Shown here: positions 1-41,025 of the stretch, piece after piece
How the letters are laid out: the number at the start of each line of letters is the position of its first letter
Position numbering within the stretch: the first letter of the stretch is position 1
Assembly: GCA_016935015.1 (NCBI GenBank)
Contig: JAFGRT010000135.1
Coordinates: 1-41,025, forward strand
Direction of reading: 5' to 3'
From: Acidobacteriota bacterium
GTDB taxonomy: Bacteria; Acidobacteriota; JAAYUB01
Length of the DNA stretch: 41,025 bases
Translations under genes and position numbers: made by a program
The notes under the pieces: generated by a model
Seen by the model: only the letters and a program-made list of their open reading frames with translations
The model's database searches: none
What the model was told of the DNA's origin: nothing

Positions 1-235
1 CCGGTGCGCTCACCTCTCCAATCGTCTCGAAGACTTCTGGGCACAACAGGCCTCCGCTTAAAAACCCTCTTTTATGTCGCAGGCCCCTCCACGACCCGAC
101 CCCGACGCACCGCGAACGGGATTGACATCCAATTTCCTCTTTCGTCCGCAGCATTGATGTGATAAAGATATCTCATTCTAGGTAGACGATTTCCCGGTAT
201 CGCTACCGGCACTGATTCGCCATAAGGAAAACCTC
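1..235. other. Non-coding left edge and nadE leader
   Basis: No convincing gene is seen before the nadE start. A TTGACA hexamer lies at 122-127 but has no good -10 box at the usual distance, so no promoter is called. The last 45 bases contain a perfect hairpin and the nadE ribosome binding site (AAGGA at 224-228). Confidence 0.5.
194..209 (+). promoter_or_regulatory. Perfect hairpin in the nadE leader
   Basis: CCGGTA at 194-199 and TACCGG at 204-209 form a perfect 6-bp stem with a TCGC tetraloop, 26 bases before the nadE ATG. It could be an mRNA hairpin or a small operator. NAD genes in other bacteria are often repressed by NiaR or NrtR, but this site was not matched to either. Confidence 0.4.
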
Positions 236-1876
236 ATGAAAATCGCCCTGGCCCAGATCAACACCATCGTCGGTGATTTCACCGGCAACCTCGCGGTGGC
301 GCGGCGAATTCTGACGGAAGCCCGACAGGCCGGTGCTGAACTGGTCGTATTCCCCGAGCTCACTTTCGCCGGCTATCCGCCTCAGGATTTGCTGGAGAAA
401 CAGTCTTTTTTCGAAAAGAATCTGGACGCCCTGCATTCTTTTCGGCGCGACGTAAAGGGCCTGGCCGCCGTCATCGGTTATCTGGATCGCAATCCCCACA
501 GCTACGGCAAGCCGCTCTTCAATTCCGCGGCCCTACTGGAAGACGGTGAAATCCGTCAGGTCACCCACAAATGCCTGCTCCCTTCCTACGACGTCTTCGA
601 CGAAGCCCGGTATTTCGAACCCTGTGCGCAGACCCATGGCCTGTTCGATTTTCAGGGCGGGAAGATCGGTGTGACCATATGCGAAGACTTCTGGAATGAT
701 GCCGACATGTTTCCCCACCGCCTGTACAGGTACGACCCGGTGGCGGAGCTGGCCCGCCACGAACCGGCGCTGTTTATCAATATCAACGCCTCTCCCTTTT
801 CCCTCGGCAAGCCGTTGTTCCGCGAAAAGTTACTGACCCATGCCGCCCGGAAATACAACACTCCTGTCATCATGGTTAACCAGGTGGGCGGCTACGACGA
901 AATTATCTTTGACGGCAACAGTCTCGCCGTCGACGACACCGGGAAGGTAATCGCCCGTTGTCCTGAATTTGCCGAAGAACTGAAGGTGGTGGATCTGTCC
1001 CGTTCCAACAGCGCCGTGCCCTACGAATCCCCCCCACTTGCTGAACAAATCTTCCGCGCCTTGCGATTGGGTATTCATGACTATTCCCGCAAGTGCGGTT
1101 TTCGGAAGGCGGTGATCGGCCTCAGCGGCGGCATCGATTCCGCCCTGGTGGCCTGTCTCGCCGCCGATGCTCTCGGACCGCAGAACATCCTCGGAGTGGC
1201 CATGCCCTCCATGTTCAATTCGCCGGAATCCGTCGAAGATGCCCGCCGCCTGGCAGAAAACCTGGGGATCCGCTTCCAGGTGATTCCAATCCGGGAAATT
1301 TACGACGTCTACATCCAGGATCTGGCCTCGGCCTTCGAGAATCGGCCGTTCGACGCCACCGAAGAGAATCTGCAGGCTCGCATTCGGGGCAATATCCTGA
1401 TGGCGCTATCCAACAAGTTCGGGTATCTTCTGCTCAGCACCGGCAACAAATCGGAGCTGGCCGTGGGATATTCCACCCTGTACGGTGACATGTGCGGCGG
1501 GCTGGCCGTGATTGCCGATTTGCTGAAGACCCAGGTTTATGAAGTCAGCCACTGGATCAACCGGCAACAGGAAATCATCCCCCGCTCCACCCTGACCAAA
1601 CCCCCCTCCGCCGAACTGCGCCCTAACCAGAAGGATCAGGATGACCTGCCGCCGTATGAAGTGCTGGATGACATCCTGTCGCTGTATATCGAGGAACAGC
1701 TCTCCCTGGCCGCCATCGTCGGCCGGGGGTTTGATCCGGCTTTGGTGCGGCGAATCATCACCATGGTGGATCGGAACGAATACAAACGTCGCCAGGCTCC
1801 GCCCTGTCTCAGGATCACCGGCAAGGCCTTCGGATTGGGCCGTCGGTTTCCCATCGTCCAGAAATTTCAATACTGA
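236..1876 (+). CDS. nadE: Glutamine-dependent NAD+ synthetase
   Basis: This enzyme catalyses the last step of NAD+ synthesis, amidating deamido-NAD+ with ammonia released from glutamine and with ATP. The 546-residue protein has the two expected domains. The N-terminal nitrilase-like glutaminase (about 1-260) shows the Glu-Lys-Cys triad as E41 (FPELTFAG), K112 (HKCLLPSYDVF) and C149 (TICEDFW). The C-terminal synthetase (about 275-546) shows the ATP-pyrophosphatase P-loop SGGIDSA at 297-303 and STGNKSE. Length fits the two-domain family. The ATG at 236 is preceded by AAGGA with good spacing. It appears monocistronic, with a separate promoter starting the next gene. Confidence 0.97.
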   Translation: MKIALAQINTIVGDFTGNLAVARRILTEARQAGAELVVFPELTFAGYPPQDLLEKQSFFEKNLDALHSFRRDVKGLAAVIGYLDRNPHSYGKPLFNSAALLEDGEIRQVTHKCLLPSYDVFDEARYFEPCAQTHGLFDFQGGKIGVTICEDFWNDADMFPHRLYRYDPVAELARHEPALFININASPFSLGKPLFREKLLTHAARKYNTPVIMVNQVGGYDEIIFDGNSLAVDDTGKVIARCPEFAEELKVVDLSRSNSAVPYESPPLAEQIFRALRLGIHDYSRKCGFRKAVIGLSGGIDSALVACLAADALGPQNILGVAMPSMFNSPESVEDARRLAENLGIRFQVIPIREIYDVYIQDLASAFENRPFDATEENLQARIRGNILMALSNKFGYLLLSTGNKSELAVGYSTLYGDMCGGLAVIADLLKTQVYEVSHWINRQQEIIPRSTLTKPPSAELRPNQKDQDDLPPYEVLDDILSLYIEEQLSLAAIVGRGFDPALVRRIITMVDRNEYKRRQAPPCLRITGKAFGLGRRFPIVQKFQY

Positions 1877-1963
1877 GTCGCCACCAAAATCGACCCGTTA
1901 TCACACGGTGTCATCCTGTTCAGCCTTCCGGCATGCAAAAGTTTCCCTTCCCCCAGCTGACGT

Positions 1964-1992
1964 TTGGCCGGAGAACGACTTTGATGTAGAAT
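1964..1992 (+). promoter_or_regulatory. Promoter for the YkgJ-like gene
   Basis: TTGGCC (1964-1969), a 17-base spacer and TAGAAT (1987-1992) make a good vegetative promoter. The predicted transcription start is at about 1999-2000, which coincides with the A of the next ATG. The transcript may therefore be leaderless. Confidence 0.5.
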
Positions 1993-2010
1993 TGGATTGA
2001 TGATCCAATT
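1990..2010. repeat. Inverted repeat spanning a start codon
   Basis: AATTGGAT (1990-1997) and ATCCAATT (2003-2010) are perfect 8-bp arms around TGATG (1998-2002), which contains the start ATG at 2000. The repeat overlaps the promoter -10 box and the predicted transcription start, as a repressor operator would. If transcribed from further upstream it would put the start codon in a hairpin loop. Confidence 0.6.
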
Positions 2011-2602
2011 AATCCCGGATAGCATGCTTCCTATCGGCGCGGCGTCTGTCTTTCACTGGACTGACATGCTGGTATTTCTGACACTAATCTTCCTGGCCGT
2101 GATCCTCTATTTTCTAAGTGTGCATTTCCCTTCGGTGCGTCGGATCATTATGCGTGCGGCCTATATCGGTCTGCGGCCCATCATCTGGATTTCACGAGCC
2201 ATGGACTCACTGGTACGACTGTTCCAGCGACCGCGGTGGCATATCACCGGCCGCTGCCTCACATGCGGGCAATGCTGTCACCTGCTGGCCATGGGTCTCT
2301 CGCCTTTCCTGGTACGCCGGCCCTACCTGCAGGACATCATCCGCTGGTACTATGAGATCAACTATGGATTCCATTTCGAAGGCCTGGCCGAGGGCCGCTG
2401 GATGCTGTTTTGCTGCCCCCATCTCGACCGGAAGAACCATTGCCGCATCTATCGCCGTCGCCCGCGTATCTGCCGGGAATATCCTTCACCCTATCAGGCG
2501 ACCCGTCCGGATGTTCCGCCGCTGTGCGGCTACCAGGTCCATGCTTCGATACAAAATCAAGTCGACCCACTCATGCCCGGAGCAGGGAGGCGTTCACCAT
2601 GA
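2000..2602 (+). CDS. YkgJ-type Cys-cluster protein with one membrane helix
   Basis: This 200-residue protein has a probable membrane helix at about 23-43 and a cytoplasmic Cys-rich domain. The domain carries CLTCGQCC (C86, C89, C92, C93), then CC at 138-139, C148 in HCRIY and C158 in RICREYPS, plus C176. This pattern defines the YkgJ (CxxCxxCC) family, thought to bind Zn or an Fe-S cluster; no biochemical role is established. The ATG at 2000 sits just after a -10 box and has no Shine-Dalgarno sequence. An in-frame TTG at 1997 is the alternative start. The stop overlaps the ATG of the next gene (ATGA), implying coupled translation and a shared role with that methyltransferase. Confidence 0.8.
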   Translation: MIQLIPDSMLPIGAASVFHWTDMLVFLTLIFLAVILYFLSVHFPSVRRIIMRAAYIGLRPIIWISRAMDSLVRLFQRPRWHITGRCLTCGQCCHLLAMGLSPFLVRRPYLQDIIRWYYEINYGFHFEGLAEGRWMLFCCPHLDRKNHCRIYRRRPRICREYPSPYQATRPDVPPLCGYQVHASIQNQVDPLMPGAGRRSP

Positions 2603-3237
2603 AGCAGACATGCACTCTCGAGGAGATCGCCATCCTTTTGAATGAGTTGTATGACGGTCTGTCCGGTCACGGGATTAGTCTCGCCGAGATGAATGCCGTC
2701 TGGGCTCGGGGCGCCAGCCCCCTGTACGGTGAACTCACCCCGGCCGGCGTCGACCGGCTCGGCGGAGCCATCACTCCGCCACTGGGCCTGGATGATGTTT
2801 TCTACGATCTGGGCAGCGGCATCGGCAAAATCTGTGTGCAGCTCTGTTTGGGCTCCTCCGTCGGCCGGGTCGTCGGGATCGAGCTGTCGGCCAGCCGACA
2901 CCGGCAGGCCCGTCAGGTTCATGACAATCTCCGGCGGATGGATCTACCGCTCTTCGAGACAAGCCGGTTGGAATTTGTCCAGGATGATTTTCTGGGCTGC
3001 ACAATGGCCGATGCGACAGTAATTTATCTTTGTTCATTGAGCTATAGTGAAACCCTCATGAAGGCACTGGCCCGGAAAATCAATATCGAATGCTCCCGCT
3101 TGCGCCTGGTGATCGCCGCCACGAGGTTTGCCGAGCTGGAGTGGAAGACCCCGCCTCGGCGGATACTCCTGGCGAGCACATGGAGTGACTCAGTGCCGTT
3201 TTTCTATTACACCCGGGAGATCGCCGGGCCGCCATAA
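2599..3237 (+). CDS. DOT1-like SAM-dependent methyltransferase
   Basis: A 212-residue class I methyltransferase. The SAM-binding motif I reads VFYDLGSGIGK (67-77), followed by an acidic motif II, GIELS (93-97), and FVQDDFLG as motif III. The FYDLGSGxGK form with the following QLCL helix resembles the DOT1 fold, known in eukaryotes for histone H3K79 methylation; bacterial members have mostly unknown substrates. GGGAGG lies 8 bases before the ATG at 2599, and the ATG overlaps the upstream stop by 4 bases. The coupling to a YkgJ-type protein suggests that protein, or a complex with it, as partner. The DOT1 assignment is by eye; a generic methyltransferase is the fallback. Confidence 0.8.
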   Translation: MKQTCTLEEIAILLNELYDGLSGHGISLAEMNAVWARGASPLYGELTPAGVDRLGGAITPPLGLDDVFYDLGSGIGKICVQLCLGSSVGRVVGIELSASRHRQARQVHDNLRRMDLPLFETSRLEFVQDDFLGCTMADATVIYLCSLSYSETLMKALARKINIECSRLRLVIAATRFAELEWKTPPRRILLASTWSDSVPFFYYTREIAGPP

Positions 3238-3337
3238 TTCCCGGCATCCGGATCGAACCGGGGGAGTGAAAATAACGTCAATCACCTAAACTGCGGTAAT
3301 GTCAAAACAGAACGATAAACACCGCAGGGAGGGAGTC

Positions 3338-3946
3338 ATGAAAAAACTGGCCTTGTTCATGTTTCTGGCCGGCACCTGCACCATGCTCGCCACTGCCCAG
3401 GCTCGCTGGTATTCGTTCCATCCCCGGGTGGAAATCTTCGGACATCTGGGTTCCCAGTCACTTTTTGAGGACTTCTACCGGACCACCGAACTCGATTACG
3501 GCGCCGCCATCGGCGTCTACATTACCGACAACGCCGAAGTGGAATTCGACTTCAGTTACGCCTCGGGTTTTGAGCAACGGGTATCCATTTCCGATGGAGG
3601 CTCTGGTTTTTATCTCGCGGAAATTTCCCGCAAACATTACTGGACCGAGGTGAACTTTCTGTATCATTACGTCAGTGACGGCCCTTTTCGGCCTTATCTT
3701 CTCGGCGGAGTGGGCAATGCCCACCGCCAAGTGACGGAAGCGCCCGTTGAACCCATCTTTGTGGGCGGCAAACAGCCTCCCGACGAATTTGTCGACTATT
3801 CTGAGAACAAATTCACCTATGGATTCGGCACCGGGGCAAAAATTTTTCTCGGCAAGAACTTCGCCATACGCTTTGAATACAAGTATACCGGCATGGGTGG
3901 CGACGCCACCCATCGCGTGCGCGGCGGAATCAGCCTGCTGTTTTGA
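3338..3946 (+). CDS. Outer-membrane beta-barrel protein
   Basis: A 202-residue exported protein. It has a signal peptide at about 1-22 (MKKLALFMFLAGTC, cleaved near AQA-RW), then a series of alternating amphipathic strands such as AVGVYI-like and FRPYLLGGVGN segments. It ends in ISLLF with a C-terminal Phe, the usual recognition signal of the BAM assembly machinery. Size and pattern fit the small 8-stranded OmpA/OmpW-like porin-family barrels. GGGAGGGAG ends 2 bases before the ATG at 3338. An in-frame upstream ATG at 3299 lacks a ribosome site and would bury the signal peptide. Ligand and function are unknown. Confidence 0.8.
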   Translation: MKKLALFMFLAGTCTMLATAQARWYSFHPRVEIFGHLGSQSLFEDFYRTTELDYGAAIGVYITDNAEVEFDFSYASGFEQRVSISDGGSGFYLAEISRKHYWTEVNFLYHYVSDGPFRPYLLGGVGNAHRQVTEAPVEPIFVGGKQPPDEFVDYSENKFTYGFGTGAKIFLGKNFAIRFEYKYTGMGGDATHRVRGGISLLF

Positions 3947-4077
3947 ACGGCCCGGCGGCGCCCGATTCACGTCTGCTCTTGAATGGATCCTCTTCCCGGA
4001 ATTCAGCCGGAGTTCGGATTGTTCCTGAAACGTCCGCGGCACTCTATGGGAAATAGTGGTTCCTGCCTCCAGACCTC

Positions 4078-4106
4078 TTGACTGCACATTCGTTTCTCCA
4101 TAAAAT
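4078..4106 (+). promoter_or_regulatory. Promoter for htpG
   Basis: TTGACT (4078-4083), exactly 17 bases, then TAAAAT (4101-4106) form a near-consensus vegetative promoter. The predicted start at about 4113 leaves a leader of some 58 bases before htpG. No heat-shock-specific sigma-32 or CIRCE pattern was noticed. Confidence 0.7.
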
Positions 4107-4170
4107 TTTCATTCGGAGTTCGGGCTGACGGCCCACCGGTCATGATGAACATCTGCAGGAGGGAAACAAA

Positions 4171-6120
4171 ATGGCCAATCGAAAAACCCACAAATTCAAA
4201 ACAGAAGTCCAGCAGCTGCTGAACTTGATCATTCATTCCTTGTATTCCAACAAGGAGATTTTCTTGCGGGAACTGATCTCCAATGCCTCCGACGCCCTGG
4301 ACAAGCTGCGTTTCAGGTCCCAGACGGAGCCCGCCATCCTGGGGGATGATTCGGACCTCAACATTCAGATCATTCCCGACCCGGAGGCCAATACGCTGGA
4401 GATCCGTGACAACGGCATCGGCATGACCTACCAGGAAGTTCGCGACAATATCGGCACCATCGCCCACAGCGGCTCCGTCGAATTCCTGAAACTGATGCAG
4501 AAGGCCGAGCAGCCGGTGGCCACCGAACTGATCGGCCAGTTCGGCGTCGGGTTTTACAGTGCCTTCATGGTGGCCGACAAAGTCACCCTGATCACCCGGC
4601 CACCCGACTCCTCCACGGCTACCCGTTGGGAATCGGTCGGTGACGGAAGCTACTCCATCGAGGAGACGGAGAAGGATTCCCGCGGCACGTCCGTCATCCT
4701 GCACCTGAAAGACGCCGGGACCAACGGTCAGGATTTCACCCAGGAATGGGTGATCCGCTCCATCATCAAGAAGCACTCCGATTTTATCAATTACCCCATC
4801 ACCATGGCGGTGGAGCGAGCGGAAACCGCCATGGATAAAGAAGGTAAGCCGGTAGAAATCCTGGACAAAAACGGGAAACCCGCGGTGCAAACCCGGAAGA
4901 CGCGCCAGGAGGAAACCCTGAATTCCATGAAGGCCCTTTGGGTAAAGCCCAAGAGTGAAGTGACCGAGGAGGAGTACAACGAGTTCTATACCCATCTGAC
5001 ACATGATCCCGAGCCTCCCCTGGCCCGGCTCCACGTCAAGATGGAAGGTGTCACGGAATATTTTGCCCTTTTGTACATCCCCTCCAAGCCACCCTTCGAT
5101 CTTTTCTTCCGGGAGCGGAAACATGGCATCGACCTCTATTGCAAACGCGTATTTGTCATGCACAACTGTGAAGAACTGATGCCCGAGTATCTGCGTTTCA
5201 TCCGCGGCGTGGCCGATTCGTCCGACCTCGATCTGAACGTCAGCCGGGAAATGTTGCAGCAAAACCAGTTGGTGACCAACATGCGAAGAAACCTGGTGAA
5301 GAAGGTGCTTGATCTCCTCGAAAACCTGGAAGCCGAACGATACGAACACTTTTACGAGGCGTTCGCGCCTGTCCTGAAGGAGGGGATTCCCACCGACTGG
5401 GAGAACCGGGACAAGCTGGCTGAACTGTTGCGTTTCAAATCCACCAAATCCGATGGCCAATGGATTTCGCTGGCGGATTACATCCATCACATGCCAAAAC
5501 AACAAACGGAGATCTACTACCTGACCGGCGAGAAGATGTCCACACTGCTCAATAACCCGGCGCTGGAGATACTCCGCGAGAAGGACTACGAAGTCCTGCT
5601 CATGACCGATCCCGTCGATGAATTCGTGGTGCAAACCATGACCGAATACAAGGGCAAACCCTTTCGCAGCGTAGAGAAAGGAGACCTCGGGCTGGAAAGG
5701 ATCGACACCAAGAAAAGAGAAGAATATTCCGACTTGTTCACCTTCATCCAGTCCGTTCTGGCGGATCAGGTCAAGGAAGTCCGGGTTTCCGGACGTCTCA
5801 AGGGATCCGTTGTTTGCCTCGCCGGCGATCCCCAAGACATCAGCGCCTATATGGAAAAAATCCTGCGGGCCACCGGGCAGGAAGTGCCGGCCGGCAAACG
5901 TATTCTGGAGATCAACATCGATCACCCGCTGGTCACGAAGCTGGACGTACTGCTCAAGGAAAACAGGGATAATCCCGCCCTGAAGGATTATTGCCGAATG
6001 CTCTACGACCTGGCCGTCATCGGCGAAGGCGGGAAGATCGAAAATCCTGGCCATTTCAGCCGGCTCATGGGCGAAATGATGTCCCAGGCCCTCTACCAGC
6101 AGGCGGCAAAAAACAGCTGA
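4171..6120 (+). CDS. htpG: HSP90-family chaperone HtpG
   Basis: An ATP-dependent dimeric cytoplasmic chaperone that acts late in folding and remodelling of client proteins. The 649-residue protein has the GHKL ATPase domain at the N-terminus with ELISNASDALDKLRF, DNGIGM, GTIAHSG and IGQFGVGFYSAF, then the middle domain with the catalytic arginine region (SDLDLNVSREMLQQ), and the C-terminal dimerisation domain. Length is normal for bacterial HtpG (about 620-650). GCAGGAGGG precedes the ATG at 4171. It has its own promoter and looks monocistronic. Confidence 0.98.
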   Translation: MANRKTHKFKTEVQQLLNLIIHSLYSNKEIFLRELISNASDALDKLRFRSQTEPAILGDDSDLNIQIIPDPEANTLEIRDNGIGMTYQEVRDNIGTIAHSGSVEFLKLMQKAEQPVATELIGQFGVGFYSAFMVADKVTLITRPPDSSTATRWESVGDGSYSIEETEKDSRGTSVILHLKDAGTNGQDFTQEWVIRSIIKKHSDFINYPITMAVERAETAMDKEGKPVEILDKNGKPAVQTRKTRQEETLNSMKALWVKPKSEVTEEEYNEFYTHLTHDPEPPLARLHVKMEGVTEYFALLYIPSKPPFDLFFRERKHGIDLYCKRVFVMHNCEELMPEYLRFIRGVADSSDLDLNVSREMLQQNQLVTNMRRNLVKKVLDLLENLEAERYEHFYEAFAPVLKEGIPTDWENRDKLAELLRFKSTKSDGQWISLADYIHHMPKQQTEIYYLTGEKMSTLLNNPALEILREKDYEVLLMTDPVDEFVVQTMTEYKGKPFRSVEKGDLGLERIDTKKREEYSDLFTFIQSVLADQVKEVRVSGRLKGSVVCLAGDPQDISAYMEKILRATGQEVPAGKRILEINIDHPLVTKLDVLLKENRDNPALKDYCRMLYDLAVIGEGGKIENPGHFSRLMGEMMSQALYQQAAKNS

Positions 6121-6150
6121 GCCTCGCCCGCCCCACCAGGCGACATGGCC

Positions 6151-6189
6151 GGAGCGGACGGCGGCGATGATGACCGGCCAGCCCGCTCC
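6151..6189 (+). terminator. Possible terminator hairpin after htpG
   Basis: GGAGCGG (6151-6157) can pair with CCGCTCC (6183-6189), and GGCCGG overlapping the left arm can pair with CCGGCC inside. The structure lies 30 bases past the htpG stop and before the ppk2 promoter. No T-tract follows, so intrinsic termination is uncertain. Confidence 0.3.
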
Positions 6190-6235
6190 AGAGGACACCT
6201 TCCCCTAATTTCTGAATCCGTCCATGAATATTCCA

Positions 6236-6263
6236 TTGCAAATTCCGGGTAATCTGCTACCAT
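6236..6263 (+). promoter_or_regulatory. Promoter for the PPK2 gene
   Basis: TTGCAA (6236-6241) is 16 bases from TACCAT (6258-6263), and TGC just before the -10 gives an extended -10. The predicted start at about 6270 leaves a short leader that holds the CAGGAGG ribosome site at 6289-6294. Confidence 0.45.
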
Positions 6264-6298
6264 TGAATTACTTACTCCCAGTGTATTCAGGAGGTTCC

Positions 6299-7168
6299 AT
6301 GGATTACACCCAATTCAGGGTTCGCCCTGACGAAACGCTGTCTCTGAAAAAAAGGGATCCCGATTTCACCGGCGATTTCAAGGACAAGTCGGCCGCGCGC
6401 GAAAAACTGGAAAAAGATGTGGAGAAGCTGGCGGCCCTTCAGGAAGTGCTGTATGCCGACAATCGGTATGCGTTGCTCATCATTTTTCAAGCCATGGACG
6501 CCGCCGGCAAGGACGGCGCCATCGAGCACGTTATGTCCGGGATCAACCCCCAGGGATGCCAGGTCTTTAGTTTCAAGGCACCTTCAGCCGAAGAACTGGA
6601 CCATGATTTCCTGTGGCGATGCATGAAAGCATTGCCCGAGCGGGGCAGGATCGGTATTTTCAACCGCTCCTACTATGAAGAAGTCCTCATTGTCCGGGTT
6701 CATCCGGAAATTGTGAAATCGCAGAAATTACCGGCGGACACCGATTGGAAAAATATCTGGAAAGATCGCTTTGAGGATATCAACCATTTCGAACGTTACC
6801 TTGTCCGCAACGGTATCGTGGTGGTGAAATTCTTTTTGCATATTTCCCGCAAGGAACAGAAGGAACGCTTCCTGGCCCGCATCCACACACCGGAAAAAAA
6901 CTGGAAATTCTCCCTGGCGGATGTCGAGGAAAGAAAGCACTGGCAAAAATACATGAAAGCATACGAGGCCGCCATCGCCGCCACCAGCACAAAATGGGCA
7001 CCCTGGTACGTGATCCCCGGGGACCACAAATGGTTCGCCCGGGTGGCCATTGCCGATATCCTGATTCATACCCTGAAATCTCTGCCGCTGAAATTCCCGG
7101 AAGTCACCGCGGAGCATCTAAAGGAAATCGAAGTGGCGAAAAAAATGCTGGAAGAAGAAGACGAATAA
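6299..7168 (+). CDS. PPK2-family polyphosphate:nucleotide phosphotransferase
   Basis: This enzyme uses inorganic polyphosphate to phosphorylate nucleotides (AMP and/or ADP), or the reverse. The 289-residue protein has Walker A MDAAGKDG at 66-73, the following HVMSGINPQGCQV, the FKAPSAEELDHDFLWR stretch, Walker B region GIFNRSYYEEVLIVRVHPE, and the lid and C-terminal TSTKWAPWYVIPGDHKW. These match the one-domain PPK2 group described as PPK2-related type 1, which includes enzymes that phosphorylate both AMP and ADP. Substrate preference cannot be read from the sequence. CAGGAGG precedes the ATG at 6299; an upstream in-frame ATG at 6224 lies before the predicted promoter and is unlikely. Confidence 0.93.
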   Translation: MDYTQFRVRPDETLSLKKRDPDFTGDFKDKSAAREKLEKDVEKLAALQEVLYADNRYALLIIFQAMDAAGKDGAIEHVMSGINPQGCQVFSFKAPSAEELDHDFLWRCMKALPERGRIGIFNRSYYEEVLIVRVHPEIVKSQKLPADTDWKNIWKDRFEDINHFERYLVRNGIVVVKFFLHISRKEQKERFLARIHTPEKNWKFSLADVEERKHWQKYMKAYEAAIAATSTKWAPWYVIPGDHKWFARVAIADILIHTLKSLPLKFPEVTAEHLKEIEVAKKMLEEEDE

Positions 7169-7217
7169 AGGTGAGACAGAAGCATGGCCGGGCGTCAGCT
7201 GATTCTCTGAAGGAAGA

Positions 7218-7490
7218 TCAGCCCGCCAGCCGAATCTCATCCACTACCGCCACCACGGCCCGGTTGAGGGGGGCTTTTTCCTTACCCACGGCCTGCCAGG
7301 TGGACCAGCCCTCCATCATGACCAGCACTAGGTCACCCGGCCCGGCATCCACCGCATCCACGGCCATCAGCGGATGGCCGTGCGGTTCAAGCGCGATGGA
7401 CAGCGGCTGCACGTAGAGGAGCTTCAATCCCTGGTATGGGGGGATTTTATGGTCGGATTCGATGTTGCCCACAACCCGTGCGAAAATCAT
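7218..7490 (-). CDS. EutN/CcmL-family microcompartment vertex protein (BMC-P), copy 1
   Basis: A 90-residue protein of the family whose pentamers cap the vertices of carboxysomes and metabolosomes. The family pattern is visible: ARVVGN at the start, GLKLLYVQPL, GHPLMAVDAVDAGPGDLVLVM, and a terminal VVAVVDEI. It is transcribed away from a second family member 113 bases off. No hexameric BMC shell gene or typical cargo enzyme lies in the window, so it is an orphan or satellite gene. The ATG at 7490 has no Shine-Dalgarno sequence and a TATAAT box only about 9 bases upstream, which suggests a leaderless mRNA. It converges on ppk2 with a 49-base gap. Confidence 0.85.
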   Translation of the reverse strand: MIFARVVGNIESDHKIPPYQGLKLLYVQPLSIALEPHGHPLMAVDAVDAGPGDLVLVMMEGWSTWQAVGKEKAPLNRAVVAVVDEIRLAG

Positions 7491-7492
7491 TG

Positions 7493-7521
7493 TTGGCTAT
7501 TATAAGGGTTTTGTGTTAAAT
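7493..7521 (+). promoter_or_regulatory. Plus-strand promoter of BMC-P copy 2
   Basis: TTGGCT (7493-7498), 17 bases, TTAAAT (7516-7521). Four of six bases match consensus in each box. It overlaps the opposing minus-strand promoter, so the two genes could compete or share regulation. Confidence 0.35.
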
Positions 7522-7526
7522 GAAAA
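7499..7526 (-). promoter_or_regulatory. Minus-strand promoter of BMC-P copy 1
   Basis: Read on the minus strand: TTTTCA (7526-7521), 16 bases, TATAAT (7504-7499). The predicted transcription start falls at about 7492-7490, at the ATG itself. Confidence 0.5.
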
Positions 7527-7532
7527 GCGCAA

Positions 7533-7573
7533 TCTATCGTTGCGGCCACTCAACCTCCGGCCGCAACGGTAGA
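7533..7573. repeat. 15-bp inverted repeat between the two BMC-P genes
   Basis: The arms at 7533-7547 (TCTATCGTTGCGGCC) and 7559-7573 (GGCCGCAACGGTAGA) are reverse complements except at one position, which would be a G-U pair in RNA. The loop is 11 bases (7548-7558). It lies in the predicted leader of BMC-P copy 2, ending 30 bases before its ATG. It could be a stable mRNA hairpin (attenuation or stability) or a dyad operator. No T-tract follows. Confidence 0.75.
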
Positions 7574-7603
7574 CGACCGGAAGACCGTAACCAGGAGATG
7601 TTC

Positions 7604-7888
7604 ATGAAACTCGCCCGGGTCATCGGCAACGTCGTCTGCACCATCAAAGACGCCCGCCTCACCGGCAAAAAAATTCTTCTTCTTCAGGAAATTGACGACA
7701 CAGGATCGCCCTGCGGCGAACCCCTGGCGGCACTGGACGCAGTGGGTGTGGGCAGCGGAGAGATGATCTTCTTCGTGACCTCCAAGGAAGCGGCCTTCCC
7801 CTTCGATCCGGACGAAATTCCAACCGACGCCTGTGTACTGGGCGTGATCGATCATATCAACCTTTCCTCTTCATCCGCCGGCCATTGA
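7604..7888 (+). CDS. EutN/CcmL-family microcompartment vertex protein (BMC-P), copy 2
   Basis: A 94-residue paralogue of the divergent minus-strand gene. It shows LARVIGNV at the start, GKKILLLQEID, GEPLAALDAVGVGSGEMIFFV and VLGVIDHI near the end, the strand pattern of the pentameric vertex family. CCAGGAG (7591-7597) is well placed for the ATG at 7604; the in-frame ATG at 7598 overlaps that site. The C-terminal Ser-rich tail (SSSSAGH) is absent from copy 1. No BMC-H gene or signature enzyme is nearby, so the shell it would close must be encoded elsewhere, if it exists. A non-microcompartment role is possible. Confidence 0.87.
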   Translation: MKLARVIGNVVCTIKDARLTGKKILLLQEIDDTGSPCGEPLAALDAVGVGSGEMIFFVTSKEAAFPFDPDEIPTDACVLGVIDHINLSSSSAGH

Positions 7889-7972
7889 CCACCCTCATGC
7901 AACCGTCTCTTTGCGGTATCCGGCAATGGGTTCTTCCGGAACGGGATTCCGGTGACAATTATCACAATTCAC

Positions 7973-8001
7973 TTGCCTTTTTCCGCGGGATTTCTTATGA
8001 T
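7973..8001 (+). promoter_or_regulatory. Promoter for tRNA-Ala
   Basis: TTGCCT (7973-7978), 17 bases, TATGAT (7996-8001). The predicted transcript starts at about 8008, 16 bases before the mature tRNA. Confidence 0.6.
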
Positions 8002-8023
8002 TCCATGCTCGGAAATCCATCGT

Positions 8024-8099
8024 GGGGCAATAGCTCAGATGGAAGAGCGCAGCGTTCGCAACGCTGAGGTCGGGGGTTCGATCCCCCCTTGCTCCACCA
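8024..8099 (+). tRNA. tRNA-Ala (anticodon CGC)
   Basis: The 76-base cloverleaf is complete. The acceptor stem GGGGCAA pairs with TTGCTCC and includes the G3-U70 wobble that marks tRNA-Ala. The D arm is GCTC...GAGC, the anticodon stem CAGCG/CGCTG with loop TTCGCAA (anticodon CGC), the variable loop AGGTC, and the T arm GGGGG-TTCGATC-CCCCC. The CCA end is encoded (8097-8099). It reads GCG alanine codons. Confidence 0.97.
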
Positions 8100-8455
8100 T
8101 TTTCATAACCAGCGGGCCACTTTTTCTTGGTCTAAAAGCGGACGGCTGTTCATTTGGCTCAAGCGCTGTTACTTCTCGATGAGTAATGGGCGATCCCCGG
8201 CGCGGACCGGTTCCACATCCGGCAGGTTCGCTGTCTGTGTCAGACTGGGCTGAAATGCGCCGGAGAGGTCCATTTCCAACCGTCCGTCGGGCGGATGACG
8301 TGACTGACTCACGACTTGTTCCCGGATAAATGACAGAAACAGAACATTATGCTACTCACATAATGATATCACCCGGTTTATTTTGATGATATAATCGTTC
8401 CACCATTTGGGCGAAAAGTACGCCATAGATTCCGTCGGACCACTTCCACAAAACG
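8100..8455. other. 356-base gap before the kinase gene
   Basis: No gene is seen here. Near its right end CATTATG (8345-8351) and CATAATG (8359-8365) form a 7-bp inverted repeat with a 7-base loop. An extended -10 box, TGATATAAT (8387-8395), lacks a clear -35 and is the likely kinase promoter; the dyad sits 22 bases upstream of that box and could bind a regulator. No terminator with a T-tract was found for the tRNA, apart from a short TTTTT at about 8121. Confidence 0.45.
8387..8395 (+). promoter_or_regulatory. Extended -10 promoter of the kinase operon
   Basis: TGATATAAT matches the TGnTATAAT extended -10 exactly. No good -35 is seen. The predicted start at about 8402 gives a leader of about 55-65 bases. 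Confidence 0.45.
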
Positions 8456-10513
8456 GTGTCAGACCGTATGCGCTATATCATTTTAACTACTGCTATCCTG
8501 ATGCTGACCATTTCCCTGCTGCTGTTTTTGTTCAGCGTGACGCGGATGGTGGAAGTCCCTCTGCTGAGCTCCCTGGTGACCCAGGTGCATACCGAACTGG
8601 CCGACTCCTCCTTTTCCTTCATTTCATGGTGGTTGTGGCAGGCCGAAAAGGTTCTGCACCCGTTTTTCCTCCTGCTTATTTCCGGCGTTTTCATCGGGAT
8701 CAACATCTATATCATTCACTCTTCCCTGCACAACCGCCGGCCGCCTCGATTCGAGCCGGATATTGAGCAGAGGGCCGACTGGCTATTCCAGCAGGGCCGC
8801 TACAAGCGGGCTCTCAAATTGTATGACAAGGCCGAACGATGGGACATGGTCGCCCAAATCTACCTCAAAATTCGCCAGTATGCCAAAGCCGCCCAGATGC
8901 TGGAAAAGCTCGGTGATGAACATTTTGTTACCGCCGCCGAGGTTTACGAACAGGTCGGCAACCTGGTCCGCGCCCGGCGCTGTTATGTCGCCGCCGGGTA
9001 CTATTTCCGCGACAAGCATAGCTGGGAGAAGGCCGCCACCAATTTCATCAAGGGCAATCGAAAGGATGAGGCGCTGGATTGCTATGAACGGCAATTCAAG
9101 GACATGGAAAAGCTGAGCACGCCTGACCAGTGGAAATCACGGAGCAAACGGATCATCGCCCTGGCTGAACAGTTGGGAGATCCCCTGAAAGCGGCCCGTT
9201 ATGCTGAATATGCAAGGGAAATCGAGGATGCCGTTCATTATTATACCCGCGGCGGCAACCTGATCAAAGCCGCCGAACTGTTGCTGAATCAGCAAAAATT
9301 GGAAGCGGCGCTGGACATCCTGGTGCGGATCAAGAAAGGTGAACCCAATTATGTGGAAAGTCTCGTTCTGAAGGCCCGGATTTTCCGGCAGCAGCAAAAA
9401 TACGCCGAGGCGATCCGTCATTATCTGGATTTTTTCAAGTCTGAAAAACTGGGCAATGCAAATCTGGAAGACTTTTTCTATCTGGGAGACTGCCTCGAAA
9501 AACTGGGCAAGCTCGATCAGGCCCGGGATATTTTTCAAAAAATCAACGTGAAGCGCCCCTATTTCATGAATGCGGACGTCCGCATCGAAGCCATCGACCG
9601 CAAGAAACAGGAAGCCGGAGAGATGACCCAGTTGCTGGAAAAGGACATGGCCGCCAAATTGCGTAATCAGGACGGCCCCTTCAAGACAGGCATCGGGGAG
9701 CGTTACGACGAACTCGAAGAACTGGGCCGCGGGGGGGCCGGCATTGTTTTCCGGGCCAGGGACAAGCTGCTGGACCGCACCGTTGCTCTGAAACTTCTGC
9801 CGGCGCACGTCACCACGGACACCACCCGTCTGAAATCGTTTTTCAAGGAAGCGAAGGCCATCGCCAAGTTGAATCACCCCAATATTGTTTCTATATACGA
9901 CATACTGAAGGTGGAAAACGAGTATTACATTGTTATGGAATTCATCAAGGGGATCACCATCGAGAGTATGCTGGAGGCCCGTCGCCGGATCCCCTCCAAG
10001 CTGGCCCTGTTCGTGGCGCGATATGTGTTGCTGGCGCTTTCCTACGCGCACCGGTCCCACGTCATTCATCAGGACATCAAACCGGCAAATATCATGCTCT
10101 CCGATGACCGGACGGTAAAATTGATGGATTTCGGCGTCGCACAGCTGCGGGACGAATTGCCGGATCACTCTTCCAGCATCGTGGTCGGCACTCCCAAATA
10201 CATTTCACCCGAGCAGTTGCAGGGGATTCCGGTGGATGAGCGTTGCGACATCTATTCCTTCGGCGTCACCTTATATGAGATGATCAGCGGCGCACTGCCA
10301 TACCCGTCCGAAGGAATTCTGCGGCATCATCTGATGACGCCCCCGACTCCCATGCGCACGCACATCCGCAATTACCCGACCGAACTGGAGAACGTTATTT
10401 CCCGCTGCTTGGAGAAAGATCGCGAAAAGCGCTATCGCACCGCCCGGGAAGTTTACGACGATCTCAAGGCCATTGCCATGCGCCTCCAGGGAAATAGCCG
10501 TAAAAAAGAATAG
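8456..10513 (+). CDS. Membrane Ser/Thr protein kinase with TPR region
   Basis: A 685-residue kinase with unusual order: two N-terminal membrane helices (about 5-28 and 63-88), a long TPR-like helical region (about 95-400), then the kinase domain at the C-terminus (about 420-680). The kinase core shows the glycine loop LGRGGAG at 423, the VALK lysine K446, the catalytic loop HQDIKPAN with D540, DFG at 558-560, and SPEQ as the APE motif. The usual HRD is HQD, so it is a non-RD kinase, not obviously activated through its activation loop. The membrane-TPR part probably senses or docks partners. The start is GTG 8456 or ATG 8468; neither has a strong ribosome site. It leads the run that continues with YjbQ 13 bases later. 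Confidence 0.92.
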
Positions 10514-10526
10514 AGGGAGAGTACCC

Positions 10527-10946
10527 ATGAAAAGCTTTCGCCAGGAACTGTGGTTTGACACGCCGACACGGGTTCACTTCGAAAATATCACGCCGCAGGT
10601 ACGTGACTGTGTTCGCCGGAGCGGCGTCACAGAGGGCCTGTGCCTCGTCAATGCCATGCATATCACCGCCTCGGTGTTTATAAACGATAATGAATCCGGC
10701 CTGCATCAGGACTACCGGCAATGGCTGGAAGAATTGGCGCCCCATGAACCCGTCTCCCGTTATCTCCACAACCGTACCGGCGAAGATAATGGGGATGCCC
10801 ATCTCAAGCGACAGATCATGGGCCGGGAAGTGGTGGTCGCCATCACCGGCGGCGCGCTGGACTTCGGCCCCTGGGAGCAGATTTTTTACGGCGAATTCGA
10901 TGGTCGTCGGCGCAAACGGGTCCTGGTAAAAATCATCGGTGACTAA
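10527..10946 (+). CDS. YjbQ (UPF0047) family protein
   Basis: A 139-residue protein of the YjbQ family, annotated as secondary thiamine-phosphate synthase after weak activity reported for the E. coli member; its real role is unsettled. Family signatures are [14 protein letters not shown], the His-containing [13 protein letters not shown] region, and the C-terminal [24 protein letters not shown] precedes the ATG at 10527. It follows the kinase by 13 bases and its stop shares one base with the next ATG (TAATG), so it is co-translated with the methyltransferase. Confidence 0.9.
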
Positions 10947-11707
10947 TGGTCGACAAGGACTGGTTCAGGCAGGCATTTGATTCCGGTTACGTGAAACGGT
11001 ATGCCCACCGGGATCTGGATGAAGCCGAGGAATTCATCGAAACCATCATCACCCTTTTCGGCGGCGACATCCACGGCCGAAAAGCGCTGGACGTCGCCTG
11101 TGGAGCGGGCCGTCATTCACGGGCACTGGCCCGGCGACATTTTCGCGTTACAGGAATCGACCTCAGCGCCGATCTGATCCGACTGGCGCGACGGCAGGCC
11201 GCCGGCGAAAACCTGGCCGTGGATTTTCACATCCAAGACATGCGCACGACATGGCCCGGGGAGAACTACGACCTCATCCTCAATGCCTTCACGAGTTTCG
11301 GCTACTTTGAAACAGATGAAGAATCCCAGCAAATTGTGGACCAGGCCGCCGCCAAACTCTCCTCTTCCGGCTTTTTCGTACTCGACTACTTCAATGTGAG
11401 CGAAGTGGAACGAAATCTTGTCCCTCGGTCCGCGCGTTGCGTGGGCAATATCACCCTGGTGGAGGAACGCTGGATTCTTGATGGCCGCGTCAACAAGCGG
11501 ACGTTGGAACTGGATGCCCGCGGCCAGGTTGGGCATTCTTTCACCGAATCGGTCCGTTTGTTCAAGGCCGACGACATTCGGGCCATGATTCGGAAAAGCG
11601 GTCTGACCGTTCAACGGGAGTGGGGCACCTATGCCGGTGAGCCGTTCACAGCGGGTACTCCGCGCTATATCGCAGTAGCCCAAAAGGCGGCGTCACCCGA
11701 TGGGTAA
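10946..11707 (+). CDS. Class I SAM-dependent methyltransferase
   Basis: A 253-residue methyltransferase. Motif I reads ALDVACGAGRHSRALA (about 48-63) and the acidic motif is TGIDLSADLI. A later MRTTWPGENYDLILNAFTSFGYF corresponds to motifs III-IV, followed by a C-terminal beta-rich part. The substrate is unknown; this arrangement is common in small-molecule methyltransferases. The ATG at 10946 overlaps the yjbQ stop. The photolyase gene starts 27 bases after its stop. Confidence 0.85.
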   Translation: MVDKDWFRQAFDSGYVKRYAHRDLDEAEEFIETIITLFGGDIHGRKALDVACGAGRHSRALARRHFRVTGIDLSADLIRLARRQAAGENLAVDFHIQDMRTTWPGENYDLILNAFTSFGYFETDEESQQIVDQAAAKLSSSGFFVLDYFNVSEVERNLVPRSARCVGNITLVEERWILDGRVNKRTLELDARGQVGHSFTESVRLFKADDIRAMIRKSGLTVQREWGTYAGEPFTAGTPRYIAVAQKAASPDG

Positions 11708-11734
11708 AGCCATTATGAATTGTACGAGGGCCGC

Positions 11735-13105
11735 ATGATTCATGACCAGCGACTGCATCGCCGGAATCAAAGACAGGTACAAAACGGACGCTTCGTCCTC
11801 TACTGGATGCAACGTTCCCAGCGGGCGACGTGGAATCATGCCCTGGAGTACGCCATCCGCCAAGCCAATGAACGGCAGTTGCCGGTGGTGGTGTATTTCG
11901 GCCTCACTCCGGATTACCCCCGTGCCAACCTCCGCCATTACACCTTCATGCTTCAGGGACTTCAGGAGACGGCCAGACAATTGTCCGAGAGGGGGATTCG
12001 TTTTATTCTCCGTACGGAGTCACCGCCGCAGGGCATTGTCCCACTCGCCGGAGAGGCTGCGTTGGTTGTCGTGGACGGCGCCTGGCTGACCCGGCTGCGC
12101 CGGTGGCGGCAGGCCGTGGCGCAGCGCCTGGCCTGCCCGCTGATCGAGGTGGAGACCGATTGTGTGGTGCCGGTCACCGCGGCCTCTCCCAAAGAAGAGT
12201 ATGCCGCCGCTACTCTGCGGCCGAAGATTCACAAGGTGCTGGACCATTTCCTGCAGCCGCTGGAAGAGCGGGAACCCCGCCACAGCTCATTGGCGATGGA
12301 CATGAAAAGCGTCTCCCTGACAGACATCGCCGGGCTGCTGTCCCGCCTGGGGATCGATGCCTCGGTCGGGCCCGTGGCCGCCTTCCAGGGGGGTCCTGCC
12401 GCCGCCGGGCGGCAAATGCGCCGCTTCCTGCAAGAGCGCCTCGACCGCTACCCCGATGAGCGTAATGATCCCAACCGGGATGCTGTTTCCCATTTGAGTC
12501 CATACCTCCATTTCGGCCACATTTCCCCCCTTCATGTCGCCCTGCAGGTCAAGGCCACGGGCAGCCCCGGCGCGGACGACTTCCTGGAAGAGCTGATCAT
12601 CCGTCGGGAACTGTCCCTCAATTTTGTCTGGTACAACCCTGCGCCGGAGACGCTCGAAGGGCTGCCCGGCTGGTGCCGCCGCACCCTGCAGGAACATGCC
12701 GCCGATGAACGGGAACACATGTACACCCCAGCGGAGTTCGAGGCCGGGCGCACCCACGATCCTTACTGGAATGCCGCCCAGCGGGAGATGGTTCTCACCG
12801 GTAAAATGCACGGCTACATGCGCATGTACTGGGGGAAAAAGATCCTGGAATGGTCCCCTTCGCCGGCGGAGGCCATGGCACTGGCCATCCGGTTGAACGA
12901 TCAATACGAGCTCGACGGACGCGATGCCAATGGGTACACTGGCGTCGCGTGGTGTCTGGGCAAACACGACCGTCCCTGGAAGGAGCGGCCCGTGTTCGGA
13001 AAAATCCGCTACATGAACGCCAACGGTTTGCGCCGAAAATTCGACGCCGATGCCTACGTCGCCCGCATCAAAGAAATCGAATCGGCACACGGGAGGGAAG
13101 GATGA
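11735..13105 (+). CDS. phr: Class II CPD photolyase
   Basis: A light-driven FAD enzyme that splits UV-induced cyclobutane pyrimidine dimers. The 456-residue protein carries class II hallmarks: VLYWMQRSQRATWNHAL near the N-terminus, the antenna-domain region to about 170, and the FAD-binding half with SHLSPYLHFGHISP, then KMHGYMRMYWGKKILEW and LDGRDANGYTGVAWCLGKHD. Length is normal for the class. The ATG at 11735 has GAGGG upstream; an in-frame TTG at 11720 is less likely. Its stop overlaps the next start by 4 bases (ATGA). Confidence 0.95.
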   Translation: MIHDQRLHRRNQRQVQNGRFVLYWMQRSQRATWNHALEYAIRQANERQLPVVVYFGLTPDYPRANLRHYTFMLQGLQETARQLSERGIRFILRTESPPQGIVPLAGEAALVVVDGAWLTRLRRWRQAVAQRLACPLIEVETDCVVPVTAASPKEEYAAATLRPKIHKVLDHFLQPLEEREPRHSSLAMDMKSVSLTDIAGLLSRLGIDASVGPVAAFQGGPAAAGRQMRRFLQERLDRYPDERNDPNRDAVSHLSPYLHFGHISPLHVALQVKATGSPGADDFLEELIIRRELSLNFVWYNPAPETLEGLPGWCRRTLQEHAADEREHMYTPAEFEAGRTHDPYWNAAQREMVLTGKMHGYMRMYWGKKILEWSPSPAEAMALAIRLNDQYELDGRDANGYTGVAWCLGKHDRPWKERPVFGKIRYMNANGLRRKFDADAYVARIKEIESAHGREG

Positions 13106-13551
13106 AACCATATTTGTTCGAGGAATCCCAATATTTGGACCGACCCCGGGAAAAGGTATTCGCCTTTTTCAGCGACGCCGGCAATCTCTCCCGGGTAACG
13201 CCTCCCTGGCTGGATTTCGAGATCCTGACCCCCCGGCCCATTGCTATGGCGGCGGGTACATTGATTGACTACCGTTTGCGAATTCACGGCCTGCCGATCC
13301 GCTGGCGGACGGAAATTACCGCCTGGGATCCGCCGTTCCGGTTTGTGGACCGCCAGATCCGGGGGCCCTACCGGCTTTGGATCCATGAACACCGTTTCGA
13401 GGATCAGGCCAGCGGTACTCTCATGACCGATCGGGTGGAATATCTGCCCCGCGGCTGGGTACTGGCACCGTTGGTCAATACGTTTTTCGTACGGGGAGAT
13501 GTCCGCCGCATCTTCGATTACCGCCGACAGAACATTCCGGAATTGATCTGA
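13102..13551 (+). CDS. SRPBCC-family ligand-binding protein
   Basis: A 149-residue protein of the START/Bet-v1-like SRPBCC fold, known to bind hydrophobic ligands in a deep cavity. Visible signatures are the opening strand with the PREKVFAFFSDAGNLSRVTPPWL helix, then RWRTEITAWDPPFRFVDRQ and VEYLPRG, typical of proteins annotated as polyketide-cyclase-like or cell-division-inhibitor SRPBCC members. The ATG at 13102 overlaps the photolyase stop and is preceded by GGGAGGGAAGG. Such genes often sit beside photolyase genes; the ligand is unknown. Confidence 0.82.
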   Translation: MKPYLFEESQYLDRPREKVFAFFSDAGNLSRVTPPWLDFEILTPRPIAMAAGTLIDYRLRIHGLPIRWRTEITAWDPPFRFVDRQIRGPYRLWIHEHRFEDQASGTLMTDRVEYLPRGWVLAPLVNTFFVRGDVRRIFDYRRQNIPELI

Positions 13552-13567
13552 AAGATGGGCTGCCGCG

Positions 13568-13583
13568 CCTTGCCCGAGCAAGG
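13568..13583 (+). terminator. Hairpin after the SRPBCC gene
   Basis: CCTTGC (13568-13573) and GCAAGG (13578-13583) form a perfect 6-bp stem with a CCGA tetraloop, 17 bases past the operon's last stop. No T-tract follows, so it may stabilise the 3' end rather than terminate. Confidence 0.35.
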
Positions 13584-13726
13584 AAATCACCGCCAGACGG
13601 ATGCCCCCGGCCGATGCCCGTCGCCCGGACAACTGCTCGCAGCCAGCCTGTTGACGGAAATACTCCGGTTATCGTGACCATCGATCGCTTTTCCATGGCT
13701 TCTCCCGAACAACGGCCAACCAATCG

Positions 13727-13756
13727 TTGACAGCTTTCCGCCGGCGGCAGTAAACT
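13727..13756 (+). promoter_or_regulatory. Promoter for waaA-lpxK
   Basis: A consensus TTGACA (13727-13732), 18 bases, TAAACT (13751-13756). The predicted start at about 13763 leaves a leader of about 25 bases. Confidence 0.6.
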
Positions 13757-13787
13757 GGCGCAGAGTTCCGCAACGGGGTTTTCCGCC

Positions 13788-15092
13788 ATGATCGCCATCA
13801 TCCTGGTATACAATTTACTAGCCTATCTCACGTTCCCCCTGTTGTTCCCTTTTTTTTATTTTCGACGGCTGCTGAAAGGCAAACCGATGCCGCCGTTTCG
13901 CAAGCGACTGGCCTGGGACCTGCCGCCGGCTCCGCCTTCCGGCCGGCCGGCCATCTGGATTCATGCCGTGAGTGTCGGCGAAGTGCAGGTAGTAGCCCCC
14001 CTGGTGATGGAGATCGAGGAGCGGCATCCCCAATTTCTCATTTATCTATCCACCACCACGGCCACCGGCCAAGCCACCGCGGCCAAAACTTTCGGCGGGC
14101 GGGTATTCCTTTTCTACTGCCCGTTTGATCTGTTGGGGGCCGTCGACCGGACGTTGCGACGAATCCGTCCTCGCCACCTGATCATCGCCGAAACGGAGAT
14201 CTGGCCCAACCTGCTTTGGCTGTCCAAGCAGCATCGTCTGTCCGTGAGCATCATCAATGGCCGCATTTCGGATCAAGCCTATCCCCGCTACCGGGCGGTG
14301 CGCCCGTTCATGGCACCCATCCTTAAATTGCCCGACCAATACCTGGTTCAATCCGAAGAGGATGCCAAGAGATTTCGCGCCCTCGGAGCGCCGGAACAGC
14401 GGGTTCACGTCATCGGCAACATGAAATTCGATTCCATTCGACAGATCCGTCCCGATGACAGCCTGGCCGATGCCCTGCGAGGACTTTTCGGACCCGGGCC
14501 GGTCAGCCTTTTGCTGTGCGGCAGTACCATGGACGGCGAGGAGGAGATCCTGGCCCGGATTTTCCGTTTGCTGCAGCCGGACTTCCCCGAGCTGCGCTTA
14601 CTGGTGGCACCCCGCCATCCTGAACGCTTCACCAAGGCGGCGGAAGCATTCCACGGGGAGCATTTCCAGGTCTATCTTCGTTCCTCCTGGCCGGGTTCAC
14701 CGCCGGAAATCCCACCGGATGTCATCATCCTGGACACGATGGGTGAACTTTCCTCGTTGTATCACATGGCCGACGCCGTCTTCATCGGTGGCACCCTGGT
14801 GCCCACCGGCGGCCATAACATTCTCGAGCCGGCTGCCGCCGGCAAGCCCATTGTGGTCGGACCGTCCATGGAAAATTTCCGTACGATTCTGGCTCAGTTT
14901 CAACAGGAAGATGCCATCGTCCAGGTGCCTGATTCCGCTGGCCTCGCGGCGGCTCTGGCGGAGTTGCTGCGCGACCGCACCCTGGCCCGGGAAATGGGCG
15001 AAAGGGCCCAGGCGACGATTACCCGCCGCCGGGGCGCCACTCGACGAACCATCAACCGGATCATCGAAAACGGAGCGACGGAGATGCCGTAA
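13788..15092 (+). CDS. waaA: 3-deoxy-D-manno-octulosonic acid (Kdo) transferase
   Basis: This inner-membrane glycosyltransferase adds Kdo from CMP-Kdo to lipid IVA, joining lipid A to the LPS core. The 434-residue protein has an N-terminal membrane anchor (about 1-25), then a GT-B fold with WIHAVSVGEVQ, AETEIWPNLLW, LCGSTMDGEEE, VAPRHPERF and the CMP-sugar site GGHNILEPAAAGKPIVVGP. Length is typical. It is followed after 58 bases by lpxK, the step just before it in the pathway, so the two form an LPS operon. Confidence 0.96.
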   Translation: MIAIILVYNLLAYLTFPLLFPFFYFRRLLKGKPMPPFRKRLAWDLPPAPPSGRPAIWIHAVSVGEVQVVAPLVMEIEERHPQFLIYLSTTTATGQATAAKTFGGRVFLFYCPFDLLGAVDRTLRRIRPRHLIIAETEIWPNLLWLSKQHRLSVSIINGRISDQAYPRYRAVRPFMAPILKLPDQYLVQSEEDAKRFRALGAPEQRVHVIGNMKFDSIRQIRPDDSLADALRGLFGPGPVSLLLCGSTMDGEEEILARIFRLLQPDFPELRLLVAPRHPERFTKAAEAFHGEHFQVYLRSSWPGSPPEIPPDVIILDTMGELSSLYHMADAVFIGGTLVPTGGHNILEPAAAGKPIVVGPSMENFRTILAQFQQEDAIVQVPDSAGLAAALAELLRDRTLAREMGERAQATITRRRGATRRTINRIIENGATEMP

Positions 15093-15150
15093 CCAAAGCC
15101 TGTCCTTCCGGACCGGCTGGCTTCACACCTCGCTCCGGCAAAAGACTGCC

Positions 15151-18710
<3,560 letters not shown>

Positions 18711-18742
18711 TTAACTCTGCCCATGTCAAAATAGTAGACGAA

Positions 18743-18751
18743 ATTATACCA
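18743..18751 (-). promoter_or_regulatory. Extended -10 promoter of gyrB
   Basis: On the minus strand TGGTATAAT (18751-18743) matches the extended -10 exactly, in the recF-gyrB gap. No clear -35 is present. The predicted leader is about 30 bases. gyrB can thus be expressed apart from recF. Confidence 0.5.
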
Positions 18752-18812
18752 TGACGGGCTCGAAAAAAGAAGTCTAAAATGATGGGGGAGTCCACTCTAT
18801 ATTATTGAATAA

Positions 18813-19886
18813 TCAAGATTTATTAATACCGCCGTTTTCAACGTGGAAAAAGCGGTCCGGAGAGAGGATATCCTTGAAAATCTCTGCTTTTGAAGAAGTT
18901 AAGAAAATTTGAGTTTCGAAATCCAGAAACCGGATCAATTGGTGGATGCGTTCCACATCCAGCTCCATATCCACGTCGTCGATCATCAGGACGGGATACA
19001 CCCCCTTCTCCCTGTGGAAGAGGTTCAAAACAGCCAGATACACATTGAGCAGAATGCTGCGCCTCTGACCGGACGACGCAAAACGGCGAACATTCCGGCC
19101 GTCGAGAAACAATTGGTATCGGTCCAGATGGGGCCCCAGCAGGGCGCGTCCCGCTTCTTTCTCCCGCGGCAGCTGCCGCTGCAGATGGCGCAGCGCGGTT
19201 TCTTCGTCGGCCAGAAGATCCTCGGCCAGGGAAGGCTGATACTCCACGTCCAGCGGCAGTCCGGAGAAACGCTCCCGACCGAGCTCCGCCGCCAGCCGGC
19301 TCATGAACTCCCGCCGCTGGCCGACCACCGTGCGGGCCTCGCGAACCAGCTTGCGGTTCCAGGGTTCCAGAGTGGTCACGGATAGCCGCTCCGTCCGCAG
19401 GAGAGACATCTTCTGGCGCAGCACCCGGCGATACGCCGCCAGCGCCCGGAGCGAGTCCGACCGGAACAGTGCCAGAAGGCCATCAAAAAAGCGCCGGCGG
19501 GCGTCGGGACCGTCGGTGATCACCCGTAGGTGGTCGGCAGTGATGCACAGCACCGACACAATATCGAGAAAATCTGCGATGGACGCCGCCTTGCCGTCGG
19601 CACGCAGATCTTTTCCCTCTTCGGTCAGGCGCACCTCCAGACGATGGTCCAGCGGTACATCGTCGACTGAACAGCAGACCCGGAAGGCATTCCGGCCATG
19701 TGTCACGCAATCGGCCAGCTGATGGGTGCGAAATGACTTGGTGAGACAGGCCACGTACAAAGCTTCCATGAGATTGGTTTTTCCCTGTCCGTTATTGCCG
19801 ACGAACAGATTGATCTTAGGGGAAAAAGCAATGGCTGCGTTTTCCAGGTTTCGGTAATTCCAGGTCTCCAGCTGGGTGATGGGCAT
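18813..19886 (-). CDS. recF: DNA replication and repair protein RecF
   Basis: An ABC-type ATPase that binds gapped DNA and helps RecOR load RecA. The 357-residue protein starts ITQLETWNYRNLENAAIAF and has Walker A GNNGQGKT at 30-37 with NLMEALY, a central coiled region, SSGQRRSILLN as signature motif and VLMIDDVDMELD as Walker B. The ATG at 19886 fits the family N-terminus; a TTG 27 bases upstream would add nine non-family residues. recF-gyrB is a common bacterial order, but the usual dnaN upstream is missing: nikR lies there on the other strand. Confidence 0.96.
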   Translation of the reverse strand: MPITQLETWNYRNLENAAIAFSPKINLFVGNNGQGKTNLMEALYVACLTKSFRTHQLADCVTHGRNAFRVCCSVDDVPLDHRLEVRLTEEGKDLRADGKAASIADFLDIVSVLCITADHLRVITDGPDARRRFFDGLLALFRSDSLRALAAYRRVLRQKMSLLRTERLSVTTLEPWNRKLVREARTVVGQRREFMSRLAAELGRERFSGLPLDVEYQPSLAEDLLADEETALRHLQRQLPREKEAGRALLGPHLDRYQLFLDGRNVRRFASSGQRRSILLNVYLAVLNLFHREKGVYPVLMIDDVDMELDVERIHQLIRFLDFETQIFLTSSKAEIFKDILSPDRFFHVENGGINKS

Positions 19887-20006
19887 AGCGCTCGGTTCAC
19901 GATTCCGCGGCAAATTGAGGGCTGCTTTGACCAGATTGCCGGTTCCGGCCAGCCCGGTTCCCGCCTGCCGCCAGAAGCGGGTAGACAGCCTCTCAGGGCC
20001 GAGTGT

Positions 20007-20035
20007 ATCATAGGGAATCCGCCGGGGAATTTCAA
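20007..20035 (-). promoter_or_regulatory. Promoter for recF (minus strand)
   Basis: On the minus strand TTGAAA (20035-20030), exactly 17 bases, TATGAT (20012-20007). The predicted start at about 20000 gives recF a leader of about 115 bases. Confidence 0.6.
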
Positions 20036-20050
20036 GAGGTCAGCTTCAAA

Positions 20051-20080
20051 TTGACTTTCCCGAAGAGTATCTGCTAAAGT
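20051..20080 (+). promoter_or_regulatory. Promoter for nikR
   Basis: TTGACT (20051-20056), 18 bases, TAAAGT (20075-20080), with TGC before the -10 as an extended element. The start is predicted at about 20087, 30 bases before nikR. The recF promoter runs the other way 15 bases to the left. Confidence 0.6.
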
Positions 20081-20116
20081 TTGACTATTCAGCCTTTCCG
20101 GATGTTGGAGGCCAGG

Positions 20117-20521
20117 ATGAAAATCACCCGCTTCGGTGTTTCGTGTGATGTCGATCTGCTCACACAATTTGACAGTCTGATCCACGTCGAGGGTTATGCC
20201 AATCGATCCGAAGCGGTGGCGGACCTGATGCGATCACACATTTTTCATCAGAAGCTGGAAGGAGATACGCCTATCGTCGGTGTTGTGGTCATGGTATACG
20301 ATCATCACCAACGGGAACTCTCGGAAAACCTGCTGCAGCTTCAGCATCAGCAGCATACCAAGATTATCGCCACCACCCATATCCATCTGGATCGGCACGA
20401 ATGCCTGGAAGTGTTGATGATTCAAGGCGCGGCCCGCGAAGTCCAGACCCTGGCCGACAAACTCATCAGTACGAGAGGAGTGAAACGCGGCCAACTGGTT
20501 CTGGCCGCGCGAAGAGACTGA
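20117..20521 (+). CDS. nikR: NikR-family nickel-responsive regulator
   Basis: A 134-residue ribbon-helix-helix repressor with a C-terminal ACT-like metal domain. The N-terminal KITRFGVSCDVDLLTQFD strand-helix and YANRSEAVADLMR match the DNA-binding part. The metal residues H77, H88, H90 and C96 keep exactly the 76/87/89/95 spacing of E. coli NikR (THIHLDRHECLE), so nickel binding is very likely. GGAG at 20107-20110 precedes the ATG at 20117. No nickel transporter or hydrogenase gene is next to it; its targets must be elsewhere, or include the divergent recF region. Confidence 0.92.
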   Translation: MKITRFGVSCDVDLLTQFDSLIHVEGYANRSEAVADLMRSHIFHQKLEGDTPIVGVVVMVYDHHQRELSENLLQLQHQQHTKIIATTHIHLDRHECLEVLMIQGAAREVQTLADKLISTRGVKRGQLVLAARRD

Positions 20522-20548
20522 ACCGGCTGTGAAAGTACCTTGCGCACC

Positions 20549-20588
20549 GGATGGAGCTGCCTCCCGGCACCCAAGCCGGGCTGCATCC
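20549..20588 (+). terminator. Large GC hairpin after nikR
   Basis: GGATG (20549-20553) pairs with CATCC (20584-20588), enclosing CCCGGC-ACCCAA-GCCGGG (20563-20568 with 20575-20580). It lies 28 bases past the nikR stop and before the panB promoter. Only a CTTCCC stretch follows, so termination is plausible but not certain. Confidence 0.45.
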
Positions 20589-20632
20589 TTCCCGCCGTCA
20601 TGATGCGCCATGGCCCACCCGTAATTCGTCCA

Positions 20633-20660
20633 TTGCATTTTGGAACCATTGGCATATAAT
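20633..20660 (+). promoter_or_regulatory. Promoter for the pan operon
   Basis: TTGCAT (20633-20638), 16 bases, and a perfect TATAAT (20655-20660). The predicted start is at about 20667. Confidence 0.55.
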
Positions 20661-20666
20661 AACCAG

Positions 20667-20834
20667 ACGAACCCCGCCGGATCATACCGAACTCGCAGCA
20701 GGGCGGAGTATGGCTACACACAACACACCTCGGAAGGGGCGCTGCTTTCCGGCGCTGCGATGGGAGCATAGGCAATCCGCCGACGGTGTCGGCCCGCCCC
20801 GTGAGTGGGTCGTCGGGGAACAGCGGAGCGAACA
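20667..20834 (+). promoter_or_regulatory. Long structured-looking panB leader
   Basis: About 168 bases separate the predicted transcription start from the panB GTG, much longer than other leaders here. It contains a GC hairpin, CCGAC-GGT-GTCGG, near 20778-20790, and further GC-rich complementary runs (CCGCCGAC and GTCGGCCCGCC). No small gene is convincing. A cis-regulatory RNA is possible; a pan motif RNA is known upstream of panB in other bacteria but was not recognised here. Confidence 0.3.
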
Positions 20835-21701
20835 GTGAAAAAAAAGTCCGTATCCAGCATTCGTCAGATGAAGAAACGGGGAGAACGGATCACCGCCCTG
20901 ACGGCCTACGATCATCCGACCGCCCGTCTGCTCGATGAGGCCGGCATCGATCTGATTCTGGTAGGGGATTCCCTGGGCATGGTCATCCAGGGACGTGACA
21001 GCACCCTCGCCGTGACAATGGACGAGATCATCTACCACACCCGTCTGGTGGCCCGGGCTGTCCACCAGGCGCTGGTGGTGGCGGACATGCCCTATGGCTC
21101 CTATCATCTCTCGCCAGAACAGGCCGTGGCCAACGCCATCCGGGTGGTAAAGAAAACCGGTTGTGACGCGGTAAAAGTGGAAGGTGGCAGCGACCGTGTC
21201 TCGGTCATTCGTGCCCTGCTGGCGGCGGAAGTACCCGTGATGGGGCATATCGGCCTGACGCCCCAATCGGTGAAACGCCTGGGCGGCTACAAGATTCAAG
21301 GCCGGCAGCTACAGGACATCGAACGGCTCATCACCGACGCCGAAACCCTTCAGGAAGCCGGTTGTTTTTCCCTTGTGCTCGAAGGCATCCCCCATCCTGT
21401 GGGGCGCATCATCTCACGCAAGCTGGAGATACCCGCCATCGGCATCGGTGCCGGGCCGCACTGTGACGGTCAAATCCTTGTCTTTCACGACATGATGGGA
21501 TTGAATGAGGCAGGTACGTTCCGCTTTGTTCGGCAGTACGCCCAGCTGGCGGAGTTGATCCGCCGATCTCTGACCGACTATCAGCAGGATATCCGGACCG
21601 GTCGATTCCCTTCGCTGGAGGAAAGCTTCCCACTGGAGGAATCCATCGAGGCCCAACTGGAAGAAATCTATGGAAGTTATCTCGAAGACGAACAAACTTA
21701 A
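20835..21701 (+). CDS. panB: 3-methyl-2-oxobutanoate hydroxymethyltransferase
   Basis: First committed step of pantothenate synthesis: transfers a hydroxymethyl group from methylene-THF to ketoisovalerate, giving ketopantoate. The 288-residue protein has ALTAYDHPTARLLDEAGIDLILVGDS, DSTLAVTMDEIIYHTRLV, DMPYGSYHLSP, VKVEGG and GHIGLTPQSV, diagnostic of PanB. The GTG at 20835 is chosen because GGAG (20825-20828) is 6 bases away and the family begins here; a GTG at 20805 would add an Arg-rich extension. Its last 32 bases overlap panC. Confidence 0.96.
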   Translation: MKKKSVSSIRQMKKRGERITALTAYDHPTARLLDEAGIDLILVGDSLGMVIQGRDSTLAVTMDEIIYHTRLVARAVHQALVVADMPYGSYHLSPEQAVANAIRVVKKTGCDAVKVEGGSDRVSVIRALLAAEVPVMGHIGLTPQSVKRLGGYKIQGRQLQDIERLITDAETLQEAGCFSLVLEGIPHPVGRIISRKLEIPAIGIGAGPHCDGQILVFHDMMGLNEAGTFRFVRQYAQLAELIRRSLTDYQQDIRTGRFPSLEESFPLEESIEAQLEEIYGSYLEDEQT

Positions 21702-22518
21702 AGCCGTGCTGCGCAAGACCCGGTGCGCCGGCCTGGAAATCGGCTTTGTGCCGACCATGGGTGCCTTGCATGAAGGCCATCTGGCACTGGTCCAGCGTGC
21801 CCGGGAAAGCGCCGGTGTGATCGTGGTGTCCATCTTCGTCAATCCGGTCCAGTTTGGTCCAAACGAGGATTATGAAAAATATCCGCGCAATCTATCTCAC
21901 GATGTGGAACTTCTGACCCGATTGGGAGTGGATTATGTTTTTGCCCCGGGAGTCGATGAGATCTATCCCGCAGGCTTTGACACCTTCGTCGACGTAAGGG
22001 AATTGACGGAACCACTCTGTGGCCGAACCCGGCCGGGTCACTTCCGGGGAGTCGCCACCGTGGTGGCCAAGCTTTTTTCCATCATTCAACCCATGTACGC
22101 CTTCTTTGGACAGAAGGATGCCCAGCAGGCCATCATCATCAAGAAGATGACCGCTGAACTCGATTTTCCGGTGGATGTCAGGATATGCCCCATCGTGCGG
22201 GAGCCGGACGGTCTCGCCATGAGCTCCCGGAACCAGTATCTGTCTCCGGAGGAGCGGGCGGCGGCCCCGGTATTGTATCGCAGTCTGCAACGAGCCGCGG
22301 CAATGATTCTGGAAGGCGAACGGGACGCCGCCACCCTCCGGCAGGAAATCGAGAAGGAGCTGGCCCGTGAGCCTTTGGCCCGGCCTGAGTATGTCGAGAT
22401 TGTGGAAACACAGACCCTCGCCCCGGTGGAGAAAATCCGGGGTGAGACGCTCATCGCCCTGGCCGCCTCGTTCGGGCAAACCCGGTTGATCGATAATCTC
22501 CTGGTATCCACGCCATGA
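21670..22518 (+). CDS. panC: Pantothenate synthetase
   Basis: Joins pantoate and beta-alanine with ATP to form pantothenate. The 282-residue protein shows the adenylate-forming HIGH-like motif in FVPTMGALHEGHLALV, FVNPVQFGPNEDYEKYPR, RPGHFRGVATVVAKLF, FGQKDAQQ and the KMSKS-like AMSSRNQYLS. The ATG at 21670 lies inside panB (32-base overlap) with GGAAGAA upstream; the family N-terminus confirms it. The stop overlaps the next ATG (ATGA). Confidence 0.97.
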   Translation: MEVISKTNKLKAVLRKTRCAGLEIGFVPTMGALHEGHLALVQRARESAGVIVVSIFVNPVQFGPNEDYEKYPRNLSHDVELLTRLGVDYVFAPGVDEIYPAGFDTFVDVRELTEPLCGRTRPGHFRGVATVVAKLFSIIQPMYAFFGQKDAQQAIIIKKMTAELDFPVDVRICPIVREPDGLAMSSRNQYLSPEERAAAPVLYRSLQRAAAMILEGERDAATLRQEIEKELAREPLARPEYVEIVETQTLAPVEKIRGETLIALAASFGQTRLIDNLLVSTP

Positions 22519-23375
22519 GCGAAACCCTTCCGGACGAATTCCAGCGATTGCCGGTGGTAGTCTGCGGTGCCGGGCGCGTCGGACTCAGCCTGGTCAACGG
22601 ATTGACTGCGGCGCATTGGCCCGTGGCCCAGATACTGCTCCGCGACGAGTCGTCTGCCGGAAACCACAGGCTCGCAAAGGATCTGGCGGTGCCGCTGATC
22701 CACATCCACCGCTGGCAGGCCCAGATTGCTCCGCATGTCTTGCTGCTGGCCATTCCCGATGACGCCCTGGCGGCGGCGGCCGAACTTCTCCAACACAAAT
22801 TCGCCACCGTGCCGGCCGCGGGCTGGGTCGCTCTTCATACGTCAGGTATTCATGACGCCGCCATCCTTGCTCCCTTACGGACGGTCGGTATGGCCATTGG
22901 TTCCTGGCACCCGGCCCAGACATTTCCTCGGCCGGACAGGACCCTCTTCGCGGGGATTCCCATCACCATCGAGGGTGAACCCGCCGCGATGACCGCCGGC
23001 TACCATCTGGCCCTGGCCCTCGGGGCACGCCCTGTCAACGTCACGCCCCAGCTGAAACAACTGTTCCATTGCCTGTGCACCATCAGTTGCTCCCACCTGG
23101 CCGCACTGCCGCTATTCTGTCACAGTGCCCTGGCGGCTTATCCGGCGGAGGAACGGCGCCTCTTGTGGACGGCCCTGCTCCATCTGAGCCAGACAACGCT
23201 GCAGAATATGTCGGATTCGCCGGATCCCCGGTCGGCCGTGACCGGCCCGGTGGTCCGGGGCGACGACCGAACAGTATCCCGGCATGTGGATCTTCTGACC
23301 CGCCAGTTCCCTCACTGGCGACCGATCTACGAAAAACTGAACCACTTTCTGAAAAGAATCCTGCTCTCCCGCTGA
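22515..23375 (+). CDS. Rossmann-like DUF2520 protein, candidate ketopantoate reductase
   Basis: A 286-residue protein with an N-terminal NAD(P)-binding Rossmann fold (VVVCGAGRVGLSLVNGL, about 13-29; HTSG and SWHPAQTF downstream) and a C-terminal helical DUF2520 domain (about 165-286). It is translationally coupled to panC. No panE is present, and ketopantoate reduction is the missing step between PanB and PanC. A distinct ketopantoate reductase, PanG, was described in Francisella and is found in pan operons of other bacteria; this gene is a candidate for that role. The reaction is inferred from context, not read from catalytic residues. Confidence 0.75.
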   Translation: MSETLPDEFQRLPVVVCGAGRVGLSLVNGLTAAHWPVAQILLRDESSAGNHRLAKDLAVPLIHIHRWQAQIAPHVLLLAIPDDALAAAAELLQHKFATVPAAGWVALHTSGIHDAAILAPLRTVGMAIGSWHPAQTFPRPDRTLFAGIPITIEGEPAAMTAGYHLALALGARPVNVTPQLKQLFHCLCTISCSHLAALPLFCHSALAAYPAEERRLLWTALLHLSQTTLQNMSDSPDPRSAVTGPVVRGDDRTVSRHVDLLTRQFPHWRPIYEKLNHFLKRILLSR

Positions 23376-23491
23376 GAGGTCGCTGCAGCCAAAGCAGCCG
23401 GAATCCATCGGTTCAGTCCGCTGGGCAGATGATTTCGACGGCAGCGGGGCGTCCTCGACCTGCCGCCGGCCTCACCACGCCGAATATTACA

Positions 23492-23520
23492 TTGCGTTCA
23501 TCCTTCGGAATGCTTATAAT
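23492..23520 (+). promoter_or_regulatory. Promoter for the PP2C-FHA operon
   Basis: TTGCGT (23492-23497), 17 bases, and a perfect TATAAT (23515-23520). The predicted start at about 23527 rules out the in-frame TTG at 23520 and supports the ATG at 23559 as the first start of the operon. Confidence 0.55.
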
Positions 23521-23558
23521 TGAGGTCAAACAGACGATTATCCGTATCAGATAAATCA

Positions 23559-24395
23559 ATGAACGCTAAAGACGAGACAAATCTTTCCTGGGCCTTTTTG
23601 ACGGATGTGGGCCTGAAACGAGCATCCAACGAGGATTCCGGCCTCATTCTGACCCTGAATCTCGATGTGGTCGGTGAGCACAGTACCCTCGGGCTGTTCG
23701 TCGTTTCCGACGGCATGGGGGGCAAGGAGCGGGGAGAGCTGGCCAGCAAGATCGCGGTAAAGACCCTGGGCGAAGCGTTTGTGGACTCATTCCTCCGTGC
23801 TTCGTTACGTCGGGTGGCCGAAATCGCCAATTACGGCGAACGACTGGAATCCGCCGAGGCGGAGGTTCTTTCTTCACCCGCCACTTTTCTGATCAACGCC
23901 ATTCAGCAAGCCAATCAACGCATTGGCCGTCTGCGCAGAAACGGCCAGCCGGTGAAAGCTGGAGCCACTGTCACCGCCGGAATCATCACCGATGATTTGC
24001 TGACTCTGGGCCATGTCGGCGACTGTCGCGCCTATCTCTTGTATGAAGGTCATTTACGCCAGTTAACCCAGGATCACAATGTGGTCAACGAGATGGTCAA
24101 AAAAGGGATTCTCTCCCGGGAAGAAAGCCATGAGCATCCGCAGCGCAGTATTTTGTCCCGGGCGCTGGGCAGCCAGGAAAGTGTGGAAGTGGACACGTCC
24201 GTAACGGTCCTGCAAAGCGGCTGCAAAATCCTCTTGTGCACCGATGGTCTTCATTCGATGGTCAGCGAGGAAGACCTGGTTCATGTCTTGTCACGTCCCG
24301 ATCATCCCAAGATCACCACCGGGGAATTGGTCAATCTGGCCAATCAGGCCGGCGGGAAAGACAATATTACAGTACTTGTCATCAGTTTTCTTTAA
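23559..24395 (+). CDS. PP2C-family Ser/Thr protein phosphatase
   Basis: A 278-residue metal-dependent phosphatase that removes phosphate from Ser/Thr. Metal and core motifs are in order: KRASNEDSG, VVSDGMGGKERGELAS, GATVTAGII with HVGDCRAYLL, LTQDHNVVNEM, LLCTDGLHSMV and GGKDNITVLVI. It is a bare catalytic domain without membrane segment. It opens a run of nine close plus-strand genes that includes two FHA (phospho-Thr-binding) proteins, so it probably resets a phosphorylation switch in that system. No kinase is in the operon; the membrane kinase at 8456 is a possible counterpart. Confidence 0.95.
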   Translation: MNAKDETNLSWAFLTDVGLKRASNEDSGLILTLNLDVVGEHSTLGLFVVSDGMGGKERGELASKIAVKTLGEAFVDSFLRASLRRVAEIANYGERLESAEAEVLSSPATFLINAIQQANQRIGRLRRNGQPVKAGATVTAGIITDDLLTLGHVGDCRAYLLYEGHLRQLTQDHNVVNEMVKKGILSREESHEHPQRSILSRALGSQESVEVDTSVTVLQSGCKILLCTDGLHSMVSEEDLVHVLSRPDHPKITTGELVNLANQAGGKDNITVLVISFL

Positions 24396-24415
24396 TCAGT
24401 CAGAGGAGGCGTTTT

Positions 24416-24766
24416 ATGGAAAAAAAGGATTCGGACTTGCAGTCCTTTCGTGCCGGGGATTACCGTCGGGCAACGCCCCGAACCCGTCATGAGCGGACCG
24501 GCGAAATTGAAAAATCAGATTTGAAGCATTTTCCCTTTCTGGAAAAACTGCTGGAATCCGAGGAAGAAGAAATCGAGAAATTCCAGCTGCTTTGCCAGAA
24601 TACGTGCCGCAACATCGACACGATGATGACGCATCAATCCGCCGATCCGGAGATGACGGTCATGTGTCAGTCCGCTCTGGCGGCCTATGGACAAAGCCTG
24701 AAATTGTTGTCGGAGCTCATCACCCTGAAATATGAGAAACTTCAGCAGCAATCGGACGAGAAGTAG
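24416..24766 (+). CDS. Unknown small helical protein
   Basis: A 116-residue protein not recognised. The first 35 residues are charged and probably disordered; the rest is predicted helical, with an acidic run (LLESEEEEIEKFQ) and a C-terminal LLSELITLKYEKLQQQ that looks coiled-coil. It has two Cys in LLCQNTCRN. AGAGGAGG precedes the ATG at 24416. It sits 20 bases after the phosphatase and 9 before the TPR protein. Size, charge and position would suit an adaptor or chaperone-bound partner, but that is inference. Confidence 0.72.
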   Translation: MEKKDSDLQSFRAGDYRRATPRTRHERTGEIEKSDLKHFPFLEKLLESEEEEIEKFQLLCQNTCRNIDTMMTHQSADPEMTVMCQSALAAYGQSLKLLSELITLKYEKLQQQSDEK

Positions 24767-24775
24767 GAGGGGATT

Positions 24776-25183
24776 ATGTTCGCGAAAAAACCGAAGCTTG
24801 CCGTCAGGCCGACGACAGAAGAGATCCACTTTTTAATGGAATGCGGCTACCTTTGCCAGGAACTGGGGCGCGGCCAGGCGGCCACCGACATCTTTCTGGG
24901 TGTCTCCGCCTTGTGTCCGGACGATCCCCTGCCATGCAGCGCCATCGGCACGTCACTCTTGGCCATGGGACAGGTGAATGAAGCCGCCGAGCACCTGCAG
25001 AAAGTGCTGGCCGCTTTTCCTGATGACCCCCTGACACTGGCCCATCTCGGTGAAGCCTATCTCTGCCAGAAAAACACCGCCGAGGCGCGACGATTTTTTA
25101 AACAGAGCCTGGAAAAGGATTCGACCGGGCCAGGGGCGGAGATCGCCCGGGGCTATCTTGAACTGATGAGAGAACTGGAATAA
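24776..25183 (+). CDS. Small TPR protein, SycD/YscG-like
   Basis: A 135-residue soluble protein made almost wholly of three tetratricopeptide repeats, for example AIGTSLLAMGQVNEAAEHLQ and HLGEAYLCQKNTAEARRFF, preceded by a helix EEIHFLMECGYLCQELGRG. Its size and repeat count are like the class II type III secretion chaperones (SycD/LcrH) and the YscG/HrpB1 group, which hold translocators or needle subunits. The likeness is of size and fold only, by eye. TAGGAGGGG precedes the ATG. Neighbours with FliG- and FliH-like features make a secretion-type role worth testing. Confidence 0.78.
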   Translation: MFAKKPKLAVRPTTEEIHFLMECGYLCQELGRGQAATDIFLGVSALCPDDPLPCSAIGTSLLAMGQVNEAAEHLQKVLAAFPDDPLTLAHLGEAYLCQKNTAEARRFFKQSLEKDSTGPGAEIARGYLELMRELE

Positions 25184-25197
25184 ATTCAGACAGGGTT

Positions 25198-25914
25198 ATG
25201 AATGCCGAAACCGAACGGGACACCGTCAATCAGCTGATCGAGAAGTATGTCTCCTACGCCGAGGCGCTGGCCCGTTCGCTGGCGCCACGGCTCCCCTTGC
25301 AGCTGGAGATGGACGAAGTCCTGTCCCTGGCCCGGATGGGACTGGTGGAAGCCGCCCAGAAATTTGACGCTTCCCGACAGGTTTCTTTCAAGACCTTCGC
25401 TTATTATCGCATCCGAGGAGCGATCTATGACGGCATTCGTTCCGTGGGACCGCTTTCGCGGGAGCAGGTCCTCAAGCTGAAATTTCAACGGGGCATGGAC
25501 TACTACCTCCAGCAGGAATCCGGGACGCGGAATCCCGCCGACATGAAAACAGGCCACCCCGACCTGGAACGCCTGAAAAATCTGATGACCACCATGACCT
25601 CGGTTTACCTGCTCTCTATGGACAGCACCCTGGAGCACCGCGAGCTGCCGTCGGAAGGCGCGGAATCGCCACTCGAGAGCTGTGAAAAGAGCGAAGCCAT
25701 CACCTGGCTCCGCCAGGCGATAAAACAGTTATCCGCCCAGGAACAGCAGATCATCCGCATGTACTATTATGAGAACAAGACCCTGGATGAAATCGGTCAA
25801 ATCCTTGATTTATCCCGGTCATGGGTTTGCCGGATGCATGCGCGGATAATCAGGAAACTGCACCAAATTTTCAAGAAGGCCGAGCTTGGCGGCAAGACGA
25901 TACTGAGGGTGTAG
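25198..25914 (+). CDS. FliA/WhiG-type sigma factor
   Basis: A 238-residue sigma-70-family factor of group 3 (sigma-28 type). Region 2 is seen in MDEVLSLARMGLVEAAQKFD followed by FKTFAYYRIRGAIYDGIRS (-10 recognition). Region 4 is LSAQEQQIIRMYYYENKTLDEIG with the helix-turn-helix DLSRSWVCRMHARIIRKL. The region 3 linker is short and divergent. Sigma-28 factors normally drive late flagellar genes, but no filament gene is here; it may direct expression of this operon's own system or of its substrates. No anti-sigma gene is recognised. The ATG at 25198 has only a weak AGGG site, 14 bases after the TPR gene. Confidence 0.88.
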   Translation: MNAETERDTVNQLIEKYVSYAEALARSLAPRLPLQLEMDEVLSLARMGLVEAAQKFDASRQVSFKTFAYYRIRGAIYDGIRSVGPLSREQVLKLKFQRGMDYYLQQESGTRNPADMKTGHPDLERLKNLMTTMTSVYLLSMDSTLEHRELPSEGAESPLESCEKSEAITWLRQAIKQLSAQEQQIIRMYYYENKTLDEIGQILDLSRSWVCRMHARIIRKLHQIFKKAELGGKTILRV

Positions 25915-25966
25915 CCGAGCCCCGTCAGTATGTCTTTTTCCCCAGGCTTTGGGATAGGGTATCTTC

Positions 25967-26974
25967 ATGTCGCCCACTGGACCACTTCCTGAATTGCAAC
26001 TCAAGACCCGCGACCAGGCCCTGGTGATCCTGGGAACCCTGTTCGAAAAAAACGAGCTGGAAGCGATGTTGCAGTATCTTCCGGAAGATCGTCGCGAAGA
26101 ATTGACGCCCTGGGCGGCGATTCTCCGGGATATGCCGGGCAAGGATCGGGTGAAATTCGCCCTGGGCCGCCTCAAGACGTTTCTGGATCCAGCCTATCTC
26201 GAAAAGATAGATGAAATCCATCCCAGCTGGATCGCCCGCTTCCTGGAGAAAGAGCCTCCGGCCCTGGCGGGGATGGTTCTGAAATCACTCCCCGCCCGCT
26301 ATGTATCCCGGGTCCTGAGTATCATGGATGAAGAAAGGGTCCACGATATTCGCCGGATCTTCAAACAACTGAACCCCAACCCCCGGGTGCGGGAACTGCT
26401 GCTGCTGATTCTGGTTCGGCAGTTCAACCTGATCAACCGCCTGTCGGGTATCGGCAAGGATCCCTTCGAAATGCTGTTTTTCCTCAACGGCAGCGAATTA
26501 ATGATCCTCATCGAGGAACTGGGAGTGGCCGAACTGGCCATGGCCTGTCAGAATTTACCTGAAAAGGATTTCGCCTACATCAGTAAAAAACTGCCCGACA
26601 AGATGCAGGAAAAAATCCAACTCAAGCTGGAACAGTATCGGGATATTGAACCGGAACGGATCCGCCGGGCGCGACGCTGCTTTTTGCATATGAAAGACGA
26701 GAAATACTATGAAAAGGGGCAATTGATCCATTTTACGGCGTTGCACATTCTGGCCCAGGCCCTCTATGATATTTCGGAACAGCGGATCAATTTTCTCAAA
26801 TACAAATTGCCCGTCAAAACCGGCCTGTTGCTGGAACACCTGATCAGGGGAAGGAAGGTCACGCCCCCATCCGAGGAGATCGGGGAGTCACGGCGTGAGA
26901 TTATGGAAAAAATCGTCTATCTATCTGAAATTGATCGAATTCGCTCCCTGTGGAAACATTATTGGCGAGGATGA
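25967..26974 (+). CDS. FliG-like protein
   Basis: A 335-residue all-helical soluble protein. Residues about 85-145 (IHPSWIARFLEKEPPALAGM, then LKSLPARYVSRVLSIM) resemble the FliG middle domain, where helices follow an EHPQ-type motif. Residues about 165-260 (DPFEMLFFLNGSELMILIEE, LAMACQNLPEKD, RIRRARR) resemble the FliG C-terminal domain, which forms the flagellar switch ring and meets the stators. The torque-helix charged residues are not clearly conserved. About 75 extra C-terminal residues have no FliG match. GGGATAGGG precedes the ATG. It lies 3 bases before the FliH-like gene. The assignment is by eye; MgtE-N-like or generic FliG-superfamily helical repeats are the alternatives. Confidence 0.72.
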   Translation: MSPTGPLPELQLKTRDQALVILGTLFEKNELEAMLQYLPEDRREELTPWAAILRDMPGKDRVKFALGRLKTFLDPAYLEKIDEIHPSWIARFLEKEPPALAGMVLKSLPARYVSRVLSIMDEERVHDIRRIFKQLNPNPRVRELLLLILVRQFNLINRLSGIGKDPFEMLFFLNGSELMILIEELGVAELAMACQNLPEKDFAYISKKLPDKMQEKIQLKLEQYRDIEPERIRRARRCFLHMKDEKYYEKGQLIHFTALHILAQALYDISEQRINFLKYKLPVKTGLLLEHLIRGRKVTPPSEEIGESRREIMEKIVYLSEIDRIRSLWKHYWRG

Positions 26975-26977
26975 ATT

Positions 26978-27628
26978 ATGCAAGGAAAAATCATCAAGGG
27001 CGGCCTACCGGGCGATTCCGCTGACGACCGCAATGATTTGGATCTATCTTCCCTGGCCAAAGACCGGCAGGTCCTCAAGGGGAACGTCGTCGAGGCGCTG
27101 GATTCGGCGGACAAGATCATCCAGGAAGCCCGGGATAAGGCGGCGGCGATCCTGGAGGAGGCCCGTCACAACAGCGAGGAAATGCGGCAAAAGGCCCAGG
27201 GGGAAGGATATGAGACAGGGCTGGCGGAACTGAACGAGACCATACTCAAGTTCAAACAGGAGTATCGCGAGATCCTGAATAATGCGGAAAAGGACCTGTT
27301 GCAGCTCAGCCTGAAGGTGGCGGAGAGAATCATCGGCCGCGCCCTAGATATGGAACCGGCGCTGTTGCTGGATATCATTCATAATGCACTGCAATCCATC
27401 AAATACCAGCGGGAGATCCGAATCCGCGTCAATCCGGAGCATGTCCCCTATCTGAAGGAAAACAAGATGCAGCTGTACGCCATGCTGGGGGAGAGCAAGG
27501 AAATTGAAATCGTTGAGGATCCATTGGTAAAGGGCGACGGGTGCATCATCGACACGGAAATCGGCACCATCGATGCCCGGCTGGAGACACAACTGCGCGT
27601 TGTCGAGAAATTTCTCATCAAAACCTGA
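26978..27628 (+). CDS. FliH/SctL-like stator protein
   Basis: A 216-residue soluble protein of the FliH/YscL/HrpE family, related to V-ATPase subunit E. In flagella and type III systems these dimers link the ATPase to the switch/sorting platform. The order fits: short N-terminal tail, long Ala/Glu-rich coiled coil (about 40-105, with ADKIIQEARDKAAAILEEAR), then a C-terminal domain with LSLKVAERIIGRALDMEP, IRIRVNPEHVPYL and GGCII-like DGCIIDTEIGTIDARLETQL. That last signature is typical of FliH/SctL. No FliI/SctN ATPase follows, which is unusual. GAGG lies before the ATG, 3 bases after the FliG-like stop. Confidence 0.85.
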   Translation: MQGKIIKGGLPGDSADDRNDLDLSSLAKDRQVLKGNVVEALDSADKIIQEARDKAAAILEEARHNSEEMRQKAQGEGYETGLAELNETILKFKQEYREILNNAEKDLLQLSLKVAERIIGRALDMEPALLLDIIHNALQSIKYQREIRIRVNPEHVPYLKENKMQLYAMLGESKEIEIVEDPLVKGDGCIIDTEIGTIDARLETQLRVVEKFLIKT

Positions 27629-27639
27629 GGAGCCATCAC

Positions 27640-30048
27640 ATGGCGTATCTTGAACTGAAGCTGGCCGGCGGCCAATATCACAAAATTTTTCTCCAGGACG
27701 GTCCGAACACCGTCGGCAACGGGGAGCAGGCCACCATCCGGATCAAGGATCCGCTGATTGCGCCCGAACAGGCCCTCATTACGCCCGCAGGAGATGCCTT
27801 TCATCTGCGCAACCTGGTACCGTCCAACACGATATACCTCAACGGGAGCGTGATGACGGAGGAAGCCGTTCTGGGCGATGGCGACGAATTGATCATGGGC
27901 AGCACTCGCTGCCGTTTCCACCTTCTCGACCTCGACCGAACCCAGGAAATGCTCGAGATCTCCGTCCAGAAAGAGGCCATGGAGATGGATCAGACCATCG
28001 CCACAGCCCGCCGGCCGCCCGAAACCGTTGGCAAACCGCTCATGCCCACCCCACCCTCGACGAAACGGGACGTCAGGCGGGATGGTCCGACTCCCCGTCC
28101 ACCTGCCCCCCCTCCACTCACCCGGCAGGATTTGGAAGCGAATCCGTACCTGGAAATAACGGAACCGGGTCAGGCGACTCGCTTCTTCCCGTTGAACGTA
28201 CCGGAAATAACCGTCGGAACCCGTTCCGAGTGCGACCTCTGCCTCAATGATCCAAACGTGGACGAACGTCATCTGAAATTCATCGTTCGGGAGGAGATGA
28301 TCTCCGTAACTGACATGGACAGCCGAAGCGGTGTCCTGCTGAACGGCAAACGGGTGGCCCGGGAGGTTCTCAAGGATGGGGACCAGATCAAAATCGGGCA
28401 TACACTCCTCGTTTTTCACCCGCCCATGTCCCCGGAACCCGGGCCGGAGGAAGAGGCCGGCGAAAGCCCCGCTGCCGCCGCCATGACCACCGCCAGAGCG
28501 GAGTCATCAACCAAGCCTTTTTTCCAACGCTGGGCCCTGCTTCTTCCCCTTATCGCGCTGCTTTTCGTGGCCATGGCCCTGGTGGCTTTCCTGATTTTCC
28601 GGGCGATCTATCAGCCCAAGGCTGCTATCGGCGTGGATGATGCCCGCGCGGCGCTGCATGATCTACTGCATCATCGGCAATGGGAAGAAGCCCAATCGTA
28701 TTTGGAACAGAAGCCGGTCCTGCCTTTACCCGACGAGGATTTTACGCGGTTTCGGCAGCAGATCGAGACGGAAAAACGCAGCGCCCGGTATGCTGAAGAC
28801 GTTGCCATGGCTCTGGCCAAAGACCAGTTCAATCCGGCGCTGGACCTCTATTTCAAGATACCGGACAACAGTGTTTACCATCCGGAAGTCAGCCGGAGAC
28901 TCATCAATCATCTGGAAAAAAGGGTGGATGACATACTGGACCGCCCGGCTTCGACGGCCGATTACTCGGCCATCATCGACCTCAGCGAAAAGATGCTGCA
29001 GGTCCGGCCGCAATATAAACCGGCGTTGGCCTATATCTGCCTCGCCTATATCGGTCAGCGACTATGGCCGGAGGCCCGTCAGGCCGCCGAAACGATGGTC
29101 AGGACCTGGCCCGAAGCCGCCGAAGGCTACTACTACCTGGCCCAGGCCATTTATTGGCAGGGGCACTACGACACGGCCCTGATCCCTATCAACGAAGCTC
29201 TGCGTCTGGATCCGGAGAATGCGGAATATCTGTTCTTGCGGGCCAAAATCGAAATTCTCATGGAACGCCTTAATGATGCCCGTCTCGATCTGGATCAGGT
29301 GCTGAAAGAAAGGCCGCAGTGGGCCACCGCCCGCGATTTGTACAAGAAACTAACCGGCCAACAGCCGATGGTGAGCGAACCGGATGTCCAGCGCACAGCG
29401 GAGGAAGAGGACCAGCACCGCCAGATGCTGCAGCAACGCCGGGATCAGGCCGAATGGGATCGCGGGGAACAGAAGGCCCGGGCGGCATTCACCGCCGGCA
29501 ATCCCGATCAGGCCACCCGGGAGCTTGGAAATCTCATGACTCGCTACCCCAAATCAAAGCGTCACGGGAACTGGCAGGCAATGGCCACCTCGATGAAACG
29601 GATCGAGACATTAAACGCGGAGGCCGAGACGCTCTCCGAACAGGATTTCACTGCGGCCGTCGCCAAATGGGAACAGATGCGAGAGATCGAGAAGAACACC
29701 CTGGGCCAGGCGGAGAGCCCGTTCGCGCATAGCGCCGCGCAAAAAATCGCCGCCTTCTATACCCGAAGGGCCGCCGAGGATGTTCAACAGGGTGAAATGG
29801 CCAGGGCCTATATTCTCGCCGGCAAGGCATTGGAATGGGATCCCCGGGATGCCGAGGCGGTCGGTATCCGGAGACGGGTCGAGGATAGAGCGGCCGACCA
29901 TTATCGGGAGGGCTTCCGCCTGTATCAGCACGGCAATCTGGACGATGCACGTAAAAACTGGGAGGAGGTCTGCCGCCTCCTCGAACCGGAGAATCCGTGG
30001 TACAAAAAAGCCCGGGAGAAACTGGACGAACTGCAGCAAATGAAATAG
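27640..30048 (+). CDS. FHA-FHA-TM-TPR inner-membrane protein (SctD-like layout)
   Basis: An 802-residue protein. The N-terminus (1-95) looks like a degenerate FHA fold without the usual GR/S/H residues. A second FHA domain at about 165-262 has VGTRSECDL, DERHLKF and SGVLLNGK; the canonical GR is GT and the SxxH is DERH, so phospho-Thr binding may be weak. A membrane helix follows at about 297-322 after a Pro-rich linker. The remaining 480 residues are TPR-like repeats, predicted periplasmic. Type III ring proteins SctD share the plan cytoplasmic FHA, one helix, periplasmic part, but with ring-building domains instead of TPRs. TGAGGAG precedes the ATG, 12 bases after the FliH-like gene. Confidence 0.85.
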   Translation: MAYLELKLAGGQYHKIFLQDGPNTVGNGEQATIRIKDPLIAPEQALITPAGDAFHLRNLVPSNTIYLNGSVMTEEAVLGDGDELIMGSTRCRFHLLDLDRTQEMLEISVQKEAMEMDQTIATARRPPETVGKPLMPTPPSTKRDVRRDGPTPRPPAPPPLTRQDLEANPYLEITEPGQATRFFPLNVPEITVGTRSECDLCLNDPNVDERHLKFIVREEMISVTDMDSRSGVLLNGKRVAREVLKDGDQIKIGHTLLVFHPPMSPEPGPEEEAGESPAAAAMTTARAESSTKPFFQRWALLLPLIALLFVAMALVAFLIFRAIYQPKAAIGVDDARAALHDLLHHRQWEEAQSYLEQKPVLPLPDEDFTRFRQQIETEKRSARYAEDVAMALAKDQFNPALDLYFKIPDNSVYHPEVSRRLINHLEKRVDDILDRPASTADYSAIIDLSEKMLQVRPQYKPALAYICLAYIGQRLWPEARQAAETMVRTWPEAAEGYYYLAQAIYWQGHYDTALIPINEALRLDPENAEYLFLRAKIEILMERLNDARLDLDQVLKERPQWATARDLYKKLTGQQPMVSEPDVQRTAEEEDQHRQMLQQRRDQAEWDRGEQKARAAFTAGNPDQATRELGNLMTRYPKSKRHGNWQAMATSMKRIETLNAEAETLSEQDFTAAVAKWEQMREIEKNTLGQAESPFAHSAAQKIAAFYTRRAAEDVQQGEMARAYILAGKALEWDPRDAEAVGIRRRVEDRAADHYREGFRLYQHGNLDDARKNWEEVCRLLEPENPWYKKAREKLDELQQMK

Positions 30049-30063
30049 GAATAGGGTTGCCTT

Positions 30064-30085
30064 CGGTGACGTGATACGTCCACCG
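30064..30085 (+). promoter_or_regulatory. Hairpin between two operon genes
   Basis: CGGTGACGT (30064-30072) pairs with ACGT-C-CACCG (30076-30085) around a GAT loop, with one bulged C. It sits in the 69-base gap that is among the longest in the operon. It may be an mRNA processing or stability element. Confidence 0.35.
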
Positions 30086-30117
30086 GCGATGATCCACTCC
30101 TGGTGGAAGGATTTCCC

Positions 30118-31602
30118 ATGATAAGGTACAGTCAAAACAAGAGCAAGCCGTGGAAAAAGCAAATAGGAAATCCACGGCGGACGAACCTGCAGCACGCCTG
30201 TTTCTGCTGCCTGTTCCTCCTGTTCATTCTGCTGGGTGGTGTGACGGCCGCACCGGACAAGAAGCACGAGCTCAAGGCGGACAAGGCGTATGCCGAAGGC
30301 GATTTTAAAAAAGCCGTCAAGGAATACAAGAAGGCTGTCAAGGAAGAGCCCAAGAATGTCGAATTGCGCTTCAAACTAGCCCAGGCCTTTCTGAAGAAGG
30401 GCGAAGTGGACGAGGCCATGGCCGAATTCATCCGGGTGACCAACATGGCGCCGGACCATGAGGGCGCCTATCAACACCTGGGCGATTTTTTCTCCGTCAA
30501 GAAGCAGCCGGACAAAGCCGCCAAGGCATACGAGAATCTGGTACGCATCAAACCGGACAGCGCGCAGTATCATTTCCAGTTGGCCAAGGAACTGGACAAA
30601 CTATATCAGACGGATAAGGCCTTGCTCCATTTTTACCGCACCATTCTGCTCAATCCCGACGTTGAGGACGCTTACCCCTATCTTTTCAAACTTTTGCGGC
30701 AAAAAATCGTTCAAAATCCACAAGATCCCGACGCCCACATGGTGCTGGGGAGAGTCTACAAGCTGCACGGCGACATGGGAGAAGCCCGCGCCCAGTTCGC
30801 CGTGCTGGTTCAGCTACAGCCGCAAGCCAGAGACGGCTGGGAGGAATTGCTGGAGGTTTGCACGACGCTGCAGGACTGCCAGTGCGAAACCACGGCCCTA
30901 AGGGGATTGCTGGAATTTCAGCCGAAAAATCTCGCGATGATCGACCGGATAGTGGAAGTCAGCCGGCGTTGCGAGATGTGGGATCAGGCCAAGGAATATC
31001 TGCAGTTGAAAACGGAATTGGCACCCGGCGACGCCACCGCCTATGCTGATCTGGGTCGTCTCTACCAGCGGGAGAACAACCGCATTCAGACTTATTTCTA
31101 CTTCCAGAAATATCTGCAGAATTGCAGTGGCTGTCCCGACAGTGACGAGATCCGCCACTGGTGCCGGAACGAGGAGTTGGCCAGCCCCGAAATCGCCGCG
31201 CAGTACGAAGGATTCCTGCAATTCGAAGCCGGTGTGGATGCATTCCGTAACGGGAATTTCAGTACCGCCCTGTCCTTACTCGAGCAGTCGAAGAGCCAGT
31301 ATTTCAGTTTCGCGCCGCTTCACTTTTACCTGGGCCAGACCCTTGAAGAGCTTGACCGCCGCGGGGAAGCCCTCTTTGCCTACAAGGAAGCCATCAAGCT
31401 GCAGCCGGATAACGCCGAATATTGGTTTTTTCTCGGCAAGGCGCTCGATGCCTTGCAGATGTATTCGGATGCGGTTGTCTGTTTCGGTAAGGTGACGGAA
31501 GTCGATCCCGCCGACACCTACGGGTATGGGGAGCGGACTCAAAACATATTGCAATCTTATACTGAAAAGGGAATAATGAAGAAAAAAAAGATCTTGGAAT
31601 AG
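30118..31602 (+). CDS. Secreted or membrane-anchored TPR protein
   Basis: A 494-residue protein. A basic N-terminus (about 1-25) is followed by a hydrophobic stretch CFCCLFLLFILLGG (about 27-45), a signal peptide or anchor with a likely cleavage after VTAA. The rest is about ten tetratricopeptide-type repeats, for example KAYAEGDFKKAVKEYKKAVK, HLGDFFSVKKQPDKAAKAYE and FYLGQTLEELDRRGEALFAY. It is predicted to act in the periplasm, where it could meet the periplasmic TPR half of the preceding protein. A Cys-rich segment (CQCET, CSGC, CRNEE) in the middle may form disulfides. GGAAGGA precedes the ATG at 30118. Confidence 0.85.
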   Translation: MIRYSQNKSKPWKKQIGNPRRTNLQHACFCCLFLLFILLGGVTAAPDKKHELKADKAYAEGDFKKAVKEYKKAVKEEPKNVELRFKLAQAFLKKGEVDEAMAEFIRVTNMAPDHEGAYQHLGDFFSVKKQPDKAAKAYENLVRIKPDSAQYHFQLAKELDKLYQTDKALLHFYRTILLNPDVEDAYPYLFKLLRQKIVQNPQDPDAHMVLGRVYKLHGDMGEARAQFAVLVQLQPQARDGWEELLEVCTTLQDCQCETTALRGLLEFQPKNLAMIDRIVEVSRRCEMWDQAKEYLQLKTELAPGDATAYADLGRLYQRENNRIQTYFYFQKYLQNCSGCPDSDEIRHWCRNEELASPEIAAQYEGFLQFEAGVDAFRNGNFSTALSLLEQSKSQYFSFAPLHFYLGQTLEELDRRGEALFAYKEAIKLQPDNAEYWFFLGKALDALQMYSDAVVCFGKVTEVDPADTYGYGERTQNILQSYTEKGIMKKKKILE

Positions 31603-31617
31603 GGGCGGCGATTTCAA

Positions 31618-32673
31618 ATGATTAAACTCATCGTGAAGGCCAAAGACCACGACGAAGAAAAAGAGTACAACTTTGATCAGAACATTATCAAGTTTGGCCG
31701 GTTCAAAACCAATGACCTCGTCTTGCCCGGCGCCAACATCTCCCGTCAACACTGTACCATCACCCGTGAAGAAGGTGAATTTCACATCACCGATACCAGT
31801 TCCAACGGCACCTTACTCAACAAAAAGCTCATCGGGCGGGGAAATCATCTGCCGTTGCGCAGTGGTGATATGATCGAACTCGGCGATTTTATCGTCGAAT
31901 TTCAGCTGTTTGTGCCGACGGAAGAATTCGAAAAAACCACCGATTATCTCCAGAAGCGTTTCGAGGAACTGATGGCGGGTTCCACAACCGAGCCCGAGTA
32001 TCCCACCCTCCTGATCATGGGGGGCCCGACGGCCAACACCCGCCTGGAGTTGATTGATGAAATGGAAGAAATCTTGCTGGGCCGCACACCCGATTGCCCG
32101 GTTCAGATCCCGTCCCCCACCGTTTCCAAGCACCACGCCCGTATCATCCGTCGCGGCACCATCATTGAACTGGAAGACCTGCACAGCGCCAACGGAACGT
32201 TCGTCAACAACGTGCCCGTCACCGGCACCTACCGCCTGAAGGATCGTGACGAGATCGTACTGGGCCAGCGGGGGGAAGGGGATCCCATCCGCATCATCTT
32301 CTCTTTCCCCAGCGCGGCCATGGAAAAGGCCGCGGAGGAGATCGCCGAGGCCCCGGCGACGGTGCCCATGTCCGAAGAGGAAGTGGCGGCCCGGATCGCC
32401 GAGGAAAAAAAGGCTCATGAGGAAACCGGCGGCGCAGTCGCAGAGGCCGCCGTCGCCCCTCCTCCGGAACCGGCACCGACCCCTTCCGAGCCCAAACCCG
32501 GACCCGCCCCCAAGGCCCAGTCCACAGAAGAACCGCCACCACCCGCGACGCTGCCGGGCGGGCCACCGGAAGAGATCAAAACCGGCTGGGGCATCATGGA
32601 GTACATCATTTTTGGAGCCGTGGGGCTGGCCGTCCTGGTAGTGATCGTCCTGCTGATCCTGTTCATGATGTGA
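31618..32673 (+). CDS. Tail-anchored double-FHA protein
   Basis: A 351-residue protein with two canonical FHA domains. The first (about 1-100) has KFGRFKTNDLVL, ISRQHC and SNGTLLN; the second (about 120-225) has LLGRTPDC, VSKHHAR and ANGTFVN. All core phospho-Thr-binding residues (GR, SxxH, NG) are present in both. A Pro/Ala/Glu-rich linker (about 230-320) leads to a C-terminal membrane helix (about 325-349) that ends the protein, so the FHA domains face the cytoplasm. It should bind phosphorylated partners at the membrane. It is the last gene of the run, 15 bases after the TPR gene. Confidence 0.92.
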   Translation: MIKLIVKAKDHDEEKEYNFDQNIIKFGRFKTNDLVLPGANISRQHCTITREEGEFHITDTSSNGTLLNKKLIGRGNHLPLRSGDMIELGDFIVEFQLFVPTEEFEKTTDYLQKRFEELMAGSTTEPEYPTLLIMGGPTANTRLELIDEMEEILLGRTPDCPVQIPSPTVSKHHARIIRRGTIIELEDLHSANGTFVNNVPVTGTYRLKDRDEIVLGQRGEGDPIRIIFSFPSAAMEKAAEEIAEAPATVPMSEEEVAARIAEEKKAHEETGGAVAEAAVAPPPEPAPTPSEPKPGPAPKAQSTEEPPPPATLPGGPPEEIKTGWGIMEYIIFGAVGLAVLVVIVLLILFMM

Positions 32674-32674
32674 G

Positions 32675-32702
32675 GCCGGATTCCACCCGACCCCACTCCG
32701 GC
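32675..32702. terminator. Possible shared terminator between convergent genes
   Basis: GCCGGA (32675-32680) and TCCGGC (32697-32702) form a perfect 6-bp stem with a 16-base loop, exactly filling the 30-base gap between the double-FHA gene and the channel gene. There is no T-tract on either side. Confidence 0.3.
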
Positions 32703-32703
32703 G

Positions 32704-33588
32704 CTATCCTTCGTATTCCTGGTAGATTACCGATCCACACGACTTGCAGTGTGAAGCGTCCACGTCGTGAAATCGAAGGCCGCACGTAGGGCAAGTGATA
32801 TCCCTTTTCCGGGAACGGAGCCATTCCCGCACGATCTGACCGGCCTGCCAGGGAATCAGGATAATACCGGACATGATCATCAGAACCGTCACCCACCGGC
32901 CTGTCTCCGAAACAGGGATGATATCCCCGAAGCCGACGGTCGTCAATGTCACCACCGTGTAATAGAACGCATCACCGAATGTGCTAACCCGGCTGTTAAT
33001 GCCGTTCTCCACGATGAAAAAGACACCCGAGGAGATGAAGAATATGATGAAGATGGTCAGCGCCAACCGGACCACCTTCAGCACATACATGGTGATATTG
33101 CCGAAGAAAAAATCGGGATCGACCATGAAGCGCAGGAAACGAAAAATCCGGAATACCTTGAAAACGCGGATAATCTGGACGAACAAAATGGATTTGGATG
33201 GATCCGTGAAAAACATCAGGAAAATCGTCGGCAGGATGGCCACCAGGTCGATCAGAGAGTAGATGTTCCGCAGATGCCGCCAGCGGTTTTCGGCGGCGTA
33301 TAAACGCAACAGGTATTCCAAGATAAAGAAAGTGACGACGACAACCTCCGTTTTCCACAGTAAATGCCGGGCGGCCTCAGGAATGGGGTATGTTTCCAGT
33401 ACAAACAGGATGCAGACCAGTAAATTCATTGAAATGATAAAGATGTCGATGCCTTTGCCAAGCCGGGTCTGACAATCGATCAGGTAAAACTGGAGGGTCT
33501 GGCGGAGAGTCATCCCGGTGCTGTCAGCCCGCTGGGCCGCCGTCGGTCGGGATGGCGGCCGATCTTTCTTGCTGCCGGTCTGTGTCAT
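32704..33588 (-). CDS. Voltage-gated-type K+ channel with C-terminal zinc ribbon
   Basis: A 294-residue six-helix channel of the Kv/KvAP kind. S1-S3 lie at about 45-140. S4 carries regularly spaced basic residues in IIRVFKVFRIFRFLRF. S5 is followed by the pore with selectivity filter TTVGFGD, then S6. The C-terminus has a CPTCGLRF...HCKSCG pattern, a four-Cys zinc ribbon that may tetramerise or sense metal or redox state. The basic, Pro-rich N-terminus (1-25) is probably disordered. AAGGAG lies 9 bases before the ATG at 33588. It is single, with its own promoter, and converges on the FHA operon. Confidence 0.92.
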   Translation of the reverse strand: MTQTGSKKDRPPSRPTAAQRADSTGMTLRQTLQFYLIDCQTRLGKGIDIFIISMNLLVCILFVLETYPIPEAARHLLWKTEVVVVTFFILEYLLRLYAAENRWRHLRNIYSLIDLVAILPTIFLMFFTDPSKSILFVQIIRVFKVFRIFRFLRFMVDPDFFFGNITMYVLKVVRLALTIFIIFFISSGVFFIVENGINSRVSTFGDAFYYTVVTLTTVGFGDIIPVSETGRWVTVLMIMSGIILIPWQAGQIVREWLRSRKRDITCPTCGLRFHDVDASHCKSCGSVIYQEYEG

Positions 33589-33693
33589 GCCTGTGTTCTC
33601 CTTGGCCCGGTCAAGGCTTCGCGTTGCGCGGCCGCATCACGCGAGGTGGAACGGATAAGACATTTCAGGTCTCACGGCCACTACATCCGCCAT

Positions 33694-33740
33694 TAATACC
33701 GGTGGATTCCTTGCTCAGAAGAAACTATAATAATACCGGT
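33694..33740. repeat. Direct repeat TAATACCGGT flanking the channel promoter start
   Basis: TAATACCGGT occurs at 33694-33703 and again at 33731-33740, 37 bases apart. Each contains the palindrome ACCGGT. The right copy lies inside the spacer of the minus-strand channel promoter and the left copy just past its predicted start, as operators would. Confidence 0.55.
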
Positions 33741-33752
33741 TCGCCATGTCAA
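33724..33752 (-). promoter_or_regulatory. Promoter for the K+ channel gene
   Basis: On the minus strand a consensus TTGACA (33752-33747), exactly 17 bases, TATAGT (33729-33724). The predicted start at about 33717 gives a leader of about 130 bases. Confidence 0.65.
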
Positions 33753-33783
33753 CGTGGACGATTTTCCGGCATGGCCATTTTGG

Positions 33784-33799
33784 TTGGGTGTTGACCCAA
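33784..33799 (+). promoter_or_regulatory. Hairpin upstream of the GNAT gene
   Basis: TTGGGT (33784-33789) and ACCCAA (33794-33799) form a perfect 6-bp stem with a GTTG loop. The overlapping arms TTTTGG (33778-33783) and CCAAAA (33795-33800) give an alternative pairing. A TTGACC at 33791 lacks a matching -10. Confidence 0.35.
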
Positions 33800-33845
33800 A
33801 ACATGCTGCTGTACGCGTCCCCGTCCCGCGAGCCTGAGGCACAGC

Positions 33846-34460
33846 ATGATTACGGATAAGGAGAGATTTCGGCACGATATGAACTCAGCATCACTTCGCC
33901 TGGATTTTCGCTCCTTGACCCCGGCAACCTGGGATGATTTCACGGCCTTGTTCGGCGAGCGGGGTGCCTGTGGCGGCTGCTGGTGCATGTGGTGGCGGCT
34001 GACCCACGCGGAATTCGAGCGGAACAAAGGTGACGGCAACCGGTCAGCCATGCAAGCCATCGTCCAGAGCGGCGAGGTGCCGGGTATTCTGGCCTATTGC
34101 CAGGCGGAACCCATTGGCTGGTGCGCCGTGGCGCCCCGGGAGCGTTTCGCCCGCCTGGCCCGGTCCCGCATTCTCAGGCCGGTGGATGACCGGCCGGTCT
34201 GGTCCGTCGTCTGCTTCTTCATCCGCAAGGATTTCCGCCGCCGAGGCGTCAGTATCGCCCTTCTTCGTGCCGCCCTGGACCACGTCCGCCGCTGCGGGGG
34301 CGATGTGGTCGAAGGGTATCCGGTGGAGCCCAAAGACGGCCGTTTGCCCGACGCCTTCGTTTGGCCCGGCCCGGCGGCCACATTTCGGGCGGCGGGTTTC
34401 ACCGAAGTGGCCCGGCGCTCGCCGACACGGCCCATCATGCGCTTTTATCTCACACCATAG
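33846..34460 (+). CDS. GNAT-family N-acetyltransferase
   Basis: A 204-residue acetyl-CoA-dependent acyltransferase. It belongs to the group with an early Cys-rich ACGGCWCMWWR motif (about 41-51). The acetyl-CoA site is seen in VVCFFIRKDFRRRGVSIALL, the R/Q-x-x-G-x-G/A-type loop, followed by a helix and the WPGPAATFRAAGFTEVARR end. The substrate is unknown. TGAGG precedes the ATG at 33846. It appears to stand alone between the channel and the aldo/keto reductase. Confidence 0.88.
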   Translation: MITDKERFRHDMNSASLRLDFRSLTPATWDDFTALFGERGACGGCWCMWWRLTHAEFERNKGDGNRSAMQAIVQSGEVPGILAYCQAEPIGWCAVAPRERFARLARSRILRPVDDRPVWSVVCFFIRKDFRRRGVSIALLRAALDHVRRCGGDVVEGYPVEPKDGRLPDAFVWPGPAATFRAAGFTEVARRSPTRPIMRFYLTP

Positions 34461-34597
34461 GCAGGCCGGATCGTATCCCTCTCCCTCCCCCGGACCACCG
34501 CCTATACAGCGAAAATTTTCCGGTGGCAAACACAAACATTTTGACGCTCGCCAACGTATGTTGTCACTTGCAATGAATATTTCTTCGGGAGGATTGT

Positions 34598-35905
34598 ATG
34601 AGCAAACACGCCGGTTTTCATCGCCGCGATTTCCTGCGCACGACTGCCCTGGGTGCCATCGGGGCGAGTGCATTGACCCGCGGAACACTTCTCGGGGCTG
34701 AAAATTCCGTGCCGGGAACGCCTGGAATCAGGGAATACCGCCTGCTGGGACGGACCGGTTTCAAGGTCTCGGATATCAGTTGCGGCTTCGTCGGCGATGC
34801 CGGTGTGCTCAACGCCTTGCTGGACAACGGTGTGAACTATATCGATACGGCCGAGAGCTATGAAAACGAGGAACTGGTGGGCAAGGTCGTCAAGGATCGC
34901 GACCGCAAGAAGATCTTCATCACCAGCAAGCTGGAATTGAAAAAGGAGGACCTCACCAAGGCCTCCATCCTCGCCCGGGCGCGAAAATGCCTGGAACGAC
35001 TACAAACCGAATATCTCGATTGCATGATGATCCACTCCGCCGAGAATCGGGAAATCCTTTTCACCGATGGGTTTCACGAGGCCATGCGTGAACTCAAATC
35101 CGAAGGTCGCGTGCGCTATCTGGGCGTCTCCAATCACGGCTCCAACTGGTACCGGGATCCGGAAGAGACCATGCAGAAAGTTCTTACGGCTGCGGCCGAA
35201 GACGGCCGGTTCGACGTGTTCCTCATGGCCTATAACTACGTTCAGCAGGACATGGGGGCCGAGGTACTGGAATTGTGCCGCCGGAAGAACATCGGCACCA
35301 CCCTGATGAAAACCAACCCGGTGGGGCAGTATCACCTGGTCAAGACCCGGGTGGAGCGATTGGAGAAGGAAGGGAAGGAAGTCCACCCCCTCTTCCGTTC
35401 GGGTCTGGATCGTCTGAAACAGAAAGTGGAAGCGGCCCAGGAGTTCATCCAAAAATACAACCTCAACAATCCGGCGGAGATTCGCGCGGCCGCCCTGCGC
35501 TTCTGTTTGTCCAATTCCAACGTCAGCACCGTCTGCATCGGTTTTCGCAATTTCGAACAGGTGGATGAGTACATGGCACTCTCCGGCTCCCGCCTGGAAC
35601 CGGTGGACGAAAAGAAGCTGAGCGCTTTTTCCCGCAGCGGGGCCATGTTCTACTGCCGTCATGCCTGCGCCCAGTGTGAAAGCAGCTGTCCCCACGCTGT
35701 GCCCGTTAACAAAATCATGCGCTACAACCACTATTTCGACGCCCAGGGGCGTGAAAAGGAAGCCATGGCCAAATACCAGCGCCTCGATGCCGCTAAGGCC
35801 GATTTGTGCCGTGATTGCGACGGGTACTGTGAGGCCGCCTGCCCCTATGGGATTCCCATCCAGGGCCTGCTCAATCTGGCTCACCGTCGCCTGACCCTGG
35901 TCTGA
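34598..35905 (+). CDS. Tat-exported aldo/keto reductase with ferredoxin tail
   Basis: A 435-residue oxidoreductase. The N-terminus is a Tat signal (HRRDFLRTTALGAIGASAL), so it is folded and probably cofactor-loaded before export. The TIM-barrel aldo/keto reductase domain shows the tetrad residues in YIDTAESYENEE (Asp, Tyr), FITSKLEL (Lys) and CMMIHSAEN (His), and YLGVSNHG. The C-terminal 80 residues hold two 4Fe-4S-type clusters of Cys: CAQCESSCPHAV and CRDCDGYCEAACPYGI. This fused layout is a known family, with electron partner and substrate unsettled. GGGAGG precedes the ATG at 34598. Confidence 0.92.
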   Translation: MSKHAGFHRRDFLRTTALGAIGASALTRGTLLGAENSVPGTPGIREYRLLGRTGFKVSDISCGFVGDAGVLNALLDNGVNYIDTAESYENEELVGKVVKDRDRKKIFITSKLELKKEDLTKASILARARKCLERLQTEYLDCMMIHSAENREILFTDGFHEAMRELKSEGRVRYLGVSNHGSNWYRDPEETMQKVLTAAAEDGRFDVFLMAYNYVQQDMGAEVLELCRRKNIGTTLMKTNPVGQYHLVKTRVERLEKEGKEVHPLFRSGLDRLKQKVEAAQEFIQKYNLNNPAEIRAAALRFCLSNSNVSTVCIGFRNFEQVDEYMALSGSRLEPVDEKKLSAFSRSGAMFYCRHACAQCESSCPHAVPVNKIMRYNHYFDAQGREKEAMAKYQRLDAAKADLCRDCDGYCEAACPYGIPIQGLLNLAHRRLTLV

Positions 35906-35941
35906 ATATCCGGCGAGACCGGCCGATTCTCCCTTCCGCGG

Positions 35942-35961
35942 GACCGTCGCCGGCGGCGGTC
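35942..35961 (+). terminator. Hairpin after the aldo/keto reductase
   Basis: GACCGTCG (35942-35949) pairs with CGGCGGTC (35954-35961) around CCGG, with one G-U pair, 37 bases past the stop. It is GC-rich without a T-tract, so it is only a possible terminator. Confidence 0.35.
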
Positions 35962-36041
35962 TGCCCGGATTCCCCACCATCCCCGGTCGATCCGCCAAGC
36001 CGCACGGCCACTCCCTGAACCCGCCCCTTCCGCGGATGTTG

Positions 36042-36050
36042 TGGTAAAAT
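36042..36050 (+). promoter_or_regulatory. Extended -10 promoter of the DUF6485 gene
   Basis: TGGTAAAAT at 36042-36050 fits an extended -10 (TGnTAtaaT). No -35 is clear. The start would be at about 36057, 60 bases before the gene. Confidence 0.35.
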
Positions 36051-36115
36051 AGGGCGACCGTTTCGCCACGGAAGTCCAAGCGCCCTTCGGTCATTTCTCT
36101 TTGGGGAGGCGAGAG

Positions 36116-36313
36116 ATGGATTGCGACAACAAATCCCGCAACGATACCTTTTGCAATTGCACCTATCCCGGTTGTCCCAAACACGGCGTCTGCTGTGAAT
36201 GCGTCGCCTATCACCGCTCGCGGGGTGAACTGCCGGCCTGCTATTTCACCGACGAACAGGAAAAGACCTGGGATCGTTCCATCGCCTACTTCGTCCGGTG
36301 TCATTCACGCTGA
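36116..36313 (+). CDS. DUF6485 Cys-rich small protein
   Basis: A 65-residue protein of unknown function. It has a compact Cys pattern, [18 protein letters not shown] then LPACYF and a final RCHSR, eight Cys in all, consistent with a metal or Fe-S site. The same CxCxYxxCxxHGxCCxCxxYH signature is seen in the family called DUF6485. GGGGAGG precedes the ATG at 36116. It stands alone between the aldo/keto reductase and the convergent peptidase. Confidence 0.85.
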
Positions 36314-36347
36314 GCACTGCCCCTCCGTTGCGTTCGCCTGTTGGTTG

Positions 36348-36368
36348 AGCAGGCACCCCCACCCTGCT
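36348..36368. terminator. Hairpin after the DUF6485 gene
   Basis: AGCAGG (36348-36353) and CCTGCT (36363-36368) form a perfect 6-bp stem with a 9-base loop, in the 162-base gap between convergent genes. Further GC-rich complementary runs follow (CCGCCAGGCGG). No T-tract is present. Confidence 0.35.
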
Positions 36369-36475
36369 GCCGCCAGGCGGACATGCCCGCCGTGGCCCCT
36401 CCGGTGCCCCCCCCACCCGTGTTAGGCAGGGACCATCGATGAATCCCCGCCAGAAACAGCCGCTCCGGGGCCCCC

Positions 36476-39400
36476 TCAGGGCTGATTCAGCATGGCGATG
36501 AGTTCGGCCAAATCCACGCTGTCTGCCTGGCCGTTGCCGTTGCAATCGCCGTTCCAGGTGCAGATATCCCCGGCTGCCACATTGCCGGCCAGATATCCCG
36601 CCAGCAGGATCAGATCCTGGGCGTCCACCACGGCGTCTTTGTTGACGTCCCCCGCCCGGCCGCGGGAAAACGTCCAGTCCACGCCGGCATTGGCCCAGTC
36701 TGAATTGAGCAGTGCGGACCCATCACCCACCGCCCGGACGTTCCACTCGTATTGCGCGCCGAACAGGCAGCCGCTCAAGGTCCAGGTGGTGCCGTCGGCG
36801 GCGATGGTCTCATAGGAATAGTCGGGGGCTCCCGTCAACCGGTAGCGGACCTCGTAGCCCAACTCGTTGGGACTGGTGTTGGTGTCCGTCCAGTCGATCT
36901 GGATGTCGGGCGGCAGGTTGCCAGCTCCGGCGGACGGGGAGGAGAGCAGTGGCGGCAGCAGTGTGGGCAACGCGTAAGTCATGAAACTCCAGTCAGTTTC
37001 TGCATTGGCCCACGGGGAATCCGCGGCGGTGGCGCCGTCACCCGTCGCCCGAACGTTCCAGACATACTCCGTGCCGTTCTCCAGCCCGTCCAGCAGAGCC
37101 GACACCGCATCGGCTCCGGCCAGCATGGTGCTGTAATCGGGATCCGTTGCCCGCTTGTACCGGATTTCAAACCCGGTTTCATTGGGCGAGCTGTTGGCGT
37201 CGACCCACTCCAGCAGCAGGGATGTGGACTGATCCGTCGCGCCATTCACCGGCGTCGTCAAGGTGGGTGGCAGCAGCGCCGTAATCTCGGCCAGCAGATG
37301 ATCCAGGATGGCCTGCATCAGGGCGTGTCGGTCCGCCTCGGCGACGATGTTTTCGAAGGGGAACGCCGTAAATGCGGATCGGACGGCGCTGTCCGTCGAA
37401 TAGACACCCCCGATGTCCGCTGTACCGGTGACGCCGAACAGCGGCGCGGCGGCGTCGGTGGGAATGACCAGATCGAAATAGGACGACATGGGCGTGATCT
37501 GGTTCAGATCGGCCGACAATCCCGACCATTCGCCCAGGCCTTCCACGGCCGAATAGTCACTCACATCGCTATCGTACCAGTCGACACCGAGGTAGTCCCG
37601 CAGAAACGAGCCGGGTGCGCTGTTCCCCGCGCTTCCACCCACCAGGCTGTAGATGTAGTCCTGGGAAGAGAAATAGAGGGTGCCGCCGGAATCCAGGTAA
37701 TCGCGCAGTGCCGTCTCCTCGACGCCGGTCATCGTACTGCCGCTGTTGAAGTCGTCACCCGTGGTCCAGACGATGGCGCGGTACTGGGTCAAAAGATCCA
37801 GGGTGACCGGATTGGAACTGGTGCGCAGGAATACATCATGGGTGTAACCGGCCGCCGTGACGGACGGCGTGATATAGCCCGAGAAATCGGATCCGGAGTC
37901 GCCGTTGACGACCAGTACCTCGTCGCCGTCGGTGGCGAACTCCCAATCCACCACCGCGCCCCATGGGGAATCAACGGTGAAATTTTGATCACCCGTGGCC
38001 CTGACATTCCAGCAGTATTGTGTCAGACCGAGCAACGCGGGCAAGTCGGCCGTGAGGGTTCCCGCCGGCAGGGCCAGATACTGGTACTGGGCGTCATTGC
38101 GGCGCCGGTAGCGGATTTCCATGCCCGCTTCCTCGGGCGACGTATTGGTATCCAGCCAGGTCAGCGTGACGGACAGCGGGTCCAGCCCCGTCTGCCCCGG
38201 GGTCGGCGTCTGCAGTGCCGGCGGCAGCAGTACGAGGGGGGTCAGGGTTGTGAACGTCGCCTCTTCGCCGTAGACTACTCCCCAGCCCGATTCCACCACT
38301 GCACGGTACACATACGGCGTCGACGGCTGTAATCCGCTGATATCCACCTGATAGGGGACATCGGCGATGTCCGCGCCGAGAGAGACCGCGGCAGTCTGCT
38401 GGGAGTATACGCCGGTTGCGGTACCGTATTCGAAATAACCGATAGCATTGCAGCCCTGTGGATTGCCCCGGCCGTGCAGCCGGGCGACGGTTCCACCCAC
38501 CTCCGTGGCCGGATCCGTCTGTGCCACCGGCATGTCGTCGCAGGGATCCCATTCCACTGTGATGGTCCCTTCGTAGGGCACCAGGTTGCGACCCGTCACG
38601 ACCACGTCCAGGGTAGTCGCCGCGGCGGGTGCCGGATTCAGGGTCATATCCACGGTACCGCCCGTGATGGTGCCCCGGCCCAACAGCACTCCGTTGTCAC
38701 TGACGGCCACCTGGGCCCCGTCAGCGGAACAGGTGACAATCACCTGATCGACACCCACCGGTAGGGTGGCGGTGTGGCTCACCACCAGCGCCGTCTGCGG
38801 ACCCAGCCGCAGCATCATCTCCGGATCGCCGAACCATTGGAAGAGGCGGAATTCGTAAAGGGTGTCTTCACTATCCCCTTCAAAGGTATACATGTAGTGC
38901 TTGGCGTACATCAGCGCCTCGGCCGGCCGCCAGGAGTGGGCATAGGAGTTGCCGCCGTCATCCGTGTCATAATCATTCCAGAACGAATCGTACAGGCCAT
39001 GGGTCAACAAGTCGTTATACCCTGAATAGCTGACTTCCGTCGCGGCGACGAGCCCCACCGCTCCAGCGCCGGCCAGGCGCTGAAACGCCTCGGCGAAACA
39101 GGGGCTGCCGTGATCGAACTTGCCGGTGAGGCAGTTGATGGAAAAAACTACCGGTGTCCGGCTCCCGTTGCTCAAATCGGCGTAGATGTTCGCAGTGGTG
39201 AACGGCGGCTCGCCCCAGCCGTCCTCGCCACCGTGGTCGCGGTGCTGCACCAAAGCCACACCGGCGTTGATGGCGTCGATGACGTCCTGGGTGGAAGTGG
39301 GCTTGTCGGTGAACAGGGCGGCATCCGCTGCGGGTACAGTGAAATCCGACGGATCCGGAAACTCTGGTCGGTGCGGATAGCTGTCGCTGCGATAATGATA

Positions 39401-40708
39401 CGGGTCACAACTCAGGCTGTCGGTGGTGGCGGCCGTATAAATGCCGGCGCCCACCGTATCGCGCATGAAATGCATGACATGGGTACCCGTCTCGAAAAAC
39501 CAGCGGTCGGCGTAGCAGTTGTAGTCGTTGTAGTCCTGCAAGTAGGCAGCCAGCAGGAAATCGTTGTACCAGTCGGCGGCGACGGGCGTCCGGTCATAGG
39601 CCAGGATCTTGTCCACCACGGTGGTGCACTGGGCTTCCGTTTCCACGCTGATCCGGCCCAGCACTACGTCCGGGAAATAATCGGTACCGTCCAGCAGCGT
39701 GTACGGCAGGTCCGACACGAACGCCCCGCCATAGGCATCGGGCGATACGGGGTAACCGGGTATCTGCGGCTGATCGCCCACCAGCAGCACATAGGTCAGG
39801 CTGGGCGTGGTGTCGTAAACACCTTGCAGGTAACTGAGGACATCGGCGGCGGCCGTCCCCGTGACACTGGTCGGGACGACATCGACCTCGTACCCCTTGC
39901 GACGCTTCCAGTCGGCCAGCGGTTCGATTTCCTCCAGAAAATCATCGGCCACAATGACCAGATATTCCACGGTGCCGCTTTTCTGATGGAGGTTCTTCAT
40001 GGACCGCTCGGGGATGCCGTTGAGCAGAAACGTGTCGAGGCAGCTGTCGAAAAAAGGATGCGCGCGGTCGCTCCCCCGGGCGCTTTTAATGGGATCCGCT
40101 TTCCCCTCGAAGGTGATGGCGAGCCGGAGCCGCTTCAAGGCGGTGATCTCCTGCTGCCCCGGATTGACCTGCAGCGGCTGCACCTGAAAGCCGATGACCC
40201 GGGTGCCCCGGATGACCCCGTCCAGTGTCAGGCGGGCCGGCGTGACAGGAAACGTTCGGTTTTTCGCATAGGTTTCCCTGTTCCAGACGAATTTCGGCTC
40301 GTGGGGGCCGCAATCCGGCTCCGGCGGCTGGTGCGGAAACACCTGCACCGCCTCCATGGCGACCACCGTCTCCAGCTCTATCAGCTGATAATTGAACTTC
40401 ATTCCGTGGGGCAGGTGCAACATGATGTGGCGAAACGGCAGTTCCGGCTCCCCGACATCCCCCCGACTGCCGCAACGGGGGATGGTCAGCTGGTGGAAAA
40501 TCTCGCCCTCCCGGGGGATGGGATGGGCATAGAAACCATAGATCGTCATGGTCACTTCCAGGCCGGTTGGCGTCTCCACGACATGCACATCCGGTGCCTG
40601 ACCGGGATACAGGCTGCCCAGGTCCACCCAACCGGCTTCCGAGTCACCCCGGACTCCCACAAAGCCCATCATCATCAGAGCAATCATCATGGCTGCAGTT
40701 CTCTTCAC
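36476..40708 (-). CDS. Secreted C25 (gingipain-family) peptidase with Fn3-like repeats and dockerin
   Basis: A 1410-residue exported cysteine peptidase. A signal peptide (1 to about 25) is followed by a propeptide-like part and the C25 catalytic region (about 270-640) with H492 in HRDHGGEDGWG and C526 in SINCLTGKFDHG, 34 residues apart as in gingipain R. Then come an Fn3-type domain (about 735-825), three related modules LPPxLxxPxxGxxx...WxDxNTSPxExGxEIRYR (from about 826, 1151 and 1251), and between the first two a VVNGDSGSDFSG domain of about 200 residues resembling a class I amidotransferase-like fold. A type I dockerin closes it (about 1352-1410: GDVNKDAVVDAQDL and GDCNGNGQADSVDLAEL). GTG 40708 is chosen because GAGGGAAG sits just before it; an ATG at 40765 would bury the signal peptide. 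Confidence 0.92.
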   Translation of the reverse strand: MKRTAAMMIALMMMGFVGVRGDSEAGWVDLGSLYPGQAPDVHVVETPTGLEVTMTIYGFYAHPIPREGEIFHQLTIPRCGSRGDVGEPELPFRHIMLHLPHGMKFNYQLIELETVVAMEAVQVFPHQPPEPDCGPHEPKFVWNRETYAKNRTFPVTPARLTLDGVIRGTRVIGFQVQPLQVNPGQQEITALKRLRLAITFEGKADPIKSARGSDRAHPFFDSCLDTFLLNGIPERSMKNLHQKSGTVEYLVIVADDFLEEIEPLADWKRRKGYEVDVVPTSVTGTAAADVLSYLQGVYDTTPSLTYVLLVGDQPQIPGYPVSPDAYGGAFVSDLPYTLLDGTDYFPDVVLGRISVETEAQCTTVVDKILAYDRTPVAADWYNDFLLAAYLQDYNDYNCYADRWFFETGTHVMHFMRDTVGAGIYTAATTDSLSCDPYHYRSDSYPHRPEFPDPSDFTVPAADAALFTDKPTSTQDVIDAINAGVALVQHRDHGGEDGWGEPPFTTANIYADLSNGSRTPVVFSINCLTGKFDHGSPCFAEAFQRLAGAGAVGLVAATEVSYSGYNDLLTHGLYDSFWNDYDTDDGGNSYAHSWRPAEALMYAKHYMYTFEGDSEDTLYEFRLFQWFGDPEMMLRLGPQTALVVSHTATLPVGVDQVIVTCSADGAQVAVSDNGVLLGRGTITGGTVDMTLNPAPAAATTLDVVVTGRNLVPYEGTITVEWDPCDDMPVAQTDPATEVGGTVARLHGRGNPQGCNAIGYFEYGTATGVYSQQTAAVSLGADIADVPYQVDISGLQPSTPYVYRAVVESGWGVVYGEEATFTTLTPLVLLPPALQTPTPGQTGLDPLSVTLTWLDTNTSPEEAGMEIRYRRRNDAQYQYLALPAGTLTADLPALLGLTQYCWNVRATGDQNFTVDSPWGAVVDWEFATDGDEVLVVNGDSGSDFSGYITPSVTAAGYTHDVFLRTSSNPVTLDLLTQYRAIVWTTGDDFNSGSTMTGVEETALRDYLDSGGTLYFSSQDYIYSLVGGSAGNSAPGSFLRDYLGVDWYDSDVSDYSAVEGLGEWSGLSADLNQITPMSSYFDLVIPTDAAAPLFGVTGTADIGGVYSTDSAVRSAFTAFPFENIVAEADRHALMQAILDHLLAEITALLPPTLTTPVNGATDQSTSLLLEWVDANSSPNETGFEIRYKRATDPDYSTMLAGADAVSALLDGLENGTEYVWNVRATGDGATAADSPWANAETDWSFMTYALPTLLPPLLSSPSAGAGNLPPDIQIDWTDTNTSPNELGYEVRYRLTGAPDYSYETIAADGTTWTLSGCLFGAQYEWNVRAVGDGSALLNSDWANAGVDWTFSRGRAGDVNKDAVVDAQDLILLAGYLAGNVAAGDICTWNGDCNGNGQADSVDLAELIAMLNQP

Positions 40709-41025
40709 GCTTCTTCCCTCACATGATATTTTTGGTATGAATACAAGCCGTCGCTCGACGTCCATCCCGAAGTCTATACACGTCGGCGCGCAAGCCCATT
40801 ACGCTCAACCTGTTCCGCAAAAAAATCCGGTGAAGGATCACAGGGAGAATGCACTCCGCACAGGGATTCTGTCCACGGTATATCGTCCATCCACGTCGTT
40901 TAGTCTGAATGAAAAGCGGATTATACCGGCAACGTCCAACGAAAACAACAGAATAGGCAAAAAAATATCTCCGTTCGTCCCGTAAACGGCCATGACGGCC
41001 GCCGGCTATCATCGGCACCCGTGGA
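40709..41025. other. 317-base leader region of the C25 gene and window edge
   Basis: No gene is seen. It holds a minus-strand promoter candidate at 40920-40948 and a predicted leader of about 200 bases for the peptidase gene. The last 40 bases are GC-rich (GACGGCCGCCGGC) with no clear start of another gene. Confidence 0.45.
40920..40948 (-). promoter_or_regulatory. Promoter candidate for the C25 peptidase
   Basis: On the minus strand TTGTTT (40948-40943), 17 bases, and a perfect TATAAT (40925-40920). The -35 matches only in TTG. Confidence 0.45.

Follow-up and report, generated by a model that had tools for sequence, protein, structure and literature searches.

Which machine is served by a bacterial operon that places flagellum-like switch and stator parts beside a phosphatase and FHA proteins, and where is the rest of that machine encoded? 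The locus lies in a window of 41,025 nucleotides (the whole stretch of DNA analysed) from an acidobacterial MAG without a flagellum, having neither flagellar FlhA nor rod proteins. The original prediction, made from the sequence alone, described a nine-gene operon encoding the cytoplasmic and inner-membrane half of an envelope-spanning machine under phosphorylation control, with the remaining parts encoded elsewhere, or alternatively a machine that had lost secretion. The operon and its predicted parts held up in the ORFs, the Pfam matches and the gene order of two related loci (L058 and L059). Nine ORFs occur on one strand between positions 23559 and 32673, with intergenic gaps of about 3-54 bp, as follows.

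23559..24395, + strand: gene 1, PP2C Ser/Thr phosphatase (Pfam PP2C_2, 2.4e-17; NCBIfam Stp1/IreP, 9.6e-65)
24416..24766, + strand: gene 2, small helical protein of no known family, conserved beside the TPR gene
24776..25183, + strand: gene 3, candidate SctG/SycD-type TPR chaperone (TPR Pfams)
25198..25914, + strand: gene 4, FliA/WhiG-type sigma factor carried with T3SS (TIGR02479, 5.9e-39, under the subfamily cut-off)
25967..26974, + strand: gene 5, FliG-related C-ring/adaptor protein with torque residues lost (FliG_M, 4.8e-7, above the Pfam cut-off)
26978..27628, + strand: gene 6, SctL/FliH stator of the export ATPase (FliH, 6e-23; T3SS_SCTL, 2e-8)
27640..30048, + strand: gene 7, FHA-FHA-TM-TPR inner-membrane protein (FHA, 2e-23; Yop-YscD_cpl, 3.9e-21)
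about 30118..31602, + strand: gene 8, secreted TPR protein (TPR_2, 2.5e-31; signal peptide by eye)
31618..32673, + strand: gene 9, double-FHA tail-anchored membrane protein (FHA, 1.4e-40; Yop-YscD_cpl, 2e-19)

The operon is real, and conservation of its order goes far beyond chance. All nine homologues are collinear in L058 (same family, other genus) and again in L059 (same order, other family), where the last gene is doubled; the arrangement is kept in three genera from two families. Every ORF is intact, and the order persists across families at 22-58% identity. The PP2C phosphatase is the conserved first gene, with orthologues at both loci, and on reading its sequence the metal-site motifs DGMGG, GDCRAY, TDG and GGKDN are kept. 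Gene 2, without any Pfam or NCBIfam match, has orthologues of 57% (L058) and 39% (L059) identity and faintly resembles (E 0.008) a protein of 111 aa encoded close to the TPR gene in genome G030; it could conceivably be a co-chaperone, although this is only an inference. Gene 3 matches LcrH_SycD (weakly, 1e-9), SctY and CdsG, all under cut-off, and its homologues occur within the T3SS clusters of G041 and G030. The sigma factor shows Pfam region 2 and region 4 matches at 5e-11 and 2e-15, and in G030, G041, G294 and G324 its homologues are found inside or next to the T3SS clusters; a regular-expression scan of the sequence preceding the operon and fliE found no canonical sigma-28 promoter. Gene 6 gives strong FliH/SctL matches, scoring 75 bits against an SctL cut-off of 79, with HrpE/YscL models reaching 3e-29, also under equivalog cut-offs. 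The product of gene 8 (orthologues at 58% in L058 and 36% in L059) is probably periplasmic, and gene 9 falls just short of the TagH (T6SS FHA) model (1.3e-33; 117 bits against the 120 needed).

The remaining export machine is encoded by a separate cluster of the same genome, as its sequences show, and the prediction that the rest lay elsewhere was borne out. SctV is encoded on contig C184, while C195 carries SctU/T/S/R, FliO, SctQ, SctP/O, SctN, SctJ and a FliE-like protein, the FliE/SctI and FliO assignments being under curated cut-offs. SctV scores 843 bits with hrcV (cut-off 692) against 685 with FlhA and passes the hrcV cut-off only. With the injectisome models SctU reaches 366 (cut-off 358) and SctR 235 (209); SctN reaches 638 (605). 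Among the remaining export-gate scores, SctS lies above both cut-offs and SctT under both. SctQ (96/101 bits) and SctJ (156/162) are slightly below their equivalog cut-offs, with clear homology, and the ring protein found is a lipoprotein-type SctJ, not FliF. On a third contig, C227, a protein of the needle subunit family PF09392 (40 bits; cut-off 29.4) bears an additional Gly-rich N-terminal half. The NF-T3SS criteria of an export gate SctRSTUV with an NF-type signature, of SctN, SctQ, SctL and SctJ, and of the needle subunit SctF are fulfilled. With export gate and ATPase both intact, there is no support for the alternative of a machine that had lost secretion.

What the main cluster on C195 lacks is precisely fliG and sctL, the two genes that stand side by side in the window operon, and the same complementary gap occurs in the main clusters of G003 and G004. 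Physical linkage of the window to the main cluster has not been shown in this fragmented MAG. A dedicated secretin SctC was not found in the genome, whose sole secretin is PilQ (352 bits, above cut-off; the SctC model gives 150 against 238 required). A YscK/SctK sorting-platform protein likewise gave no match and no profile signal, and the SctK slot is occupied by the FliG-like protein.

That gene 5 is homologous to flagellar FliG, with its torque residues lost, is shown at the sequence level. Profile comparison with flagellar FliG by hhalign gave probabilities of 95-97% and E values down to 2e-10, with controls at noise, and the first 12 Foldseek matches of the gene 5 model in the PDB were all FliG, so the FliG relationship proposed from the start is upheld by profile and fold searches alike. 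The window protein passes FliG_M, and FliG_C is above cut-off in L010. Because the AF2 model is only moderate (pLDDT 68.5, pTM 0.52, TM-scores about 0.24), the domain arrangement remains unsure. At the torque positions (E. coli K264, R281, D288, D289 and R297), residue class is conserved in 18 flagellar FliG proteins, whereas none of these columns is conserved across ten T3SS FliG proteins; this loss, in all ten members compared, makes a rotor role unlikely.

Homology between FliG and SctK was also considered and rejected as a demonstrated relationship: profile-profile scores did not rise above noise, the observed score being reached by 10 of 120 column-permuted controls, and there was neither a YscK Pfam match nor PscK among the listed Foldseek matches. 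An apparently shared motif, IHPSW, is not the counterpart of FliG EHPQ, which aligns to residues 96-99 of the window protein. Descent of SctK from FliG is a positional hypothesis only, resting on gene position alone.

The association of FliG with NF-T3SS extends well beyond this genome. The order SctJ-FliG-SctL-SctN, which is that of flagellar fliF-G-H-I, is intact in G260, G324, G041 and G294 from other acidobacterial families; FliG and SctL are neighbours in G092 and G118, and in G010 and G193 this slot is filled by a divergent FliG-like protein. NF-T3SS core genes were present in 12/12 genomes with strong FliG-like matches, against 19/396 overall (hypergeometric 2e-18). Trees of SctV show that the acidobacterial clade of these systems groups with injectisomes, apart from acidobacterial flagella: the split from flagella has 100/100 support, and the AU test rejects grouping with acidobacterial flagella (p 1e-4). 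Flagellar rod genes were absent from the 12 T3SS genomes without FlhA and were detected in three flagellated controls.

A second layer of the system concerns its possible control. SctQ carries an N-terminal FHA domain, and a FHA-FliM-FliN fusion is also found in G324. On reading the sequences, the SctQ FHA domain and the two of gene 9 keep the canonical R/S/H/NG residues, which are missing from the two of gene 7. The AF2 model of gene 7 shows two FHA sandwiches, a TM helix within residues 304-346 and an all-helical periplasmic TPR part. FHA and one TM are present, but there is no SctD-type periplasmic ring-building fold; the protein is thus predicted by the model to be SctD-like in its cytoplasmic half only, and the earlier SctD reading is only partly sustained. 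No kinase is encoded in the window; in G324 and G294, Ser/Thr kinase genes occur in the vicinity of SctV or SctT. An FHA domain on SctQ, a PP2C and two FHA membrane proteins together suggest phosphothreonine control, which without phosphorylation data is, as in the original prediction, an inference and has not been shown.

Taken together, the operon probably supplies the adaptor and control part of a new, flagellum-like variant of NF-T3SS. In the mechanism that we infer, the FliG-like protein would link the FliM/FliN-type SctQ ring to the ring in the inner membrane, made up of SctJ with the FHA-TM-TPR protein, acting as in the flagellum but without rotation, and SctL would keep the SctN ATPase beneath the SctQ ring. 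A Ser/Thr kinase encoded elsewhere might phosphorylate a ring or membrane component; this could then be recognised by the FHA domains of SctQ and gene 9, which would thereby govern assembly or activity until the PP2C undid the modification, by analogy with PpkA-Fha-PppA in type VI secretion. Secreted subunits may be expressed and handled with the help of the sigma-28-type factor and the TPR chaperone. Without a dedicated secretin, export may stop in the periplasm, use a periplasmic TPR conduit or borrow another outer-membrane pore.

Several other explanations can be entertained. The genes could be displaced fliA, fliG and fliH of an ordinary flagellated bacterium, as the FliG/FliH homology and the sigma-28-type factor would allow. 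Yet the only FHIPEP protein of the genome is SctV, rod proteins are absent, the torque residues are lost, and the FliG-like family sits in the NF-T3SS clusters of other genomes; this reading is all but excluded, being refuted unless the missing 3% of the genome holds a complete flagellar set. On this check, too, the original reading stands. The operon might instead encode a machine of its own, with a signalling or structural function and no secretion, into which FliG and SctL were recruited and which works independently of the export gate. Its separation from the export-gate contigs favours this, as does the predominance of FHA, TPR, PP2C or unknown genes among the nine, a form absent from classical T3SS. 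It is nonetheless unlikely, given that the main cluster misses fliG and sctL where other families have them, that FliG-like proteins co-occur with the T3SS core, and that sigma and TPR homologues lie within T3SS clusters elsewhere.

A decaying T3SS relic would explain the missing secretin and the scattering of parts over several loci, but it is very improbable in view of the intact ORFs, the conserved order, the needle-like gene and the occurrence of comparable systems in several further families. Harder to dismiss, although less likely than not, is the possibility that the machine is as proposed while its FHA domains form a phosphate-independent scaffold and the PP2C serves merely to buffer kinases unrelated to it. 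The gene 7 domains without canonical residues and the lack of an operon kinase fit this view; the canonical residues in gene 9 and SctQ and the constant first place of the PP2C speak against it.

A bolder form of the preferred reading, an NF-T3SS with a FliG adaptor, would regard these systems as surviving flagellum-injectisome intermediates that lost motility, kept a non-rotating FliG C-ring and the fliE-F-G-H-I order, and gained phosphothreonine control, with FliG ancestral to SctK by position. As a whole this could as readily prove wrong as right, while its retained-intermediate part is well supported. In the published account, the injectisome arose from the flagellum by losing motility parts including FliG, with the secretin-less Myxococcales system as a known intermediate, and SctK, the injectisome adaptor, is given as "FliG (?)". 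We found no description of FliG in NF-T3SS in the literature searched. A non-flagellar clade in which FliG persists, with its genes ordered as in flagella, adds a state that looks earlier, and whether SctK is a remodelled FliG becomes directly testable by structure. With its relative of FliG, a protein absent from known injection machines, this export machine has the appearance of a living stage from flagellum to syringe. Moreover, a T3SS C-ring protein itself bearing a phosphothreonine reader would be an unfamiliar control mode for type III secretion. Some of the genomes with the system seem to belong to Chloracidobacterium, a phototroph available in culture, so that experiments may be possible.

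Among known systems, the injectisome NF-T3SS (SctRSTUV/N/Q/J/L; for example rhizobial and Desulfovibrio systems) shares the hrcV-passing SctV, the lipoprotein-type SctJ, SctL, a needle-family protein, SycD-like TPR chaperones and the order I-J-[slot]-L-N. Here, in contrast, a FliG-related protein fills the SctK slot, SctQ bears FHA, a FliO-like protein is present, no dedicated secretin was found, an FHA-TM-TPR protein replaces SctD, and the system has its own sigma factor and PP2C. The secretin-less NF-T3SS of Myxococcales ("Myxo", the needleless T3SS* of Myxococcus xanthus; PMC3459982, PMC12075869), with which comparison had been suggested, is a fair parallel in that both lack a secretin and stand outside classical injectisomes. 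The Myxo system is, however, reported to lack FliE, FliG and SctF (PMC3459982), whereas the acidobacterial one has FliG-like and needle-family proteins. FliO was dropped as a unique feature, having been reported in NF-T3SS of Myxococcota and some Pseudomonadota (PMC12248157).

With the flagellum and its C-ring (FliF-FliG-FliM-FliN, FliH-FliI) the system has FliG and FliM/FliN domains in common, and G260 and G324 keep the order fliE-F-G-H-I-J-K-M/N-O-P-Q-R-flhB with SctJ at the fliF position; it differs in having no rod proteins, no flagellar FlhA, SctJ rather than FliF, and a FliG without torque residues. The threonine phosphorylation pathway of T6SS (PpkA-Fha-PppA; PMC3953482) also encodes PP2C and FHA proteins with a secretion machine, and gene 9 almost reaches its TagH model. 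In the acidobacterial system, however, the locus contains no kinase, and the T3SS C-ring protein itself bears an FHA domain as a fusion.

Genes of a non-flagellar type III system (NF-T3SS) are carried by the genome that holds the window, and the FliG-SctL pair that its main export cluster lacks is found in the nine-gene operon. The operon genes, named by Pfam and NCBIfam matches, and two further window features are as follows.

23559-32673 (+): nine ORFs, encoding (1) PP2C, (2) an unknown helical protein, (3) a TPR protein, (4) a FliA/WhiG-type sigma factor, (5) a FliG-like protein, (6) FliH/SctL, (7) FHA-FHA-TM-TPR, (8) a TPR protein with a signal peptide and (9) FHA-FHA with a C-terminal TM
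32704-33588 (-): gene resembling a voltage-gated ion channel, with a Cys cluster at its C-terminus, convergent and directly 3' of the operon
36476-40765 (-): ORF of 1429 aa near the window end

The gene list of the original prediction held, with coordinates correct almost to the base. Intergenic gaps run from about 3 to 54 bp; one of the larger, before gene 8, varies with the start codon picked for that gene, and the start codon of gene 7 is the ATG at 27640. The upstream neighbours of the operon, shared with genome G002, are panB-panC-like genes and one more gene; its downstream neighbour is the ion-channel-like gene. The full set of nine homologues keeps its arrangement at L058, a locus from another genus of the family (38-58% identity), and at L059, from a different family of this taxonomic order (22-48% identity), where the last gene is doubled.

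The prediction also read the operon as the cytoplasmic and inner-membrane half of an envelope-spanning machine encoded partly elsewhere, and export genes do occur on two other contigs of the genome (4.75 Mb, 97% complete). Its single FHIPEP protein, on C184, scores 843 bits against SctV/hrcV (cut-off 692) and 685 against FlhA (cut-off 772). The order on C195 is FliE/SctI-like, SctJ, SctN, SctO, SctP, SctQ, FliO-like, SctR, SctS, SctT, a small protein, a TPR protein and SctU. In G003 the equivalent cluster runs on into SctV, with a Gly-rich protein whose C-terminus is needle-like and a TPR gene in between, which makes it probable that C195 and C184 adjoin. Neither stretch contains fliG, sctL or an FHA-TM protein, and it is concluded that the window operon supplies the fliG-sctL pair missing between SctJ and SctN. 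The comparison is limited by a fragmented MAG, the absence of Myxococcota sequence and the lack of any experiment.

Other acidobacterial genomes show where such a pair can lie. G260 and G324, from a different family, have a single cluster, FliE-SctJ-FliG-SctL-SctN-SctO-SctP-SctQ-FliO-SctR-SctS-SctT-SctU, with a sigma gene immediately 5' of FliE in G324. The order is SctV-SctJ-FliG-SctL-SctN in G041 and G294, FliG and SctL are adjacent in G092 and G118, and a divergent FliG-like protein (E 2e-6 and 3e-5) lies between SctJ and SctL in the sister subclade of G010 and G193. Given this SctJ-FliG-SctL arrangement, the pair probably moved jointly into the PP2C/FHA operon in the window's order.

The FliG relationship of gene 5 rests on several comparisons. 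Its FliG_M match exceeds the Pfam cut-off, as does FliG_C in the G002 orthologue (1.6e-11). When ten T3SS FliG were compared with 18 flagellar FliG by profile-profile alignment, P was 95-97% (E 5e-8 to 2e-10), with unrelated control families at <=5% and 0 of 120 column-permuted controls approaching that score. FliG ranked first in a PDB-wide profile search, and the best 12 Foldseek matches of the gene 5 AF2 model, itself only moderate (pLDDT 68.5), were all FliG. The positions of E. coli K264, R281, D288, D289 and R297 are chemically conserved in 18/18 flagellar FliG and are not conserved among the ten T3SS FliG; torque generation by the latter is therefore unlikely.

Could these simply be flagellar genes? 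Neither the window genome nor any of 11 further related T3SS genomes yielded a rod-protein domain; G294, G378 and G083 were positive, the first two with an additional FHIPEP protein of flagellar type. NF-T3SS core genes occur in 19 of 396 acidobacterial genomes (counting G001, G002 and G004, with their split or incomplete cores), and SctV exceeds the hrcV cut-off in 16. All 12 genomes with a FliG-like protein at E < 1e-20 fall among the 19 (chance 2e-18, relatedness ignored). Weaker matches were partial, many being flagellar FliG or longer, MgtE-size proteins. In the SctV/FlhA tree, a 100/100 split divides flagella, acidobacterial ones included, from non-flagellar systems. The acidobacterial non-flagellar clade (moderate support, 91/72) and classical NF-T3SS form distinct groups, and joining the former to acidobacterial flagella was rejected (p-AU 1e-4). 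Since both halves of the acidobacterial clade contain FliG-like proteins, its ancestor likely had one.

Several genomes merit separate mention. The 11.8-Mb G378 (L144-L145) has flagellar genes and a classical injectisome-type T3SS (SctK, SctF, SctV at 923 bits against hrcV), with SctK in the slot held elsewhere by the FliG-like protein. G118, G092 and G158 (L096-L099, L153) are two-replicon 3.7-Mb genomes whose small replicon carries this T3SS, including FliG-like, SctL and SctV along with a tail-anchored FHA protein; Chloracidobacterium is their probable identity, a suggestion that rests on replicon number and size alone. G212 has an FlhA/SctV on a very long branch (C115, L119) and SctJ-like and SctN-like genes on another contig (L169), which may represent one more divergent type III system.

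As for envelope parts, PilQ was the sole secretin found in a search of the window genome, where a needle-family protein on C227 exceeds the Pfam cut-off. Needle-family proteins with Gly-rich N-terminal halves occur in G001 and G003 (two copies in G003), each paired with a TPR gene, a TPR chaperone gene. A home-made profile found short needle-like proteins in G092, G118, G260 and G030. The following have long Gly-rich hydrophobic N-terminal halves.

L160:490-978: needle-family protein
L162:1129-1719: needle-family protein
L163:1072-1725: needle-family protein
L164:1492-2082: needle-family protein

Control by phosphorylation, which the original prediction also proposed, remains an inference by analogy and has not been shown. 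In the type VI system, PpkA phosphorylates TssL, to which Fha then binds (PMC3953482); phosphothreonine may likewise control ring assembly or activity here. The window genome's SctQ has an N-terminal FHA domain (1.2e-16), and that of G324 is an FHA, FliM and FliN fusion, keeping the flagellar FliM middle domain in a non-flagellar system. Two SctQ proteins with N-terminal FHA domains are located as follows.

L095:3448-5034: SctQ with N-terminal FHA
L046:4750-6387: SctQ with N-terminal FHA

Canonical binding residues are kept in the FHA domains of gene 9 and SctQ and are not kept in those of gene 7; the metal-site motifs of the PP2C are present. Protein kinase genes are found close to SctV in G324 and next to SctT in G294, and in the window genome the distance to SctV is about 4.8 kb. 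Kinases of this type are widespread in the phylum, so the evidence from their position is weak.

Abby and Rocha (PMC3459982) found no NF-T3SS outside Chlamydiae, Proteobacteria and Verrucomicrobia, and according to them the secretin-less Myxo systems are without FliE, FliG and SctF. Neither FliG in an NF-T3SS nor this acidobacterial NF-T3SS clade was found in the literature searched, most subscription papers being outside the search. FliO in NF-T3SS was already reported (PMC12248157) and is not new. SctK, entered as "FliG (?)" in a review (PMC4045390), occupies a common slot in gene order with the FliG-like protein, and profile-profile comparison detected no sequence similarity between the two. 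Gene 7 is like SctD in its cytoplasmic FHA-TM layout, but its periplasmic part is all TPR. Compared with the flagellum, the G260 and G324 order is that of E. coli fliE and fliF-G-H-I-J-K-L-M-N-O-P-Q-R, with SctJ replacing FliF, although fliE is divergent from the fliF-R run in E. coli.
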